From Flavobacterium sp. N502536 (GTDB lineage Bacteria; Bacteroidota; Bacteroidia; Flavobacteriales; Flavobacteriaceae), in the NCBI RefSeq assembly GCF_025947345.1, contig NZ_CP110011.1:3472001-3536000 (forward strand): 64,000 nt of DNA. The letters are read 5' to 3'. Below are positions 1-64,000 of the stretch, one piece after another (the first letter of the stretch is position 1; every line of letters begins with the position of its first letter). Under the pieces are notes generated by a model that saw nothing but the letters and a program-made list of their open reading frames with translations, was not told where the DNA came from and ran no database searches. Position numbers and translations under genes: made by a program.

Positions 1-2726
1 GCATCGGTACTAGTGGTTGATTCTCCAACCATTTTGGTCATGTTGTAAACCGAATAATCAAAAGCGCCCTGAAAAAAGATGTTCAAATCGAAGTTTCCTA
101 TTTTAAAGTCATTATTGAAACCAACAGTGTAGTGCGGAGTAGAATTTCCTAAATAAGCCCTGTCTGCCACTGTTATTGCACCATCGCCATCTAAATCCTC
201 GTATTTTGGATCTCCCGGTTTAGACAGGGGCTGCGGAGCATATACTTCTCCTGTTTTGATAACTCCGGCATATTTAAAACCATAGAGTAACCCCATTTCT
301 TTGCCCGGTTCCAGTCTTGTAAATTCTCGTCCCGAAACCGTTCCGCTTGGGTTAGAGGTGTTTTGGGTGATAATGGCAACATTATCGGCAAGTGAAACTA
401 CTTCCTGTTTGTTGTAAGCAAGGTTTAAAGAGGTAGTCCACAAGAAATTATCGTTTCTGAAATTGGTACTGGTAATGCCCAGTTCGATACCTCTATTGTC
501 AATAACTCCCGAATTAATGGTCTGCGTATTAAAGCCCCACCAGCCACCAATTGGAACTCTAAGAAGTGCATCGGTAGTTCTTTTTCTATAGACATCAATT
601 GTGGCCGTTATTCTATCATTAAAAAGGCCCATATCTAAACCAATATCGGTCTGAGTAGTTTGTTCCCATTTTAAATCTTTGTTGGATAAGTTGGCAGGTT
701 CAGTACCATTAGAAAAATTTCCATCTCCAATCGTTACTCCCCAGGCTTTTAAGGTAGGCATGAAAGCATAATCTCCAATACCATCTGCCCCCGTAACACC
801 ATAACTCACTCTCAATTTAAGATCGGAGATCGTTTTGGAGTTTTGCATAAAAGACTCGTTCGATATTTTCCACGCTACGGCTCCCGATGGGAAAGTACCA
901 TAGGAATTATTACTTCCAAAACGAGATGAGCCGTCCCTTCTTAAGGTAAAAGCAGCAAGGTATCGATCGTTAAAAGAATAATTTAGCCTTCCGAAATAAG
1001 AAGTTAGCTTTGTTTCGATTTTTTCTGTTTCGGGTTTCAAATAAACCGCTGCAGCGTCAAGGTTGTGATAGGTTAACACATCGTTAGAAAAGCCCGTACC
1101 TGCCGCTTTTAAAAATTCATAAGTGTCTTTTTGATTAGAAGTTCCGATCATGGCACTTATAGAGTGTTCGTTTATATTGAATTTATAAGTCAGATATTGA
1201 TCGGTACTCCATCTAAAATAGGTTTTGTTTTCCTCAGAACCGGATCCCTTCAAAGCCGCTCCGGCCACCAGTGTTCTTGGGGTATATTTTCCCTCGATGT
1301 TTTCCTGCCATTCGGCACCGGCTCCAAAATGATAGGTCAGTCCTTTAATGATCTCATAATCCAAAAACATATTCCCGTTAACCAATCTGTTGATGATATG
1401 ATCGGTTGGCTCTAATAAAAGGGCTAAAGCATTATCTTTTCCCTGAAATTTGTAATAAGATCCATCAGGATTGTAAATCGGAATGGTTGGTGGAGCAGTC
1501 TGGATCGAAAACATTGGCGATAAAATGTTATCTCCAAAATCGCTGTTGTTTCCTTCGCTGGCAGCTCCATAAATGTTAGTACCTACATTTAATCGGTCAT
1601 TAAATCTTTTTTCGCCACCCATTCTCACACTGTATCTTTTAAAATCAGTATTTTCGATAGCTCCGGTTTGTTTGAGGTAGTTTCCTGAAAGAAAAAATTT
1701 AGACGTTTTATCACTTCCACTAAAGGTAATGGTTCTGTTTATTACTTCTCCGGGACGTGTTGCGGCCTTAAACCAGTTGGTATTGGCGACAGGGAAATCG
1801 GAAGAAAAAACGGGCGGTCGGCCATTTTCCTTTGCGATTGCATTTTGAATATCGGCATATTGCTGTCCGTTGATAAGTGAAGGTTCCTTAATGATGTTTT
1901 GAAAACCATCTGAGATTTCAGCTTCGATCTGCATTTTTCCTAACTTTCCTTTTTTGGTGGTAATCAGGATAACCCCATTAGCACCTCTCGAACCATAAAT
2001 AGCAGTAGAAGAAGCATCTTTTAAGATCTGAATGTTCTCAATATCATTTGGACTTATCGAGGCTCCGGTATTGGTGATGAAACCGTCTACCACATACAAA
2101 GGAGAATTAGAGTTGTTAAGAGAGTTTCCACCCCTAATAACAATGGAAGGATTTGTCCCAGGAGCATAACTGTTTTGCTGTACCTGAACGCCTGAAGCAC
2201 GACCTTGTAAGGCCTGGCCAACGTTGGTAATGGTTCCGCCTAAATTTAAATTGTCTTTGCCAATAGAACTTACAGAACCGGTAAGGTCTTTTTTCTTGGC
2301 TTTTCCATATCCTATAACTATTTCTTCTAATTTTTGGCCTACCTCTTTCATAACGACTTTTATAGGTGAGGTTCCAATAGTTATTTCCTGATCTTCCATA
2401 CCAATGTAGGAAACGATTAGTTTGGTCACATTATCAGCAACAGTAATAGCAAAACTTCCGTCTGCATCTGTTTGTACTCCGGTACGACTTCCTTTTACAA
2501 CAACATTTGCTCCGGCTATTGGAAGTCCGTTTTGATCTGTCACTTTACCCTTCACTGTTTTTTCAAAAACGAATGCAATATCATTTCTGCGATTTATTTT
2601 TACAGTTGAGGTCGCTGAAACCTGAACAGTAAAAACGAATACTAAAAAAAGTGTGAGTTTAATCTCTGTACCGGTAAGATCTTTTAGCCTAAAATCTCCG
2701 GGGCTTTTTTGGGTTAATAATTTCAT
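1..2726 (-). CDS. SusC/RagA-type TonB-dependent outer-membrane transporter (3' end outside window)
   Basis: Outer-membrane transporter that imports an oligosaccharide using TonB energy, normally paired with a SusD lipoprotein encoded just downstream (here beyond the left edge). Reading leftward from ATG 2726 gives about 908 residues without a stop. Visible in order: an N-terminal hydrophobic segment (signal peptide, LTLFLVFVFTVQVSA), a carboxypeptidase-regulatory-like domain (GKVTDQNGLPIAGANVVVKG), then the plug domain with the family signature PLYVVDGF and the stretch AIYGSRGANGVILITTKKGK, then beta-barrel sequence such as GRLNYSFNDRYLAAFTLRRD. Full-length members are about 1000 residues, so roughly the last tenth is missing. 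Transcription probably starts near 2963 from the operator-controlled promoter, leaving a leader of about 235 nt. Which sugar it imports cannot be read from this sequence; the linked amino-sugar-type genes are only a hint. Confidence 0.95.
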   Translation of the reverse strand, partial: MKLLTQKSPGDFRLKDLTGTEIKLTLFLVFVFTVQVSATSTVKINRRNDIAFVFEKTVKGKVTDQNGLPIAGANVVVKGSRTGVQTDADGSFAITVADNVTKLIVSYIGMEDQEITIGTSPIKVVMKEVGQKLEEIVIGYGKAKKKDLTGSVSSIGKDNLNLGGTITNVGQALQGRASGVQVQQNSYAPGTNPSIVIRGGNSLNNSNSPLYVVDGFITNTGASISPNDIENIQILKDASSTAIYGSRGANGVILITTKKGKLGKMQIEAEISDGFQNIIKEPSLINGQQYADIQNAIAKENGRPPVFSSDFPVANTNWFKAATRPGEVINRTITFSGSDKTSKFFLSGNYLKQTGAIENTDFKRYSVRMGGEKRFNDRLNVGTNIYGAASEGNNSDFGDNILSPMFSIQTAPPTIPIYNPDGSYYKFQGKDNALALLLEPTDHIINRLVNGNMFLDYEIIKGLTYHFGAGAEWQENIEGKYTPRTLVAGAALKGSGSEENKTYFRWSTDQYLTYKFNINEHSISAMIGTSNQKDTYEFLKAAGTGFSNDVLTYHNLDAAAVYLKPETEKIETKLTSYFGRLNYSFNDRYLAAFTLRRDGSSRFGSNNSYGTFPSGAVAWKISNESFMQNSKTISDLKLRVSYGVTGADGIGDYAFMPTLKAWGVTIGDGNFSNGTEPANLSNKDLKWEQTTQTDIGLDMGLFNDRITATIDVYRKRTTDALLRVPIGGWWGFNTQTINSGVIDNRGIELGITSTNFRNDNFLWTTSLNLAYNKQEVVSLADNVAIITQNTSNPSGTVSGREFTRLEPGKEMGLLYGFKYAGVIKTGEVYAPQPLSKPGDPKYEDLDGDGAITVADRAYLGNSTPHYTVGFNNDFKIGNFDLNIFFQGAFDYSVYNMTKMVGESTTSTD

Positions 2727-2969
2727 ACTTAAAAATTGGGTTTGGTTAATGTTTATTTGTTTTTTTCGTTTGTAAGTTTTGGACTTCTTTTTTTATGAGA
2801 TAACTTTTTTTGGGAGTAATTTATCTTCTGACGAAATGGCTAAAAAACAATTGCCGTTCTATTTTAATCTTTTTGTATGGGGCTATTTCTTTTGGTTTTT
2901 CTGTTTTTTTGAACAATTTAAAACCATTAAAAATCATATAATTAACTTGTTTTTAAGATTATTATGAAA

Positions 2970-3000
2970 CGAAGCTATAGATTATATTTTTATAAAACAA
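2970..3000 (-). promoter_or_regulatory. Promoter of susC (TTG-N20-TAGCTTCG)
   Basis: On the minus strand TTG (3000-2998) is followed after 20 nt by TAGCTTCG (2977-2970), a one-mismatch form of the Bacteroidota -7 box TAnnTTTG. Sequence and spacing match almost base for base the promoter in front of the sugar kinase at 6185-6215, which is the main reason to believe both. The predicted start of transcription is near 2963, giving a long 5' leader of about 235 nt before the ATG. Confidence 0.75.
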
Positions 3001-3016
3001 GAAAAAACACTAAAAA

Positions 3017-3053
3017 TGTGCTCGAACACACGTAATTAATGTTCTCGAGCACA
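3017..3053. promoter_or_regulatory. Paired 14-bp palindromic operators, copy A (probable LacI-family sites)
   Basis: Two near-palindromes, TGTGCTCGAACACA (3017-3030) and TGTTCTCGAGCACA (3040-3053), with TCGA centres 23 bp apart. They lie 17 bp upstream of the TTG element of the susC promoter. The reverse complement of the pair recurs exactly (both 14-mers and the 9-bp spacing) at 6133-6169 in front of the kinase operon, and the LacI-type regulator is encoded between them. Assigning this regulator is inference from position and symmetry. Confidence 0.8.
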
Positions 3054-3405
3054 TTTTTTTAAGTAAAACACATTTTTTTACTTAAATTCGTATGATTATT
3101 GTGGAATTAATGAGAAGAAAAACGTTAGTTCTATTTTGAAGTATTTTAGTGTTAAATAGAAAATAGTTGCGTTAATTATCGTATTTGTGTTAAAATTAAT
3201 GAATAATTATTATTGATAGGTTTGATTTTTTGAAGGAGAGAAAGGCTGTTCTCATGCATTATATTCAGAAAAGTATCCTGTTTTCTTTTATCCGATTTTA
3301 ACCTATTTTCGTAATCCGAAAAAAAGCAAAAAATACCCTCCGTCTGAAGCGGTCTTCAGAATTTGAAATGTTAAAAAAATTAACAAATATTTAAAGCCAA
3401 ACATT
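3054..3405. other. Intergenic region between the operators and the CBM9-like gene
   Basis: No gene seen. It holds a small hairpin AAGTAAAA/TTTTACTT (3061-3083), a -7-like box TAGGTTTG at 3217-3224 that could serve the rightward CBM9-like gene with a leader of about 175 nt, and a short inverted repeat TCTGAAG/CTTCAGA around 3343-3360. I see no clear -33 TTG at the right distance for the box, so the promoter call is weak. Confidence 0.35.
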
Positions 3406-4044
3406 GTGAAAGAATATCAGGTAGTTTTACGAAATGAGAATCAGAAAATAGCTATAGAAAATCCCGTTGTCTCATTTTGGGAAAAAGCAAATGAACTTAC
3501 TGATTTTTGCTCGGCATGGAACAGTGACCCCTTTTCAAAAATAGCATTCAGTGCCTTTTGGGATCGTGAAAATCTTTTTTTTAAATTCAGAGTGTTTGAT
3601 ACCCATATTCACCTGGATCAAAAAGACGATAGTATTGACAGTATAGGAAATTCTGACCGGGTAGAATTGTTTTTTAGAATCAATGCGTCTTTAGATCCGT
3701 ATTATTGTTTGGAAATCGATACAGCAGGGCGTGTAATGGATTTTAAAGCCCGTCCCGGTAAGGACTTTGATTTTGATTGGAATTGGCCTAAAAATGATTT
3801 AGAGATCACGACGTCAAAGGATGAAATTTCTTTTACTGTTGAAGGACGAATCAGTATTCAATCGTTAAAACAGTTGAATTTAATACAGAACAACACTATT
3901 GAAGCGGGTGTTTTTAGAGCTAAGTTTGATAAGAATACAAATGACGAATACGAGCCCACCTGGATTTCGTGGGTAAATCCCAATACCGAAACACCTAATT
4001 TTCATATTGCTTCTTCTTTTGGGAAGTTTATTTTGATGGAGTGA
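3406..4044 (+). CDS. CBM9/DOMON-like sugar-binding protein
   Basis: A 212-residue single-domain beta-sandwich protein resembling the carbohydrate-binding module family 9-like (DOMON-type) proteins of Bacteroidota, often called sugar-binding or endoxylanase-like. Supporting stretches are FSAFWDRENLFFKFRVFDTH, the acidic NSDRVELFF, the YCLEIDTAGRVMDFKARPG core and the C-terminal WISWVNPNTETPNFH. The start is GTG at 3406; no signal peptide follows it, so the protein may be cytoplasmic, which is odd for a glycan-binding role, unless the true start differs. It is divergent from susC and shares its upstream region, so it may belong to the same regulon. Substrate unknown. Confidence 0.7.
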   Translation: MKEYQVVLRNENQKIAIENPVVSFWEKANELTDFCSAWNSDPFSKIAFSAFWDRENLFFKFRVFDTHIHLDQKDDSIDSIGNSDRVELFFRINASLDPYYCLEIDTAGRVMDFKARPGKDFDFDWNWPKNDLEITTSKDEISFTVEGRISIQSLKQLNLIQNNTIEAGVFRAKFDKNTNDEYEPTWISWVNPNTETPNFHIASSFGKFILME

Positions 4045-4115
4045 AATGTTTCTTGTGAAATGTGAAATGTGAAATGTGAAATGTGGATTGTGGATTGTGG
4101 ACATTGTGGAGTGTA
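4041..4115. repeat. Heptameric quasi-tandem repeat (TGTGAAA type)
   Basis: Directly after the CBM9-like stop, the unit TGTGAAA recurs with a 7-bp step and then drifts to TGTGGAT and TGTGGAC. The same kind of 7-bp run is seen after other genes at 7397-7431 and 60989-61046. No coding capacity is evident. Confidence 0.8.
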
Positions 4116-4133
4116 AGCGATGTGCGATAGAGG

Positions 4134-4795
4134 CCACGGATGACGCTGATTCGCTTTGCGAAGACGCGGATTAACACGGATTTTTTTAGGTTGAAAAATA
4201 TCTGCGAAATCTGCCAGATCTGCGAGAAAAAAAATCTACCTAAATCTGTAAAATGTAGATTGTGTACATTGGACGTGTAAACGATGTGGGATAGGTGCCA
4301 CGGATGACGCTGATTCGCTTTGCGAAGACACGGATTAACACGGATTTTTTTAGGTTGAAAAATATCTGCGAAATCTGCTAGATCTGCGAGAAAAAAAATC
4401 TACCTAAATCTGTAAAATGTAGATTGTGTACATTGGGCGTGTAAGCGATGTGGGGATAGGGTCCACGGATGACGCTGATTCGCTTTGCGAAGACGCGGAT
4501 TAATACGGATTTTTTTAGGTTGAAAAATATCTGCGGAATCAGCCAGATCTGCGAGAAAAAAAAACTATTTAAATCTGTGAAATGTGGATTATGGACATTG
4601 TGGTGTGTGAGTGATGTTGGATAGGGGCCACGGATGACGCTGATTCGCTTTGCGAAGACACGGATTAACACGAATTTTTTTAGGGTGAAAAATATCTGCG
4701 AAATCTGCCAGATCTGCGAGAAAAAAAATCCACCTAAATCTATGAAATGTGGATTGTAGGTATTGGGGTGTGTGAGTGATGTAAAGCTTAATTTG
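4134..4795. repeat. Four tandem copies of a 164-165-bp unit
   Basis: The unit begins CCACGGATGACGCTGATTCG and recurs at 4134, 4298, 4463 and 4628, i.e. with steps of 164, 165 and 165 bp. Each copy carries a small hairpin TTCGC-TTT-GCGAA, the palindrome CAGATCTG within CTGCGAAATCTGCCAGATC, and a run of seven or eight A. Copies differ at scattered positions. Reading frames across the array on the minus strand are a by-product of the repeat and are not called as genes. Confidence 0.92.
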
Positions 4796-4815
4796 AATTT
4801 TTAAGAAAAGGACCC

Positions 4816-4977
4816 TTTGTCATTTCGACCGAAGGGAGACTCGAGCGATAGCGAACAGGCGAAGCAAATCGCAAAAGAAACCCCGTTCCTAAAATCGCCA
4901 ATCTTTGTCGAGCTTCATGCGTGATTTGCTTCGCCTGTTCGCTATCGCTCGAGTCTCCCTTCGGTCGAAATGACAAA
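4816..4977. repeat. Perfect 55-bp inverted repeat with 52-bp loop
   Basis: The left arm 4816-4870 (starting TTTGTCATTTCGACCGAAGG) is the exact reverse complement of the right arm 4923-4977. As RNA or single-stranded DNA this forms a very long hairpin. The text GTCATTTCGACCGAAGGGAG resembles a short intergenic repeat I recall from many flavobacterial genomes. There is no transposase gene nearby. It lies past the 3' end of the LacI gene (stop at 5034), where it could act as a terminator or RNA stabiliser. Confidence 0.92.
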
Positions 4978-5033
4978 AAAAAACAAAAAATCGTTGCGTT
5001 TTAGTGTCTTAGTGGCAATTCTGTGGATAAAAA

Positions 5034-6074
5034 TTAAGAAACGTAAAAAGAAGCATTCTCCACGTTGATAATATCGATTGGCAATAAAATGGTTTCCGGA
5101 ATATCTTTTCGGAATAAAAAGTGCTCCACCAAAGTACTAACACCCAAATAAGCTTGTCTTTTTTGATTCTGATGAATTAAAAAATGAACCAGTCCCTGAT
5201 TTAAGAAATTGACATTTTTCGCTACTAAATCATAACCAATGATTGCGATCTTTTTGTTGGGTACAGCAGACAAAATAGAGGCGATTTGATATGCTTTTGA
5301 GGTGGTGATGAAAATTCCTTTCAGATTTGGATTTTCGTCTAAAAAGGCTGAAAACTTAGTTTCAACATTCGGATGTTTTAATTTTAGAGTAGTCAGTGAA
5401 AAGCTGCGGATCTTTTTCTCGTCAAAATAACTTCTGAAACCCTTTTCCTTTTCCTGCATGTGCACGGCGTTTTTAAGGCTTTCGTCAATATGGATGATGG
5501 CAATCTGGCCTTCTGTTAAAATCAGATTCATTAAACTGGCAGCCACACGACCACTTTTATGTAAATCCTGTCCAACAAAACTTTTTATAGATTCGCCTTC
5601 GATCTGGTTGTTAAACGTATTCACCATGATGTTCAAATCATCGTATTGTTTTACGATCCCCACTGTTTCTTTGTGGAATAAAGGGGCAATCAAAACAGCA
5701 TCAGGCGATTTTTTGATAATGGTTTCGTTGGTATTTAAAAATGATTTGGTGCTTTCCGGATTAAAAAAGTGTGTTTCAATAATAACACTGTACGCTTTAA
5801 ATTCGGTGATCGCATCCTGAATTCCGTTTACACAGGGAAGCCAGTAAGGATCAATTTCAGGATCGGGAAGTAAAACACAGATTCTGTAAACCTTGGTGTT
5901 TTTTAAATTTCGTGCTATTAAATTCGGCTCATAATTGATGACGTTCAGAACTTCATTTATTTTGTCTAAGGCCGTAGGAGAAACTTTTCCTCTGTTGTGC
6001 AAAACCCTGTCGACAGTTCCTTTAGAAACTCCCGCCATTTTTGCTATATCCTTAATGGTGTACTTTTTATCCAT
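5034..6074 (-). CDS. LacI-family transcriptional regulator
   Basis: DNA-binding regulator of 346 residues. Residues 4-58 are a textbook LacI helix-turn-helix (YTIKDIAKMAGVSKGTVDRV) with hinge region (NYEPNLIARNLKN). The rest is a periplasmic-binding-protein-like effector domain of the Peripla_BP_4 type (PDAVLIAPLF, IIGYDLV, QNQKRQAYLGV). The start ATG at 6074 is fixed by the HTH beginning within five residues. It is transcribed away from the kinase operon; paired palindromes lie just beyond its 5' end (6133-6169) and in front of susC. The likely effector is a sugar or sugar phosphate from this locus. A -7 box only 5 nt from the ATG suggests a leaderless or nearly leaderless mRNA. Confidence 0.93.
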   Translation of the reverse strand: MDKKYTIKDIAKMAGVSKGTVDRVLHNRGKVSPTALDKINEVLNVINYEPNLIARNLKNTKVYRICVLLPDPEIDPYWLPCVNGIQDAITEFKAYSVIIETHFFNPESTKSFLNTNETIIKKSPDAVLIAPLFHKETVGIVKQYDDLNIMVNTFNNQIEGESIKSFVGQDLHKSGRVAASLMNLILTEGQIAIIHIDESLKNAVHMQEKEKGFRSYFDEKKIRSFSLTTLKLKHPNVETKFSAFLDENPNLKGIFITTSKAYQIASILSAVPNKKIAIIGYDLVAKNVNFLNQGLVHFLIHQNQKRQAYLGVSTLVEHFLFRKDIPETILLPIDIINVENASFYVS

Positions 6075-6079
6075 ATAGG

Positions 6080-6087
6080 CAAATATA
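6080..6087 (-). promoter_or_regulatory. -7 box of the LacI-family gene
   Basis: TATATTTG on the minus strand (6087-6080) fits TAnnTTTG exactly. Its last base is only 5 nt from the ATG at 6074, so transcription would begin at or next to the start codon. No good TTG is seen at the -33 distance. Confidence 0.5.
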
Positions 6088-6132
6088 GAAACTTTGATTT
6101 AATTTTTTTAAAATCCTGTAAGAATTAATTAG

Positions 6133-6169
6133 TGTGCTCGAGAACATTTTAATGGTGTGTTCGAGCACA
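6133..6169. promoter_or_regulatory. Paired 14-bp palindromic operators, copy B
   Basis: TGTGCTCGAGAACA (6133-6146) and TGTGTTCGAGCACA (6156-6169), centres 23 bp apart. The pair is the exact reverse complement of the pair at 3017-3053. It lies 15 bp upstream of the TTG of the kinase promoter and about 60 bp upstream of the LacI ATG, so it could control both directions. Relative to the predicted kinase transcript start the sites centre near -58 and -81. Confidence 0.82.
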
Positions 6170-6184
6170 TTTTTCTTTTTTTTC

Positions 6185-6215
6185 TTGTTTTATAAAAATA
6201 TAATCTCTAGTTTCG
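6185..6215 (+). promoter_or_regulatory. Promoter of the sugar-kinase operon (TTG-N20-TAGTTTCG)
   Basis: TTG (6185-6187), a 20-nt AT-rich spacer, then TAGTTTCG (6208-6215). The spacer TTTTATAAAAATATAATCT is shared with the susC promoter. The predicted transcript start is near 6222, giving a leader of about 83 nt before the GTG start at 6305. Confidence 0.75.
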
Positions 6216-6304
6216 TAGAATCAAAATCAAAAGAATCAAATAAATCCTTAACCAATTTGCGTTGTAAATTATTGTTTTACAAGGCTTTATTATAAAATTT
6301 TTAA

Positions 6305-7396
6305 GTGAAAAAAATTACTTCATTAGCCCCGGGCAGAACCTGCCTCTTCGGAGACCATCAGGATTATTTAGGATTGCCGGTTATCGCCTGTGCAATCGAT
6401 CGAAATATACAACTATCTGCCGAACAAAATCTAACCCAGACATTTGTTTTAAATATGATTGATATTAATGAGATTCGTATCATTGATATCGATGCTACTT
6501 TCGACAAATTAGAGCCCAGAGATTATTTTGCTTCGTCCTTACGGGTATTGCGAAGATATGGCTGTGTGCCTAATGTTGGCTACGACATTATCATTACAGG
6601 AGATATTCCAATAAACTCAGGAACGTCGAGTTCTTCTGCTTTATTGATGGCGTGGATTCGTTTTTTAATCGATGCCTTTGGAATTGATCGTGAAGTTACT
6701 CCTGAGTTTATTTCCAAATTAGGGTACGAATCGGAAGTTTTAGAACACGGAGAACCGGGCGGAATGATGGATCATTTTAGCATCGGAGTGGGGAATATCG
6801 TTTACATTAATACCAAAGATCCTTTTTCGTATAAAATAATAGGAACGAACCTGAAAGGCCTTGTTACCGGAGTTTCGGGAGTTCCAAAAGAAACTATCGG
6901 TTTGCTGGGAGAGTTAAAAGGAAATGCTTTAATGTCAATTGATATTGTAAAGCAAAATTTCCCTGATTTTGATCTGAATGCTTCCGAAATAGAAGATCTG
7001 GACCGCTATCGAAATTGCCTGCCAGACCGATTGATTCCTTTCTTCGAAGCAGCCTTGAAAAATTATCACTATACCAAAGAAGCTTTAAAAGAGTTTGAAA
7101 AACCCGTTTTAGACCTTAAGAAAATTGGTGCACTGATGAATCTTCATCACGAAGTTTTGCGCGATTTATTAAAAGTTACTGTACCGCGAATTGACGCTAT
7201 GATCAATGCGGCTTTGCGCGCTGGTGCCTACGGAGCAAAAATTGTAGGTTCAGGTGGTGGCGGAAGTATTGTGGTCATAGCAAATCCAGAGAAAGAAGAT
7301 TTGGTTATTGAAGCCATTCTAAATGCGGGAGCTCAGGAAGCTTACGCGGTGTCTGTTGATCCTGGTGTCAGGGTTATTGAAAATGTTGAAATTTAA
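6305..7396 (+). CDS. GHMP-family sugar kinase (galactokinase-like)
   Basis: ATP-dependent small-molecule kinase of 363 residues. All three GHMP motifs are visible: the sugar-recognition segment PGRTCLFGDHQDY (about residues 9-21, like the GRxNLxGEHxDY signature of galactokinase), the ATP loop GDIPINSGTSSSSAL (about 99-113) and the C-terminal KIVGSGGGGS (about 312-321). The start is GTG; the next in-frame ATG would remove the first motif. Family members of this subtype usually phosphorylate C1 of galactose, GalNAc or a related sugar. It is first in an operon with a nucleotidyltransferase, a FucP-type transporter and a NagB/PIG-L fusion, so an N-acetylhexosamine is a reasonable guess, but the sequence alone does not settle the substrate. 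Confidence 0.85.
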   Translation: MKKITSLAPGRTCLFGDHQDYLGLPVIACAIDRNIQLSAEQNLTQTFVLNMIDINEIRIIDIDATFDKLEPRDYFASSLRVLRRYGCVPNVGYDIIITGDIPINSGTSSSSALLMAWIRFLIDAFGIDREVTPEFISKLGYESEVLEHGEPGGMMDHFSIGVGNIVYINTKDPFSYKIIGTNLKGLVTGVSGVPKETIGLLGELKGNALMSIDIVKQNFPDFDLNASEIEDLDRYRNCLPDRLIPFFEAALKNYHYTKEALKEFEKPVLDLKKIGALMNLHHEVLRDLLKVTVPRIDAMINAALRAGAYGAKIVGSGGGGSIVVIANPEKEDLVIEAILNAGAQEAYAVSVDPGVRVIENVEI

Positions 7397-7485
7397 GTTG
7401 TGAGATGTGGGTTGTAAGATGTGAGTTGTGGTTTTTGTGAACTTGAAACTTGAAACTTGAAACCCGAAACCTGAAACCTGAAACA
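7397..7485. repeat. Two heptameric repeat runs (TGTGAGA and TTGAAAC types)
   Basis: In the gap after the kinase, 7397-7431 is a degenerate TGTGAGA/TGTGGGT run. From about 7440 to 7483 the unit CTTGAAA/CCTGAAA recurs with a strict 7-bp step (six copies). The same unit appears in opposite orientation at 27441-27468. Confidence 0.8.
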
Positions 7486-7534
7486 ATTCTAAACCAATAG
7501 ATTTAAGGAAATTCAAAATGAAAAATATATAAAT

Positions 7535-8410
7535 ATGCATAACAATTTAGTTATTCTTGCGGGTGGAGCATCTTCCCGTATGAAAAAAGAAGCCATTTCA
7601 GATAATTTAACTGCAGAAGAAATCGCGCAGGCAAATGAAAGAAGTAAAGGCTTAATAGGAGTTGGAGCAAGCGGAAGACCTTTGTTGGATTATCTTTTGC
7701 TCAACGCTAAAAAAGCAGGATATAAAAACATCTACATTATCATTGGAGAGCAGGGAGAGCTGTTTAAAGAGTTTTACGGAAGCCGTGACACCGATAATGA
7801 TTTTCACGGACTCAACATTTCATTTGCGGTTCAGTACATTCCCGAAGGAAGAGTGAAGCCATTTGGTACTGCTGATGCGTTGTTTCAGGCGGTAGAGCAG
7901 TTTCCGGAATTAAACACACAGCAATATTCAGTTTGTAACAGTGATAACTTGTACTCAGCTGCTGCTTTATTGGCGCTTAGAGAAACCAATAGTCCAAACG
8001 CTTTTATTGCTTACGATCGTGAGGCTTTGGAATTTCCGTCTGAAAGAATTTCCCGATTTGCCATTGCTAAATTGGATCAGAACAATCAGTTGCTGGATAT
8101 TTTAGAAAAACCTTCGGCCGATGTTTTAGCGGATTATAAAGACGTTGAGGGGAAAATAAGAGTGAGTATGAATGCTTTTAAATTCAACGGAAGTACTTTA
8201 TACACACACTTAAAAAATTGTCCTGTTCATCCTGAGCGCGACGAAAAAGAGCTGCCTACAGTATTATTAAATGCCGTAAAAGAAAACCCAAATACCACAA
8301 TAGGGATCCCATTTTCAGAACATGTTCCGGATCTGACTGCTAAAGAAGATATTGCCGATGTAAAGGAATATTTAAAGCAGCATTATCCGGTTTTAGACTG
8401 GGACGCTTAA
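7535..8410 (+). CDS. Sugar-phosphate nucleotidyltransferase-like protein
   Basis: 291 residues with the N-terminal Rossmann-type signature of NTP transferases, LAGGASSRMKK (about residues 8-18), a predicted sugar-phosphate site further on (FGTADALFQAV, then YSVCNSDNLYSA, where the aspartate of NSDN fits the metal-binding position) and the later FIAYDREALEF. Such enzymes join a sugar 1-phosphate to NTP to give an NDP-sugar. With the GHMP kinase upstream this would give a two-step salvage route, free sugar to sugar-1-P to NDP-sugar. The gap to the kinase is 138 bp and filled by heptamer repeats; the start ATG follows an AT-rich leader. Nucleotide and sugar specificity are not readable. Confidence 0.75.
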   Translation: MHNNLVILAGGASSRMKKEAISDNLTAEEIAQANERSKGLIGVGASGRPLLDYLLLNAKKAGYKNIYIIIGEQGELFKEFYGSRDTDNDFHGLNISFAVQYIPEGRVKPFGTADALFQAVEQFPELNTQQYSVCNSDNLYSAAALLALRETNSPNAFIAYDREALEFPSERISRFAIAKLDQNNQLLDILEKPSADVLADYKDVEGKIRVSMNAFKFNGSTLYTHLKNCPVHPERDEKELPTVLLNAVKENPNTTIGIPFSEHVPDLTAKEDIADVKEYLKQHYPVLDWDA

Positions 8411-8465
8411 AAAAAATTAACAAAAAATTGATATCTAATTTACAGATAAGTATAACTTATTAAAC

Positions 8466-8527
8466 TACTTTTGTTTTAAAATTGCAAAAAATACGCACTG
8501 AAAAGTGTTTAAATTGCAATATATTTG
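8466..8527 (+). promoter_or_regulatory. Possible internal promoter(s) before the MFS transporter
   Basis: In the 184-bp gap there are two exact TAnnTTTG boxes: TACTTTTG (8466-8473) and TATATTTG (8520-8527). The second would give a leader of about 60 nt. No operator-like TCGA palindrome is present here, so any transcript from these would not be under the putative LacI sites. No clear -33 element for either. Confidence 0.35.
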
Positions 8528-8594
8528 CAAAAAGTGTTGGTGTTATTTTAGATGGATAAAACAACTAATCTATTAACTATCAACCAATAAAATT

Positions 8595-9968
8595 ATGTCA
8601 AAAATTGAGACTGCAATACCTATAGAAAAGAGGAGTTCGATCATTCCGATGATTATCCTGACCGCATTATTTTTTATATTGGGATTTGTCACCTGGTTAA
8701 ACGGACCTTTAATTCCTTTTTTCGAATTAGCGTGCGAGTTGTCTTCTTCTCAGGCTTATTTTGTAACTTTTGCTTTTTATATTGCCTATTTTGTAATGGC
8801 AGTTCCATCATCCTGGGTAATTGAAAAGGTAGGCTATAAAAATGGTATTTCTTTAGGATTATTAATCATTGCAGCCGGAGCATTTATGTTTTATCCGGCC
8901 GCCGAAAGCCGAACTTTTATATTGTTTTTAATTGCCTTATTTATCATGGGAACGGGCTTGGCTATTTTGCAGACGGCTTCGAATCCGTATGTGGTAGTGA
9001 TTGGCCCAAGAGAAAGTGCAGCAGCCAGAATTAGCGTACTGGGAATTGCAAATAAACTGGCAGGTTTTGTTGCGCCATTGATCTTAACGGCTTTGGTATT
9101 GTCAAACATGCAGGAGTTTACGGCAGATAAAATTGCGCTTTTGGATACTGTTTCCAAAACAAATGCTTTAAATTCTCTTGCATTACAATTGCAAAGACCC
9201 TATCTTTATATGGGATTGATTATAATGGTTTTAGCATTTTTGGTAAAACTGTCTCCGCTTCCGGAAATTGATTTAGATGAAGAAGGAAATGTGGCGCATT
9301 TGAGTATTTTTAAGCAAATCAGAAATGCCTTCAGACGTCCGCAATTGGTTTTAGGAGTAATCACTTTGATGCTGTATTTAGCGGCAGAAGTTTTAGCCGG
9401 AGATTCTATTGGAGGATTCGGAAAAGAACTGGGCGTATATGGAAGCGAAGGGAATTTTTATTTAAAATTAACCTCGTTTACCATGTCGGCAATGGTTGTG
9501 GGGTATATACTGGGGATTACATTAATTCCAAAATACCTTTCGCAGGTAACGGCCTTGAAAGGCTCAGGAGTTTTGGGTATAATTTTAGTATTGGCAATCG
9601 TTTTGATTTCACCAAAAATTATGATTCAGCTGCCTGGAATTCCAAGTCTGCCGGTGGTGATTCTTTTGGTAGCGTTGTTGGGTCTGGCAAATGCACTTTG
9701 CTGGCCGGCAATTTGGCCAATGGCATTAGAGGATTTAGGAGGTTATACCAAAATTGGAAGTGCAATATTGATTATGGGAATTATTGGAGGAGCAATTTTT
9801 CCTTTGTTCTACGGAATAATCACAGAAAATATAAATGCGTCAAATATTGCAAATGGTACCGTTGGAGTTTCAAAAAGCGGAAATCAAATTGCGTATTTAA
9901 TGCTGTTACCATCGTATGTAATGATTCTTTTTTATGCAGTAAAAGGACATAAGTATCGAAGCTGGTAA
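8595..9968 (+). CDS. FucP-type MFS sugar transporter
   Basis: Inner-membrane sugar:cation symporter of the major facilitator superfamily, 457 residues and about 12 hydrophobic segments. The FucP/GluP/NagP subfamily is indicated by FFILGFVTWLNGPLIPF near the N terminus, the paired motif ILQTASNPYVVVIGPRESAA (about residues 124-143) and ANALCWPAIWPMALEDLG (about 363-380), where the last stretch is a recognisable C-domain feature. It would import the free sugar phosphorylated by the upstream kinase. In Bacteroidota, related transporters (NagP) carry N-acetylglucosamine, which fits the downstream NagB domain. Only 32 bp separate it from the next gene, consistent with co-transcription. Confidence 0.88.
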   Translation: MSKIETAIPIEKRSSIIPMIILTALFFILGFVTWLNGPLIPFFELACELSSSQAYFVTFAFYIAYFVMAVPSSWVIEKVGYKNGISLGLLIIAAGAFMFYPAAESRTFILFLIALFIMGTGLAILQTASNPYVVVIGPRESAAARISVLGIANKLAGFVAPLILTALVLSNMQEFTADKIALLDTVSKTNALNSLALQLQRPYLYMGLIIMVLAFLVKLSPLPEIDLDEEGNVAHLSIFKQIRNAFRRPQLVLGVITLMLYLAAEVLAGDSIGGFGKELGVYGSEGNFYLKLTSFTMSAMVVGYILGITLIPKYLSQVTALKGSGVLGIILVLAIVLISPKIMIQLPGIPSLPVVILLVALLGLANALCWPAIWPMALEDLGGYTKIGSAILIMGIIGGAIFPLFYGIITENINASNIANGTVGVSKSGNQIAYLMLLPSYVMILFYAVKGHKYRSW

Positions 9969-10000
9969 GGAGTAACGAGAAAAATTAAAAAGACTATATC

Positions 10001-11929
10001 ATGTTAAAAAGTAAAATCGACAAAGCAACGGGGTTCGAGAAACGATTCGAAAACATCAATACAGTTGTTTTTGAAAATTCTGGCGATGCGTCAAAAGCAG
10101 TAGCTCAGGAAATTGCGGCTTTAATTCAATCCAAGCAAAAAGAAAATAAACCTTGTATTTTAGGTCTGGCAACAGGATCTTCTCCAAAAGGATTATATGC
10201 TGAACTGGTACGTTTACACAAAGAGGAAGGCTTGAGTTTTAAAAACGTAATTAGTTTCAATTTGGATGAATATTATCCAATGGAGCCAAATTCAATCAAC
10301 AGTTATGTTCGTTTTATGAATGAATTGCTGTTTGATCATGTCGATATTTTACCTGAAAATTACCACGTTCCGGACGGACTTTTAACAAAAGAGCAAATCG
10401 CAGATTATTGCCACGATTATGAAGCAAAAATCGAAGCACTTGGTGGAATCGATTTGCAGATTCTTGGAATTGGAGGTAACGGACATATTGGTTTTAATGA
10501 ATCGGGATCGTTACAAAACTCTAAAACACGTTTGGTGGCTTTAGATCATATTACCAGAGTAGCAGCAAGTAAAGACTTTTTCGGATTGAGCAATACGCCA
10601 AGAACAGCAATTACACTTGGAGTAAAAAAGATCATGGAAGCCAAACAGGTAATCTTACTGGCTTGGGGAGAAGGGAAAGCGAATATTGTAAAAAAATCAG
10701 TCGAAGATGAAGTGACCAACCGCGTACCGGCTTCGTTTTTACAGGAACACAACAACGCTGTTTTTGTTTTAGACAAAGAGGCTTCTTCAAAACTAACCAG
10801 AATCAACAAACCTTGGTTGGTAGAAAAAGTAATCTGGACCGATAAATTGACCCGTAAAGCGGTTTTAGGATTAGCATTACAGCTTAAAAAACCAATTTTA
10901 ATGCTTACCGATGCCGATTATATCGAAAACGGAATGAGCGATTTATTGGCTGATTCAGGTCCGGCATACGACATCAATATCAAGATATTCAATAAATTAC
11001 AAAATACAATCACAGGATGGCCGGGAGGTAAACCAAATGCCGATGATACCAATCGTCCTGAAAGAGCAGAACCTGCTAAAAAACGTGTATTGATTTTTAG
11101 CCCGCACCCGGATGACGATATCATCAGTATGGGAGGAACTTTCATGCGTTTGCAGGAGCAGGGACATGAAGTACATGTAGCGTATCAAACTTCCGGAAAT
11201 ATTGCTGTAGCCGATGATGAAGCTTTGCGTTTTGCAAGATTCGTAATTGATTACAATGAAAAATTCGGAATCAAAAGTGCCGAAGCAGACAATATTTACC
11301 AAAAAGCAGCGACTTTTTTAACCAATAAAAAGAACAGCGAAATTGATATTCCTGAAGTTCGTTACATCAAAGGATTAATCAGAAAAGGAGAGGCGAGAGC
11401 GACCAGTCATTTTGTAGGTTTAACTGATGATCAGATTCATTTTATGGAATTACCATTCTATGAAACCGGAACAATTGAGAAAAAACCAATTGGAAAAGAA
11501 GACATTCAGTTAACGATGGACTTAATTGAAAAAATTAAGCCGCACCAAATTTATGCTGCAGGAGATTTAGCAGATCCGCACGGAACACATAAGGTTTGTT
11601 TGGACGCTATTTTCGAAGCGGTAAAAGCACTAAAACCAAAATCGTTTATGGACGATTGCTGGTTGTGGTTGTACCGCGGAGCATGGCAGGAATGGGGAAT
11701 TGATGAAGTTGAAATGGCGGTACCAATGAGCCCGGATCAGGTATTGGCAAAACGTCACGGAATCTTCAAGCACCAATCTCAAAAAGACGGTGTTGTTTTC
11801 CAGGGAACTGATGCCAGAGAATTTTGGCAAAGAGCCGAAGACCGAAATGCCGAAACAGCTGCTTTGTACCAACAGTTAGGTCTAGCTACTTACGCTGCAA
11901 TGGAAGCTTTTGTAAGGTGGCATTATTAA
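10001..11929 (+). CDS. nagB: NagB/PIG-L fusion: glucosamine-6-phosphate deaminase with deacetylase-like domain
   Basis: 642 residues with two enzymes in one chain. Residues 1 to about 300 are NagB-type glucosamine-6-P deaminase/isomerase: LATGSSPKGLYAELVRLH, VISFNLDEYYPM with the catalytic Asp (about residue 89), and GIGGNGHIGFNES with the His (about 162). Residues from about 360 are a PIG-L/LmbE domain: FSPHPDDDIISMGGTF (zinc ligands His-Pro-Asp-Asp, about 369) and DLADPHGTH (about 525). PIG-L enzymes remove N-acetyl groups from GlcNAc-containing substrates, so the fusion may deacetylate and then deaminate an N-acetylhexosamine phosphate, replacing a separate NagA. This two-domain form is common in Bacteroidota. 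The order of reactions and which phosphorylated form is used are inferences. Confidence 0.92.
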   Translation: MLKSKIDKATGFEKRFENINTVVFENSGDASKAVAQEIAALIQSKQKENKPCILGLATGSSPKGLYAELVRLHKEEGLSFKNVISFNLDEYYPMEPNSINSYVRFMNELLFDHVDILPENYHVPDGLLTKEQIADYCHDYEAKIEALGGIDLQILGIGGNGHIGFNESGSLQNSKTRLVALDHITRVAASKDFFGLSNTPRTAITLGVKKIMEAKQVILLAWGEGKANIVKKSVEDEVTNRVPASFLQEHNNAVFVLDKEASSKLTRINKPWLVEKVIWTDKLTRKAVLGLALQLKKPILMLTDADYIENGMSDLLADSGPAYDINIKIFNKLQNTITGWPGGKPNADDTNRPERAEPAKKRVLIFSPHPDDDIISMGGTFMRLQEQGHEVHVAYQTSGNIAVADDEALRFARFVIDYNEKFGIKSAEADNIYQKAATFLTNKKNSEIDIPEVRYIKGLIRKGEARATSHFVGLTDDQIHFMELPFYETGTIEKKPIGKEDIQLTMDLIEKIKPHQIYAAGDLADPHGTHKVCLDAIFEAVKALKPKSFMDDCWLWLYRGAWQEWGIDEVEMAVPMSPDQVLAKRHGIFKHQSQKDGVVFQGTDAREFWQRAEDRNAETAALYQQLGLATYAAMEAFVRWHY

Positions 11930-11937
11930 AAAAGGGG

Positions 11938-12152
11938 CTAAGGTTCTGAGGTGCTAAGGTTTTAGTTTTCAGTCGCGGTTTACGGTCTCAGTTTCAAACT
12001 TACTGCGACTGAAAACTGCGACCGTAGACTATTTTTTAATTCGTGGCGAAATCATTTACCCGAATAGCTGTCTTTTATTAATCGTTAGTTTGGCAGTACG
12101 TTTTAAAAAGAGGTTAAGGCCCTGCGACTGAAAACCGAGACTGAAAACTATC
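11938..12152. repeat. Intergenic CTAAG and CAGTCGC/GAGACTG repeat cluster
   Basis: After the nagB stop comes a short run CTAAGGTTCTGAGGTGCTAAGG, followed by blocks of CAGTCGC, GGTCTCAGT and their complements GCGACTG and GAGACTG (11963-12030), with more at 12121-12152. Left-hand blocks pair with right-hand blocks, so the RNA folds into an imperfect hairpin. Close relatives occur at 31464-31562 and 61627-61720. Confidence 0.8.
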
Positions 12153-12201
12153 TTTTAATCTCTGGTAAAAGAAAAAAAATAATAATAGCTTTGCATGTAA
12201 C

Positions 12202-12250
12202 AAGAAGCAAGAGGAAAGGATATAGAACTTCTTTCCTCTTGCTTCTTTTT
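12202..12250 (+). terminator. Strong hairpin, probable intrinsic terminator
   Basis: AAGAAGCAAGAGGAAAG (12202-12218) pairs perfectly with CTTTCCTCTTGCTTCTT (12231-12247) around a 12-nt loop, followed by TTTTCTTT. It ends only 15 bp before the ATG of the next gene, so if it terminates the nagB operon the next gene must start inside or after the hairpin. Confidence 0.65.
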
Positions 12251-12264
12251 TCTTTAAAAAAAAC

Positions 12265-12501
12265 ATGGAACCAGACAAAAAACTGCTCATAAAATTAGCC
12301 CATACCAAAATGCCATTCGGAAAATACGAAGGCTGGTTTTTAATTGATTTACCCGAATATTATGTCGTTTGGTATCAGAATAAAGGATTTCCAAAAGGAG
12401 AGCTCGGACAGCAATTAGCGCTTGTTTACGAGTTAAAACTGAACGGACTTGAGGAACTGATCCGCAATATTAAAAAGCAATATCCTAAACCTTTGAAATA
12501 G
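12265..12501 (+). CDS. DUF3820 family small protein
   Basis: 78 residues. The middle KMPFGKYEGWFLIDLPEYYV and NKGFPKGELGQQLALVYELK match the DUF3820 pattern (MPFGKYKG...LIDLPExYLxWF...KGFPxGxLG), a small conserved bacterial protein of unknown function, sometimes labelled as a quorum-sensing-related factor without good evidence. No signal peptide or membrane segment. It stands alone, with a perfect hairpin directly upstream, so its promoter is unclear. Confidence 0.75.
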   Translation: MEPDKKLLIKLAHTKMPFGKYEGWFLIDLPEYYVVWYQNKGFPKGELGQQLALVYELKLNGLEELIRNIKKQYPKPLK

Positions 12502-12617
12502 TGAGAAATATCTTTTTCTTTTAATTAAGTTGTTGATTTCTCAAATTCAGAAAAAGAAGGTTAATTTAATTGTTGATAACTTAGACGGGGTAGTTATCGT
12601 TTGTGTAAGTCGTTTTC

Positions 12618-12625
12618 TATTTTTG
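12618..12625 (+). promoter_or_regulatory. -7 box before the DUF4190-like gene
   Basis: TATTTTTG matches TAnnTTTG. It lies 25 nt upstream of the ATG at 12651, a normal short leader. The nearest TTG (12601-12603) is a little too close to be a standard -33 element. Confidence 0.5.
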
Positions 12626-12650
12626 TCAGAACTAACAAAAACAATTTTTT

Positions 12651-13061
12651 ATGGAAAATAATTTACCTTCTTCAAATGCTGGCCAGTCATTAGGTATTAT
12701 CGCTTTAATTTTTGGTATTATCGGTGTATTAGCAGCTTTTATTCCCTGCTTTGGTTTTATTGCAGTTTTATTTGGAATTCTTGCAATTGTATTTGGAGCG
12801 ATTGGTTTAAATCAGGCAAAAAAAGAAAATGCATCGACTTCTTTACCAAAAGCTGGTTTATATTTGGGAATCGCAGCAACAGTTTTTGTTATTATTTGGG
12901 TTGCTATTTTTGTTGGCTCGATAGGTTCTCTTGCTTTAGAACACAAGGATGAAATCGAAAGAGCTTTAGATTCTGTTAAAGTAGAACAAATAAAAACGGC
13001 TGATTCTTTAGATGTAGAGGTGCAGGTAGATACTACTGCAATTGAGGATACTGTAAAATAA
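12651..13061 (+). CDS. DUF4190-like small membrane protein
   Basis: 136 residues with two long hydrophobic segments, each with a Gly-rich pattern: LGIIALIFGIIGVLAAFIPC and FGILAIVFGAIGLNQAKKE, then a third segment GLYLGIAATVFVIIWVAIFV, and an acidic C-terminal tail. The GxxALxxGIxGxxA...GLxxAKK arrangement is that of DUF4190 proteins. Function unknown. It ends 12 bp before the DUF2752 gene, so both are probably co-transcribed. Confidence 0.7.
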   Translation: MENNLPSSNAGQSLGIIALIFGIIGVLAAFIPCFGFIAVLFGILAIVFGAIGLNQAKKENASTSLPKAGLYLGIAATVFVIIWVAIFVGSIGSLALEHKDEIERALDSVKVEQIKTADSLDVEVQVDTTAIEDTVK

Positions 13062-13073
13062 TATATTCGGTAA

Positions 13074-13463
13074 ATGTCTATTTATCAAGAAATTGATTCT
13101 TATAAAAAGATAAACATAATTTTGATCTTCATCATTATGTTTGTCTTTTTTTATTGCTTTTTTCTTCCCTATTTAAATTTTGGTTTGCGTTCATCCTGCG
13201 ACGGATTGCCGTTGATTTATTGTAAAAGCCGCGGACTCACAAGGGCTTTTTCTCAAATACTTAGATTTCATTTTCGGGAAGCAATTCTGTACAATCCATT
13301 TAGCATAAAAATTTTTGGTTTCTTTTTGTTTCAGCTTGCTGCGAGATTTTTTATCAATTGCATTATTTCTTTCCCCATATTTAAAAGGGTATTAATCTTT
13401 GATATTTCGTTAAGTGTAATTTCTTTTCTTTTCTGTTTTTATAATTTGATACTTCCTTACTAG
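13074..13463 (+). CDS. DUF2752-like membrane protein
   Basis: 129 residues with three or four hydrophobic segments. The stretch CKSRGLTRAFSQILRFHFR followed by AILYNPFS matches the DUF2752 core (CPGCGLTRAxxxLLxGDxxxAxxxNPL). The usual CPGCG is here CKSRG, keeping only one cysteine of the pair, with another Cys ten residues upstream. Function unknown. Second gene of a likely two-gene operon with the DUF4190-like gene. Confidence 0.65.
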   Translation: MSIYQEIDSYKKINIILIFIIMFVFFYCFFLPYLNFGLRSSCDGLPLIYCKSRGLTRAFSQILRFHFREAILYNPFSIKIFGFFLFQLAARFFINCIISFPIFKRVLIFDISLSVISFLFCFYNLILPY

Positions 13464-13608
13464 AAATTAATTAGGCTGTATTTTTGAGTTTTACTTATGG
13501 ATTTTTAGCTAATACTGATAAAAAACATTCATTTTGATAATAGAATTGATTGCTAAAGCATTTAAAATAAAATGTGCCTAAAAATTTAAAAATTATCTCA
13601 TTCTCTAA

Positions 13609-15294
<1,686 letters not shown>

Positions 15295-15374
15295 TAATTA
15301 ATATTCTGAAAAGTGTAACTTTTGAGTTCAACTCATTACTAATACCTTTTTAACGAATAACTTTTTAAACTATA

Positions 15375-17288
15375 ATGGAAGAAAAAAAATTTGATCTTAA
15401 TTCAATCATTGGTTTTGTATTGATATTTGGAATTTTGATTTGGATTATGTACCAAAATCAGCCTTCTGATAAAGAGATTGCTGCTGAAAAAGCAAAGAAA
15501 GAACTAGTTGCCAAACAAGAAGCACAAGCGAAAGCGGATAAAACAAAAACAGCTGTTTTACCGGTGGCTGCCACAGCAACTCCTGGAGACACAGTTCAGC
15601 TGGCGCAATTACAAAAAACATTAGGTGGTTTCGCTTATTCGGCTACACTTCCTTCTGCTAAAGAAGGTTTTACAACTATTGAAAACGAAAAGATTAAACT
15701 AAAAATCGCCAACAAAGGTGGTTATGTAGTTGAAGCTACATTGAAAGAATTTAAAAGATTTGAGAAAAATTCCGGACAATTAGTAGAATTAATTAAAGAC
15801 AATAATTCGAACCTAAACATTCAGTTACAAACAACTGACAACAGAACTTTAAATTCGAAAGATCTTTATTTTGAGCCAACGTTGACTAAAAACGGTGAGG
15901 ATCAAATCTTGACTATGCGTTTGAAAGCGGGTGCTAATGAATTTTTGGAATTTAAATATGTATTAAAACCAAACGATTATTTAGTTGGTTTTGATATTCA
16001 TTCTCAAGGATTGAACAAAGTTTTAAATTCTTCTAAACCATTAGATTTACAATGGAATTTAAGAACTTTCAGAAATGAGAAAAGTATTTCTTATGAAAAT
16101 CGTTATGCTGAAATTTATTATAGCTATCAGGATGGTAAAGAAAGTTATGTAGGACAGGGTACTCTTAAAGAAGAAAATCCTGAAAAAGTGGATTATGTTG
16201 CTTTTAAACAGCACTTTTTCACTACAATTTTACAAACAAATACTTCTTTTGAAAAAGCACATTTGGTTTCTGAAAATTTAGTAAAAGATGAAAAAATCGA
16301 TACTATTTTCACCAAACAATTTAAAGCAAACGTTCCTTTAGCATTTACTAACGGAGAAGTTGATTATAAAATGAGTTGGTATTTTGGACCGGCTGATTAT
16401 AAAGTTTTAAAATCTTACGATAAAAACTTCGAAAAAATTATTCCATTAGGTTGGGGGATTTTTGGATGGATCAACAAATGGATTTTCATTCCATTGTTTG
16501 GATTCTTAAGCTCTACAATTGGATTGTCATTAGGAATTGCCATTATCATCTTTACAATCATTATCAAATTGGCCATGTCGCCAATTACCTATAAGTCATT
16601 CCTGTCACAGGCTAAAATGAAAGTTTTACGTCCGGAGATTACAGAATTGGGAGAAAAATTCAAAAAAGACCCAATGAAAAAACAACAGGAAACCATGAAA
16701 CTGTACAACAAAGCAGGGGTAAACCCAATGGCAGGATGTATTCCGGCATTGATTCAGCTTCCGTTTATGTATGCGTCATTCCAGTTCTTCCCATCTGCCT
16801 TTGAGTTAAGACAAAAAGGATTCCTTTGGGCAGACGATTTGTCTTCTTTTGATGCGGTAGTGAAATTACCATTTAGCATTCCATTGTATGGAGATCATAT
16901 CAGTTTGTTTCCAATTTTGGCAGCTATTGCGATTTTCTTCTATATGAAAATGACTTCTGGAGACCAGCAAATGGCAGCCCCTCAACAAGAAGGTATGCCG
17001 GATATGGCAAAAATGATGAAAATCATGATTTATGTTTCACCGTTAATGATGTTGATCTTCTTTAACAGTTATGGAGCAGGTTTGAGTTTGTATAACTTTA
17101 TTTCGAACTTAATTACAATTGGAATTATGTTTGTTATTAAAAACTACATCGTGGATACAGATAAAATTCACGCTCAGATTCAGGAAAACAAATTAAAAGA
17201 GCCTAAAAAGCAAAGCAAGTTTCAACAACGTCTTCAGGAAGTAATGGAACAGCAGGAAGCTGCGAAAGCTCAGAATAAAAAGAAATAA
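15375..17288 (+). CDS. yidC: Membrane protein insertase YidC
   Basis: Inner-membrane insertase that places proteins in the bilayer with or without SecYEG. 637 residues: an N-terminal membrane segment (IIGFVLIFGILIWIMYQNQP), a large periplasmic domain (to about residue 350), then the conserved 60KD_IMP domain with five membrane segments (WGIFGWINKWIFIPLFGFLS, MSPITYKSFLSQAKMKVLRP, GCIPALIQLPFMYASFQFF), and a charged Lys/Gln-rich tail. This is the long form typical of Gram-negative bacteria. An intrinsic terminator follows 8-38 nt after the stop. Confidence 0.97.
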   Translation: MEEKKFDLNSIIGFVLIFGILIWIMYQNQPSDKEIAAEKAKKELVAKQEAQAKADKTKTAVLPVAATATPGDTVQLAQLQKTLGGFAYSATLPSAKEGFTTIENEKIKLKIANKGGYVVEATLKEFKRFEKNSGQLVELIKDNNSNLNIQLQTTDNRTLNSKDLYFEPTLTKNGEDQILTMRLKAGANEFLEFKYVLKPNDYLVGFDIHSQGLNKVLNSSKPLDLQWNLRTFRNEKSISYENRYAEIYYSYQDGKESYVGQGTLKEENPEKVDYVAFKQHFFTTILQTNTSFEKAHLVSENLVKDEKIDTIFTKQFKANVPLAFTNGEVDYKMSWYFGPADYKVLKSYDKNFEKIIPLGWGIFGWINKWIFIPLFGFLSSTIGLSLGIAIIIFTIIIKLAMSPITYKSFLSQAKMKVLRPEITELGEKFKKDPMKKQQETMKLYNKAGVNPMAGCIPALIQLPFMYASFQFFPSAFELRQKGFLWADDLSSFDAVVKLPFSIPLYGDHISLFPILAAIAIFFYMKMTSGDQQMAAPQQEGMPDMAKMMKIMIYVSPLMMLIFFNSYGAGLSLYNFISNLITIGIMFVIKNYIVDTDKIHAQIQENKLKEPKKQSKFQQRLQEVMEQQEAAKAQNKKK

Positions 17289-17295
17289 CAATACT

Positions 17296-17326
17296 AAAAA
17301 AATCTCGATTTATCGGGATTTTTTTA
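17296..17326 (+). terminator. Intrinsic terminator after yidC
   Basis: AAAAAATCTCGAT / ATCGGGATTTTTTT hairpin with a two-base loop and one internal mismatch, ending in seven T, just after the yidC stop. Confidence 0.85.
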
Positions 17327-17384
17327 TACCTCAGATATACTTTATCAAAGCCATTATCGTTAAAGTTAAAAATGAAATATAAAT

Positions 17385-18101
17385 ATGATTTTGAGAAAAA
17401 TAATAATCGGATTGCTTTTTTTAAATACCGTTTTTGTTGCAGCGCAAGAGGTTAATAAATCAGATGCCAGCGGGAAAAAAGACGGGATTTGGAAAGGAAC
17501 TTATGAAGTTTCGAAACGACCTCGTTACGAAGGAACCTTCAATCACGGAAAAGAAACGGGTGTATTTAAATTTTTTGATGATACCAAAAAAGGAGATGTT
17601 ATCGCAACTCGTGATTTTACGGCAAATGACGGAAGTTCGTACACCATCTTTTACGATCAGAACAAGAATAAAGTAAGCGAAGGAAAAGAAGTCGGTAAAT
17701 CGCGTGAAGGCGACTGGAAATATTACCATAAAGCTTCGAAAGCCCTTATGACGCTTGAAAAATATAAAGGCGGAAAATTGGAAGGAGCAAGAACAGTTTA
17801 TTATCCGGATGCTAAAATTGCCGAAGAAATGACGTACAAAGACGGTCTGAAAGAAGGAGTTTATAAGAAGTACGGGCAAAATGGTATTCTTTTGGAGCAA
17901 AGTACATTTAAGAACAATGAATACAATGGTGATGCTGTTTTTTATGATTCTGATGGTGTCGTAGCTTCTAAAGGAAAATTTCTGAAAGGCAAAAAGGCTG
18001 GCATGTGGCAATTTTACCTAAAAGGAAAACTGACCAAAGAAGTAAACATGAGTGATCCTAAAAGTAGTTATCAGGCAGATTCTAAACGTAAAACGGAATA
18101 A
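17385..18101 (+). CDS. Secreted MORN-like repeat protein (YwqK-type)
   Basis: 238 residues. The first 20 (ILRKIIIGLLFLNTVFVAAQ) form a signal peptide. The rest is a series of MORN-variant repeats with the pattern GxxxGxWxxYxxxG: GKKDGIWKGTY, GKETGVFKFF, GKSREGDWKYYH, DGLKEGVYKKYG, GKKAGMWQFYLKG. Such proteins are abundant in Bacteroidota; some databases call them YwqK-type antitoxins, a label with little support here because no toxin gene is adjacent. Likely periplasmic or outer-membrane associated. Role unknown. Confidence 0.8.
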   Translation: MILRKIIIGLLFLNTVFVAAQEVNKSDASGKKDGIWKGTYEVSKRPRYEGTFNHGKETGVFKFFDDTKKGDVIATRDFTANDGSSYTIFYDQNKNKVSEGKEVGKSREGDWKYYHKASKALMTLEKYKGGKLEGARTVYYPDAKIAEEMTYKDGLKEGVYKKYGQNGILLEQSTFKNNEYNGDAVFYDSDGVVASKGKFLKGKKAGMWQFYLKGKLTKEVNMSDPKSSYQADSKRKTE

Positions 18102-18268
18102 GTTTAGTTACGATAAATATTCTGAAAAAGATTTTTTTAATACAGTATCCCAGATTTCTAAGTGATCAGTTTATTCGCCTACAAAGCTTGTAAAAGGGAC
18201 AATAAGTTTTATTTACAACGGCATTGCATAAACTAATCAAAACTGCTGCAACTTTCAAAAATAGGGCT

Positions 18269-18276
18269 TATCTTTG
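18269..18276 (+). promoter_or_regulatory. -7 box of mnmA
   Basis: TATCTTTG matches TAnnTTTG and lies 29 nt upstream of the mnmA ATG. The rest of the 204-bp gap (18102-18305) shows nothing else. Confidence 0.6.
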
Positions 18277-18305
18277 CACTCTTGTAAAAATATAAACGAT
18301 TTAGA

Positions 18306-19493
18306 ATGAAACGTGTAGTTGTTGGACTTTCCGGAGGAGTAGATTCAAGTGTTGCGGCTTATTTATTGCAGCAACAGGGATATGAAGTTATTGGCCTTTT
18401 TATGAAGAACTGGCACGATGATTCCGTTACGATTTCTAATGAATGCCCGTGGTTAGAAGACAGCAACGATGCATTATTGGTAGCCGAAAAATTGGGTATA
18501 CCGTTTCAAACTGTTGATTTAAGCGAAGAATACAAAGAAAAAATCGTTGATTATATGTTCAACGAATACGAAAAAGGGAGAACTCCAAATCCTGACGTAC
18601 TTTGTAACCGCGAAATTAAATTCGATGTTTTTATGAAAATCGCTCTAAGCCTTGGAGCCGATTATGTTGCGACCGGACATTACTGCCAGAAAAGCGAAAT
18701 TGAAGTGAACGGAGAAACGGTTTATCAATTGATTGCCGGAAATGATGTTAACAAAGATCAGTCGTACTTTTTATGCCAGTTGTCTCAGGAACAACTATCA
18801 AAAGCTTTGTTCCCAATTGGAGCCTTGACAAAACCGGAAGTGCGCGAAATTGCTGCTGAAATGGAATTGGTTACTGCCGAAAAGAAAGATTCTCAAGGAC
18901 TTTGTTTCATCGGAAAAGTACGTTTACCTGAATTTTTACAGCAAAAATTACAGCCTAAAGAAGGTCTGATTGTTCAAATTGACAAAAATGACCCCATTTA
19001 TACTATCGAAAAGCCGGAAGGAATTTCTCTGGAAGACGAATTAAAAATCGATTCTCAAAAACTGGATTATCTTCCAACAATGGGTAAAGTAATGGGCAAA
19101 CATCAGGGAGCACATTATTTTACAAACGGTCAAAGAAAAGGATTAAATGTTGGTGGTACTACAGATCCGTTATTTGTAATTGCAACAGATGTTGATACCA
19201 ATACCATTTATACCGGTTTAACAAGCAATCATCCTGGTTTGTTTAAGAAAGCATTGTTTGTTGGAAACTCCGAAGTACACTGGGTTCGCGAAGATTTGAA
19301 ATTGAATGAAGGGGAGAAAATGGAAGTAATGGCAAGAATACGTTACCGTCAGCCGTTACAGAAAGCAATCCTGCATCAATTTGAAAACGGAATGTACGTG
19401 AGTTTCGAAGAATCTCAGTCGGCTATCACAGAAGGACAGTTTGTTGCCTGGTATTTAGAGAATGAATTAGTTGGTTCGGGAGTAATTTCTTAG
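18306..19493 (+). CDS. mnmA: tRNA-specific 2-thiouridylase MnmA
   Basis: Adds sulfur to U34 of Lys, Glu and Gln tRNAs. 395 residues. The PP-loop is [14 protein letters not shown] (about residues 8-21). The first catalytic cysteine is in [12 protein letters not shown] (about 102) and the second in SQGLCFIGK (about 200). The tRNA-binding [15 protein letters not shown] and [15 protein letters not shown] are also present. It is a little longer than the E. coli enzyme (368) because of an insertion around residues 235-260. Ends 43 bp before a peptidase gene. Confidence 0.97.
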
Positions 19494-19536
19494 CTTTATA
19501 CTTTTTTACGGAGGTTTCACCTTTAAAAAAGTAATC

Positions 19537-21138
19537 ATGAAGCATTATTTTGTGTTTTTATTGTTGATTTTATCTACTGCGATGTTTTCGCAGGAAGATG
19601 CATGGGTCTATTTTAAAAATAAACCAAATGCACAAGCGTCTTTAGATGCTCCCCTTTCAATTTTGACACAACGTGCACTAGATCGAAGGGTCAGTCAAAA
19701 CATTGCCTTAGACGTTACCGACGCACCTGTAGAGGAGACTTATATCAATCAGATTAGATCGAGTGCCGGGATTACTATAATGGCCAAATCAAAATGGTTA
19801 AATGCACTTCATATCAGGGGAACTCAATCTGATATCTTAGCACTTAAATTGTTGTTATTTGTAGATAAGGTAACTTTTGCCAATAAAAATCTAAATACTA
19901 CCTCTAAAAAAAATACAGAAAGTCAGGTTACTCCCGTAAAAGACAAACGTAAATCGAAAACCGATTATGCCTATGGCTCTTCGGGAAATCAGATAGAAAT
20001 GTTAAACGGAAAGGTTTTACATCAACAGAATAAAACAGGTTCGGGAAAAATAATTGCCGTTTTAGATGCCGGTTTTCCGGGTGTTAACACCGCTTTACCC
20101 TTTAAGAAACTAATCGATAACCATCAGATCTTAGGAGGTTATGATTTCGTGAGTAGAAATGCCAATTTTTATACAGGGGATAGTCATGGAACAATGGTAC
20201 TTTCAACGATGGGCGGTTATAAAGAAAATTCCTTAGTGGGTACTGCTCCCGATGCTTCGTATTATTTATTCATTACAGAATATGATCCTACCGAAAACCC
20301 TGTTGAAGAATCCTATTGGGTAGAAGCAGCAGAAGAAGCGGATCGTGTAGGAGCTGATATTATAACAACTTCGCTCGGTTATTTTGAGTTTGATAATGCC
20401 AGTTATACTCATACTTATAGTGATATGAATGGCACAACTAATTTTATCTCCCGTGGAGCCGAACTGGCTTTTAGTAAAGGAATAATCGTTGTGGCTTCGG
20501 CAGGAAATGAAGGAGCTACTTCAGAACCTCATATTGGCGGACCGGCAGATGCCGTTTCGGTAATTACTGTAGGTGCTGTCACAGCTTCAAAAGTAAAATC
20601 CGGTTTTAGTTCGATAGGACCAAGTTACGACGGAAGGATTAAACCGGAAGTTATGGCGCAGGGATCAGCTGCTGTTGTGTCTGATACTGCAGGAAACATA
20701 ATTACTATAGACGGTACTTCATTTTCGTGTCCAATCATGGCCGGGATGATTGCTTGTTTGTGGCAGGCCTTTCCATCCAAAACCAATAAAGAGATTCGAC
20801 AAATGATTTTGCAGTCTTCAGATCGATATGCTGCACCCAATAATAATTATGGTTATGGTATTCCAAATTTTGGAGCCAGCTTAGGAGTAGAGAATTTCGA
20901 GTCTTTAGATACTGGGTTTTCTGTATTTCCAAATCCTACTCAAACAACACTTTCTTTTTTGTTTGAAAACAATACCGCTTTTGTTTCCATTTACTCGGTT
21001 TTGGGACAAAAGCTGATCGAAAAACAAATTACCAATCAAAATCCAATTCTTTCTGTTGAAGCGTTAAAAAGCGGACTCTATTTTTATACTTTTGAGGCTA
21101 ATGGCCTTCATAAAACAGGAAAGATAATCAAACAATAA
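19537..21138 (+). CDS. Secreted subtilisin-family (S8) protease with T9SS type A sorting domain
   Basis: 533 residues. A signal peptide (MKHYFVFLLLILSTAMFSQ) is followed by a propeptide-like region (to about 140) and the S8 domain: Asp in IIAVLDAGFPG (about 177), His in GDSHGTMVLSTMGG (about 216) and Ser in GTSFSCPIMAG (about 395), with the oxyanion Asn in ASAGNEGA. The C-terminal 70 residues (FSVFPNPTQTTLSFLFEN to KTGKIIKQ) are a type A T9SS sorting domain. It is therefore exported to the outside of the cell, where it would cut proteins. Co-directional with, and 12 bp from, the next gene. Confidence 0.93.
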   Translation: MKHYFVFLLLILSTAMFSQEDAWVYFKNKPNAQASLDAPLSILTQRALDRRVSQNIALDVTDAPVEETYINQIRSSAGITIMAKSKWLNALHIRGTQSDILALKLLLFVDKVTFANKNLNTTSKKNTESQVTPVKDKRKSKTDYAYGSSGNQIEMLNGKVLHQQNKTGSGKIIAVLDAGFPGVNTALPFKKLIDNHQILGGYDFVSRNANFYTGDSHGTMVLSTMGGYKENSLVGTAPDASYYLFITEYDPTENPVEESYWVEAAEEADRVGADIITTSLGYFEFDNASYTHTYSDMNGTTNFISRGAELAFSKGIIVVASAGNEGATSEPHIGGPADAVSVITVGAVTASKVKSGFSSIGPSYDGRIKPEVMAQGSAAVVSDTAGNIITIDGTSFSCPIMAGMIACLWQAFPSKTNKEIRQMILQSSDRYAAPNNNYGYGIPNFGASLGVENFESLDTGFSVFPNPTQTTLSFLFENNTAFVSIYSVLGQKLIEKQITNQNPILSVEALKSGLYFYTFEANGLHKTGKIIKQ

Positions 21139-21150
21139 TTACATTTTTGA

Positions 21151-22095
21151 ATGAACAGAATTACACAACTATTTAATATTAAATATCCAATTATTCAGGG
21201 AGGAATGATTTGGAACAGTGGTTATAAATTAGCAGCTGCAGTAAGTAATGCAGGAGGTTTGGGCCTAATTGGAGCAGGTTCGATGTATCCCGAAGTATTA
21301 CGCCAGCACATTCAGAAATGTCAAAAAGCAACGAGTAAACCTTTTGGAGTTAACATTCCGATGTTGTATCCCAACATCGAAGAAATTATGAATATTGTGG
21401 TTGAAGAAGGGGTGAAAATTGTTTTCACTTCCGCCGGAAATCCAAAAACCTGGACTTCTTTTTTAAAAGAAAAAGGAATCACAGTGGTACACGTCGTAAG
21501 CAGTAGTGTTTTTGCTTTAAAAGCCCAGGAGGCAGGAGTTGATGCTATTGTTGCCGAAGGATTTGAGGCAGGTGGGCACAATGGCCGTGATGAAACGACA
21601 ACCCTGACTTTAATTCCAATGGTTAAAGAAAAAATTCAGATACCCATTATTGCCGCCGGAGGAATTGCAACAGGCAGAGGGATGCTCGCCACCATGATTT
21701 TGGGTGCCGATGGCGTTCAGGTGGGAAGCCGTTTTGCTGCTTCTGTAGAATCTTCGGCGCATGATAATTTCAAAGACACTATTATTAAAGTTAAAGAAGG
21801 TGATACACAATTGACGCTAAAAGAACTGGCTCCGGTTCGATTGGTTAAAAATAAATTCTATCAGGATGTTCAGGAATTGTATGAGCAATGTCCTTCAAAA
21901 GAAGATTTGGTAGCGCTTTTAGGCAGAGCAAGAGCAAAAAAAGGAATGTTTGAAGGAGATCTTGAAGAGGGAGAACTCGAAATAGGGCAAATCGCGGGAT
22001 TAATTCATGAAATTTTGCCCGTCGAGAAAATTATTCAACAAATGATGTCCGATTTTGAAGCTGCCCGCCAGGAAAAGGCTAAATTTGAATTCTAA
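21151..22095 (+). CDS. NPD/2-nitropropane dioxygenase-like FMN protein
   Basis: 314-residue TIM-barrel flavoprotein of the nitronate monooxygenase/FabK group. The N terminus FNIKYPIIQGGMIWNSGYKL is the family start; FMN-phosphate-binding stretches are PIIAAGGIATGRGMLATMIL and GADGVQVGSRFAAS; EGFEAGGHNGRDETTTL carries the conserved AGGH. Members reduce enoyl-ACP (FabK) or oxidise nitronates; which one applies cannot be told. The AGGHNGRDE form and length of about 314 residues are common in Bacteroidota. Confidence 0.85.
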   Translation: MNRITQLFNIKYPIIQGGMIWNSGYKLAAAVSNAGGLGLIGAGSMYPEVLRQHIQKCQKATSKPFGVNIPMLYPNIEEIMNIVVEEGVKIVFTSAGNPKTWTSFLKEKGITVVHVVSSSVFALKAQEAGVDAIVAEGFEAGGHNGRDETTTLTLIPMVKEKIQIPIIAAGGIATGRGMLATMILGADGVQVGSRFAASVESSAHDNFKDTIIKVKEGDTQLTLKELAPVRLVKNKFYQDVQELYEQCPSKEDLVALLGRARAKKGMFEGDLEEGELEIGQIAGLIHEILPVEKIIQQMMSDFEAARQEKAKFEF

Positions 22096-22116
22096 ATTAC
22101 CCCCAAGAACTACAAC

Positions 22117-22527
22117 ATGAAACCTACACGCACTTTTATATGTTTACTTTTTTTCGGACTTGGTTTACAGCAAGCTTATAGTCAGTCTTATCAGTTTAAA
22201 ACTTCAGGTTTTAGTGTCTTAGAAAAGAATGAAAAAGGAAAATGGGGAGAGTGGTCCGATCTTGATTTGGTCAATTTGTCTGTGATACTGGATACCAATA
22301 AACACAGAATTGTGGTTTATTCGCAGGAAATTCAGCTTTTTAGTATTTTGGATTATATCGAACGCGAAGAAAATGATACAGATATTGTGTATTCTTTTAT
22401 GTGTAAAGACAATGATGGTACGGCCTGTAAGCTATCGATCATCACCCGAAAAAAACAGGATTTCCGTAAACAGCTTTATATTAACTACGACGATCGTATT
22501 ATTGTTTATAATATTTTTAGTGTGTAG
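22117..22527 (+). CDS. Hypothetical secreted protein
   Basis: 136 residues with a clear signal peptide (FICLLFFGLGLQQAYSQ) and a small, probably all-beta body (SYQFKTSGFSVLEKNEKGKW, NKHRIVVYSQEIQLFSILDY). I recognise no domain. It lies 21 bp after the flavoprotein gene and 31 bp before a T9SS surface protein, so it may be transcribed with both. Function unknown. Confidence 0.7.
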   Translation: MKPTRTFICLLFFGLGLQQAYSQSYQFKTSGFSVLEKNEKGKWGEWSDLDLVNLSVILDTNKHRIVVYSQEIQLFSILDYIEREENDTDIVYSFMCKDNDGTACKLSIITRKKQDFRKQLYINYDDRIIVYNIFSV

Positions 22528-22558
22528 GAACTGCGCTATAAGACTATCCCAATTATTT

Positions 22559-24724
22559 ATGAAATTAAAAAAAAGATCAACACTATTTTTATTACTTAGT
22601 GTGTTGACCATGTATTCTCAGCAATGGAAACAAAATTTTAAAATTGTTGAACCCACCAGAGTGAGAGATAATAGTTTTGGTTTTTCTGTTGCAACTTATG
22701 ATGGTTTTGCAGCTTATGCTTCTAGCACAGCAGATGTACAAGGCGTTGAAAGTGCGGGCAAAGTGTATATTGCAAGACAAGATTGTGACGGTTGGACAAT
22801 ATATCAGGAACTTACGCGTCCTGATGCAAGAAATTATTGTGGTTTTGGTTCCAGATTATTTATGGAAGGAAAAACACTTGTTGTATCAGGTTGTGATTCC
22901 GCAGTCTCGAATGGAAACGCAATTTATATATATGAAAGAGATAATAGTGACCAGTATGTTTTTAAACAGAAAATAGGCCGGGTAGAGAATTCCTTAAATG
23001 ACAATTATAGCTCAGAATTTGCGATCTCAGAAAATTTTATGGTTGTAGGAGCATACTATAATAGTACAGATAGTAATTTGAGTAATTATTTAGAAAACGC
23101 GGGTGCGGCCTATATTTTCGCCAAAGGAACTGACGGAGTTTGGACATTGGTACAAAAAATTGTTGCAAGTGACAGAGAGAGACGTGATACTTTCGGTAAT
23201 TCTGTAGCTATTTACAAAAATACAATTGTGGTTGGGGCAGTTAAAGAGGGGACTAATTGGGCCGGGGCAGCTTATGTTTTTGAAAAGGATAATAATTCTA
23301 ATACATGGAGGGAAACTAAGAAATTAACAGCTTACGACTTTAGAGGTTTACAAGATAGATTTGGAGAAATTGTACAGATCAATGAAAATGGGATAATGAT
23401 TTCGGCTCCAGCCGAAGACGATTACGACTCTAATTTAAGTGGAGATGGCGGAGGTGCATTAACTTTTACAGGTTCGGTCTATATCTTTAAGAAAGGCTTA
23501 AATGGAGAATGGAATGGGCATCAAAAAATAAGAGCTTCTGATAGTTCAATCAATATTTCGAGTTTTGGTGGTCAAATGGAAATTTACAAAGACCAATTAG
23601 CTATTAGGTCCAGTGAAAGTGAATACGATTCCAATGGTAATTTATCAAAAATTTATGGACGCGTTTATATGTTCAAAAAAGGAGTAAATGACTTATGGAC
23701 GGAGTATCAAATAGTACAGTCAAATATTAAACGTAATAGTGATTGGTTTGCGGGTTCGATTTCTTTATATGACAAGGATTTATTTATAGGGGCATTTTGG
23801 GATGGATTAGATGCAAATGACCAAAATTATATAGGATATACCGGATCAGTTTATATTTTTAATCCTTATGATTATTTAAATGCTCAAAAACCGGTATTAA
23901 ATAGGATACCTGTTCTGAAATCTTGTGCAGATTTAGGAAATGGTTTTTCTTCTAGTTTTAATATGGCGACTATTGAAAATGATTTGGTTGAAAACCCTAA
24001 TAATTTCCTTTTTACTTATAGTGATCAAAGTGGTAATAAGTTACCATCACCTTTACCGGTAAATTACTCTAATAGTACTCCATTTTCAGAAAAAATTAAT
24101 GTTAGAGTTGCAAATAAAAACAATCTGGGTTGTTATAAGGATACTAAAATTGAATTAGAGACTTTTTCTTCTTTTACTTTAAATCAAGTACCGGATATTT
24201 ATAAATGCGACCTAAAGGGAACTGGTTTTGCTGAATTCGATTTATCAAAAATTAATTCTATTCTTGTAAATGATCCTTCATTGTTTACTTTTTCTTACTT
24301 TGATAAAAACGGAAATGATATTAGTGGGTTTATTGATGAATCGTATACAAATACCACTAAGAATAGAGAGGAAATAAATATTATTGTTACAGATATTACT
24401 ACTCTTTGTAATGTAAAAGCAAAAATAAATTTACATGTTTCAAATGATGGTTCAGATTGTAAAGAGGATGATTATATAGTGCCAAAATTTTTTACACCAA
24501 ACGCAGATGGGTTTAATGATGTTTGGGAAATTACAGGGGTAAAGAATCAAAATTATAAAATCTATATTTACGATAGATATGGAAAATTATTAAAAACTTT
24601 AGAGAAAGAGGAGAGTTGGGATGGGAATTATAATGGAGTTTCTATGCCTTCTTCTGATTATTGGTTTCAATTAGTATTTGAAAATGGATTAACTAAAAAA
24701 GGACATTTCGCACTAAAAAAGTAA
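22559..24724 (+). CDS. Large surface protein with FG-GAP-like repeats and T9SS type B sorting domain
   Basis: 721 residues from ATG 22559. The frame runs further upstream but over the previous gene, and this Met begins a signal peptide (KKRSTLFLLLSVLTMYSQ). Residues about 30-440 are seven or so repeats of the pattern FGxSVAxxxxxxVVGAxxxxxxxGAAYVFxK, an FG-GAP/integrin-like beta-propeller. Then two repeats around KSCADLGNGF and YKCDLKGTGFAEFDL (about 460-640), then the gliding-motility-associated C-terminal domain FFTPNADGFNDVWEITG to KKGHFALKK (type B T9SS signal). Expected on the cell surface or released. Ligand unknown. Confidence 0.9.
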   Translation: MKLKKRSTLFLLLSVLTMYSQQWKQNFKIVEPTRVRDNSFGFSVATYDGFAAYASSTADVQGVESAGKVYIARQDCDGWTIYQELTRPDARNYCGFGSRLFMEGKTLVVSGCDSAVSNGNAIYIYERDNSDQYVFKQKIGRVENSLNDNYSSEFAISENFMVVGAYYNSTDSNLSNYLENAGAAYIFAKGTDGVWTLVQKIVASDRERRDTFGNSVAIYKNTIVVGAVKEGTNWAGAAYVFEKDNNSNTWRETKKLTAYDFRGLQDRFGEIVQINENGIMISAPAEDDYDSNLSGDGGGALTFTGSVYIFKKGLNGEWNGHQKIRASDSSINISSFGGQMEIYKDQLAIRSSESEYDSNGNLSKIYGRVYMFKKGVNDLWTEYQIVQSNIKRNSDWFAGSISLYDKDLFIGAFWDGLDANDQNYIGYTGSVYIFNPYDYLNAQKPVLNRIPVLKSCADLGNGFSSSFNMATIENDLVENPNNFLFTYSDQSGNKLPSPLPVNYSNSTPFSEKINVRVANKNNLGCYKDTKIELETFSSFTLNQVPDIYKCDLKGTGFAEFDLSKINSILVNDPSLFTFSYFDKNGNDISGFIDESYTNTTKNREEINIIVTDITTLCNVKAKINLHVSNDGSDCKEDDYIVPKFFTPNADGFNDVWEITGVKNQNYKIYIYDRYGKLLKTLEKEESWDGNYNGVSMPSSDYWFQLVFENGLTKKGHFALKK

Positions 24725-24730
24725 TAATAA

Positions 24731-24759
24731 ACCCGACAGGTTTTTAAAACCTGTCGGGT
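24731..24759. terminator. Palindromic hairpin ACCCGACAGGTTTT, copy 1
   Basis: ACCCGACAGGTTTT-T-AAAACCTGTCGGGT, 14-bp perfect arms, followed by CTAATTTTT; it would terminate the surface-protein transcript. The same core returns at 25211-25239. Confidence 0.8.
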
Positions 24760-24998
24760 CTAATTTTTAGGTGAATTGGCTGTAGTAGTATATTTATTGG
24801 TGATATCCCGGATCATTAGTTGATGCGCTTCTTAAATATTCATCAGTTCACGTAAAGTATTGATTATCCTTTGTGTGCGAAAAAAAAGATGTGTGAATTA
24901 CCCGTTTTTTGGATAAGACAAATTTATGTAATGATATAAATTTGAGTTATGGAATAGTTCCATAGTAAAAAAATATTAAAAGAGGGGAGGAACACATC

Positions 24999-25181
24999 AT
25001 GATTTGGAGTAATTTGCTAATAGGACTTTATGTGTTGATCTTAGTACACAATGGATATTTGTGGTATAAATACAACCAAAATGCCTCTAAGGATCAAAAA
25101 AAGAAAGAAGGATGGAGCAATTATTACAGGCTTGTAATCATCTTTATTTTAATACTTCTCTTTCAGAAACTAGGGGTATAG
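24999..25181 (+). CDS. Small two-segment membrane protein (hypothetical)
   Basis: 60 residues with two hydrophobic helices, LLIGLYVLILVHNGYLWYKY and LVIIFILILLFQKLGV, separated by a basic linker (KDQKKKEGW). A strong Shine-Dalgarno-like AGAGGGGAGG lies 10 nt before the ATG, which is unusual in Bacteroidota and favours a real gene. It is enclosed by two copies of the same hairpin. I do not recognise the family. The 274-bp gap before it contains the first hairpin and otherwise nothing clear. Confidence 0.6.
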   Translation: MIWSNLLIGLYVLILVHNGYLWYKYNQNASKDQKKKEGWSNYYRLVIIFILILLFQKLGV

Positions 25182-25201
25182 AAATTATCATAAAGGAAAG
25201 A

Positions 25202-25248
25202 AAATAATAAACCCGACAGGTTTTTAAAACCTGTCGGGTTTATTATTT
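25202..25248. terminator. Palindromic hairpin ACCCGACAGGTTTT, copy 2 (23-bp arms)
   Basis: The same core as at 24731-24759 but extended: AAATAATAAACCC at the left and GGGTTTATTATTT at the right give perfect 23-bp arms around one T. It lies between convergent genes and could terminate both. It is followed by a short CTTAG-type run (25251-25285). Confidence 0.85.
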
Positions 25249-25284
25249 AAAAACCTTAGAATCTTAGCACCTTAGTATCTTTCT

Positions 25285-25722
25285 TTAAGACTCAATATCC
25301 TTGATAAATTCGTCATACTCCAGATAAAACATCTCAAGAGCATGCATGTTTTCGTTGAAGAAATCAAAAATGGCATCCCAGTTGTTGCGATTGCTGAAAC
25401 CAATACCTAATTTTTCGACCCAGATTCGGCTAATGGTTTTGCCGCTTTCGAGAGTGTAGTTTTGTTCGAAAACCAAATCTTTAATAAATTCTTCTTCCAA
25501 AATACTTTTCAACGCTTCAATTTTTTCAAAATAAGCATTTCGTTTTTCATCACTTCGGTGTTCAATATCAATTAAAACCTGTGCTTTTTTATTATCAACA
25601 TAAAATTTAAAAGAGAAATCTTTAATTTTGGTATCATAAAGTACCCATTTGCGAGGATATTTTTCAGCGAATGCTACCCAGAATTCTCTTTTTATCTTTT
25701 GTGATTCTTCTTTACTGTACAT
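25285..25722 (-). CDS. DUF4268 domain protein
   Basis: 145 residues. The sequence KKAQVLIDIEHRSDEKRNAYFEKIEALK and the C-terminal WDAIFDFFNENMHALEMFYLEY resemble DUF4268, a domain also found as the C-terminal part of some restriction-like nucleases, here alone. No catalytic motif visible to me. Single gene, convergent with the small membrane protein upstream. Function unknown. Confidence 0.7.
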   Translation of the reverse strand: MYSKEESQKIKREFWVAFAEKYPRKWVLYDTKIKDFSFKFYVDNKKAQVLIDIEHRSDEKRNAYFEKIEALKSILEEEFIKDLVFEQNYTLESGKTISRIWVEKLGIGFSNRNNWDAIFDFFNENMHALEMFYLEYDEFIKDIES

Positions 25723-25812
25723 TTTTAGGTCTTGATTTTAGAAAACTTGTAGAACCGCGTTTTCTGGACTATATTTATATTTTATTTAAAAGTACAAAAA
25801 TAAACTTTGCTT

Positions 25813-26463
25813 ATGGATTTTCAAGATTTTTTGCAATATGTTCCTGATTTAATACCGGTAGTATTGCCGGCGGAGTCGGCGCATAGTAAAATGGCTCCAA
25901 AAGAACGCCTCGAAGCCTTAAAGAATCTTGATTTAAAAGATAAAAATCCGCGTATTGCGGCCGTTATGATGTTGTTTTATCCCAAAAACGGAAAAACACA
26001 TTTGGTACTGATCGTCCGAAATGCCTATAATGGAGTTCATTCGTCACAAATTGCATTCCCTGGAGGGAAATACGAATTGACTGATGCCGATTATGAAAAG
26101 ACAGCTTTGCGCGAAACTCATGAAGAGGTAGGTGTTGTACCCGAAAAAATAAAGGTTATCAAACACTTTACGCCCATGTATATTCCGCCAAGTAACTTTT
26201 TGGTACATCCTTTTTTAGGGATTTCCGAAGAGGAACTTTTGTTTTATCCGGATATCAGAGAAGTAGCCGATATTATAGAATTACCGCTGTCGGTTTTTCT
26301 GAATGACGAAATTGTCATCGAAGTCACATTATCAACTTCTTATGCGAATGATGCTTTAGTTCCGGCATTTAACATTCAAAATCATATAGTTTGGGGGGCG
26401 ACGGCCATGATATTGAGTGAACTGAGAGATGTTTTAAAAATAACTTTTGGAGACAAGGTATAA
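25813..26463 (+). CDS. Nudix hydrolase, CoA pyrophosphatase-like
   Basis: Start ATG 25813 (two codons after an in-frame TTG), 216 residues. The Nudix box is GGKYELTDADYEKTALRETH continuing EEVGV (about residues 84-108, all of GX5EX7REUXEEXGU present), and the segment before it, VRNAYNGVHSSQIAFPGG, is the pattern of the CoA/NUDT7-8 subfamily (LxxRxxxxxxHxGQxxFPGG). It would split CoA or acyl-CoA into phosphopantetheine and 3',5'-ADP. Single gene; the next gene has its own promoter box. Confidence 0.88.
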   Translation: MDFQDFLQYVPDLIPVVLPAESAHSKMAPKERLEALKNLDLKDKNPRIAAVMMLFYPKNGKTHLVLIVRNAYNGVHSSQIAFPGGKYELTDADYEKTALRETHEEVGVVPEKIKVIKHFTPMYIPPSNFLVHPFLGISEEELLFYPDIREVADIIELPLSVFLNDEIVIEVTLSTSYANDALVPAFNIQNHIVWGATAMILSELRDVLKITFGDKV

Positions 26464-26550
26464 AAAGTAAAAATTAACAATTTGATATTCATAGTTATAG
26501 CAGTTTATTTTCGAAATTGTATTATACTATCGCTAAAAGAATAAATTTTG

Positions 26551-26558
26551 TATGTTTG
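26551..26558 (+). promoter_or_regulatory. -7 box of the acyltransferase gene
   Basis: TATGTTTG matches TAnnTTTG, 30 nt before the ATG at 26589. Any start upstream of about 26564 would lie outside the transcript. Confidence 0.6.
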
Positions 26559-26588
26559 CGTCCTAACAAAAAAATACATTTGACAGCT

Positions 26589-27398
26589 ATGGGATTGTTT
26601 AAACGAAATCCTTTTGGACATATATTATTCATCAAGAAATGGTTGATCCGTATTTTGGGTGCCATGACTCACCGAAGATATAGAGGTTTTAATGAATTGC
26701 AGATTGAAGGATCTGAAATCATTAAAACACTGCCAGATACAAATGTTTTGTTTATATCCAATCACCAAACCTATTTTGCTGATGTTGTAGCCATGTTTCA
26801 TGTGTTTAACGCAAGTTTAAGCGGACGTCAGGATACCATTAAGAATATTGGTTATTTGTGGCAACCGAAGATGAATATTTATTATGTTGCTGCCAAAGAA
26901 ACCATGCAAGCGGGTTTATTGCCAAGAATTCTGGCTTATGTTGGTGCAATTACAGTCGAGAGAACCTGGCGTGCAAAAGGTGTTGATGTTACCGAAAAAC
27001 GCGATGTTAACCCAAACGATACTGAAAATATCAGAATTGCACTTGAAGATGGCTGGGTAATTACATTTCCGCAGGGAACAACTAAATCGTTTAAACCTGT
27101 TCGTAAAGGAACAGCGCATATCATAAAACAACACAAACCTGTTGTAATTCCGATCGTTATAGATGGTTTCCGTCGTTCGTTTGATAAAAAAGGACTACGA
27201 ATGAAAAAGAAAGGAATCTTACAATCCTTTATCATCAAAGAACCTCTTGATATTGATTATGAAAACGATACCATCGAAGAAATCGTTGAAAAAGTAGAAT
27301 ATGCAATCGAACAACATCCTTCCTTTTTAAAAGTTATTCCGGCTGAAGAAATTAAAGTAGAGGAAGAACTGAATAAAATGAGAAGATGGGACTACTAG
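26589..27398 (+). CDS. 1-acyl-sn-glycerol-3-phosphate acyltransferase-like (PlsC family)
   Basis: 269 residues from ATG 26589; the frame is open for 24 more codons, but a promoter box lies over them. The acyltransferase motifs are NHQTYFADV (NHxxxxD, about residues 58-65) and FPQGTTKSF (about 160, the EGTR-like block III), followed by KPVVIPIVIDGF (block IV). It would add an acyl chain to a lysophospholipid at the inner membrane. The His-X4-Asp pair needed for catalysis is intact. Downstream is a heptamer repeat stretch. Confidence 0.88.
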   Translation: MGLFKRNPFGHILFIKKWLIRILGAMTHRRYRGFNELQIEGSEIIKTLPDTNVLFISNHQTYFADVVAMFHVFNASLSGRQDTIKNIGYLWQPKMNIYYVAAKETMQAGLLPRILAYVGAITVERTWRAKGVDVTEKRDVNPNDTENIRIALEDGWVITFPQGTTKSFKPVRKGTAHIIKQHKPVVIPIVIDGFRRSFDKKGLRMKKKGILQSFIIKEPLDIDYENDTIEEIVEKVEYAIEQHPSFLKVIPAEEIKVEEELNKMRRWDY

Positions 27399-27440
27399 TA
27401 ATTTTAGATTTCTGATTTTAGAGTTTAGATTGTTTTTTTT

Positions 27441-27503
27441 GTTTCAAGTTTCAGGTTTCAAGTTTCAAAATAAGCTTAGCAACTTAGTACCTCAGTACCT
27501 CTC
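27441..27503. repeat. Heptamer run (GTTTCAA) followed by CTTAG-type run
   Basis: GTTTCAAGTTTCAGGTTTCA and following bases repeat with a 7-bp step (27441-27468), the complement of the run at 7440-7483. Then CTTAGCAACTTAGTACCTCA to 27503. It sits between the convergent acyltransferase and membrane-protein genes. Confidence 0.8.
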
Positions 27504-27504
27504 G

Positions 27505-28137
27505 TTAAAAATCAATTTTCTTCAACTCCTTATAATTGGCGTACAATCTACGTAATAAAGTTCCGTAAAGCAATCTGTAGATGCACCAGAACATTCCGAA
27601 AAGCACTACCGTAAGTAATACCATCGCGCCAATCGAAAACAGCATTGCTTTTCCGTTTAAGGCCAGTTTTTCTCTAATCAGTGCCATATCGGGATTGTAA
27701 ACATATCCGATGAAAAAGCTCAGTATAGACGAAACCACAAGCATTCCTAAATTGTACCAAACGTAGTATTGAACTGTTTTTCGGGTTTTTAATATACTGC
27801 TCATTAACAGTTTAGTAGAAACCGTAGTAGTGATGGTTTTGTAGTTTTTATAGAAAAAGAAAATAAAAACAAAAATCACAACATAATTAAAATACATCAG
27901 AATGTCCATAAAGAGAATAATCTCAGGATGATTCATTCGCTTTAAATCGGCGTCGACATTAGAGAAGTAGTTGGACAGTGTCCAGAACAGAACCTCCAAA
28001 ATGCTAATAATTAAAATCCACTTCACGATCGAAGATGATTTTTTGTGAATCATTTTGTAGATTTCCTTTTCCGATATTTGTTCAAAAGAATCCGAGTTCT
28101 TTTGCCAGTCTTTTTTTAATAAATCCAGTTCTTTCAT
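27505..28137 (-). CDS. Membrane protein partnered with ECF sigma factor
   Basis: 210 residues with four hydrophobic segments (WILIISILEVLFWTLSNYF, ILMYFNYVVIFVFIFFFY, YVWYNLGMLVVSSILSFFIG, AMLFSIGAMVLLTVVLFGMF). The N-terminal 40 residues (KELDLLKKDWQKNSDSFEQIS) are cytosolic and charged. It starts 8 bp after the sigma-factor stop, so it is almost certainly translated from the same mRNA and may hold the sigma factor at the membrane; it lacks the zinc-type anti-sigma HxxxCxxC motif and the FecR periplasmic domain. Anti-sigma function is inference from position. Confidence 0.7.
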   Translation of the reverse strand: MKELDLLKKDWQKNSDSFEQISEKEIYKMIHKKSSSIVKWILIISILEVLFWTLSNYFSNVDADLKRMNHPEIILFMDILMYFNYVVIFVFIFFFYKNYKTITTTVSTKLLMSSILKTRKTVQYYVWYNLGMLVVSSILSFFIGYVYNPDMALIREKLALNGKAMLFSIGAMVLLTVVLFGMFWCIYRLLYGTLLRRLYANYKELKKIDF

Positions 28138-28145
28138 AATAATTT

Positions 28146-28640
28146 TTAAGGATTTAGTATTTTTTTAAGTTTCCCTTTAATTCTGTTCATTTTCACACGA
28201 GCATTCACTTCGCTGATTCCTAAGGTTTCTGCTATTTCTTGATAATCTTTGTCTTCTAAATACATAAAAACTAATGCTTTTTCGATGTCATTAAGCTGAT
28301 AAACGGCTTTGTACATCAATTTAATCTGTTCTTCTTCTTCATAATTGTAATCGACATCTTTTATAAAATGCTGATGACTTTCATATTCTACGGTCGATAC
28401 GGTTCGTTTCGTTTTTCGGTATAGGGTTATGGCAGTATTTAAGGCAACGCGATACGTCCAGGTCGAAAACTTGCTGTCGCCTCTAAATTTTGGATATGCT
28501 TTCCAGAGCTGAATGGTGATTTCCTGGAACAAATCTTTGTGAGCATCTTCGCCGGCAGTATATAATCGACATATTTTGTGGATTATATTCTGATTTGCCT
28601 GCAATTGCGCAACAAATGACTGTTCTAGATTTTCGCTCAT
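28146..28640 (-). CDS. ECF-type RNA polymerase sigma factor
   Basis: 164 residues. Region 2 is visible around EDAHKDLFQEITIQLWKAYP and STWTYRVALNTAITLYRKTK; region 4 is QLNDIEKALVFMYLEDKDYQ with the helix-turn-helix EIAETLGISEVNARVKMNRI. It would direct RNA polymerase to a small regulon after an envelope signal. Followed after 8 bp by a four-helix membrane protein. A weak -7-like TAGCTTTC lies upstream on the minus strand. Confidence 0.92.
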   Translation of the reverse strand: MSENLEQSFVAQLQANQNIIHKICRLYTAGEDAHKDLFQEITIQLWKAYPKFRGDSKFSTWTYRVALNTAITLYRKTKRTVSTVEYESHQHFIKDVDYNYEEEEQIKLMYKAVYQLNDIEKALVFMYLEDKDYQEIAETLGISEVNARVKMNRIKGKLKKILNP

Positions 28641-28692
28641 AAATTTATTAGTAGTACTGAAAGCTATTTTGTTACAGCTTACGATTATTTTT

Positions 28693-28734
28693 TTTCTGCC
28701 ACAGATTAAAAATTCATGTAAGCTGTGGCAGAAA
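28693..28734. repeat. Inverted repeat TTTCTGCCACAG/CTGTGGCAGAAA
   Basis: 12-bp perfect arms at 28693-28704 and 28723-28734 between the DUF3810 gene (stop at 28760) and the sigma gene start. It could end the DUF3810 transcript, but no T-run follows on the minus strand, so it is not a standard terminator. Confidence 0.6.
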
Positions 28735-28759
28735 TTTTAACCTAATTCGCGATAAACGT

Positions 28760-29821
28760 TTATAACGCTCTGGTTTTATAGTAATTCACCATCAAATCTA
28801 CAAATTTGCTATACCCCTCCAAACCGTCTTTTTGATGGTTGATCTTTAAAAAATTGTCATAAAAAATATGAAATCCTTTATCGATAAAAGTATCGTATTG
28901 TTTCCAGAAATCCTGACTTTCCTGATAGTTTTTTAAGATTCCGGGATGGGTTTGTTTTTTTAACTGTTTAAAAATAGTTTCGTTTTTGACCTGCCAGATT
29001 CCTAAACAATACCGCAGTGCAAAGCTATAGCCGGAATATTGGTAATACAAATTTTCGTTTTTAACAGAAGCCAGTACGCCAATAAAATTGCACTCACTTT
29101 CGCTTGCATAACCCATCTGATGGGCCATTTCATGACAAGTTGTTACCGGGAAATTATACATCGGCAGTAAATCATTTACTTGTGCTTCATTGGTGAATGG
29201 ATTTAAATAACCGCCAAACCCCATATAAGTCAAAGGCAGACTAAAAAGCGATTTTTTGACGCTGGGAATTTCGTAGCTGAAATAAGAATGTTCTTTGGCC
29301 AGATTTTCATATCCGTTTAAATTCATTTTAAAAGCCTCCTTTTGTGAGTAGGGGAAGACAATCTTTGAATCGTTGTTTTTGGTAATCTGAAACTGAATTT
29401 CGTTTGTTTTTACAATTAGTTTTTTGGTAAAAGACAGTAATTCGGCATCGGTATATTCTTTTTGGATCTTCATTTTTTCGAAAAGAGGCTCCCTGTAGTA
29501 ATTCAGTGCCCAAAGCAGGTGGAAGAAAAAGTAAAATATCGAGAGTATGCTTAAAGCCTTTAAAAGATGATCTTTCCATTGCTGTTTCCAGGTTTTACGG
29601 GTTTTGCAGATCCATCTGATCAAAAATAAAATCAAAACAGAGTAAATGATGTCTCCAATAGAAAAGGGAATTTTGCCCAAAAGGATTCTCGAAAAGTGGG
29701 ATATTTTTAAATACAATCCGTTACTGTAAACCTCTTCAATAAATTTCGGAAAGCAGGAGAGAAGCTTTAAAAGAACAATCTGAACAAGTAGAAATAGAGG
29801 TAAGATGTATTTTGATTTCAC
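28760..29821 (-). CDS. DUF3810 family membrane metalloprotein
   Basis: 353 residues. Three N-terminal membrane segments (ILPLFLLVQIVLLKLLSCF, IGDIIYSVLILFLIRWIC, ILSIFYFFFHLLWALNYY) are followed by an extracytoplasmic domain with a zincin motif, TCHEMAHQMGYASESECNF (HExxH at about residue 230, plus a downstream Glu). This is the DUF3810 layout: a predicted zinc peptidase of unknown target. The GGYLNPFTNEAQVNDLLP segment before the motif is also typical. Single gene. Confidence 0.82.
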   Translation of the reverse strand: MKSKYILPLFLLVQIVLLKLLSCFPKFIEEVYSNGLYLKISHFSRILLGKIPFSIGDIIYSVLILFLIRWICKTRKTWKQQWKDHLLKALSILSIFYFFFHLLWALNYYREPLFEKMKIQKEYTDAELLSFTKKLIVKTNEIQFQITKNNDSKIVFPYSQKEAFKMNLNGYENLAKEHSYFSYEIPSVKKSLFSLPLTYMGFGGYLNPFTNEAQVNDLLPMYNFPVTTCHEMAHQMGYASESECNFIGVLASVKNENLYYQYSGYSFALRYCLGIWQVKNETIFKQLKKQTHPGILKNYQESQDFWKQYDTFIDKGFHIFYDNFLKINHQKDGLEGYSKFVDLMVNYYKTRAL

Positions 29822-29955
29822 AATTTTAAATTTGGATACGTAAATATAAATACAATATTAGAACTAAAAAAGAAGCGTTTTGCGCAATTTGTTTTTTACA
29901 CATAAGATTACTGCTAATTCATGAAATTTGTGACGAAAAAAGCATTTAAACTTTG

Positions 29956-29963
29956 TAACTTTG
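29956..29963 (+). promoter_or_regulatory. -7 box of pepD
   Basis: TAACTTTG matches TAnnTTTG, 34 nt before the ATG at 29998. A TTG at 29928-29930 is 25 nt upstream of the box, slightly beyond the usual spacing. Confidence 0.55.
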
Positions 29964-29997
29964 GGACTCTTAATTGTTAAACTACAAACAAAATATA

Positions 29998-31458
29998 ATG
30001 AGTCAGGAAATAAGAAATCTGGAACCAAAGGCACTATGGAATAAGTTTGCCGATTTAAATGCCGTTCCGCGTCCGTCAAAGAAAGAAGAGCGTGTAATTG
30101 AATTTATGAAAGACTTTGGAAACAGCTTAGGTTTGGAAACTTTTGAAGACGAAATTCGAAATGTAATCATCAGAAAACCGGCAACTCCGGGAATGGAAAA
30201 CCGCAAGGCAATTGTAATGCAGGGGCATCTTGATATGGTGCACCAGAAAAATGCAGACACTGTTTTTGATTTCGATACACAAGGAATTGATATGTATGTG
30301 GATGGTGACTGGGTTCGTGCGCGTGGTACTACACTTGGTGCTGATAATGGACTTGGGGTAGCGACAATGATGGCGATTTTGGAAAGTAAAGATATTCCGC
30401 ATCCGGCAATCGAAGCTTTGTTTACAATTGATGAAGAAACCGGAATGACAGGGGCTTTAAACCTTAAAGGAGGTATTTTGCAAGGGCAGATTCTTTTAAA
30501 CTTAGATACAGAAGAAGATGATGAGATTGATATTGGTTGTGCAGGAGGAATTGATGTAACGGCTACAAGAACTTACAATGAAGAAGAAGTTCCTGAAGGA
30601 TCGGTAGGTCATATCATTACGGTGAAAGGACTTAATGGAGGGCACTCGGGAATGGATATTCATAAAGGATTAGGTAATGCTAATAAAATTATGAATCGTT
30701 TGTTGTTTGATGCTTTTGAAAACTTCGGATTGCAGGTAGCTGAAATTAATGGAGGAAGTTTGAGAAATGCGATACCAAGAGAAAGTGTTGCAAAAGTAAT
30801 TATTTCTGAAATGTTTGATGAAGCCTACATTTTTGATATGCAGGAAATCATCAATGATATTAAAGCCGAATATAAAACTACTGAACCTAACTTATCGATT
30901 GAAATCGTAAAATGCGATTTGCCTGAGAAAGTAATGGATTTAGGCGTTCAGGAAGGTATTATTCGTGCACTTTATGCGGCTCACAATGGTGTTTACAGAA
31001 TGAGCGCTGATATGGAGGATTTAGTAGAAACGTCCAACAACATTGCGCGAGTAATTGTAAAAGATGGTGAAATAACAATTGGTTGTTTAACGCGTTCTTC
31101 TGTTGAAACTTCAAAATTTGATTTGGCTAATGCTTTGCGTTCTGCTTTCGAATTGGTAGGTTGTGAAGTAGAACTTTCAGGTTCTTATCCGGGTTGGACT
31201 CCAAATGTTAATTCTGAAATCCTGGACACTTTGGTTGGGATCTATGAAAAACAAAATAATGAGAAACCAAAAGTAGTAGCTTGTCATGCAGGTTTAGAGT
31301 GTGGAATTTTAGGGACAAATTATCCGGATATGGATATGATTTCTTTTGGACCAACAATTCACGGTGCGCATTCTCCTGACGAAAGAGCAAGTATCTCATC
31401 AGCACAGAAATACTGGAAATTTGTTTTGGAAATCCTTTCGAACATTCCGGTTAAGTAA
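29998..31458 (+). CDS. pepD: Aminoacyl-histidine dipeptidase (peptidase D)
   Basis: Cytosolic M20 zinc dipeptidase that splits Xaa-His and other dipeptides. 486 residues from ATG 29998 (an upstream in-frame TTG lies too near the promoter box). Metal ligands and neighbours: VMQGHLDMVHQK (His about 77), LGADNGLGVATM (Asp about 115), TIDEETGMTGA (Glu about 145-146), LDTEEDDE (Asp about 173) and FGPTIHGAHSPDE (His near 456). The insertion domain GGHSGMDIHKGLGNANK is typical of PepD. The mRNA ends in a CAGTCTC-type hairpin. Confidence 0.95.
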   Translation: MSQEIRNLEPKALWNKFADLNAVPRPSKKEERVIEFMKDFGNSLGLETFEDEIRNVIIRKPATPGMENRKAIVMQGHLDMVHQKNADTVFDFDTQGIDMYVDGDWVRARGTTLGADNGLGVATMMAILESKDIPHPAIEALFTIDEETGMTGALNLKGGILQGQILLNLDTEEDDEIDIGCAGGIDVTATRTYNEEEVPEGSVGHIITVKGLNGGHSGMDIHKGLGNANKIMNRLLFDAFENFGLQVAEINGGSLRNAIPRESVAKVIISEMFDEAYIFDMQEIINDIKAEYKTTEPNLSIEIVKCDLPEKVMDLGVQEGIIRALYAAHNGVYRMSADMEDLVETSNNIARVIVKDGEITIGCLTRSSVETSKFDLANALRSAFELVGCEVELSGSYPGWTPNVNSEILDTLVGIYEKQNNEKPKVVACHAGLECGILGTNYPDMDMISFGPTIHGAHSPDERASISSAQKYWKFVLEILSNIPVK

Positions 31459-31463
31459 TAGTA

Positions 31464-31562
31464 TTCAGTCGCAGTCTCAGTTTACAGTCTCGGTCGCAGT
31501 ATTCAGTCTTAAAGAACTGAAAACTGCGACTGTACACTGAGACTGAAAACTGCGACTAAAAA
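31464..31562. repeat. CAGTCGC/CAGTCTC hairpin repeat after pepD
   Basis: The left half contains CAGTCGCAGTCTCAGTTT and CAGTCTCGGTCGCAGT. The right half contains the complements ACTGCGACTG, ACTGAGACTG and ACTGCGACT. Together they form a long imperfect hairpin about 6 nt past the pepD stop. Same family as 11963-12152 and 61627-61720. Confidence 0.85.
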
Positions 31563-31673
31563 CTAATCTCTCTTAGGAGCATTTTTCTTCTCCCTCTTTT
31601 CTTCTTTTTTCTCTTTAGCCGTTTTTAACGGTTCTTTTTTTGTTGTTTTCTTAGAATCCTGGCCTTTTGACAT
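31563..31673 (-). CDS. Small Lys-rich protein (36 aa)
   Basis: ATG 31673 to TAG 31563. The protein reads MSKGQDSKKTTKKEPLKTAK, then a Lys/Glu-rich tail ending in KKNAPKRD, very basic, no hydrophobic part. I recall similar short proteins starting M(S/A)KGQDxKK in other Bacteroidota, which supports a real gene, but I cannot verify that. Possible nucleic-acid or ribosome contact is only a guess from charge. Its 3' end abuts the hairpin repeat from the opposite side. Confidence 0.55.
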   Translation of the reverse strand: MSKGQDSKKTTKKEPLKTAKEKKEEKREKKNAPKRD

Positions 31674-31700
31674 AATTTTTTTATTTTAATGATTTGTTTA

Positions 31701-33011
31701 TTAGTTGTTTTGCTGATATACTTCAACAGAATCTTTGGCAAGTCTCTCTTTTAGCCATAATTTCATTTTTTGTTTGGTTTCGAAATCGACTTTTTTCTTG
31801 CTTTGAAATAAAATTACGGGGATTATCTTTGATTTATTGGCTTCTTCTTCGATATTATAATTTCCAATTTTTAAGGAATTAATAGCGGGGAAAAGTATTT
31901 TAGCTTCGTTATTGATCTGCGTGGTGTTGAATTGGTATTGTTCTAATTGACTTCGAAGCGTACTAATTAAGATATCTTTCTGATCAACCACACTTTGATT
32001 GCTGTTAATTTGATTCATAATGTCTTTTCTTAAATTAACAGTATCCTGTCTGATAATCAATTTGGTGTTAGGCAGGTCGTAATTGCTCAGTTTTTTGTTT
32101 AAATCAATAATTTCTTCATCGTTGAATTTTTTGGCTAAAAAAGCCAGTTCAATTCTTTTGGGAGTAGTGTTGTATTTGATTTTCTTGTAGATAATAGGGT
32201 AGTCCTTATCGAGAAATTCGTTTTGTATAAAAATTTCGGTTCTGGAAGTATAGCTTTTTTGAACGTACAATTGATAGGCAAAATAAATGCTCGGTACAAT
32301 TAATAACAAGATAAGTAGTGTAATGCCATATTTTACTCTCTTCTGCAGGTGTAAATCCAATTGTTTGGTAACGGGATAGTTTAAGAATTTTACGATCACA
32401 AAAGTCGCAATACAAATAAATACGCAATTGATGGTGTAAAGATAAAGCGCACCAAAAAAGTAGGTATAATTTCCAAGTGCCAGTCCGTAACCGGCTGTAC
32501 AAAGCGGTGGCATAAGCGCGGTTGCAATTGCTACCCCCGGAATCGGATTTCCTTTCTCGACTCTGGTAACGGCAATTACACCAACTAAACCACCAAAAAA
32601 GGCAATTAAAATGTCGTAAATATTAGGAGAAGTTCGGGCTAATAACTCAGACTGGGCTTCTTTAAACGGACTGATGTAAAAATAAATCGCCGAGGTAGTT
32701 AAGCTCACTACTGTTGCAATCAACAGGTTTTTCATTGACTTTTTCAGAAGCTCAAAATCATACATTCCCAAACCAAAACCCGCACCCACAATAGGACCCA
32801 TTAAAGGAGAAATAAGCATAGCACCTATGATAACGGCCGTAGAGTTTACATTTAAGCCTACAGAAGCGATAATAATGGCACAGGCAAGAATCCAGATGTT
32901 GGATCCTCTAAAGGATATGGTGCTGGTTATGTTTTCTATTACCGATTTTTTATTTTCTTCCCCTTTTTGGAGATCAATAAAATTTAGGATTTTTTGTGTA
33001 ATATCAGTCAT
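31701..33011 (-). CDS. DUF389 family membrane protein
   Basis: 436 residues from ATG 33011; the frame is open for 26 codons more, without features of the family. About six membrane segments in the first 260 residues, with the DUF389 hallmark STAVIIGAMLISPLMGPIVG (about 60-79) and GNPIPGVAIATALMPPLCTA (about 154-173). The C-terminal 170 residues are soluble and probably periplasmic or cytosolic, ending in a charged tail. Function of DUF389 proteins is not established. Single gene, 27 bp from the small Lys-rich gene. Confidence 0.85.
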   Translation of the reverse strand: MTDITQKILNFIDLQKGEENKKSVIENITSTISFRGSNIWILACAIIIASVGLNVNSTAVIIGAMLISPLMGPIVGAGFGLGMYDFELLKKSMKNLLIATVVSLTTSAIYFYISPFKEAQSELLARTSPNIYDILIAFFGGLVGVIAVTRVEKGNPIPGVAIATALMPPLCTAGYGLALGNYTYFFGALYLYTINCVFICIATFVIVKFLNYPVTKQLDLHLQKRVKYGITLLILLLIVPSIYFAYQLYVQKSYTSRTEIFIQNEFLDKDYPIIYKKIKYNTTPKRIELAFLAKKFNDEEIIDLNKKLSNYDLPNTKLIIRQDTVNLRKDIMNQINSNQSVVDQKDILISTLRSQLEQYQFNTTQINNEAKILFPAINSLKIGNYNIEEEANKSKIIPVILFQSKKKVDFETKQKMKLWLKERLAKDSVEVYQQNN

Positions 33012-33162
33012 GGTATTCGAGGTATTATATTTTGGAAACTGAAGTCTCAAGAGTAGTAAGCTGTCTAATTTAGTCAAAAAAAATGTCAAACGCTACATTT
33101 TTATGCGAAGTATTGAAATGTAGATTAGGGTTGCAACTTTGTTATTTCAAAAAAAGCGAAAA

Positions 33163-33193
33163 AAAAATCCTCAACCTTTCGGATTGAGGATTT
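33163..33193 (-). terminator. Intrinsic terminator for the 33220-33993 gene
   Basis: AAATCCTCAA/TTGAGGATTT arms (33165-33174, 33184-33193), followed on the minus strand by a run of T. It lies 27 bp past the stop. Confidence 0.85.
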
Positions 33194-33219
33194 GTATATT
33201 TTGATTTAAAAGTAAAGTT

Positions 33220-33993
33220 TTAATTCCTTTTTAGTACTTTATATTGTTCGTAACATCCGCTAATAGCGTCCATAATCTGTAAATCATTTGCGGTTTGTAT
33301 AAAGGAGTCTGAATAGTTACAGCGTTGTAGGATTTCAGGGATTTCGTCTTTGCTAATACCTAAAAGTACAGAGACTGTTTCACGATCGTATTTTGATTCC
33401 AGTAAATTACGAACGGTATCGTCCTTTCGCATTTCTTTCAGTTTCTTGAGTTCTTTTCCGTTTTTTCCAAAGAAATTGTAAAGCATATCGGCAGGGTTAA
33501 AAATAGAGCCCAGTACTTTTCCAAAGGCATTCGGAGAGTATTCACCCGCTTCGTAACCTTGTGTAAGGCCCGAAATACTATAGCGATAATTTTCTTTGGT
33601 TGGAATTAATTTCGAATCGACTTCAAGGTAGCCCGTCAGGTTAAAAGGAGCAATAATTACTTCTTCCAGTGCAATTGCTTTTTCGGTAAGCTGAATACGG
33701 GTTACTTTGTTTTTAATCCAGTCATTGGTTACTCTGATTCTTAAAGATTGAAAACCTAAAATCGAGAAGTGAATGGTATCATTAAGCTGAACATCGATTT
33801 CAAAATATCCTTTGGCATCAGACTTTGCACCGCGTACTTTGTTGGTGTTGATGATATTTACATTAGGAAGAGGCTGTTTGGTATTGTCGTTGATTACGTA
33901 ACCTGAAACTCTCTGTGGTGCTGTAGACTCGGCGTCTTGTGCGAAACCAACGGCTGATAGTAGTGTAAAAAAGAAAACTGCGAAATATTTCAT
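33220..33993 (-). CDS. Carboxypeptidase-regulatory-like domain protein
   Basis: 257 residues: a signal peptide (FFFTLLSAVGFAQ), then a CarboxypepD_reg-like beta-sandwich (VSGYVINDNTKQPLPNVNII through FSILGFQSLRIRV), as at the N terminus of SusC proteins but here without a plug or barrel. The remaining 140 residues (NAFGKVLGSIFNPADMLYNF, DETVSVLLG-like region) match nothing I know. It is a periplasmic or outer-membrane-associated protein of a type common in flavobacteria. Function unknown. Its own terminator follows. Confidence 0.8.
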   Translation of the reverse strand: MKYFAVFFFTLLSAVGFAQDAESTAPQRVSGYVINDNTKQPLPNVNIINTNKVRGAKSDAKGYFEIDVQLNDTIHFSILGFQSLRIRVTNDWIKNKVTRIQLTEKAIALEEVIIAPFNLTGYLEVDSKLIPTKENYRYSISGLTQGYEAGEYSPNAFGKVLGSIFNPADMLYNFFGKNGKELKKLKEMRKDDTVRNLLESKYDRETVSVLLGISKDEIPEILQRCNYSDSFIQTANDLQIMDAISGCYEQYKVLKRN

Positions 33994-34138
33994 ATCCTGA
34001 TTTAAAGCACTAAAAGTAGTGAATCGGGATTAAATATTTTGCAGTCTTTGAATATAATTATAAGAAAATTAACAAAGCAAAAAGGATTACTTTTGGTATT
34101 TAACTAAAAATCGCTAAGGAGAAAGATTTCTCGTATAA

Positions 34139-34178
34139 AAAAATCCCAAATTCCAATTATGTCTGGAATTTGGGATTT
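34139..34178 (-). terminator. Intrinsic terminator of the DEAD-box gene
   Basis: AAATCCCAAATTCCA (34141-34155) pairs perfectly with TGGAATTTGGGATTT (34164-34178); on the minus strand a run of seven T follows. It lies 22 bp past the stop. Confidence 0.9.
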
Positions 34179-34199
34179 ATATTTTAAGAAATCAAAGTA

Positions 34200-36110
34200 T
34201 TAATCTCTTCTTGGTCTTCTTGGTCTTGGTGAATCACCAAAGCTTTCAGAACGTCTTGGAGCTCTGTCTGAGCCACCTTCGTTTCTTGGAGCTGAGCTTC
34301 TAAAACCACCTTCTCTTCTTGGAGCAGAGTTTCTGTCGCTTCTGAAACCACCTTCTCTAGGAGCTGAGTTTCTGTCGCTTCTGAATCCACCGCCAGAACC
34401 TTCACGTCTTGGAGCAAAGCTTCCTTCTCTTCTTGGTCCGCCAGAGCTACGTCCGCCACCGCTGCGTCCGTTATGGTCACGTCTTCCGCCACCATCATTT
34501 TTAGAAATTTCAACATTAATACGACGTCCTTCTAATTGTACGTTGTTTAATACTTCCATTACTTTATCAGTATGTTCAGGATCTGTGTTAAAGAAAGAGA
34601 AACCTTCTTTTACATCTACCTTGAAAACGTCATCACGACCTAAGTCTAATGTTTCTTTTAAGTAATCTTTAAGAGACATCCAGTCGAAATTATCTCTTGA
34701 GCCAATGTTTACAAAATAACGAACTGCTCCGTTGTTGTTGAATTCTCTTGGCTCAGAATCGTTTCTGTCACGTCTTTCTCCTGAAGCTTGAGAAGAAATA
34801 TCTCTGTTCTTTTTGTAGTAAGCGATGAAACGGTTAAATTCTACTGAAACCATTTTCTTAATCAGCTCTTCTTTAGATAAACCTTCAAGAACATTGTTGA
34901 TTGCCGGTAAATAGTTGTCAATTTCGTGATCAACTTCAGTATCTTTAATTTTGTTTGCTAAGTGCAACAATTGAATTTCGCAGATTTCAATTCCGGATGG
35001 AATAGATTTTTCTTCGAATTTTTGCTTGATGATTCTTTCGATAGAAGAAATTTTACGCAACTCACTTTTTGTAACAATTACAATAGAAGTTCCTAATTTT
35101 CCTGCTCTACCTGTACGACCTGAACGGTGGTTGTAGGTTTCGATTTCATCCGGCAATTGGTAGTTCACAACGTGTGTTACGTTATCAACGTCAATACCAC
35201 GTGCAGCAACGTCAGTAGCAACAAGCATCTGAATTTGTCTTCCACGGAAAGATTTCATTACACCATCACGTTGTGCCTGAGATAAATCTCCGTGTAAGGC
35301 AGCAGCGCTGTATCCATCTTCAATTAATTTTTCGGCTACAGCCTGAGTATCTCTTTTAGTACGACAGAAAACCACAGAGAAAATATCCGGGTTTGCATCG
35401 GCTAAACGTTTCAAAGCTTCATAACGGTCACGTGCATTTACTAAGTAAAATTCGTGAGAAACCGTTGCTGAACCTGAATTTTTAGTTCCAACTGTAATTT
35501 CTACAGGTTCGCTCATAAATTGTTTTGCAATTCTGGCAACCTCTTGTGGCATAGTTGCAGAGAACAACCATGTGCTTTTTTCATCTGGTGTATCTGATAA
35601 GATCGCGCAGATATCGTCATAAAATCCCATGTTTAACATTTCGTCAGCCTCATCAAGTACACAGTAATCTATGTTTTTAATGTTAACCAATCCTCTGTTA
35701 ATCATGTCTTGCATTCTTCCCGGAGTAGCCACAATAATTTGTGCCCCTCTTTTTATTTCTCTGGCTTGCTCTGTAATACTAGCCCCGCCGTAAACTGCTA
35801 CAACATTAATACCTTTCTCGTATTTTGCGTAGTTTTTAAGTTCGTTGGTAATCTGTAAACAAAGTTCTCGTGTTGGCGATAAAACTAATGCCTGTGTATT
35901 TCTGTTGTCAGCATCAATTTTTTGAATTAGCGGAAAACCGAAAGCTGCCGTTTTCCCTGTCCCTGTCTGAGCCAACGCAACCATATCTGTGTCTTTTTCC
36001 AATAATAGGGGAATCGCCTTTTCCTGTACCTCTGACGGATTTTCAAATCCTAGATCTAAAATCGCCTTCAGTAACGATTCATTCAATCCTAATTGTTCAA
36101 ATTTATTCAT
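34200..36110 (-). CDS. DEAD-box ATP-dependent RNA helicase with DbpA-type domain and Arg/Gly/Ser-rich tail
   Basis: 636 residues from ATG 36110, chosen because a promoter box at 36139-36132 would place the transcript start after the longer start at 36134. Motifs: ALAQTGTGKTAAFGFPLI (I), VLDEADEMLNMGF (II), WLFSATMP (III), VATDVAARGIDVDNVTHV (V), YNHRSGRTGRAGKLG (VI). Residues about 470-545 (VRYFVNIGSRDNFDWMSLKD) are a DbpA/CsdA-like RNA-binding fold. The last 85 residues are imperfect repeats such as RREGGFRSDRNSAP. It probably remodels rRNA or mRNA, and such genes are often cold-induced; this is family knowledge, not seen here. Confidence 0.93.
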   Translation of the reverse strand: MNKFEQLGLNESLLKAILDLGFENPSEVQEKAIPLLLEKDTDMVALAQTGTGKTAAFGFPLIQKIDADNRNTQALVLSPTRELCLQITNELKNYAKYEKGINVVAVYGGASITEQAREIKRGAQIIVATPGRMQDMINRGLVNIKNIDYCVLDEADEMLNMGFYDDICAILSDTPDEKSTWLFSATMPQEVARIAKQFMSEPVEITVGTKNSGSATVSHEFYLVNARDRYEALKRLADANPDIFSVVFCRTKRDTQAVAEKLIEDGYSAAALHGDLSQAQRDGVMKSFRGRQIQMLVATDVAARGIDVDNVTHVVNYQLPDEIETYNHRSGRTGRAGKLGTSIVIVTKSELRKISSIERIIKQKFEEKSIPSGIEICEIQLLHLANKIKDTEVDHEIDNYLPAINNVLEGLSKEELIKKMVSVEFNRFIAYYKKNRDISSQASGERRDRNDSEPREFNNNGAVRYFVNIGSRDNFDWMSLKDYLKETLDLGRDDVFKVDVKEGFSFFNTDPEHTDKVMEVLNNVQLEGRRINVEISKNDGGGRRDHNGRSGGGRSSGGPRREGSFAPRREGSGGGFRSDRNSAPREGGFRSDRNSAPRREGGFRSSAPRNEGGSDRAPRRSESFGDSPRPRRPRRD

Positions 36111-36131
36111 ATGTGTATTTAAAATAGGGTG

Positions 36132-36139
36132 CAAAATTA
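36132..36139 (-). promoter_or_regulatory. -7 box of the DEAD-box helicase gene
   Basis: TAATTTTG on the minus strand (36139-36132) matches TAnnTTTG and is 21 nt before the ATG at 36110. The rest of the gap to 36314 holds nothing I recognise. Confidence 0.6.
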
Positions 36140-36314
36140 CTGTTAATTATTCAGATAAACTAATGCTCTTTTAAGAATTATGTATTTGTTATGATTTGAT
36201 TATCAAAAAGTTATGTTTAATGTAAAATCATTTTTATCGGAAATAGAAGAAATTTCAAAAAAAAAACGTCGTGAAATATCAATTTTGTACTCTAAAATGT
36301 TGTATTTTAAACAA

Positions 36315-36893
36315 TTATTTGGCTGAACTCAGAAAATCAATTAGTTGCTGGGTTGCTTTTCCGCGATGACCTATTTTATTTTTGGTTTCTAAGGGTAATT
36401 CGGCAAATGTCTGGCTATAATTTTCAGGCTGAAAAATCGGATCGTAGCCAAAACCCTGATCTCCGGTTTTTTCCAAAGTAATAGTCCCCTTTACGATTCC
36501 GGTAAACAAATGCTGTTCTCCATTTAAGTTTAAGGTAATAACGGTCTTGAACTGGGCGCTGCGGTCTGACTGGTCTTTTAAGGCATCTAATAGCTTATTC
36601 ATATTGTCATCGGCATTGCGTTGTTTGCCGGCATATCGGGCCGAATATACGCCAGGTTCACCATTTAAAGCAGTAACCTCCAGACCCGAATCGTCTGCAA
36701 AACAATCGTAACCGTATTTTTGGGTTACGTAATTGGCTTTCAAAATGGCATTTCCTTCAATCGTATCGGCCGTTTCTTCTATTTCTTCAAAACAGCCAAT
36801 ATCTTCAAGGCTCACTATTTTTATGCTTTCAGGGAGAATACTTTGTATTTCTTTGATTTTATTTTTGTTGTTTGATGCGAAAACGAGTTTCAT
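36315..36893 (-). CDS. rdgB: dITP/XTP pyrophosphatase (RdgB/HAM1)
   Basis: Cleaves non-canonical purine triphosphates (dITP, XTP) to keep them out of DNA. 192 residues. Diagnostic stretches: FASNNKNKIKEIQSIL at the N terminus (SxNxxKxxE), ADDSGLEVTALNGEPGVYSA (substrate/metal Asp), GFGYDPIFQP, and GHRGKATQQL near the end. Its first 35 bp overlap the end of the DUF2809 gene read in the same direction, so the two are translationally linked. Confidence 0.95.
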   Translation of the reverse strand: MKLVFASNNKNKIKEIQSILPESIKIVSLEDIGCFEEIEETADTIEGNAILKANYVTQKYGYDCFADDSGLEVTALNGEPGVYSARYAGKQRNADDNMNKLLDALKDQSDRSAQFKTVITLNLNGEQHLFTGIVKGTITLEKTGDQGFGYDPIFQPENYSQTFAELPLETKNKIGHRGKATQQLIDFLSSAK

Positions 36894-37263
36894 AAGTAGT
36901 ATAATTTAAGGTGAATTTTTCGATAATAAAAGCAATTGCAATTCCTATGGTATAGGCAAGAAGATCGCTCCATAAAAATCCCTGTCCCAGCACATATCTG
37001 CCGAAGAGTGTTTTTCTAAGCGCGATAATCCAATCTGCCTGATAAAGCTGAAAAAATTCTATGCTGTAGCAAATAGTCAATGAAAACAGTACTGCAGTGG
37101 TGGTTTTTTGGTTAAAAAACAGGATTCTGACCAATACATACATCATTATGGCATACAAGGCATCTCCAAAGCATAATGGAATTATTGCAATTTTTCTGGA
37201 GAGAATTCCACAGCAAACGACACAAAGAAACAGGAATAGGTAAGGGATTCTTCGTTTTTTCAA
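36859..37263 (-). CDS. DUF2809 family membrane protein
   Basis: 134 residues with four hydrophobic segments. The DUF2809 pattern is clear: GDALYAIMMYVLVRILF, YSIEFFQLYQADWIIALRKT, then RYVLGQGFLWSDLLAYTIG. Function unknown. Its 3' end overlaps the 5' end of rdgB in a different frame, and the only promoter box (37297-37290) lies upstream of it, so it is the first gene of a two-gene unit with rdgB. Confidence 0.82.
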   Translation of the reverse strand: MKKRRIPYLFLFLCVVCCGILSRKIAIIPLCFGDALYAIMMYVLVRILFFNQKTTTAVLFSLTICYSIEFFQLYQADWIIALRKTLFGRYVLGQGFLWSDLLAYTIGIAIAFIIEKFTLNYTTYETRFRIKQQK

Positions 37264-37289
37264 TTTTATTATTGCTTTTTTTAGTAAAA

Positions 37290-37297
37290 CAAAGATA
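37290..37297 (-). promoter_or_regulatory. -7 box of the DUF2809-rdgB unit
   Basis: TATCTTTG on the minus strand (37297-37290) matches TAnnTTTG, 26 nt before the ATG at 37263. Confidence 0.6.
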
Positions 37298-37439
37298 AGA
37301 ATATGGAGCTCAAATAACAGCGATTTGATGCAATTGAAAGCTAAAAAGGGATTTTCTTTTCAGTTTTAAAAAATAAGAAGATTATTAGTATCTTGAGGCA
37401 GTTTTAGAATTTAAAGAATTGTAAAAAAGAAAGATTGTG

Positions 37440-37844
37440 ATGAAAAAAATAATACCAACTTTGTTTGCTGTAGTTGTACTGATGTCATTGGTTAGTTGTA
37501 AAAATACCAAGCAAAAACTTCAGGAGTATGTGATTACCTATAATACTAGTACGGCTAAGAATTTTCATAAAGAAAACATAACGCTTACTACAGCAAGGGG
37601 TTATATGGAAGATGGTAAAATTGAATTAAGGTTTGAAACCAATCTGGAACAAAACGAATCTAATAAAGGAGCCGCCGCTGCATCGTTTCCAAAACTACTG
37701 AAAGAAATGATAAAGGAAAATCAGATTCCTCAGGAATTGGTAGAAGAAGGAGTAAAATTTGATACTTATTTCCTAGCCGATGATAATACGGTTTTGGCAA
37801 AAGAGGTTATAAATAAAGAAGCCCTTCCGAACTTGTTAAAATAA
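37440..37844 (+). CDS. Hypothetical lipoprotein
   Basis: 134 residues from ATG 37440 (a GTG codon precedes it directly). A lipoprotein signal peptide ends at LMSLVSC, with Cys as the lipid anchor. The body is about 115 residues, mixed charge, with no recognised domain (YVITYNTSTAKNFHKENITL, DNTVLAKEVINKEALPNLLK). A weak terminator-like pair AAGCCCT (37820) and AGGGCTT (37859) with a T-run follows the stop. Function unknown. Confidence 0.7.
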   Translation: MKKIIPTLFAVVVLMSLVSCKNTKQKLQEYVITYNTSTAKNFHKENITLTTARGYMEDGKIELRFETNLEQNESNKGAAAASFPKLLKEMIKENQIPQELVEEGVKFDTYFLADDNTVLAKEVINKEALPNLLK

Positions 37845-37885
37845 TAACAATAAGGGATAGGGCTTTTTTTTGCTTTAGTACAATA

Positions 37886-38359
37886 TTAAAGGTACATTAA
37901 ATATACCCTGATTTTGCTATTGTCGTAGTTGTACGTACCGTCTTCATTTCTTGGGCCAAGAACAGCTGGAAGATTGACTTCAAAGGTCCAGCTTGCTCCA
38001 AGTGTTAATCCGTTAACGGCACGAATTTGTGTTCCTCCTGAGGATAAGGCAAAATGGAAGAAACCGCTTGAGTTTATACGGTAAAAGCCAATAGCAGTTC
38101 CTGCAGGAATTATTTCGCCTGTCCACTCTCGCTGTGTGGTGAATTTCTCCACCCAATTTTTACCTGTAATGGTTTCCATCTCGCGGAGTGAAATTTTTGT
38201 GGGATTTAGTAAATACTGAACGTATGCAACGGTTTCGTAGCAAACACCATTAATGTATTCAGAAACATTTTTAAATCCATGAATAAGATCATTTGCCAGA
38301 TTTGCTCTTTGATGGTGATCAAGCATTTCTATGCGATATCCTTTGGGCGTTAATAGCAT
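37886..38359 (-). CDS. Hypothetical protein, possible papain/NlpC-like fold
   Basis: 157 residues, no signal peptide. I do not recognise the family. Noticeable are Cys40 in NGVCYETVAYVQYLL at the start of a probable helix, His102 in GFFHFALSSGG and Asn116 in IRAVNG, an order and spacing (Cys, then His at a strand start, then a polar residue) compatible with a papain-like or NlpC/P60-like cysteine hydrolase or transferase. This is a pattern guess only. Single gene with no related neighbours. Confidence 0.55.
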   Translation of the reverse strand: MLLTPKGYRIEMLDHHQRANLANDLIHGFKNVSEYINGVCYETVAYVQYLLNPTKISLREMETITGKNWVEKFTTQREWTGEIIPAGTAIGFYRINSSGFFHFALSSGGTQIRAVNGLTLGASWTFEVNLPAVLGPRNEDGTYNYDNSKIRVYLMYL

Positions 38360-38478
38360 GATTAAATTGTTTAGTTAGGTTAAAAGATTAACGATTTATC
38401 TTAATGGTTAAATAAATCAGCAACTATACAAATGTAATAAAAAAGCTATGTATTGGTTTTTATTTTATAGGTAAATTT

Positions 38479-39990
38479 TTAATGTTTTGTTACATTTGTT
38501 AAATTGTCCGGGAAATAGTTGTCGGATAAATTGCCAAATTCGTCGCCACGCATGAAAATATTGATGTCGACTTCGCTGAAACTTTTTTTACCTGCTGCGG
38601 CTAAAAGCTCGTTGGCAGAATGTAGCGTGTTTTTATGAAAATGGTACACACGATCAGATTTATCGGTGACAACCAAACCTTTCATCAGCATTTTGTTTTG
38701 AGTGGCTACTCCGGTTGGACATTCGTTATTATGACAACGCAATGCCTGAATACAGCCTAAAGAAAACATAAAGCCACGTGCGCTGTTACACATATCCGCA
38801 CCCAGAGCCACCGCATGTAAAATAGAGTATCCCGAAATGATTTTCCCGCTTCCAATAATGCGAATCTTATCACGGATGTTTAAACCGATTAATGTTTTGT
38901 TTACAAATATCAGGGCAGGCTCAAACGGCATTCCTACACCATCGGCAAATTCCAGCGGAGCAGCTCCAGTACCGCCTTCGGCACCGTCTACTGTGATAAA
39001 ATCAGGGAAAATATTTTCGGCGATCATTTCGTGACAGATGGCTTCAAATTCGGCTGTATTTCCGATACACAATTTAAAACCAATAGGTTTTCCATTGGAT
39101 AACTCACGCAATTGGGCAATAAAATGAATAAGACCTTTACTGTCTGAAAAAGCGTGGTGTCCGGGAGGAGACAGGATCATTGTGTGAGGCTCAACCCCTC
39201 TGATTTTAGCAATTTGCTCCGTGTTTTTTCTCGCTGGAAGTACCCCGCCATGACCAGGTTTTGCACCTTGCGAAAGTTTGATTTCGATCATTTTCACATT
39301 GGGAAGATTGGCCTTTTCTGAAAATTTTTCAGGACTAAAGTTACCTTCAGTATCCCGACAGCCAAAATACCCGGTACCAATTTGCCAAGTAATATCACCG
39401 CCTCCGGCAAGATGAAATTCGGTTAAACCGCCTTCTCCGGTATTTTGATAGAAATTCCCTTTTTGAGCACCAATGTTTATGGCACGAACGGCATTTTCGC
39501 TTAGAGATCCAAAACTCATTGCCGATACATTAAATAATGAAGCCAGATAAGGCTGCTTGCAATCCTTACCGCCTACCAAAACACGAGGCAATTCTTCGTT
39601 GACTTTTGCAGGGAAAATAGAATGTTTTATTCCTTCGTAACTATCGTGATTGAGGTTTTGTTGTGTTCCAAAGGGAGTACTTGAGTCAATATTTTTGGCT
39701 CTTTGGTAGACTAAAGAACGCTGATTTCTGGAAAATGGTTTTCCATCCGTTGATCGCTCAATAAAATACTGCTGGATTTCGGGTGCAATCATTTCAAATA
39801 AATACCTGAAATAACCCAAAACCGGAAAGTTCCTTAAAATGGCATGTTTCTTTTGAGTGGCATTGTAAACACCTACCACTAATAATATAGGTAAAATAAT
39901 TACCAGTAAAAAACCTCGTTTCGTGTAAAGATAAATTGCTAAAACAATTAGAAACAATAAGAATCCATAGATGAAGAATTTTTTTCTCAT
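38479..39990 (-). CDS. Membrane-anchored FMN-binding glutamate-synthase-like protein
   Basis: 503 residues. Two N-terminal hydrophobic segments (IYGFLLFLIVLAIYLYT, LLVIILPILLVVGVY) precede a GltB central-domain-like TIM barrel: MSFGSLSENAVRAINIGA, QNTGEGGLTEFH, KLSQGAKPGHGGVLPA, DGAEGGTGAAPLEF and GSGKIISGYSILHAVALGAD for FMN. The cysteines in GCIQALRCHNNECPTG (about 410-425) match the 3Fe-4S site of glutamate synthase. There is no amidotransferase domain, so it is not a full glutamate synthase. Single-domain, membrane-anchored forms are widespread; their reaction is unknown. Confidence 0.88.
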   Translation of the reverse strand: MRKKFFIYGFLLFLIVLAIYLYTKRGFLLVIILPILLVVGVYNATQKKHAILRNFPVLGYFRYLFEMIAPEIQQYFIERSTDGKPFSRNQRSLVYQRAKNIDSSTPFGTQQNLNHDSYEGIKHSIFPAKVNEELPRVLVGGKDCKQPYLASLFNVSAMSFGSLSENAVRAINIGAQKGNFYQNTGEGGLTEFHLAGGGDITWQIGTGYFGCRDTEGNFSPEKFSEKANLPNVKMIEIKLSQGAKPGHGGVLPARKNTEQIAKIRGVEPHTMILSPPGHHAFSDSKGLIHFIAQLRELSNGKPIGFKLCIGNTAEFEAICHEMIAENIFPDFITVDGAEGGTGAAPLEFADGVGMPFEPALIFVNKTLIGLNIRDKIRIIGSGKIISGYSILHAVALGADMCNSARGFMFSLGCIQALRCHNNECPTGVATQNKMLMKGLVVTDKSDRVYHFHKNTLHSANELLAAAGKKSFSEVDINIFMRGDEFGNLSDNYFPDNLTNVTKH

Positions 39991-40023
39991 GTTTACCAGT
40001 ATTTAAAAAGTAATAATTTGTAG

Positions 40024-40818
40024 TTAATTGAAGCGCAGGCGTACATAAACATGTTTAATGCCCTTTTTGTCCGACTCTCTTTCGTCGATTTCAAGAATAT
40101 GCGTTAACGATTTTAACATAGGAGTAAGTTTAGAAAAACCATAATTTCGGGGATCGAATTCAGGCTTTTTCTTTACAATAAGATTTCCGACATCTCCTAA
40201 AAATGCCCAGCCATCATCGTCTTCAATATCTTCGATGGTAGCCTCGATAAGCTCGATTGTTTGTTCGTCAATTTTATGAAGTGCTTTTGCAGCAGGTTTT
40301 TCAACAGGCTTTTCGGCCGGTTTTTTAGTATCGGTTGTAGTAGTAGTTTTGGGTTTTTTCTTCTGAATAGCGCCGTCCAGAACTTCAATGTAGATGAATC
40401 TGTCGCAGGCAACAATAAAGGAATTAGGCGTTTTCTTTTCTCCAATACCGATTACTTTCATCCCTGATTCTCTCAGGCGTATGGCGAGACGTGTAAAATC
40501 GCTGTCGCTGGAAACAATGCAAAAACCATCTAGTTTTCCGGAATAAAGTAAATCCATCGCATCGATTATAAGAGCAGAATCAGAAGAGTTTTTTCCAACG
40601 GTATAACTGTATTGCTGAATAGGGGTGATAGCGTGTTCGAGTAAAACAGCTTTCCAGCCGTTAGAATTTGGTTTCGTCCAGTCAGCATAAATACGTTTAG
40701 TGGTTGGTGTTCCAAACTTTGCAATTTCTTCCATCATTCCTTTTACATTACTGTAAGGTACATTGTCGGCATCAATAAGAACGGCTAGTTTTAGATCTTT
40801 TGAAGTGCTTAAAGCCAT
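40024..40818 (-). CDS. NYN-domain nuclease-like protein with OST-HTH/LOTUS domain
   Basis: 264 residues. Residues 1-150 are a LabA/DUF88-type NYN (PIN-like) domain with acidic metal sites VLIDADNVPYSN (about 13-24), SDSALIIDAMDLLYSG and FCIVSSDSDFTRLAIRLRES (about 99-106). A Thr/Lys/Pro-rich linker (TTTTTDTKKPAEKPVEKPA) leads to an OST-HTH (LOTUS) domain (WAFLGDVGNLIVKKKPEFDP to LEIDER), known from RNA-binding proteins. Together they suggest an RNase acting on structured RNA. Target unknown. Single gene. Confidence 0.88.
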   Translation of the reverse strand: MALSTSKDLKLAVLIDADNVPYSNVKGMMEEIAKFGTPTTKRIYADWTKPNSNGWKAVLLEHAITPIQQYSYTVGKNSSDSALIIDAMDLLYSGKLDGFCIVSSDSDFTRLAIRLRESGMKVIGIGEKKTPNSFIVACDRFIYIEVLDGAIQKKKPKTTTTTDTKKPAEKPVEKPAAKALHKIDEQTIELIEATIEDIEDDDGWAFLGDVGNLIVKKKPEFDPRNYGFSKLTPMLKSLTHILEIDERESDKKGIKHVYVRLRFN

Positions 40819-41059
40819 TATTTTGGTTTTAGAATTTGTAATTCATTTTTTAAAATGCTCTTTAAAATTAGTAAAAATAAAATGATTTGGGCTTTTTTCG
40901 CTGAATTTATAACTGGTATAAATTGCAGTATTTTTGAATCACAGGCTTGTTTATTAGGAAAAGTAGTATGTGTTTGATAGTTTTGTGGTGAAAAATTGTC
41001 AAAGAGCAATTTTGGTCATAATCATTTTTAAATTATTATGATAGCACAGAATAAATATT

Positions 41060-41067
41060 TATTTTTG
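41060..41067 (+). promoter_or_regulatory. -7 box of the oxoamine synthase gene
   Basis: TATTTTTG matches TAnnTTTG, 39 nt before the ATG at 41107. Confidence 0.6.
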
Positions 41068-41106
41068 CACCCTGTATAAAATAAAAATAGTACTACACAA
41101 TATATT

Positions 41107-42366
41107 ATGGTAAAAGATTTATTCGAAAGAATTCAGGACAATAAAGGACCATTAGGGAAATGGGCTTCTCAGGCAGAAGGTTATTATGTTTTCCCAAAGT
41201 TAGAAGGAGAGTTAGGACCAAGAATGACATTTCACGGAAAGAATATTCTAAACTGGAGTTTAAATGATTACCTGGGTTTAGCGAATCATCCAGAAGTTCG
41301 TCAGGCAGATACAGATGCTGCAATTCAGTTTGGAGCTGCTTACCCAATGGGAGCTCGTATGATGTCGGGACATACAAAATACCACGAACAGTTAGAAGAA
41401 GAATTGGCTGCTTTTGTAATGAAAGAATCAGCTTATTTATTGAATTTTGGATACCAGGGAATGGTTTCTATTATAGATGCATTGGTTACTAAAAACGATA
41501 TCATTGTTTATGATGTTGATTCTCATGCCTGTATCATTGATGGTGTTCGTTTGCACATGGGAAAACGTTTTACTTACAAGCATAATGATCTTGAAAGTAT
41601 GGAGAAAAACCTGCAACGTGCTACAAAAATGGCTGAGGAAACAGGTGGAGGTATTTTATTTATTACCGAAGGTGTTTTTGGAATGCGCGGGCAACAAGGA
41701 AAATTGAAAGAAATTGTTGCAATGAAACAAAAATACAATTTCCGTTTGTTAGTAGATGATGCACACGGTTTTGGTACACTTGGTAAAACAGGGGCCGGAG
41801 CAGGTGAGGAGCAAGGAGTTCAGGATGATATTGATGTTTACTTCTCGACTTTTGCAAAATCTATGGCTAATATCGGAGCTTTTGTAGCAGCAGATAAAAC
41901 CGTAATTGATTACTTAAAATACAACTTGCGTTCGCAAATGTTTGCTAAAGCATTGCCAATGATCCAAACAATTGGTTCACTGAAACGTTTGGAATTGTTG
42001 CGTAATTCATCTGAAATCAAAGATAAACTTTGGGAGAATGTAAACGCATTGCAAAACGGTTTAAGAGAAAAAGGATTTAATATTGGAGATACCAATACTT
42101 GTATCACTCCGGTTTACTTGGAAGGAAGTATTCCTGAAGCTATGGTAATGGTGAATGATTTAAGAGAGAATTATGGTATTTTCCTTTCTATTGTGGTATA
42201 TCCGGTAATTCCAAAAGGGATTATTTTGTTGAGAATGATTCCAACAGCTTCTCATACATTAGCAGATATCGATGAAACCTTAACTGCTTTTGAAGCGATT
42301 CGTGAGAAATTAGTTAACGGAACTTATAAAGAAATTGCGGAGCGTACTACAGTTGATGTTTCGTAA
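41107..42366 (+). CDS. PLP-dependent alpha-oxoamine synthase (serine palmitoyltransferase-like)
   Basis: 419 residues. The fold and motifs are those of the KBL/BioF/serine palmitoyltransferase group: NWSLNDYLGLANHPEV, the Gly-rich GARMMSGHTKYHEQLEEELA, YDVDSHACIIDGVRLH, VDDAHGFGTLGKTGAG and the PLP lysine in STFAKSMANIGAF (about 250). Such enzymes join an acyl thioester to an amino acid with loss of CO2. In flavobacteria the likely roles are serine palmitoyltransferase for sphingolipids or the related cysteate acyltransferase for capnine-type sulfonolipids; glycine C-acetyltransferase or BioF is less likely. A GNAT-fold protein is encoded nearby on the other strand. Confidence 0.85.
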   Translation: MVKDLFERIQDNKGPLGKWASQAEGYYVFPKLEGELGPRMTFHGKNILNWSLNDYLGLANHPEVRQADTDAAIQFGAAYPMGARMMSGHTKYHEQLEEELAAFVMKESAYLLNFGYQGMVSIIDALVTKNDIIVYDVDSHACIIDGVRLHMGKRFTYKHNDLESMEKNLQRATKMAEETGGGILFITEGVFGMRGQQGKLKEIVAMKQKYNFRLLVDDAHGFGTLGKTGAGAGEEQGVQDDIDVYFSTFAKSMANIGAFVAADKTVIDYLKYNLRSQMFAKALPMIQTIGSLKRLELLRNSSEIKDKLWENVNALQNGLREKGFNIGDTNTCITPVYLEGSIPEAMVMVNDLRENYGIFLSIVVYPVIPKGIILLRMIPTASHTLADIDETLTAFEAIREKLVNGTYKEIAERTTVDVS

Positions 42367-42408
42367 ACTTTAAAGAAATAAATTCCTGATATGGGAATTA
42401 TATAAAAG

Positions 42409-42440
42409 AATCCATTCGTTATACGAGTGGATTTTTTTTA
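42409..42440 (+). terminator. Intrinsic terminator AATCCATTCGT, copy 1
   Basis: AATCCATTCGT-TAT-ACGAGTGGATT with one mismatch and eight T. The same stem recurs at 42987-43017. A smaller AATTCC/GGAATT hairpin precedes it (42381-42399). Confidence 0.85.
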
Positions 42441-42482
42441 TTTGGGGTACTTTTATCATTCAAAATCAGTAAAATAAGAGTT

Positions 42483-42965
42483 ATGAAAAAAGTAATAGTA
42501 ATATCCATGATAATGTTCGCTGTTTTTATTTCCTGCAAGAAAACGACCGATACCGATCCGGTACAAATTGCACCGAGTCCGCCAAAAGAAGCCGAAGTTG
42601 CTGAACCGGCTGGAGATCAGTGTTATGCTTCAAGAACCCAAAATAGCGTTACGGAGATGAGTTTTAATGTGAATTCTCATCAGGAAGTAAATGGGAAATT
42701 GAGTTATAACCTATCAGGGAAAGATAAAAACGAAGGGACTTTGATTGGAAATATGAAAGGAGATACACTAATTGCAGATTATACTTTTATGTCTGAAGGC
42801 GTTTCCTCTGTCAGAGAAGTTGCGTTTTTGAAAAAGGACGGGACTTTTATAGAAGGCTACGGAGATGTAATGGAAGCCAATGGAAAATTTTCTTTTAAAG
42901 ATAAAAAGCAATTAAAATTTGATCAGAAAAACGTCCTGACAAAAGTAGATTGTAAAGTAGAGTAA
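42483..42965 (+). CDS. Hypothetical lipoprotein
   Basis: 160 residues. Lipoprotein signal (VISMIMFAVFISC with anchor Cys), a Pro-rich spacer (APSPPKEAEVAEPAG), then a small beta-rich domain (MSFNVNSHQEVNGKLSYNLS, GTLIGNMKGDTLIADYTFMS) in which the pattern of repeated strands resembles small lipocalin-like/META-type Bacteroidota lipoproteins, without a clear family match. Enclosed by two near-identical terminators. Function unknown. Confidence 0.75.
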   Translation: MKKVIVISMIMFAVFISCKKTTDTDPVQIAPSPPKEAEVAEPAGDQCYASRTQNSVTEMSFNVNSHQEVNGKLSYNLSGKDKNEGTLIGNMKGDTLIADYTFMSEGVSSVREVAFLKKDGTFIEGYGDVMEANGKFSFKDKKQLKFDQKNVLTKVDCKVE

Positions 42966-42985
42966 GTTCTGCTAGCATTAGTAAA

Positions 42986-43017
42986 AAAATCCATTCGTTA
43001 TTGCGAATGGATTTTTT
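42986..43017. terminator. Intrinsic terminator AATCCATTCG, copy 2
   Basis: AAATCCATTCG / CGAATGGATTT with a TTATTG loop, A-run on the left and T-run on the right, so it can work in both directions between convergent genes. Confidence 0.85.
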
Positions 43018-43059
43018 ATTGCGGTAAAACGGTACGCTTTTGTAGAAGCGGAACGTTAT

Positions 43060-44178
43060 TTAAAGATATTTTAAATACGTTTTTCTCTGGCAGTGCACTT
43101 TTGGGTCAAAGTTTTTCCAAAGTAAATGTATGGCTGTATTATCTGCTAGTTCAGGAGTTCTGATGCAGTTCTGAATTCCTTTTTCGGAAAAAGTTTTATA
43201 GTATTCGTCAAAAATAATAGCGGTAACTCCTTTGTTTTGATATTCCGGATGAACTCCGATCAGGTAAAAAACGACATCCTTGCTTTTTTTACGGGCTCTC
43301 AGTAAATGAATAAATCCGAACGGAAATAATTTTCCTTTTGCTTTCTGTAAAGCCTGAGAGAAACTAGGCATCACAATACTAAAGGCAACCAGATTATCTT
43401 CCTTGTCAACCACAAATTTGATGTACTCCGGATTGATAAAACTGATGTATTTTTTTTTGAAATATTCCTTCTGAACATCCGAAATTGCTACAAACGAAGC
43501 CAATTTGGCGTACGAATCATTAAACAAATCAAACATTTTGTCTACGTGTGGCATAATGTCTTTTGTTTTGGTAAAAGTCAGTGCGCGTAAGCCATATCTT
43601 TTCTTGATGAGCTCTTGTGCTTTAAGGAAGAATTCAGGTTTTACGTTTGAAAAAGGAAAGATGCTTTCGAGGTATTCTTTTTCAACCTGAAAACCCAACT
43701 GCTCAAAATGTGTCACATAATAGGGGTGATTGTACCACGTAATCATGGTTCCCAACTGATCATAACCGTCCGTTAGGACTCCAACTTTGTCTAAATTCGA
43801 AAATCCCATTGGTCCTTCAACGTGTTCCAGATTATGTTGTCTTCCTAATTCATACACTTTATCAAGTAGTGCTTTTGTAACTTCGATATCATCGATTGCA
43901 TCAAACCATCCAAAACGAACTTTTCTTTTCTGCTGGTCGTTTACTTCCGACCAATTGATAATGGCAGTAACGCGTCCTACGATCTCATTGCCTTTATAAG
44001 CCAGATAAAAATAGGCTTCGGCATTTTCAAAAGCGGGGTTTTTAGTTTTGTCAAAAGATTCCAGTTCATCTGCAACAATAGGCGGAACCCAGTAAGGATT
44101 GTCTTTATAGAGTGAAAACGGAAATTTGATATAGTCGGTTAGTTCCTTTTTGGTTATGGCTTCTTTAATTGTAATCAT
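43060..44178 (-). CDS. GNAT-fold protein (YghO-like)
   Basis: 372 residues. The N-terminal half (KFPFSLYKDNPYWVPPIVAD, YFYLAYKGNEIVGRVTAIIN) and C-terminal half (VVFYLIGVHPEYQNKGVTAI followed by IFDEYYKTFSEKGIQNC) look like a pair of acetyltransferase (GNAT) folds; the second has the acyl-CoA loop-like QNKGVTA. Homologues resemble E. coli YghO. I recall such genes near serine palmitoyltransferase-like genes in sphingolipid-making bacteria, and here one lies about 0.7 kb away (convergent, with a lipoprotein between), which would suit an N-acyl transfer role. That role is inference. Confidence 0.72.
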   Translation of the reverse strand: MITIKEAITKKELTDYIKFPFSLYKDNPYWVPPIVADELESFDKTKNPAFENAEAYFYLAYKGNEIVGRVTAIINWSEVNDQQKRKVRFGWFDAIDDIEVTKALLDKVYELGRQHNLEHVEGPMGFSNLDKVGVLTDGYDQLGTMITWYNHPYYVTHFEQLGFQVEKEYLESIFPFSNVKPEFFLKAQELIKKRYGLRALTFTKTKDIMPHVDKMFDLFNDSYAKLASFVAISDVQKEYFKKKYISFINPEYIKFVVDKEDNLVAFSIVMPSFSQALQKAKGKLFPFGFIHLLRARKKSKDVVFYLIGVHPEYQNKGVTAIIFDEYYKTFSEKGIQNCIRTPELADNTAIHLLWKNFDPKVHCQRKTYLKYL

Positions 44179-44304
44179 TAAGATTTTCTTTGTTAAGAAT
44201 GTTGCTTTAAATTAGATCGTGTCATTTCAGAAACGAATATAGCCATCTTTGATTTAACAAAAAAGAATTGTGTAAAAAAAGCCCTGATTAATGGGTTTGA
44301 GAAG

Positions 44305-44853
44305 TCATTTGAAAGTATAACCAATACGGAGGTGAAGGTCGGCGGCAGTGTCTGAAAAATTTTTATCCAGATAAAATCTACGCCCAATTCCAATGCCTGC
44401 TTCATAATTGAAATTACTATTTCCAATATTTCGCCTAATTCCCCATTTTGGGATTATAGCAACTTGGTTGGGAACAAAGACATTGTCATAATTTGAAATA
44501 ACAAACCAATTAGGATGGTAGTCAATCCCTAAAGTAACGAAATTAGCGCTGTTATTTGATTTTTTATTTTTAGCATTCCGTTTATTGATGTTGTAATACC
44601 ATCTTGGTTCCAGAGTGATTGCGGGAGTTAATACGTATTCTGTCCTGCAGCCGGAGCATGCGTAAAAACCACCATCAAAACCAATTTCGCTTCGTAAACT
44701 TATTTGATTGAGTAGTCGATGTTCATGATTGAGCCATATTCCCAGAAAGCCGGTTTGTAGGTTGTAAATGTCTTTTTCTACACCTGTGTTTTGCGACGCT
44801 ACAGACAAACAGCTAATAAGCAGTATCAGTAAAGTGTAATTTATTTTCGTCAT
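44305..44853 (-). CDS. Outer-membrane beta-barrel-like protein
   Basis: 182 residues: a signal peptide (YTLLILLISCLSVASQ), then alternating amphipathic strands ending in an aromatic residue (LRIGYTFK at the C terminus), the usual end of an outer-membrane barrel. Strand-like segments: ISLRSEIGFDGGFYACSG, LTPAITLEPRWYYNIN, FVTLGIDYHPNWFVISNYDN, FNYEAGIGIGRRFYLD. A Cys pair (CSGC) lies at about 72-75. No family assigned. It begins 2 nt after the stop of a possible 40-codon ORF. Confidence 0.7.
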   Translation of the reverse strand: MTKINYTLLILLISCLSVASQNTGVEKDIYNLQTGFLGIWLNHEHRLLNQISLRSEIGFDGGFYACSGCRTEYVLTPAITLEPRWYYNINKRNAKNKKSNNSANFVTLGIDYHPNWFVISNYDNVFVPNQVAIIPKWGIRRNIGNSNFNYEAGIGIGRRFYLDKNFSDTAADLHLRIGYTFK

Positions 44854-44855
44854 GA

Positions 44856-44978
44856 TTATTTAAATATTATTCGCAACGAGATACCAAAACAAGTGAGCTT
44901 TGTAGTAGCTAATGCTAATGTAAATAGGGTAGATAAGAATTTTAATCTACCCCAATTGAATGGCTTATAAGGTTTCAT
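44856..44978 (-). CDS. Candidate 40-residue leader ORF
   Basis: ATG 44978 to TAA 44856, reading MKPYKPFNWGRLKFLSTLFT and on to SLRIIFK; one hydrophobic stretch (FLSTLFTLALATT). It ends two nucleotides before the ATG of the beta-barrel gene, so ribosomes could pass directly from one to the other. TAATCTTTG (one base longer than TAnnTTTG) lies just upstream. It may be a real small protein, a coupled leader peptide, or chance; a hairpin GGGTAGAT/ATCTACCC (44927-44952) lies inside it. Confidence 0.35.
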   Translation of the reverse strand: MKPYKPFNWGRLKFLSTLFTLALATTKLTCFGISLRIIFK

Positions 44979-45291
44979 AGTGCAAAGATTAATTATATTT
45001 CAAATGTAATCTTTTATTTATAATATAATTATAAAAAATATCTTTTTTCTTACTTTTAATAGATAGTCAATTTTTGTTTTTAGAAAAATAGGCAAACGGG
45101 GTAGGTTAGGTGTATAATGATTTACCTAAGCTAACGGGAGAAAGAGTTTGTTTGTAGTTTAAAAAGGTGGTAGTATGTCAAAAGTGCTTAGGTCAACTAT
45201 TTGATCTAAGCACTTTTGCTGTGGTAAAACTTGAAAATGGAATAGGACAAAACTAAGGATAATTTTGTAGCAATGACGAGATGAATTTGAA
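44979..45291. other. Intergenic region with terminator-like hairpin
   Basis: AT-rich, no gene seen. CAAAAGTGCTTAGGTCA (45179-45195) pairs with TGATCTAAGCACTTTTG (45202-45218), one mismatch, about 75 bp past the stop of the transporter-like gene at 45292. The T-run is weak on the minus strand, so it is a candidate terminator only. Confidence 0.5.
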
Positions 45292-46290
45292 TTATTCGTA
45301 TTTCGATTTGCGTTTTCGTTCTTTTGCCTGGTAATCTATTTCTCTTTGCTCCATTTTGTTGTCTTTATTCTTTTTGGCTCTTTCCTCTCGTTTAGATTGT
45401 AGTTGATTTTCTTTATAACTTCCGTCATAACGCCAGGAAACACCAACTCCTCCATAAAATATAGAAGGTGTGTTCTTGAAATTGGTACTTACAGAGGCAT
45501 CAACCTGAAGGTTCGGGTTAATAAGGTAAGCTGCTCCCCCACGAGCAATGGCATCGCTGTATAAATCACTTTTATAACCCTGATTTTCGACAAAACCGGA
45601 CCATTTATCGTTAAACCCGTGTGTAAGTGTAAGCACATAGCCGTAGCTCGGGTAGTCTGTTGAAATATAATCGGCAATAATATTGGTTACAAAAACCCAT
45701 TTTCCGCCACCAAAAAGGTTTTGAGTGATCAACATCACTTTTGGAGAAATACTGCCTTCTACGGAGGAGTATGATGAATGCGAGCCAAAAGCATAAGGAT
45801 TGTCAGCCCCCACAAAATTGGCTCCTGCAAAAACAGAAACAGCAGGAATTAACTCGTGCCAGTTAAAGCTGTGATTGGCTTTGTAACTGTAGATGTTGGC
45901 TTCTTTCTTGTAATTTTTATATGGATCGTAGATCAGATATTTGGCTCCTAAAACCGTTTGTTTGAAATTGTTTTTTTTGTAGCTTGTATAGGGAGTGTCA
46001 AAATTCGCCATTTGGTATTGCAAATCCACAATAAACTCCAGTTTTTCTAAAAAAGCCCCGTAACGAATCGTCAGATCGGTACCAAAACCACTTGCATCAT
46101 AATCCAGCAGATTGTGTTTTTCTTTGATGCCATATACACCAAGTTCTGCCTGTATAACTGATTTTCCAACCGCATAAGCAGACATCGTTTCACCCGGACG
46201 GTTTGAGTTGATGACGTCAGTATACTGCGCGAAAAATAATTGTGGGAATAAACAAAGAGCGGCAATAAAAAAGGTTTTATTTTTTAACAT
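45292..46290 (-). CDS. Outer-membrane transporter-like protein (MetA-pathway type)
   Basis: 332 residues: a signal peptide (FFIAALCLFPQLFFAQ), the family start DVINSNRPGETMSAYAVGKS followed by VIQAELGVYG, then about 12 strands typical of the Phenol_MetA_deg/transporter outer-membrane group (FGTDLTIRYGAFLEKLEFIV, SVEGSISPKVMLITQNLF, FVTNIIADYISTDYPSYGY). The last 40 residues are a highly charged tail (SKREERAKKNKDNKMEQRE), unusual for a barrel end and likely periplasmic. Substrate unknown. Single gene. Confidence 0.78.
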   Translation of the reverse strand: MLKNKTFFIAALCLFPQLFFAQYTDVINSNRPGETMSAYAVGKSVIQAELGVYGIKEKHNLLDYDASGFGTDLTIRYGAFLEKLEFIVDLQYQMANFDTPYTSYKKNNFKQTVLGAKYLIYDPYKNYKKEANIYSYKANHSFNWHELIPAVSVFAGANFVGADNPYAFGSHSSYSSVEGSISPKVMLITQNLFGGGKWVFVTNIIADYISTDYPSYGYVLTLTHGFNDKWSGFVENQGYKSDLYSDAIARGGAAYLINPNLQVDASVSTNFKNTPSIFYGGVGVSWRYDGSYKENQLQSKREERAKKNKDNKMEQREIDYQAKERKRKSKYE

Positions 46291-46389
46291 ACACGTGTTT
46301 TTGAATTAAAAAGTAATAACGCATTTCAAATGTACTATATTTTATTATTTATTTAAGATTGATATTTTAATTTTAAACAATGGATTTAT

Positions 46390-46397
46390 TAATTTTG
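46390..46397 (+). promoter_or_regulatory. -7 box near the DUF4834 gene
   Basis: TAATTTTG matches TAnnTTTG. It lies inside the longest reading frame, after an ATG at 46380, which argues for starting at 46410 or 46416 instead. Confidence 0.4.
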
Positions 46398-46409
46398 GAA
46401 AAAAATTAT

Positions 46410-46700
46410 ATGATCATGCAAGAAGCATCTTTTGTAAATCTGTTTAAAACGATAATGTGGATCATTGCGTTTTATTATATTTTTAAATTTTTAGCACGAA
46501 TCTTTTTACCGGTATTGGTGAAGAAAGCAGTGGAAAAAGCTGGGGAGAATTTTCAGAGACAACAACAATATAGTCAGGATAATACATGGCAAAAAACACG
46601 TACGAATAATGATGAAATTATAATCGATACAGCCAATGTAAAAAAATCCCGCGAAACCAAAAAGGTGGGCGACTATGTTGATTACGAAGAAATAGATTAA
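46410..46700 (+). CDS. DUF4834 family small membrane protein
   Basis: 96 residues from ATG 46410 (alternatives 46380 and 46416). One membrane segment (IMWIIAFYYIFKFLARIFLP) followed by VLVKKAVEKAGENFQRQQQ and a charged tail ending VGDYVDYEEID, the layout of DUF4834. Function unknown. The gene ends 51 bp before YfhO and may be co-transcribed with it. Confidence 0.7.
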   Translation: MIMQEASFVNLFKTIMWIIAFYYIFKFLARIFLPVLVKKAVEKAGENFQRQQQYSQDNTWQKTRTNNDEIIIDTANVKKSRETKKVGDYVDYEEID

Positions 46701-46751
46701 ATTTGTGACCTAGATTTATAGGATTCATCATTTAACCCAAACCAGCCTAAA

Positions 46752-49211
46752 TTGAAAATAGTAAATAAGTTCTATCCGCATGCCCTTGTTATCCTGGGCT
46801 TTATCCTCGTTTCTTTAATTTATTTTTATCCAGTTTTACAAGGAAAACAAATTTTCCAGTCGGATATTGCTCAATATACCGGAATGGCTAAAGAGCAAAA
46901 CGATTTTAGAGCAGCAGAACATGCTGAACCTTATTGGACAAATTCTGCGTTTGGAGGTATGCCAACCTATCAGTTAGGAGCAAATTATCCAAATGATTTT
47001 GTAGGGAAATTAGACGATGTTTTACGTTTTCTGCCTCGTCCTGCCGATTACTTATTTCTGTATTTCTTAGGATTTTACGGTTTGCTGTTAGTTTTAAAAA
47101 CAGATCCTTTAAAAGCATTTATCGGGGCGCTTGCCTTTGGTTTTTCGACTTACTTAATTATCATTCTGGGCGTTGGACATAATGCAAAAGCGCATGCTAT
47201 TGCTTATATGCCGCTTGTTATTGCCGGATTTATAATGGTTTTTCAGAAAAAGTACATATGGGGAGGTTTGCTCACCATGTTTGCGGTTGCATTAGAAGTT
47301 AATGCCAACCACTTTCAAATGACTTATTATTTATTGATTTTCTTATTGATCCTTTCCGCTTATTTTGCGTTTACTTTCATTAAAGAAAAACAATTTAAAC
47401 CGCTTTTAACTGCAATGGGGGTTTTGGCTGTGGCCGGAATTTTTGCTATTGGTGCCAATGCTACTAATTTGTTGGCGACCAGCGAATATGCTAAGTTTAG
47501 TACCCGTAGCAACAGCGAATTGACTTTCAATCCTGACGGTTCTAAAAAGACGAATGAAAATGCTTTGAGCCGTGAATATATTACGGAGTACAGTTACGGA
47601 ATTGCGGAGAGTTTCAACCTAATCGCACCAAGACTTTTTGGTGGTTCTAATCATGAAAATGTAGGGACAGACAGCCGTATGTATTCGTTTATGATAGAGC
47701 AGGGAGTACCTTCTGAACAAGCACAGGATTTTGTGTCCGGAATGCCAACGTATTGGGGAGATCAGCCTATTGTTGCGGCGCCTGCCTATATTGGAGTTGT
47801 GGTTTTCTTTTTGGCCGTTTTAGCGCTGTTTATTGATGATCGAAAAATAAAATACGTATTTCTTACCGGAGCATTATTTTCATTAGTACTTTCCTGGGGG
47901 AAAAACTTTTCGTTTTTGACAGACTTTTTTATCGATTACGTTCCAATGTATGATAAGTTTAGAGCGGTGTCATCGATTCAGGTTATTCTTGAATTGTGTT
48001 TCCCTGTTTTGGCTGTTATGGGATTACAATCGTTTTTTAAAGCCAAAGAAGAGCCTAAATTGCAACAAAAAGCACTGGTGCAAACAGGAGTTTTTGGATT
48101 AGGCGTTATTGTGATTTTAGTTTTCGCTAAAAGCATGTTTCATTTTACAGGAAGCAGTGATAATTACTTCTTAGAAAGTTACGGACCTGCTTTTGTAGAT
48201 GCTTTGAAAGAAGACAGAAAGAGTTTATATTCTGCTGATTTATTGAGATCAGGCTTTTTTATAGTGGTTACTTTTGGAATCTTGTGGTTGTTTATCAAAA
48301 ATAAATTAGCTCAAAATACGACTTTGATTATCGTTGGTCTTTTAATGATTTTTGATTTGTTTTTTGTGGATAAAAAATATGTTTCGGCCAAAGATTTTGT
48401 GAGTCCGGTACAAATTGCAGCACCATTTCAGGAAACACCTTCTGATGCTCAGATTTTAAAAGATACTACACATTACAGGGTTTTTGAAGTAAATGGTAAC
48501 ATGTCTAGTGCACGTGCTTCTTATTTCCACCACTCGTTGGGAGGATATCATGCTGCAAAACCAAGAAGAATACAGCAGTTATTTGACTATCAGATTGCCA
48601 AAAACAATGTCGAAGTTTTAGACATGTTAAATGTAAAGTATATCATTCAAACCGATAAAGAAGGAAAAGAATTCCCGACAATAAATCCAAACGCAAACGG
48701 AAATGCTTGGTTTGTAAGTACGGTAAAATTGGTAAACAAGCCGGATGATGTAATGAAAGCGCTGGATCATATTGACACTAAAACGGTGGCAGTTTTCAAT
48801 GTTCACGAACATGAAAGCAAATTCGAAAATGCCCGAATGAAAAAGCAATGGGATACAACAGGAACCATTCAGGTAGTACAGTACAAGCCTAATTATATCA
48901 AATACAAATCGAATAACGGAAAAGACGGTTTGGCTGTTTTTTCTGAGATTTATTACAAAAATGGATGGAATGCCTATATTGATGGCCAATTGACCAATCA
49001 CTTTCCGGTTGATTATGTTTTGAGAGCCATGGAAATTCCGGGTGGTCAACATACAATCGAATTTAAATTTGAACCTCAGGTTGTAAAAACAGGAAGCAGA
49101 ATTGCATTGGCAAGTTCAATTGGAATCTTACTGCTTTTAATTGGAGGGGTTTATTTCGAAAAGTTCTTTCGCAAAGATTCACAAAAAAATCATGGAGATA
49201 CGCTAAAATAA
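46752..49211 (+). CDS. YfhO-family membrane protein
   Basis: 819 residues, starting with TTG at 46752; the first membrane segment (ALVILGFILVSLIYFYPVL) begins at residue 10, so a later start would cut it. About 12 membrane helices with periplasmic loops; YPNDFVGKLD and QSDIAQYTGMAKEQNDFRA near the N terminus, and RASYFHHSLGGYHAAKPRR followed by a C-terminal domain (KIYYKNGWNAYIDG-like pattern) are typical of YfhO, a GT-C-like family that adds sugars to surface polymers in Gram-positives. Followed by a glycosyltransferase and a flippase, which supports a surface-glycan role. Confidence 0.88.
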   Translation: MKIVNKFYPHALVILGFILVSLIYFYPVLQGKQIFQSDIAQYTGMAKEQNDFRAAEHAEPYWTNSAFGGMPTYQLGANYPNDFVGKLDDVLRFLPRPADYLFLYFLGFYGLLLVLKTDPLKAFIGALAFGFSTYLIIILGVGHNAKAHAIAYMPLVIAGFIMVFQKKYIWGGLLTMFAVALEVNANHFQMTYYLLIFLLILSAYFAFTFIKEKQFKPLLTAMGVLAVAGIFAIGANATNLLATSEYAKFSTRSNSELTFNPDGSKKTNENALSREYITEYSYGIAESFNLIAPRLFGGSNHENVGTDSRMYSFMIEQGVPSEQAQDFVSGMPTYWGDQPIVAAPAYIGVVVFFLAVLALFIDDRKIKYVFLTGALFSLVLSWGKNFSFLTDFFIDYVPMYDKFRAVSSIQVILELCFPVLAVMGLQSFFKAKEEPKLQQKALVQTGVFGLGVIVILVFAKSMFHFTGSSDNYFLESYGPAFVDALKEDRKSLYSADLLRSGFFIVVTFGILWLFIKNKLAQNTTLIIVGLLMIFDLFFVDKKYVSAKDFVSPVQIAAPFQETPSDAQILKDTTHYRVFEVNGNMSSARASYFHHSLGGYHAAKPRRIQQLFDYQIAKNNVEVLDMLNVKYIIQTDKEGKEFPTINPNANGNAWFVSTVKLVNKPDDVMKALDHIDTKTVAVFNVHEHESKFENARMKKQWDTTGTIQVVQYKPNYIKYKSNNGKDGLAVFSEIYYKNGWNAYIDGQLTNHFPVDYVLRAMEIPGGQHTIEFKFEPQVVKTGSRIALASSIGILLLLIGGVYFEKFFRKDSQKNHGDTLK

Positions 49212-49275
49212 TTTAAAGATCTTTGTGAGACTTGGTGAAAACTTGGTGAAACTCTGTGAAACCGAAAAAAAATTA

Positions 49276-50565
49276 ATGGAACAAAAAAAACTCTTAATCA
49301 TTACCTATTATTTTCCACCAGCCGGAGGTCCTGGTGTACAGCGTTGGTTAAAATTTGTAAAGTACTTGCCGGAATTCGGTGTTCAACCAATTGTTTATGT
49401 TCCTGAAAACCCAACTTATCCAATTGTAGATGAAGGATTGGTAAGTGAAATTTCGGATAAAGTAATTGTTCTTAAAAATAAAATTTGGGAACCTTATCAG
49501 CTGGCTTCCGTTTTTTCGAAGAATAAAACCAAGAAAATTAGTTCCGGAATCTTTCCGCACAAGAAAAAACAAACCTTCTTAGATAAAACCTTTCTTTGGG
49601 TAAGAGGGAATTTATTTATTCCGGATGCCCGTGTTTTCTGGGTAAAGTCTTCTGTGGCTTATCTCGAAAAATACATCAAAGAAAACAATATAGATACCAT
49701 AGTGACTTCAGGGCCACCGCACAGTTTGCATTTAATAGGTTTAGAATTAAAAGAAAAACTAAATGTAAAATGGTTTGCTGATTTCCGTGATCCCTGGACT
49801 ACAATTGGATACCACAAGGCATTGCGCCTGTCTGATTATGCCGCTAAAAAGCATAAAAATCTCGAGCATAAAGTACTGAATAGTGCTGATAGCATTATTG
49901 TTACGAGTAAAACTACGAAAACAGAGTTTGAAGCCATCACCAATAAGCCAATTTCGGTGATTACAAACGGTTATGATATCGAAAATGTGGAGAAACAGAC
50001 TTTGGATGTTAAATTTACTTTGGCGCACATTGGATCTTTCTTATCCGATAGAAATCCTCCGTTTTTATGGGAATGTCTGGTAGAATTACTTCAGGAAATT
50101 CCGGATTTTAAAACACATTTAGAAATTAAACTGATCGGAGCAGTTAGTCAGGAAGTATTAGATGCTATTGGGGAGTTTAATTTGAATGCTTATCTGAATC
50201 TTTTGGGATATGTTTCGCATCATGAGGCAATTGCTCATCAAAAGAAATCACAGGTTTTGCTTTTAATCGAGATTAATTCGGAAGATACTAAAAGTATAAT
50301 TCCGGGTAAATTATTCGAATACATGGTGTCTAATCGCCCAATAGTAGCCATAGGACCTCAGGGTTCTGATTTTGCCGATATTATAAAAGAAACGAATACA
50401 GGAGTATTTTTTGACTATTCTGAAAAAGCGAAGTTAAAAAGTGTACTTTTGGACTTTTATAATCAGTTTCTGGAGGGTAAGTTACAGGCTAACGGTGTTG
50501 GTTTGCAACAATATTCCAGAAAAAATCTAACAAAACAGTTAGCGGAGCTGGTTAATAAGTTATAA
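49276..50565 (+). CDS. Family 1/4-type glycosyltransferase
   Basis: 429 residues from ATG 49276. Seventeen upstream codons are open but come from a TTGGTGAAA-type repeat (49226-49262), so they are unlikely to be translated. N-terminal domain: LLIITYYFPPAGGPGVQRWL and FVKYLPEFGVQPIVYVPENP; C-terminal Rossmann-like domain: SIIPGKLFEYMVSNRPIVAI with the Glu of the E-rich motif, then GVFFDYSEKAKL. It would use a nucleotide sugar in a GT-B fold on the cytosolic face of the membrane. Acceptor unknown. Confidence 0.88.
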   Translation: MEQKKLLIITYYFPPAGGPGVQRWLKFVKYLPEFGVQPIVYVPENPTYPIVDEGLVSEISDKVIVLKNKIWEPYQLASVFSKNKTKKISSGIFPHKKKQTFLDKTFLWVRGNLFIPDARVFWVKSSVAYLEKYIKENNIDTIVTSGPPHSLHLIGLELKEKLNVKWFADFRDPWTTIGYHKALRLSDYAAKKHKNLEHKVLNSADSIIVTSKTTKTEFEAITNKPISVITNGYDIENVEKQTLDVKFTLAHIGSFLSDRNPPFLWECLVELLQEIPDFKTHLEIKLIGAVSQEVLDAIGEFNLNAYLNLLGYVSHHEAIAHQKKSQVLLLIEINSEDTKSIIPGKLFEYMVSNRPIVAIGPQGSDFADIIKETNTGVFFDYSEKAKLKSVLLDFYNQFLEGKLQANGVGLQQYSRKNLTKQLAELVNKL

Positions 50566-50646
50566 ATTATGTGTTGGTGGTTGTGAATTTGGGGCTAAAT
50601 TTCGATAAACAATCTGCAATCTAAAATCTGCAATCAAAAATTTACA

Positions 50647-52116
50647 ATGGGTATTGTTTTAAATCAGTCTTTTAAAAATACAATTATCACTTACATAGGT
50701 TTCGGTATTGGAGCCATTAATACACTTTATTTGTATCCTGTTTTTTTGGGTGCAACTTTTTATGGCTTAACTAATTATGTGACTTCTTGTGCCAATGTGA
50801 TTATGCCTTTGTTTGCGATTGGAATGCAAAATACCTTGGTTAAATTTTATTCGCAATATCAAACGGAGGAAGAAAAATCCCGTTTTCTATCCTTTACGGT
50901 TTTGTTTCCTCTGCTATTAATAATTCCACTTTTACTGATAGGTCTTGTTTTTTATGATGAGATTCTGTTCTTTTTGTCAAAAAAGAATGCGATTGTAAGA
51001 AGTTATATTTGGTTAATACCTTTTATCGGATTGTGTATGGCCTATTTTGAAATTTTTTATGCCTGGTTGCGGGTAAATATGCATTCTGTTTTTGGAAACT
51101 TTGTAAAGGAAGTGGGCTTACGATTGTTTTCATTATTTCTATTAATAGGTGTTTACTACAATTGGCTTAGCGTAGAAGGTTTTGTGTATGCAACAGCAAT
51201 TTTATATTTTTTAGCATTCCTGATAACCATGCTGTATGCATTTAGTATTCAGAAACCAACTTTTCAGTTTACAATACCGGCAAATACAAAAGATATATTA
51301 GTATATACTTTTTATATTATCTTGTCCGGAAGTGTTGCCAATTTGCTTTTGGATGGCGATAAAATGATCTTAAATCAATATATGCAGATTGAAAATATTG
51401 CTTTCTATTCTGTGGCTACCTATATTGCTTTGGTTATTTCGGTTCCAAGTCGTGCCATGCATCAGATTGTATACCCCATTACGGCAAAATTAATGCATGA
51501 CAACAAACATGATGAGTTGAACCAGCTTTACAAAAAAACGTCAATAAACCTGCAGATTGTGGGTGGTTTTGTAATGCTTTGCATATTTGTAAATATCGGT
51601 CAGTTATACGAGTTGGTTCCCAAAGAATACAGCGGTGGAATTGCAGTTGTATTTATGATTGGCTTGTCTAAATACTTTGATTTAATTTTAGGAAACAATA
51701 ATGCGATTATTTTTAATACTAAATATTACCGTATGGTATTGTATTTAGGATTAATGCTGGTTGCGTTGACCGTAATTTTAAACATGATCTTTATTCCAAT
51801 TTTTGGAATCTTCGGATCTGCTTTTGCTACTTTATTATCGATTACTTTATATAGTCTGGCCAAACTGCTTTTTGTGGTTAAAAGGCTTCATTTGTATCCT
51901 TTTACGATTCAGACAATATATTCGATGTTAATTACATTTGCATTATTTTTATTGTTTTACTTTTGGGAGTTTCCTTTTTATCAATTGATTAGTATTGCAT
52001 TGAAATCAATTTTAGTAACCATTTTATATGTTTATTTAAATTATAAGTTTGCGATCTCTCCTGAGATCAATAAAGTAATCGATACTATTTTGAAAAAGAT
52101 AGGAATAAAAATGTAA
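50647..52116 (+). CDS. Polysaccharide flippase (Wzx/MOP-like)
   Basis: 489 residues with 12-14 membrane helices. The start QSFKNTIITYIGFGIGAINT and LYPVFLGATFYGLTNYVTS match the MOP superfamily (Wzx). LLLDGDKMILNQYMQIENIA and FYSVATYIALVISVPSRAMH at about residues 235-275 are the second-half start. It would flip lipid-linked glycan to the periplasm. The 81-bp gap from the glycosyltransferase contains an AATCTGCAATCTAAAATCTG repeat. It forms a small glycan cluster with the two genes upstream. Confidence 0.85.
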   Translation: MGIVLNQSFKNTIITYIGFGIGAINTLYLYPVFLGATFYGLTNYVTSCANVIMPLFAIGMQNTLVKFYSQYQTEEEKSRFLSFTVLFPLLLIIPLLLIGLVFYDEILFFLSKKNAIVRSYIWLIPFIGLCMAYFEIFYAWLRVNMHSVFGNFVKEVGLRLFSLFLLIGVYYNWLSVEGFVYATAILYFLAFLITMLYAFSIQKPTFQFTIPANTKDILVYTFYIILSGSVANLLLDGDKMILNQYMQIENIAFYSVATYIALVISVPSRAMHQIVYPITAKLMHDNKHDELNQLYKKTSINLQIVGGFVMLCIFVNIGQLYELVPKEYSGGIAVVFMIGLSKYFDLILGNNNAIIFNTKYYRMVLYLGLMLVALTVILNMIFIPIFGIFGSAFATLLSITLYSLAKLLFVVKRLHLYPFTIQTIYSMLITFALFLLFYFWEFPFYQLISIALKSILVTILYVYLNYKFAISPEINKVIDTILKKIGIKM

Positions 52117-52170
52117 TGCGATTTTTACAGAGAAAGCAAAAGTAATTTACAATTGAAGCTGTTTTGTTTT

Positions 52171-52178
52171 TATATTTG
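52171..52178 (+). promoter_or_regulatory. -7 box of the MscS-type gene
   Basis: TATATTTG matches TAnnTTTG, 34 nt before the ATG at 52213. Confidence 0.6.
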
Positions 52179-52212
52179 TTAGAAAGGTTAACCAACTTAT
52201 TGCTGACAGTAT

Positions 52213-53865
52213 ATGAAAAATAAAATACTTTGTTTTTTAACAGTTTTTATTGCTTTGTTTTCTTCACTGGCTTTTGCTCAGAAAGACAGTTCTCAAACCC
52301 CCAAAATAGCCGTTAAGGAAGTAAAACCGAAAGGTTATCCTGTAAAACCTTTTAAAGACACACTTTTTTATGTGTACAATAAAGTAGGTTCTTTTTCGCC
52401 CGAAAGCAGGGCAAATGCCATTACAGAAAAAATAAAGAAGCTGTACGAAGATTCTTTTTTTGTAGCAGATTCTATTGCCCTTGTGCCTTCAGATATTTCC
52501 CAGGATATCGTCTACAATAATGATTTTGTAATCATGTCTGTTTTAGATGTGGATGGAAAAGCTGAAAATCAAACGGCAGATTTTATCGCAAAGCGAAATT
52601 TAAATCTGATCAAAAGAGCTATTGTGTATCAGAATGACAATTATTCGATGCTTCCAAAAAGGCTTGGGTATACCGCACTGTTGGTTTTGATTATTGGTTT
52701 TGTTTTGTACTTTGTCGGCAAAATTTTCAACAGAGTAAAACTCTACATCCTAAAAAATAGCGACCGGTATTTTAAAGGTTTCAAGTACAATAGCATCAGT
52801 ATTCTTTCGCCTCAAAAGCAACAGTTTTTACTAATGCGATTGTATGGTGTTATTAAGGCTATTACGCTGATTTTAATCGTATACCTTTCATTACCCTTAT
52901 TGTTTAGTATTTTCCCTGCTACAGAAGCTTATACGACCACTTTATTGCGTTGGATTCTTTCGCCGGCAAAACTTGCGGTTATGGGCTTTGTTGGCTTCCT
53001 GCCAAGTTTGGTTACCATTGTTGTTATTCTAATCATTTTTAAATATGCGATAAGAGTGATCAAATTCTTTTTTGATGAAATTAAAAAAGAGAATATTAAA
53101 ATTGATGGTTTCTATAGTGACTGGGCGATGCCGACTTTTAATATCATTCGCTTTTTAATGCTGGCTTTTATGCTGGTTGTCATATTTCCGTATTTACCAG
53201 GTTCGGATTCTCCTATATTCAAAGGGGTTTCGGTTTTTGTGGGGATTTTATTTTCTCTGGGATCATCCAATGCCATAGCCAATATGGTTGCAGGATTAGT
53301 AATTACCTATATGCGTCCTTTTAAAATTGGAGATTTTATTAAGATTGGTGATGTAAGTGGGGAAGTGATTGAGAAAACAGCATTGGTTACCCGTGTCAGA
53401 ACACCTAAATTTGAGGATATTACCATTCCCAATGCGACCGTTTTGTCGAGTACTTCTACCAACTTTTCGGCCAATACCAAAGAGGTGAATAACGGCTTGT
53501 TAATTCATACAACCGTTACAATTGGTTATGATGTACCGTGGAAAGACATTTATAAAGCACTGATCGAAGCGGCTTTAAAAACAGATATGACAGAGCAGAC
53601 GCCGGCTCCTTTTGTCCTGCAAACCAGTCTGGATGACTTTTATGTTTCGTACCAGATTAATGTCTATACCAAAATGCCTACGAAACAACCTCTTATTTAC
53701 TCCTCTCTGCATCAAAACATTCAGGACACCTTTAACGCGGCCGGAATCGAAATCATGTCTCCGCATTACAACGCACTGCGAGACGGGAATACCACAACAA
53801 TTCCGGAGAGTTACCTGAAGAAGGATTATGAAACGCCTTCTTTTAAGGTTAAGAATGAAAAATAG
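52213..53865 (+). CDS. MscS-family mechanosensitive channel
   Basis: 550 residues. A signal peptide (ILCFLTVFIALFSSLAFAQ), a periplasmic N-terminal domain of about 150 residues, then five or six membrane helices. The pore helix and following beta domain are clear: FSLGSSNAIANMVAGLVITY and MRPFKIGDFIKIGDVSGEVI (about 345-390), then RVRTPKFEDITIPNATVLSS. It opens when the membrane is stretched and lets small solutes out after osmotic downshift. It is larger than E. coli MscS (286) and resembles the YbiO/YnaI-type size class. Confidence 0.92.
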   Translation: MKNKILCFLTVFIALFSSLAFAQKDSSQTPKIAVKEVKPKGYPVKPFKDTLFYVYNKVGSFSPESRANAITEKIKKLYEDSFFVADSIALVPSDISQDIVYNNDFVIMSVLDVDGKAENQTADFIAKRNLNLIKRAIVYQNDNYSMLPKRLGYTALLVLIIGFVLYFVGKIFNRVKLYILKNSDRYFKGFKYNSISILSPQKQQFLLMRLYGVIKAITLILIVYLSLPLLFSIFPATEAYTTTLLRWILSPAKLAVMGFVGFLPSLVTIVVILIIFKYAIRVIKFFFDEIKKENIKIDGFYSDWAMPTFNIIRFLMLAFMLVVIFPYLPGSDSPIFKGVSVFVGILFSLGSSNAIANMVAGLVITYMRPFKIGDFIKIGDVSGEVIEKTALVTRVRTPKFEDITIPNATVLSSTSTNFSANTKEVNNGLLIHTTVTIGYDVPWKDIYKALIEAALKTDMTEQTPAPFVLQTSLDDFYVSYQINVYTKMPTKQPLIYSSLHQNIQDTFNAAGIEIMSPHYNALRDGNTTTIPESYLKKDYETPSFKVKNEK

Positions 53866-54141
53866 AGAATAGAGGCAAGAGAATATAGAGATTTCGAGGT
53901 AAGGGATTGATACTCTGTGAGTAGTCTTAAAATTTTAACAGTTTTTCATTTTGTGGTTAATTTTATAAAATTTAACTTTAGCTAAGAATATGACAACACT
54001 TTGCGTTATAAGTTAATGATATCGGACTGATGACAATAAAAGTGTACTTTGCGGTGTTTAATAAATTAGAATGCTTTTTTGAGAATTTATAATTTGTGGA
54101 GTAATTGTAGTAGTATTTGGATTAATTTTTAACGGATTATT

Positions 54142-54441
54142 ATGAAGAACGGTCGACTCAGCCAAGAACAAAGTTTGCAAGTATTTTCTAATATGATATC
54201 AAACAAAATTCATAATGGATTTACACTGGAAGAACGAAATGATGAATTGCTTTTTGCTGTTCTTACTAAAGGTGGAAAAGTAGTAAATCATAGTTTAAAT
54301 TTTATGATCTTTTGCCTGACTCTGGGATTGTGGTCATTTGCGTGGCTTTATCTGACAATAGAAGCCTCTAAGCAGAAAAAAGTACTGGTTGCCATCGACG
54401 AGGATGGCTTTCCTTTTGAAGAAAAATGTTTAGTGGCTTAG
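54142..54441 (+). CDS. Hypothetical small membrane protein
   Basis: 99 residues. One strong hydrophobic segment (NFMIFCLTLGLWSFAWLYLT, about 53-73), a polar N-terminal half (LSQEQSLQVFSNMISNKIHN) and an acidic C-terminal end. I recall a similar pattern in short Bacteroidota proteins of unknown role but cannot name a family. The 276-bp gap upstream (53866-54141) shows no feature beyond AT-rich sequence. Confidence 0.6.
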   Translation: MKNGRLSQEQSLQVFSNMISNKIHNGFTLEERNDELLFAVLTKGGKVVNHSLNFMIFCLTLGLWSFAWLYLTIEASKQKKVLVAIDEDGFPFEEKCLVA

Positions 54442-54463
54442 TAACTTAAAAAACGAAATTAAA

Positions 54464-54512
54464 AAAATCCAAATCCCAATACAACTAACCGTATTGAGAT
54501 TTGGATTTTTTT
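54464..54512. terminator. Bidirectional terminator between the small gene and uvrA
   Basis: AAATCCAAATCCCAATAC (from 54465) pairs with GTATTGAGATTTGGATTT (54491-54508), one mismatch, A-run left and T-run right. It lies between convergent genes. Confidence 0.9.
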
Positions 54513-54531
54513 TATTGGGATTTCACCAGAG

Positions 54532-57327
54532 TTATAACTTGTCTTTCAGGTATATCCCGGTAACGGATTCTTTTACTTTTACAATGTCTTCAGGAGTTCC
54601 TACGGCCAGTAAATGCCCACCATTTTCACCACCTTCGGGCCCCAGATCAATAATCCAGTCGGCACATTTGATAAGATCGAGATTGTGTTCAATTACGATG
54701 ATGGAATGCCCTTTTTCGATTAAGGCATCAAAGGAAGCCATTAATTTTTTGATATCATGAAAATGCAGACCGGTTGTAGGTTCGTCAAAAACAAATAAAG
54801 CCTTGTCTTTTGTAACCCCTTTTACCAAAAAGGAAGCAAGTTTAATACGTTGTGCTTCACCACCCGAAAGCGTTGAAGATGACTGCCCCAGTTGCACATA
54901 ACCCAAACCTACGTCTTGTAAAGGTTGTAATTTTTGTGTGATTTTGGTTTGCTTGTTTTTGTCAAAAAATGCAATGGCATCATCAATAGTCATGGTTAGA
55001 ATATCGTTGATGTTTTTCTCGTCGAAATTGATTTCTAGAATTTCTTTTTTGAAACGTTTACCACCACAGGTTTCGCAGGGTAGCGAAACATCGGCCATAA
55101 AGACCATCTCGACATTTATAGATCCTTCTCCTTTACAGGTTTCGCATCGGCCACCGTCTACGTTAAAAGAAAAGTGTTTGGCCTGATACCCTCTTATTTT
55201 GGATAATTTTTCTTTTGCATACAAATCACGAATATCATCGTACGCTTTGATGTACGTTACCGGATTGGATCTGGAGCTTCTTCCAATTGGATTTTGATCG
55301 ACGTATTCGATATGTTTGATTTGCGAAAAAGAACCTTTTAGTTCGCTAAACTGACCCGCTTTTTCGGCAGCACTGTCCAGCTTTTTTTGCATGGCCGGAA
55401 AGAGTATCTTCTTAATCAGTGTACTTTTTCCGCTTCCTGAGACTCCGGTGACAACAGTTAAAACGTCCAAAGGAAAAGTAACATTGATATTTTTTAAGTT
55501 ATTCTCTCTTGCTCCGACAATATCAATATGGTTTTTGAATTTTCGTCTTCTTTTTGGAACCGAAATTTCTAAATCACCGTTCAGGTATTTGGCAGTAAGC
55601 GAATCCGATTGCAGAATCTCTTTATAAGTGCCCTGGGCTACTAATTTTCCACCAAAAGTTCCGGCTTCGGGACCAATATCAATAATCATATCGGCAGCCT
55701 TCATGATGTCTTCATCGTGTTCTACCACGATTACTGTATTGCCTAAATCACGTAGTGATAGTAAAACCTTAATTAACCTTTCGGAATCTTTAGGGTGCAA
55801 ACCAATACTGGGTTCATCGAGGATGTACATCGATCCAACAAGGCTGCTCCCTAGCGAAGTGGCCAGATTGATACGTTGTGATTCTCCTCCCGAAAGTGTT
55901 GCCGAGTTTCGATTTAAAGTCAGGTAATCCAAGCCTACTTCGGTCAAAAAGGACAAACGGTTGTTGATTTCAACCATTAATCGTTTCGCAATCTGCTGTT
56001 CGTAAACATTTAAATCGATGTTTTTGAAAAAAGTAACCAAATGTTTAATAGGCAGATCGACTAAATCTGAAACCGTTTTTCCGTTGATTTTTACGTAAGA
56101 AGCCTCTTCGCGTAAACGTTTTCCACGGCAAACGTGACATTTTGTTTTTCCGCGGTAACGGGACAACATGACACGATTTTGAATTTTATAATTTTTCTCT
56201 TCAAGTTCTTTGAAAAAATCATTCAGACCTTGAAAATACTGGTTTCCTTTCCATAAAACCTCTTTCTGTTCTTCTGAGAGTTCGAAATAGGGTTTGTGAA
56301 TCGGGAAATCAAATTTGTATGCATGTTTTACCAGCTCGTCTTTGTACCAGCTCATGCTTTCGCCTCTCCAGGGATAAATAGCACTTTCGAAAACAGATAA
56401 GGAAGTATTTGGGACGACCAAATCGGAATCGATGCCGATAATATTTCCATAACCTTCACAAACTGGGCAGGCTCCATACGGATTATTGAAACTGAATAAA
56501 TGAACGTTGGGTTCTAAAAAGGTAATGCCATCCAATTCAAAATTATTAGAATAGGAGAATCTTTTATCGGAGTTTAATTCCTGTAAATAACAAATGCCTT
56601 TTCCTTCAAAAAAAGCAGTCTGTACAGCATCAGCCAGACGGTTGTAGAATTCTTCTTCGTCTTTAACCACGATACGGTCAATAATCAGCAATATATCCTT
56701 ATTGTCTAATTGATGAAGATCTGCCGGTGAAAAATCGTCCAGACGTACCATTTCATTGTTGACTAAAATACGGGCAAACCCTTGTTGCAACAGTACTTTT
56801 AATTTGTCTTCCAACTGTCTGCCTTCCTCGAGATGAATAGGAGCAAGAAGCAGCCATTTGCTGTCAAGTTCTAAAGCTTTCACATCGGTAATGACATCGG
56901 TAACTGTGTTTTTTTTCACTTCCTGTCCGGAAACTGGCGAATAGGTACGGCCAATTCGGGCAAACAAAAGTTTGATATAATCGTATATTTCTGTAGAAGT
57001 TCCAACTGTAGAACGGGCATTGGTTGTATTTACCTTTTGTTCAATCGCAATAGCAGGGGCAATACCTTTAATGTATTCTACCTTCGGTTTGTCCAAACGT
57101 CCCAAAAACTGACGTGCATAGGAAGATAAACTTTCTACATAACGGCGCTGTCCTTCGGCATACAAGGTATCAAATGCCAAACTTGATTTACCAGATCCTG
57201 AAAGACCAGTAATAACAACAAGTTTATTTCGGGGTATTGCAACATCTACATTTTTTAAATTATGTACCTGCGCTCCTTTAATGATAATATTATGTTTTGG
57301 GTCGAGTGTCGAAAGATCAATTTGCAT
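54532..57327 (-). CDS. uvrA: Excinuclease ABC subunit A
   Basis: DNA-damage recognition ATPase of nucleotide excision repair. 931 residues from ATG 57327. First Walker A GLSGSGKSSLAFDTLY (41-56), signature LSGGESQRINLATSLGSSL, second Walker A GVSGSGKSTLIKKILF (about 629), signature TLSGGEAQRIKLA. Zinc motifs: CPVCEGYG, CHVCRGKRL, and CETCKGEG...CETCGGKRF in the second half. The alternative TTG start 12 nt upstream lies at the predicted transcript start (box at 57353-57346), so ATG is preferred. Not in an operon. Confidence 0.97.
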   Translation of the reverse strand: MQIDLSTLDPKHNIIIKGAQVHNLKNVDVAIPRNKLVVITGLSGSGKSSLAFDTLYAEGQRRYVESLSSYARQFLGRLDKPKVEYIKGIAPAIAIEQKVNTTNARSTVGTSTEIYDYIKLLFARIGRTYSPVSGQEVKKNTVTDVITDVKALELDSKWLLLAPIHLEEGRQLEDKLKVLLQQGFARILVNNEMVRLDDFSPADLHQLDNKDILLIIDRIVVKDEEEFYNRLADAVQTAFFEGKGICYLQELNSDKRFSYSNNFELDGITFLEPNVHLFSFNNPYGACPVCEGYGNIIGIDSDLVVPNTSLSVFESAIYPWRGESMSWYKDELVKHAYKFDFPIHKPYFELSEEQKEVLWKGNQYFQGLNDFFKELEEKNYKIQNRVMLSRYRGKTKCHVCRGKRLREEASYVKINGKTVSDLVDLPIKHLVTFFKNIDLNVYEQQIAKRLMVEINNRLSFLTEVGLDYLTLNRNSATLSGGESQRINLATSLGSSLVGSMYILDEPSIGLHPKDSERLIKVLLSLRDLGNTVIVVEHDEDIMKAADMIIDIGPEAGTFGGKLVAQGTYKEILQSDSLTAKYLNGDLEISVPKRRRKFKNHIDIVGARENNLKNINVTFPLDVLTVVTGVSGSGKSTLIKKILFPAMQKKLDSAAEKAGQFSELKGSFSQIKHIEYVDQNPIGRSSRSNPVTYIKAYDDIRDLYAKEKLSKIRGYQAKHFSFNVDGGRCETCKGEGSINVEMVFMADVSLPCETCGGKRFKKEILEINFDEKNINDILTMTIDDAIAFFDKNKQTKITQKLQPLQDVGLGYVQLGQSSSTLSGGEAQRIKLASFLVKGVTKDKALFVFDEPTTGLHFHDIKKLMASFDALIEKGHSIIVIEHNLDLIKCADWIIDLGPEGGENGGHLLAVGTPEDIVKVKESVTGIYLKDKL

Positions 57328-57345
57328 AAAAAAAGTCAATTTCTA

Positions 57346-57353
57346 CAAAAGTA
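57346..57353 (-). promoter_or_regulatory. -7 box of uvrA
   Basis: TACTTTTG on the minus strand (57353-57346) matches TAnnTTTG, 18 nt before the ATG. Confidence 0.6.
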
Positions 57354-57695
57354 ATCAATTTTGATCTGAGTTTTGTTAATCAGATTGTTCCAAATTCTAA
57401 CAGAATTGAGATTGACAAAAAGAAGATAAGAGCAAAAGAGGTGGAATTGAAAAAGGGTCAAATCTGAGTGAAAAGAATACAACTGTAATAGATAAAAAAA
57501 ATAGGGAAGGAAGTTTTCTTTGTAAAATTAAAATAGCAGCTAGTATAGGGGTTAAGGTGTTGTTTTTTAGTGGTTTGTATCTGATTTTTTGTGTTAAAAC
57601 AGTGGCGATTTTGGATCTTTTTTACTGGGGATGAAGCAAAAAAAAGTGTGTACTGCAAAAATTAACGATTTATTGTTAATTATTCTTCCTTTTGT

Positions 57696-57727
57696 TTGCT
57701 TTTTAAAATATTAATTTGTTAAATTTG
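57696..57727 (+). promoter_or_regulatory. Promoter of the ECF sigma gene
   Basis: TTG (57696-57698), 21 nt, then TAAATTTG (57720-57727): both elements and the spacing fit the Bacteroidota primary-sigma consensus. The predicted leader is about 100 nt and ends in a hairpin ACTACTTTTT/AAAAAGTAGT (57780-57789, 57822-57831), just 3 nt before the ATG. The rest of the 57340-57834 gap is AT-rich with nothing else seen. Confidence 0.65.
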
Positions 57728-57834
57728 GTCAAAATATTAACATAACTACATAACCCAAAAGCCACGCCTATACAAAAAAACTACTTTTTATAAAATTACT
57801 CCAAATTTTAAATAGAAACTAAAAAAGTAGTATT

Positions 57835-58419
57835 ATGGCTGATGTGCATATTCCTGACGCTCTATTGGTAAAAAATTATGTCGAGGGCAACGAAAATGCT
57901 CTTGCGACATTAATTAAAAGGCACGAGTCTAAGATATATGGATTTATATATTCAAAGATTGCGGATAGAGATATTTCAAATGATATTTTTCAAGACACTT
58001 TTATTAAGGTGATCAAAACCTTAAAAAGTAATTCCTATAACGAAGAAGGTAAATTCCTGCCTTGGGTAATGCGTATTTCTCACAATCTGATTGTGGATCA
58101 CTTTCGTAAAACCAAAAAAATGCCGATGTACCGGGAAACTGAAGAGTTTTCTATATTTTCGGTCATGTCGGATGATTCTTTAACCATCGAAAATAAATTG
58201 ATTTTTGATCAGGTTGAAGTTGACTTAAAAAGAATAATTGAAGAGCTGCCTGAGGATCAAAAAGAAGTGCTGGTAATGCGTATGTATCAGGACATGAGTT
58301 TTAAAGAAATTTCTGAACTTACAGATGTCAGTATCAATACGGCATTGGGAAGAATGCGTTATGCTTTGATGAATTTGAGAAAAATTATTGATAAACATCA
58401 AATTATTTTAACCAACTAA
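57835..58419 (+). CDS. ECF-type RNA polymerase sigma factor
   Basis: 194 residues. Region 2: LLVKNYVEGNENALATLIKR, ISNDIFQDTFIKVIKTLKSN, FLPWVMRISHNLIVDHFRKT. Region 4: ELPEDQKEVLVMRMYQDMSF and the helix-turn-helix KEISELTDVSINTALGRMRY. No anti-sigma gene is adjacent; instead a 47-residue ORF follows after 51 bp. A hairpin ends 3 nt before the start codon and could limit translation. Regulon unknown. Confidence 0.92.
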   Translation: MADVHIPDALLVKNYVEGNENALATLIKRHESKIYGFIYSKIADRDISNDIFQDTFIKVIKTLKSNSYNEEGKFLPWVMRISHNLIVDHFRKTKKMPMYRETEEFSIFSVMSDDSLTIENKLIFDQVEVDLKRIIEELPEDQKEVLVMRMYQDMSFKEISELTDVSINTALGRMRYALMNLRKIIDKHQIILTN

Positions 58420-58470
58420 TACTAATTCAGGTATTGCTTCGTTATACTATAATAAAAACGTTTTGACGGT

Positions 58471-58614
58471 ATGGCGAAAATTTACTCTAAAAAGGCATTA
58501 GCTTCTAAAGATTTAAAACCTAAAAAAGAAGTCATTTCTTTTTTATTGAATTATTCACAAGCATTAACTGTTGTGAAAATTGAAGATAAAAGTTTTGAAA
58601 TTATAGCTAATTAA
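58471..58614 (+). CDS. Small protein (47 aa) behind the ECF sigma gene
   Basis: ATG 58471 to TAA 58612-58614; begins MAKIYSKKALASKDLKPKKE and ends in KIEDKSFEIIAN. The first half is basic, the second hydrophobic/amphipathic (VISFLLNYSQALTVV). I have an impression of similar short ORFs behind this kind of sigma gene in flavobacteria, which would support a real gene, but cannot check. A terminator follows at 58680, consistent with a two-gene transcript. Role unknown. Confidence 0.55.
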   Translation: MAKIYSKKALASKDLKPKKEVISFLLNYSQALTVVKIEDKSFEIIAN

Positions 58615-58679
58615 ACAGCCCACTCCATTTGTCGGATGTTTATTTCGAAAGAAAAACCAGATGGTCGTTCTGGTTAAAA

Positions 58680-58720
58680 GCTCACTATTTGCATGAAAAT
58701 GCGGGTAGTGAGTTTTTTTT
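58680..58720 (+). terminator. Terminator of the sigma-factor transcript
   Basis: CTCACTATTTGCAT pairs with ATGCGGGTAGTGAG (internal 2-nt bulge mismatch), followed by eight T. Confidence 0.85.
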
Positions 58721-59209
58721 GTTTATGGGTGTGAGCGGATTAGCGTTTTTAAGACCCTGAAATTTTCGTAAGCTTCTATGTGGTATGGAGTAAGTTGTCT
58801 TTGAATTTTTGGAGGGCAATTTGTTAAATTTCTATATTTTGTTTGAATTTCATTTATTTATTTTATATTTAGCTTTATTTTAGTTAAAAAGCGAACTTTT
58901 GTGTAATGAATTTGCTCTATATTAACGATTTGTGTATTAAAAACCTTTCAATATATAGAAAAGCTCATTCAGGAATGCCGCTTTAAAATGTCTAACCAAA
59001 ACCGGATAATTTATGAAGAAAAACTACCCAAACTTTGTTTTGTTTGTTGTTCCTCTTAGTATTTTGTAAAAAATAGTAAGAATGGTGAGTTATCGCTTGA
59101 TGCTCAAAGGGATTCAATAGTGATTTTTGCTGTTTCCTTTTGAATTTTTGCCATCGTGTAGCTCATGAGATTACCCTAAAATCTATTAAACAACTAAACC
59201 AAACCAAAA
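58721..59209. other. Long AT-rich gap with a possible gene remnant
   Basis: No intact gene seen. At 59013 an ATG opens MKKNYPNFVLFVVPLSIL and stops at 59067-59069. It looks like the start of a signal peptide followed immediately by a stop, perhaps the remains of a lost lipoprotein gene, or chance. The rest is AT-rich without clear repeats or promoter boxes. Confidence 0.3.
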
Positions 59210-60274
59210 ATGAAAAAGAATCTTAAGATGTTATCGTTGTTACTAATGGTAAGTATTGGAGCATTTGCTCAAAAAGAAGAATTAAAATCAGCGCAGTCTT
59301 ATTATGCTAAAGGAAAAAACCAGGAAGCTTTAGCCGTTTTAAAAAAAATAGACTATCTCATGTTAAATGCACCGGACGAGGTAAAGACCGAATATTTTTT
59401 TACCAAAGGAAATATTTATAAGGATCTGGCTGCCAAAAATATAGATGCTGCAAGTAATTTTACTCAGGCATTGGCGGCATATCAGGACGTATTGTTGTAT
59501 GAGAATGAGTCGCGTAATTATAAGTATGCTTTTAAAGCGAATTTGGCTTTAAAAGAAATGAAATCCAAATTGGTTGACGGCGCATACAATGACTATAAAG
59601 CAGAGAAATTCAAAGAAAGTGCCGATAAGAGTTACGAAGTGTATTTGTTTGATAAAAAAGATACTTTGAACCTGTTCAATGCAGCTTCTTCTTCCTTAGC
59701 CGGTAAAGATTATACGGCTGCCATTAAATACTTTGAAGAGCTTAAAAAGGTTAATTATTCCGGAAAAGGAATGCTTTTTTATGCCACTAATAAAAAAACA
59801 AAACAAGAAGAAGTTTTTGTTTCGATGAGTGCCAGAGAGTCAAGTATCAATGAAGGTTTTTATGAAAAGCCAAGAAATGTAAATCCGCCTTCAAGAAAAG
59901 AAGAGATTCTGGTTTCTTTGGCCTATTCGTATTTAGAGAGAAATGATTTTCGCAATGCTGAAAAATACTATGAAGAAGGATTGAAAATCAATCAAAATTG
60001 TATGACCTGTTACATTAATCTTGCTTATGTAAAAGTGCAGTTCAGAAAAGAAATTCAGGACCAGATGTCTTCATTAGGGACCAGTGCCAGTGAAATGAAG
60101 CAGTATGATAAATTAGAAGCACAGAAAGATGAAGTGGTAAAAAGTGCGATCCCTTATCTTCAAAAAGCATTGGCGATCGAACCCAAAAATGAAGGTGCAG
60201 CAAAATCACTTCTGGGTATTTACAGAACACTGAATATGACAAAAGAATACAATGCGCTGAAAAGCAAACTGTAA
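59210..60274 (+). CDS. Secreted TPR-repeat protein
   Basis: 354 residues: a signal peptide (MLSLLLMVSIGAFAQ), then helical tetratricopeptide-like repeats: SAQSYYAKGKNQEALAVLKK, NFTQALAAYQDVLLYENESR, SYLERNDFRNAEKYYEEGLK and AIPYLQKALAIEPKNEGAAK. TPR proteins act as scaffolds; here a periplasmic location is expected. A Cys pair (NQNCMTC) is present. Partner unknown. Convergent with nth, 24 bp between the stops. Confidence 0.85.
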   Translation: MKKNLKMLSLLLMVSIGAFAQKEELKSAQSYYAKGKNQEALAVLKKIDYLMLNAPDEVKTEYFFTKGNIYKDLAAKNIDAASNFTQALAAYQDVLLYENESRNYKYAFKANLALKEMKSKLVDGAYNDYKAEKFKESADKSYEVYLFDKKDTLNLFNAASSSLAGKDYTAAIKYFEELKKVNYSGKGMLFYATNKKTKQEEVFVSMSARESSINEGFYEKPRNVNPPSRKEEILVSLAYSYLERNDFRNAEKYYEEGLKINQNCMTCYINLAYVKVQFRKEIQDQMSSLGTSASEMKQYDKLEAQKDEVVKSAIPYLQKALAIEPKNEGAAKSLLGIYRTLNMTKEYNALKSKL

Positions 60275-60298
60275 AATTATATAGAGGAGCTGCTAAAA

Positions 60299-60949
60299 TT
60301 ACTTTTTGGCAGCTTCTTCTAATAAAGATTTTTTACCAACAGTCCGCGTAATAATATCTTTTTCGAGGCTCCATCCTCTGGCGGGCGAATATTCGCGTCC
60401 GTACCAAATAATCTGCAGGTGTAAATCATTCCATAATTCTCTTGGAAATAATCTTTTGGCATCTTTTTCAGTTTGTGTTACGTTTTTCCCGTTCGAAAGA
60501 TTCCATCTGTACATCAATCGGTGAATGTGTGTGTCGACCGGAAAAGCAGGGACACCAAAGGCCTGCGACATCACTACACTTGCCGTTTTATGTCCAACTG
60601 CCGGTAAGGCTTCCAAAGCCTCAAAACTCTGAGGTACTTCACCGTTGTGCTTGTCAATTAAAATATGTGATAATCCATGAATTCCTTTAGATTTCATTGG
60701 AGACAAACCGCAAGGACGGATGATTTCTTTAATTTCTTCAACCGACATTTTAATCATGTCATACGGATTATCGGCTTTTGCAAAAAGTAAAGGGGTAATC
60801 TGGTTCACGCGAACATCAGTACATTGTGCCGAAAGTAAAACTGCAATTAACAAGGTGTACGGGTCTTTGTGATCTAAAGGTACAGGTATAGTAGGGTAGA
60901 GTTCTTTTAACGTATTTATAACAAATGTAACGCGAGCTTCTTTATTCAT
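60299..60949 (-). CDS. nth: Endonuclease III-like DNA glycosylase lacking the Fe-S cysteines
   Basis: Base-excision repair glycosylase/AP lyase, 216 residues. The helix-hairpin-helix is ALEALPAVGHKTASVVMSQA with catalytic Lys121; the catalytic Asp139 is in FPVDTHIHRLMYR. The N terminus PYTLLIAVLLSAQCTDVRVN is typical. The C-terminal stretch that in E. coli Nth carries four cysteines for a 4Fe-4S cluster reads GREYSPARGWSLEKDIITRT (184-203), with none; the only cysteines are 43 and 80. So activity probably remains but without the cluster. Confidence 0.92.
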   Translation of the reverse strand: MNKEARVTFVINTLKELYPTIPVPLDHKDPYTLLIAVLLSAQCTDVRVNQITPLLFAKADNPYDMIKMSVEEIKEIIRPCGLSPMKSKGIHGLSHILIDKHNGEVPQSFEALEALPAVGHKTASVVMSQAFGVPAFPVDTHIHRLMYRWNLSNGKNVTQTEKDAKRLFPRELWNDLHLQIIWYGREYSPARGWSLEKDIITRTVGKKSLLEEAAKK

Positions 60950-60988
60950 TTCCGTAATTTTAATCCCGTAAAAATAGTATTATTTTAA

Positions 60989-61170
60989 TTGTGAATTGTA
61001 TAATGTACATTGTAAAATGTGAATTGTGAGATGTGAAATGGGAATGTTTCATTCTGGGGAATGAATTATTTCTAAGTTGTAATCTAAATAATCTAACAAT
61101 CTAAGTAAGTCTAAGAAGTCTAAGCAAGTCTAAGAAGACTAAGAAAGTCTAACAATCTAAATATCTAAAT
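60989..61170. repeat. TGTGAAA-type and TCTAAG-type repeat runs before bcp
   Basis: 60989-61046 is a TGTGAATTGT/TGTAAAATGTG heptamer-like run. From 61081 comes AATCTAA, then TCTAAGAAG/TCTAAGCAAG units with a 9-10-bp step to about 61167. They fill the gap between nth and bcp, right up to the bcp ATG, so the bcp ribosome-binding region lies inside the repeat. Confidence 0.8.
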
Positions 61171-61172
61171 AA

Positions 61173-61625
61173 ATGGTAACATTACAAAAAGGCGATAAAG
61201 CACCAAATTTCTCAGGAACAGATCAGGATGGTAAGACACATAAACTGGCCGATTACGCTGGAAAAAAACTGGTCGTTTTCTTTTATCCAAAGGCAAGCAC
61301 GCCAGGATGTACCGCTGAAGCTTGTGATTTAAGAGATAATTTTGAGCGTTTTAAAGCGAACAATTATGAGCTTTTAGGGGTAAGTGCCGACAGTCAGAAA
61401 GCACAGTTGAAATTCAAGGATAAATATGAATTTCCTTTTCCGCTATTGGCAGATGAAGACAAATCAGTAATCAATGCATTTGGAGTTTGGGGACCTAAAA
61501 AGTTTATGGGAAGAGAGTACGACGGAATCCACAGAACTACTTTTGTTATAGACGAAAACGGAATTATCGAAGAAGTGATTGCTCAGGTGAAGACGAAAGA
61601 ACACGCTGCGCAGATTTTGAAGTAA
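61173..61625 (+). CDS. bcp: Thiol peroxidase Bcp/PrxQ
   Basis: Thioredoxin-dependent peroxiredoxin reducing H2O2 and organic peroxides in the cytosol. 150 residues. Peroxidatic Cys46 in PKASTPGCTAEAC with Cys51 four residues on as the resolving Cys, the PrxQ arrangement. PNFSGTDQDGKTHKLADYAG at the start and LLADEDKSVINAFGVWGPKK later are typical. The leader lies in a CTAAG repeat with no clear promoter box. Confidence 0.95.
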   Translation: MVTLQKGDKAPNFSGTDQDGKTHKLADYAGKKLVVFFYPKASTPGCTAEACDLRDNFERFKANNYELLGVSADSQKAQLKFKDKYEFPFPLLADEDKSVINAFGVWGPKKFMGREYDGIHRTTFVIDENGIIEEVIAQVKTKEHAAQILK

Positions 61626-61626
61626 G

Positions 61627-61720
61627 GTTAGTCTCAGTATTTAGTCTCAGTCTCGGTATTCAGTGGCAGTTTTTAGTTGGCAGTGTAGTAACTGAGACTG
61701 AGACCGCGACTGTAAACTAA
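61627..61720. repeat. CAGTCTC/GAGACTG hairpin repeat after bcp
   Basis: The left half AGTCTCAGTCTCGG and CAGTGGCAGT; the right half ACTGAGACTGAGACCGCGAC. They pair into an imperfect hairpin starting right after the bcp stop. Third member of the family seen at 11963-12152 and 31464-31562. Confidence 0.85.
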
Positions 61721-61721
61721 A

Positions 61722-61765
61722 AAAAAATCCCCAAAAGAAAAACATTCTTGTTGGGGATTTTTTTT
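61722..61765. terminator. Terminator between bcp and the 63.2-kb gene
   Basis: AATCCCCAA (61726-61734) pairs with TTGGGGATT (61751-61759); A-run on the left and T-run on the right, so it works for both converging transcripts. On the minus strand it lies directly after the stop of the displaced C-terminal frame (61767), not after the present stop at 61889. Confidence 0.85.
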
Positions 61766-61766
61766 G

Positions 61767-61887
61767 CTATGTATTTTGCTCCAGTTCTTTTTGCGGATGG
61801 TATCCAAAAAGATGGTGTTCTTTGATGATTTCGGCAATACCGGTTGGAAGCATGTGTTCCCAGCCTGTTTTTCCCTGATTGATCATT
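61767..61887 (-). pseudogene. Displaced C-terminal end of the upstream gene (frameshift)
   Basis: Right after the stop of the large gene, the neighbouring frame reads REVLKM, then INQGKTGWEHMLPTGIAEII and KEHHLFGYHPQKELEQNT to a stop at 61767-61769. It joins smoothly to the main frame if one base is added near 61900-61903 (the CC on the minus strand within TTCTCCGTGAGG). The terminator lies immediately after this end, so the original gene most likely ran to 61767. It is either a true mutation or a sequencing error. Confidence 0.7.
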
Positions 61888-61888
61888 T

Positions 61889-63226
61889 TTAGAACCTCAC
61901 GGAGAAAACTTCTAAATTATGTGGATCATAATCGGCGATATCAATTACTTTTCCATTGAATTTAAAGAATTTGTACAATTCTTTCATTCTTGGATGTACT
62001 TTTAAGTTGTTTGAATTCATTAGAACGCCATTTTCGTCTAACATCGGATACAAGAAAACTTTCATATCTCTGTAGAACAATTTTCCGAAGGCTTCCAGGA
62101 TTCCACCGCTTAAATGACGGTAATATTTCTCGTCAAAAATATCGACTAAATTGTTTACACCCATTGCCAATCCCATACGGGCTTTGGTATAATTGGCGAA
62201 ATATTCTACTACCTTATAATACTCCTGAAAGTTCGAAATCATTACAGTCTGACCCAGAGAGCAAAGCAATTCGGCTCTGTCCATAAAGTCACGCTCGTCA
62301 ATTTCACCGTCTGAACGTAAGTTCGAAAGCGTGATCTCGAAAATCACCAGTGTATTGTCTTTTTCGACCTTATTTTCTTCAAGGAACATTTTAAGAGATT
62401 TCTCGTACATGTCCATGTTTACTTTTGTAACAGGGCGGAAACTTCCTCTTAAGGCAAGAAGGTTCTTTTTGTATAAGATCGCTGCCGGCAAAATGTTTTT
62501 TCCTTCCGGATTAAACATTACGGCATCTGTCATTCCGTTTTTAACCAGTTGCAAACTCATCAAACGATTGTCAACATCTGCAAAACGTGGTCCTGAGAAG
62601 TTAATCGTATCGATTTCAAGTTGGTCTTTGTCTAAGTGATCGTATAAATAACGAAGTAATCGTTTTGGATCGTTGTATTTGTAAAAAGCACCGTAAATTA
62701 GGTTTACCCCTAAAATTCCAAGTGTTTCCTGCTGTAGTCTGGCGTCGGTTTCTTTAAAACGAATGTGTAGAATAATTTCGTTGTATGCTTCGTCCGGTTC
62801 AATTTGGTAGCGGATTCCTACCCAGCCATGGCCTTTAAATTGTTTAGCAAAATCTATGGTAGCAACAGTGTTGGCGTAACTAAAGAAAAGCTTTGTTGGA
62901 TGTTTTTCTCTGCTTAATCGTTCTTCGATGATTTGTCCTTCAAGCGTAAGCATTTTTTTTAACCGTTCTTCGGTTACATAGCGACCATCACTTTCAACTC
63001 CATAAACGGCATCGCTAAAATCTTTGTCATAGGCAGACATTGCTTTTGCAATTGTTCCCGATGAACCTCCGGATCTGAAAAAATGTCTTACTGTTTCCTG
63101 CCCGGCACCAATTTCAGCAAATGTTCCGTAAATATTCTCGTTTAAATTAATGCGTAACGCTTTGTCTTTTATAGAAGGGATCTGTTCGATGACCTTGTCA
63201 CCTTTGAGTTTTATTTCTGTACCCAT
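61889..63226 (-). CDS. Conserved protein of unknown function, apparently C-terminally frameshifted
   Basis: 445 residues from ATG 63226, ending EVFSVRF. A long protein with few known motifs: FAEIGAGQETVRHFFRSGGS near the start, GWVGIRYQIEPDEAYNEIIL, NPEGKNILPAAILYKKNLLA, LRGSFRPVTKVNMDMYEKSL, MGLAMGVNNLVDIFDEKYYR. I recall this family as conserved in Bacteroidota and labelled there with NAD-synthesis names, but I see no nucleotidyltransferase HxGH motif or other support for that. The last three residues come from a frameshift; the true end is probably about 47 residues further (61767). Its promoter box is at 63256-63249. Confidence 0.75.
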   Translation of the reverse strand: MGTEIKLKGDKVIEQIPSIKDKALRINLNENIYGTFAEIGAGQETVRHFFRSGGSSGTIAKAMSAYDKDFSDAVYGVESDGRYVTEERLKKMLTLEGQIIEERLSREKHPTKLFFSYANTVATIDFAKQFKGHGWVGIRYQIEPDEAYNEIILHIRFKETDARLQQETLGILGVNLIYGAFYKYNDPKRLLRYLYDHLDKDQLEIDTINFSGPRFADVDNRLMSLQLVKNGMTDAVMFNPEGKNILPAAILYKKNLLALRGSFRPVTKVNMDMYEKSLKMFLEENKVEKDNTLVIFEITLSNLRSDGEIDERDFMDRAELLCSLGQTVMISNFQEYYKVVEYFANYTKARMGLAMGVNNLVDIFDEKYYRHLSGGILEAFGKLFYRDMKVFLYPMLDENGVLMNSNNLKVHPRMKELYKFFKFNGKVIDIADYDPHNLEVFSVRF

Positions 63227-63248
63227 TTTATTTTAAATAGATTTGTTA

Positions 63249-63298
63249 CAAAGTTAGTAAATTAGGCTTCTAATGAAAGAGAAATAATCCTATTTTTG
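63249..63298. promoter_or_regulatory. Divergent promoter boxes
   Basis: TAACTTTG on the minus strand (63256-63249) serves the leftward gene, 22 nt before its ATG; TATTTTTG on the plus strand (63291-63298) serves the rightward MBL-fold gene, 18 nt before its TTG start. Both match TAnnTTTG. Confidence 0.6.
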
Positions 63299-63316
63299 TA
63301 AAAAAATTAAGTTCAA

Positions 63317-64000
63317 TTGAAGGTATATTTTTTAGGTACTGGTACTTCTCAGGGCATTCCGATAATCGGAGTGGATCATCCAGTTTGTAAAAGCACTGAT
63401 GCTAAGGATAAAAGACTTCGTGTGTCCATCTGGATTACATGGGGCGAGCATTCGTACGTGATTGATTGTGGACCTGATTTCAGACAGCAAATGCTTTCCT
63501 GCGGCTGCCGAAAACTCGATGCAATCTTATTTACACATGAACATGCCGATCATACAGCCGGTCTGGATGATATTCGTCCGTATAATTTCAGACAGGGTGA
63601 AATTCCCGTGTATGCACATCAGCGTGTAATCGACAACTTAAAACGTCGTTTTGATTATGTTTTTGAAACAGTAAACAAATATCCGGGAGCACCCAGCGTT
63701 AAAACGATCGAAGTAGTCAATAACGTGCCTTTTGCAGTTGGCGACAAAACAGCAATTCCAATTAATGTCATGCATGGTGATTTGCAGGTTTTTGGATACC
63801 GCATTGATGATTTTGCTTATTTGACGGATGTGAAAACGATTGATAAAGCCGAAGTTGAAAAGCTGAAGAACTTAAAAGTACTGGTGGTCAATGCGCTGCG
63901 CGTAGAGCCGCACGATACGCACTTTAATTTGCAGGAAGCACTTGATTTTATTGAGCTGGTGAAACCTGAAGTCGCTTATTTAACACATATCAGCCACGTT
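63317..64000 (+). CDS. MBL-fold metallohydrolase, PhnP-like (3' end outside window)
   Basis: Starts at TTG 63317 and is open to the window edge (228 residues). The N terminus LKVYFLGTGTSQGIPIIGVD begins the beta-lactamase fold; ATG-less start is supported by the promoter box 18 nt upstream and by the family beginning at this point. Metal site THEHADHTAGLDDIRPYNF (HxHxDH, about 74-79), then NVMHGDLQVFGYRI, and at the end AYLTHISHV with the next His. Resembles PhnP-type phosphodiesterases and related MBL proteins. Substrate unknown; the C-terminal end is cut. Confidence 0.88.
   Translation, partial: MKVYFLGTGTSQGIPIIGVDHPVCKSTDAKDKRLRVSIWITWGEHSYVIDCGPDFRQQMLSCGCRKLDAILFTHEHADHTAGLDDIRPYNFRQGEIPVYAHQRVIDNLKRRFDYVFETVNKYPGAPSVKTIEVVNNVPFAVGDKTAIPINVMHGDLQVFGYRIDDFAYLTDVKTIDKAEVEKLKNLKVLVVNALRVEPHDTHFNLQEALDFIELVKPEVAYLTHISHV

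Follow-up and report, generated by a model that had tools for sequence, protein, structure and literature searches.

A LacI-family regulator gene of Flavobacterium sp. N502536 lies between two closely similar operator–promoter modules, one reading towards a susC importer gene and the other towards a sugar kinase operon, and the locus raises the question of whether these modules are units of one regulon and in which direction the regulator would act on them. The window considered here is a stretch of 64,000 nucleotides of contig NZ_CP110011.1 (positions 3,472,001 to 3,536,000, forward strand), and feature coordinates refer to it unless another locus is named.

Modules and genes around lacI

Both modules described in the earlier note are present, on the minus strand before susC1 (3053-2970) and on the plus strand before the kinase operon (6133-6215), each consisting of two 14-mers with 23 bp between their centres and a TTG-N20 promoter beside the pair. 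At the susC1 module, the plus strand reads TGTGCTCGAACACA at 3017-3030 and TGTTCTCGAGCACA at 3040-3053; on the minus strand, the putative distal operator (3040-3053, centre ≈ −81.5) is TGTGCTCGAGAACA and the putative proximal operator (3017-3030, centre ≈ −58.5) is TGTGTTCGAGCACA. The kinase module carries TGTGCTCGAGAACA as its putative distal operator (6133-6146, plus strand, centre ≈ −80.5) and TGTGTTCGAGCACA as its putative proximal operator (6156-6169, plus strand, centre ≈ −57.5). The four 14-mers are exact reverse complements pairwise, first with fourth and second with third; they had been called palindromes and are indeed inverted repeats, but not perfect ones, one position being unpaired (6/7 pairs). 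The predicted susC1 promoter occupies 3000-2970 on the minus strand (TTG at 3000-2998, N20, TAGCTTCG at 2977-2970), in a register kept in relatives, and the predicted kinase-operon promoter occupies 6185-6215 on the plus strand (TTG, N20, TAGTTTCG). In this genome the two 31-bp promoters differ at 2 positions, and the linker between operator and TTG is 16 bp in the susC1 module vs 15 bp in the kinase module. With the spacing to the start site borrowed from the accessible part of PMC6847099, transcription is inferred to start at ≈ 2965 for susC1 and at ≈ 6220 for the kinase operon.

Upstream of the susC1 distal operator, one 23-bp period further out, lies an A-tract/T-tract stretch (3063-3078, minus strand) that is conserved at susC modules only: counted from the distal operator in 32 non-redundant susC modules, A is found in 27-32 of 32 at −25 to −20 and T in 23-26 of 32 at −15 to −13. 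This stretch is possibly a degenerate third site, and because of it the idea that conservation begins exactly at the distal operator fails for susC modules.

Transcription from the minus-strand module would first reach susC1 (1-2726, minus strand), which encodes a SusC/RagA TonB-linked outer-membrane importer (TIGR04056, 735.8 bits; PF07715, PF13715) and extends to the left beyond the window, to L032:16628. On the plus strand follow genes for a GHMP sugar kinase of the galactokinase/N-acetylgalactosamine-kinase superfamily (6305-7396; PF00288, PF08544, PF10509), whose PDB relatives include mevalonate kinase, galactokinase and N-acetylgalactosamine kinase; a sugar-1-phosphate nucleotidyltransferase (7535-8410; PF00483); a NagP-like MFS sugar carrier (8595-9968), which at 462.7 bits does not pass the cut-off of 625 of the NagP model NF046060; and a NagB-like glucosamine-6-phosphate deaminase fused to a PIG-L domain (10001-11929; NF002557, 1070.7 bits; PF02585). 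Together with two SusCD systems and GH123, GH109 and GH35 genes, they form the set of putative targets, and this set suggests the use of N-acetylhexosamine glycans.

The regulator (346 aa; 5034-6074, minus strand) has an N-terminal helix-turn-helix (PF00356, residues 6-51, 52.5 bits against a cut-off of 27) and a periplasmic-binding-protein-like ligand domain (PF13407, residues 66-318, 107.5 bits), and its closest solved structure is 3gbv (E 5e-39). By these two predicted domains and by the inverted-repeat operator with a central CG, found near lacI itself and near its putative targets, it belongs to the LacI/GalR family. Its identification as CcpA was rejected, the score for TIGR01481 (52.8 bits) being under the equivalog cut-off of 442.35.

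Distribution and origin of the module

The exact operator pair occurs in three copies in the 5.05-Mb genome, against none for the reversed control. The third copy (G000:C1:3456793-3456829, equal to L032:1793-1829; minus strand) stands outside the window before a second susC gene ≈ 18 kb away, and the module spacings in N502536 are 3 kb and 18 kb. Single 14-mers were discarded as evidence: with three mismatches allowed, 41 were found in the window vs 39.05 expected, which is background, and with two mismatches 347 were found vs 278 in the control. Neither an exact 14-mer at G000:C1:931127 (TGTTTTCGAAAACA) nor a one-mismatch 14-mer at 4193045 was retained as a regulon member after inspection of the neighbouring genes, as no pair is found at either place. 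A plasmid origin was likewise rejected: a search of the plasmid collection with the susC module gave no match.

Among 398 genomes of the genus, the exact pair was detected in 81, all of them among the 95 that encode a LacI orthologue, and in none of the 303 LacI-negative genomes; this co-occurrence is partly the inheritance of one locus, since all 80 kinase-positive genomes are also LacI-positive. The composite pattern of the proximal operator, N16 and TTG-N20-TAnnTTnG was found at 127 places in 82 genomes, again all LacI-positive, with none in the control. In some relatives (G189, G318) the distance between the pair and lacI amounts to 100 kb, or the two are on different contigs, and composite sites distant from the locus also occur; F. 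johnsoniae CI04 carries a relative of the locus (L207). The loci examined contain 109 distinct composite sites, 10 of which have no distal operator, and L264, the Gelidibacter locus that was inspected over its whole length, retains one operator, with no such promoter recognised in it by eye. Co-occurrence strongly supports the proposal that importer and pathway genes belong together in a LacI regulon, and palindromes next to unrelated genes in the absence of a LacI homologue, which the earlier note regarded as the contrary outcome, were not found when exact pairs were considered. The epithet "local" holds for the modules around lacI but not for the third module or for the distant composite sites of relatives. 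We take the module to be a unit of a LacI regulon that selection maintains.

The likeness of the modules had been ascribed to duplication or strong selection, and it is selection that the comparison favours. Recent duplication or gene conversion, devoid of regulatory meaning, would account for the two nearly identical 31-bp promoters of this genome and for the fact that kinase and susC promoters resemble each other slightly more within a genome (0.918) than with shuffled partners (0.909; 64 loci), a value reached in 0 of 1000 shuffles. This excess is tiny, however, and within-genome likeness does not rise above that of orthologous promoters compared across genomes (susC 0.917, kinase 0.921). 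Divergence is seen in the spacer and in the flanks, the 100 bases downstream are hardly more alike within a genome than with shuffled partners (0.354 vs 0.346), and the 1-bp linker difference is conserved across species, being 16 in 79/79 susC modules and 15 in 61/76 kinase modules. With the module kept in 81 genomes as well, duplication as the only cause is hardly credible.

Promoter geometry and the direction of control

The geometry of the module had been left uninterpreted in the earlier note. For its description, modules were taken from the loci of two collections overlapping in species, with exact copies removed and near copies retained. In the set of 185 modules (up to three mismatches; 21-bp pairs with three mismatches dropped), 176 promoter placements were obtained at 175 modules, which, given the phylogenetic correlation of the sequences, are not 176 events. 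The operator is wholly upstream of the −35/−33 box at a fixed position, with a linker of 15 or 16 in 175 of 176 placements where 14-17 was allowed. The ten modules without a promoter in register comprise two at a contig or locus end (L130, L178), three outer pairs of triple arrays (L142, L151, L165) and five other variants (L148, L163, L167, L172, L204), the first four of which show TAGTTTCG with an altered TTG or spacer. Pair polarity was followed in 183 modules with up to two mismatches and distinct 150-bp flanks and is uniform in the 162 that were oriented (distal TGTGCTCGAGAACA in 136, proximal TGTGTTCGAGCACA in 152, swapped in 0). Around 175 promoter placements, from ≈ 200 bp upstream to 250 bp downstream and with up to two mismatches, only seven extra 14-mers were found. 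Three of these represent a third operator, displaced upstream by another 23 bp; a single one is situated downstream (≈ +67), and no 14-mer overlaps the promoter.

The promoter search in the 183-module set fixed CG at −6/−5, and counts at −6 were therefore drawn from searches that left this position open. In the 176 placements, −6 is C in 163, A in 13 and T in none; at the 127 composite sites it is C in 124, A in 2 and T in 1 (in G217), and with −10 left open too, G stands there in 113 of 127. The consensus TAHHTTTG of the Bacteroidetes primary-sigma −7 box, as given in the accessible part of PMC6847099, is thus not matched at −6 in 176/176 placements and 126/127 composite sites; according to the same source, T at −6 is nearly invariant and G at −10/−9 virtually zero in 241 promoters of F. 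johnsoniae. The divergent lacI promoter is of the consensus type. Its −7 box (TATATTTG, 6080-6087, minus strand) stands 5 nt before the ATG, so that the lacI mRNA is predicted to be leaderless. From 141 lacI starts, 116 distinct upstream sequences were derived, 9 of them without a readable −7 box; in the 107 readable ones, T occupies −6 in 106 and the box lies 5-7 nt from the ATG in 105.

Operators upstream at a fixed distance (≈ −58 and ≈ −81), combined with an off-consensus −7 box, point to activation of the kind known for CcpA and not to a repressor that acts by blockage. CcpA is reported to activate from sites upstream of −35 and to repress from sites inside the promoter or downstream of it, with a counter-case in the B. 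subtilis lev operon, where an upstream CcpA site represses by blocking the activator LevR (PMC3463425 and, for the rule, PMC2329647, both as partly accessible). We consider it probable that a dedicated LacI regulon for glycans containing N-acetylhexosamines has the 84-bp element as its control unit, with the upstream-bound LacI protein activating. Adjacent LacI dimers, two in number and centred at ≈ −58 and ≈ −81, would attract RNA polymerase to the promoter downstream of them, where the −7 box, almost never with T at −6 and usually with G at −10, would be kept too weak to function alone; a sugar would be the signal that renders LacI able to activate or keeps it so. The consensus −7 box and leaderless message of lacI would provide a steady, small supply of the regulator, and the same 84-bp unit at two susCD operons and at the kinase/nucleotidyltransferase/carrier/deaminase operon would bring about a coordinated rise in outer-membrane uptake, glycan cleavage and intracellular processing.

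A classical inducible repressor would instead hold RNA polymerase inactive from the upstream sites, by contact or looping, until released by the sugar. Both upstream sites and looping can serve LacI and GalR; in E. coli, galP1 is repressed by GalR from ≈ −60. The distances of 3 kb and 18 kb between the modules of N502536 would also fit this reading. Members of the family are mostly expected to repress (PMC2329647, in the part accessible). The repressed promoter would, however, be expected to be strong, whereas T at −6 was never seen in the 176 placements; the 14-mers avoid the promoter as described, and for the remote pairs of G189 and G318 short-range looping between modules is unlikely. Repression is, on this evidence, a rather unlikely reading. 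Less probable still is that an alternative, ECF-type sigma factor reads the promoter through C−6 G−5 T−4 as a CGT box, with LacI only modulating. CGT stands at −6 to −4 in 54 of the 58 modules remaining at a 75% identity limit, a set in which C−6 was required, and a CGT box is present in F. psychrophilum motif SM6, ascribed to ECF sigma factors in the accessible part of PMC9723704. Against this, the sister type with 21-bp pairs carries AG where the 23-bp type has CG, and TTG at −35 to −33 occupies the place of the primary-sigma −33 element. Within the N502536 genome, 4 places match the full promoter core at up to three mismatches (control 1), 3 of them at LacI modules, and the short form TTG-N20-TAnnTTCG occurs 44 times vs 70 in the control; the latter is background, which makes this a weak test of the core beyond the LacI modules.

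Known systems and significance

NagR-type LacI regulators of N-acetylglucosamine genes are similar in family and in having a NagP carrier and a NagB deaminase among their targets, but NagR is a repressor, its operator differs from that of the module, and the carrier here is below the NagP cut-off. CcpA/cre of B. subtilis and L. lactis shares the protein family and the inverted-repeat operator with a central CG, and the activating L. lactis site, with its centre 21 or 31 bp upstream of −35 in the accessible part of PMC2329647, compares with ≈ 23 bp upstream of TTG here. CcpA, however, is global, works with HPr-Ser-P and is mostly a repressor (PMC3463425, as far as accessible), whereas here one glycan gene set is concerned, with usually two side-by-side sites of fixed polarity and no promoter-overlapping site found. 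The accessible part of PMC3878776 describes KdgR, UxaR, UxuR and UxmR of Bacteroides, likewise LacI-family sugar catabolism regulons recognised by comparative genomics in Bacteroidetes, but serving uronate pathways; the SusCD-locus regulators it names are SusR-like, HTCS and ECF sigma systems, with LacI not among them. In Bacteroides these also control susCD operons but belong to different protein families, unlike the LacI protein here, which is presumably cytoplasmic. PMC12125979 was set aside as a precedent, since its regulator, in the part accessible, has an AraC DNA-binding domain. Among the matches listed from open-licence PMC, no description of this module or regulator was recognised, which is no proof of unpublished status.

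To our knowledge, the control of SusCD glycan loci outside Bacteroides is poorly mapped, and the LacI family is best known for repressors. The present study supplies one regulator, its exact putative binding unit, a likely regulon and a predicted sign of control. With somewhat more reserve than for the element itself, we lean towards a dedicated, substrate-specific LacI activator that binds as two dimers in fixed polarity, at promoters whose −7 box is kept off consensus by selection, and that controls SusCD loci in Flavobacterium. If activation is true, LacI would be a fourth kind of SusCD-locus control beside SusR, HTCS and ECF sigma, and the module would give Flavobacterium genetics a small promoter that can be induced. 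It would also be a clear example from nature of a LacI-family protein serving as a dedicated activator, at a −7 box that is conserved although it departs from the consensus.

Distribution and origin of the module

The module, a unit of about 84 bp in which a distal and a proximal 14-bp predicted operator (inverted repeats, centres 23 bp apart) are followed by a TTG-N20--7 box promoter, lies ahead of susC1 (module 1, minus strand, 2970-3053) and the kinase operon (module 2, plus strand, 6133-6215), with the gene for a 346-aa LacI-family regulator (5034..6074, minus strand) between them. A sequence check of the window confirmed the positions assigned in the earlier note to the four 14-mers and both promoters. 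The genome-wide scan proposed there, performed as 14-mer, 5-15 bp, 14-mer across the 5.05-Mb genome, found the exact pair at only three places, each of them a module, and at none with the reversed motif. Module 3 is located outside the window (G000:C1:3472001-3536000), on the minus strand ahead of a second susC (G000:C1:3456793-3456829 in the strain's own genome; 1793-1829 of locus L032). Between module 1 and lacI, a gene for a small CBM9-like protein (3406-4044) is transcribed toward lacI, and the following stretch (4082-4977) consists of four tandem copies of about 165 bp, then a 64-bp inverted repeat (94% complementary).

The window's LacI protein shares 98% identity with its counterpart in Flavobacterium collinsii (L189) and 99% with the one encoded by a Flavobacterium MAG (L188), against 31% with a second LacI-family protein of the strain (G000:C1:4719339-4720340, L039). 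Among the 398 genomes of the genus, including its own, 95 carry a LacI orthologue (E at most 1e-70), and the exact pair was found in 81, every one of them LacI-positive (Fisher p 1.9e-70, phylogeny ignored). Nine of the 14 LacI-positive genomes without the exact pair carry it with 1-3 mismatches, four (G131, G156, G190 and G309) retain single operators, and for the last, G144, the stretch examined (L133) contained no operator at ≤1 mismatch. A second scan made no use of the distal operator and looked for composite sites of the form proximal operator, N16, TTG, N20, TAnnTTnG; it gave 127 places in 82 genomes, all LacI-positive, and none for the reversed control. In Gelidibacter and Flaviramulus relatives, whose LacI proteins are 52-61% identical, one or two such operators stand directly upstream of lacI. 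The confinement of pairs and composite sites to LacI-positive genomes supports the proposal of the earlier note that the module is the unit of a LacI regulon.

The likeness of the modules had been attributed to duplication or strong selection. At 64 loci, kinase and susC promoters of the same genome were 0.918 alike, versus 0.909 for shuffled partners (reached by 0/1000 shuffles); orthologues of different genomes gave 0.917 and 0.921. The corresponding values were 0.567 versus 0.534 for spacers (6/1000) and 0.354 versus 0.346 for the downstream 100 bases (12/1000). These small excesses could result from shared ancestry or composition and are far below the expectation from fresh copying, so recent duplication was rejected and selection retained: the modules are apparently old and maintained by selection.

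Geometry of operators and promoter

Among 185 candidate modules drawn from 142 loci, the promoter was in register at 175, with 176 placements since one module has a promoter on each side. With lengths of 14-17 bp allowed, all but one of these placements (175/176) had a linker of 15 or 16 bp: ahead of susC it was 16 in 79/79 cases, whereas the 76 ahead of kinase genes comprised 61 with 15 and 15 with 16. The TTG-to-TA spacer was set to 20 in this count; in a separate one permitting 19-21, it was 20 in 158/162. Pair spacing (183 modules) was 23 bp in 164, 22 in 7, 24 in 3 and 21 in 9, the last being a separate type with TTT replacing TTG. The pair is asymmetric, with the same polarity toward the promoter throughout 162 oriented modules. 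Of 109 distinct composite sites at the loci examined, 98 have a distal operator with ≤1 mismatch, one has it with three mismatches and 10 lack it, so that the proximal operator is the invariable component of the module.

In three genomes (G133, G207 and G332), one more operator stands another 23 bp upstream of the pair. Arrays of three operators at 23-bp intervals before one promoter occur at L142:5344-5403, L151:7558-7617 and L165:7225-7284. The position of the third operator in the three genomes, one 23-bp step beyond the distal one, coincides exactly with the centre of a susC-specific element that recurs there across 32 non-redundant susC modules (3063-3078 at susC1). Counted from the distal operator, this element has an A-tract at -25 to -20, where 27-32 of the 32 modules carry A, and then a T-tract, where 23-26 carry T at -15 to -13; many modules have CG or TG between the two tracts. 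The element may be a worn third operator or a piece of bent DNA. The susC modules show little conservation downstream of the -7 box, and none was seen upstream of the distal operator in kinase modules.

Promoter sequence and sign of control

In a survey of 241 F. johnsoniae promoters, T-6 is nearly invariant, G at -10/-9 is virtually absent, and the -7 box lies 4-5 nt from the transcription start (PMC6847099). At the LacI modules, 163 of the 176 placements had C at position -6, the other 13 had A and none had T; in the composite sites of whole genomes it was C in 124, A in 2 and T in 1 (n=127), with G at -10 in 113/127. The divergent promoter of lacI itself has T-6 in 106/107 readable sequences. 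Thus, the -7 box is held off consensus where operators stand upstream at module spacing. In 105/107 readable sequences, 5-7 nt separate the end of lacI's own -7 box from the ATG (stretch 6074-6087, minus strand, in the window), which predicts a leaderless message for lacI. Few mRNAs of the genus are of this class; it made up 5.5% of those examined in F. psychrophilum, as excerpted from PMC9723704.

For the LacI-family protein CcpA, the portions available of PMC3463425 and PMC2329647 describe activation from upstream sites and repression from overlapping or downstream ones, with exceptions such as the lev operon. A search of the module surroundings found no extra operator overlapping the promoter. 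Mainly because the -7 box is kept from consensus, and also given the fixed operator position, the lack of a promoter-overlapping operator and the CcpA rule, LacI probably acts as an activator at the modules, a positive sign newly assigned here. Repression through contact or looping is unlikely by comparison. It is possible that an alternative sigma factor reads the module promoter, as CGT at -6 to -4 would suggest, but the sister type with 21-bp pairs is without CGT. The full promoter core hardly occurs in the strain's genome outside the modules, and the short core is too common to discriminate.

Genes behind the modules

Downstream of module 1, on the minus strand and perhaps, but not necessarily, all in one transcript, lie susC1, susD1 and genes for arylsulfotransferase-like, cytochrome c, GH123, DUF5107/TPR and M1 peptidase proteins. 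Module 3 (minus) precedes susC2, susD2 and genes for DUF5077/DUF3472, GH109-type and GH35 proteins, and module 2 (plus) those for a GHMP sugar kinase, a nucleotidyltransferase, a NagP-like carrier and a NagB/PIG-L protein. Two LacI-positive genomes, G008 (L149) and G189 (L143), are without the GHMP kinase and have a nucleotidyltransferase downstream of the module; at locus L258, an APH-type kinase follows the module. Families behind non-GHMP modules were checked for these three loci only, and similar first reading frames stand behind the modules of L154-L156, L158, L159, L165, L170, L171, L259 and L260. At loci of this type, another kinase family possibly replaces the GHMP kinase in the same pathway.

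Further sites in relatives include one in L165 that precedes a GH29 gene and, with the proximal operator only, sites in front of GH31 (L302), GH95 (L303), GH2 (L304) and SusC (L317) genes, 20 kb to >600 kb away from lacI. Taken together, the gene families of the regulon suggest that its substrates are glycans with a high content of N-acetylhexosamine, galactose and fucose.
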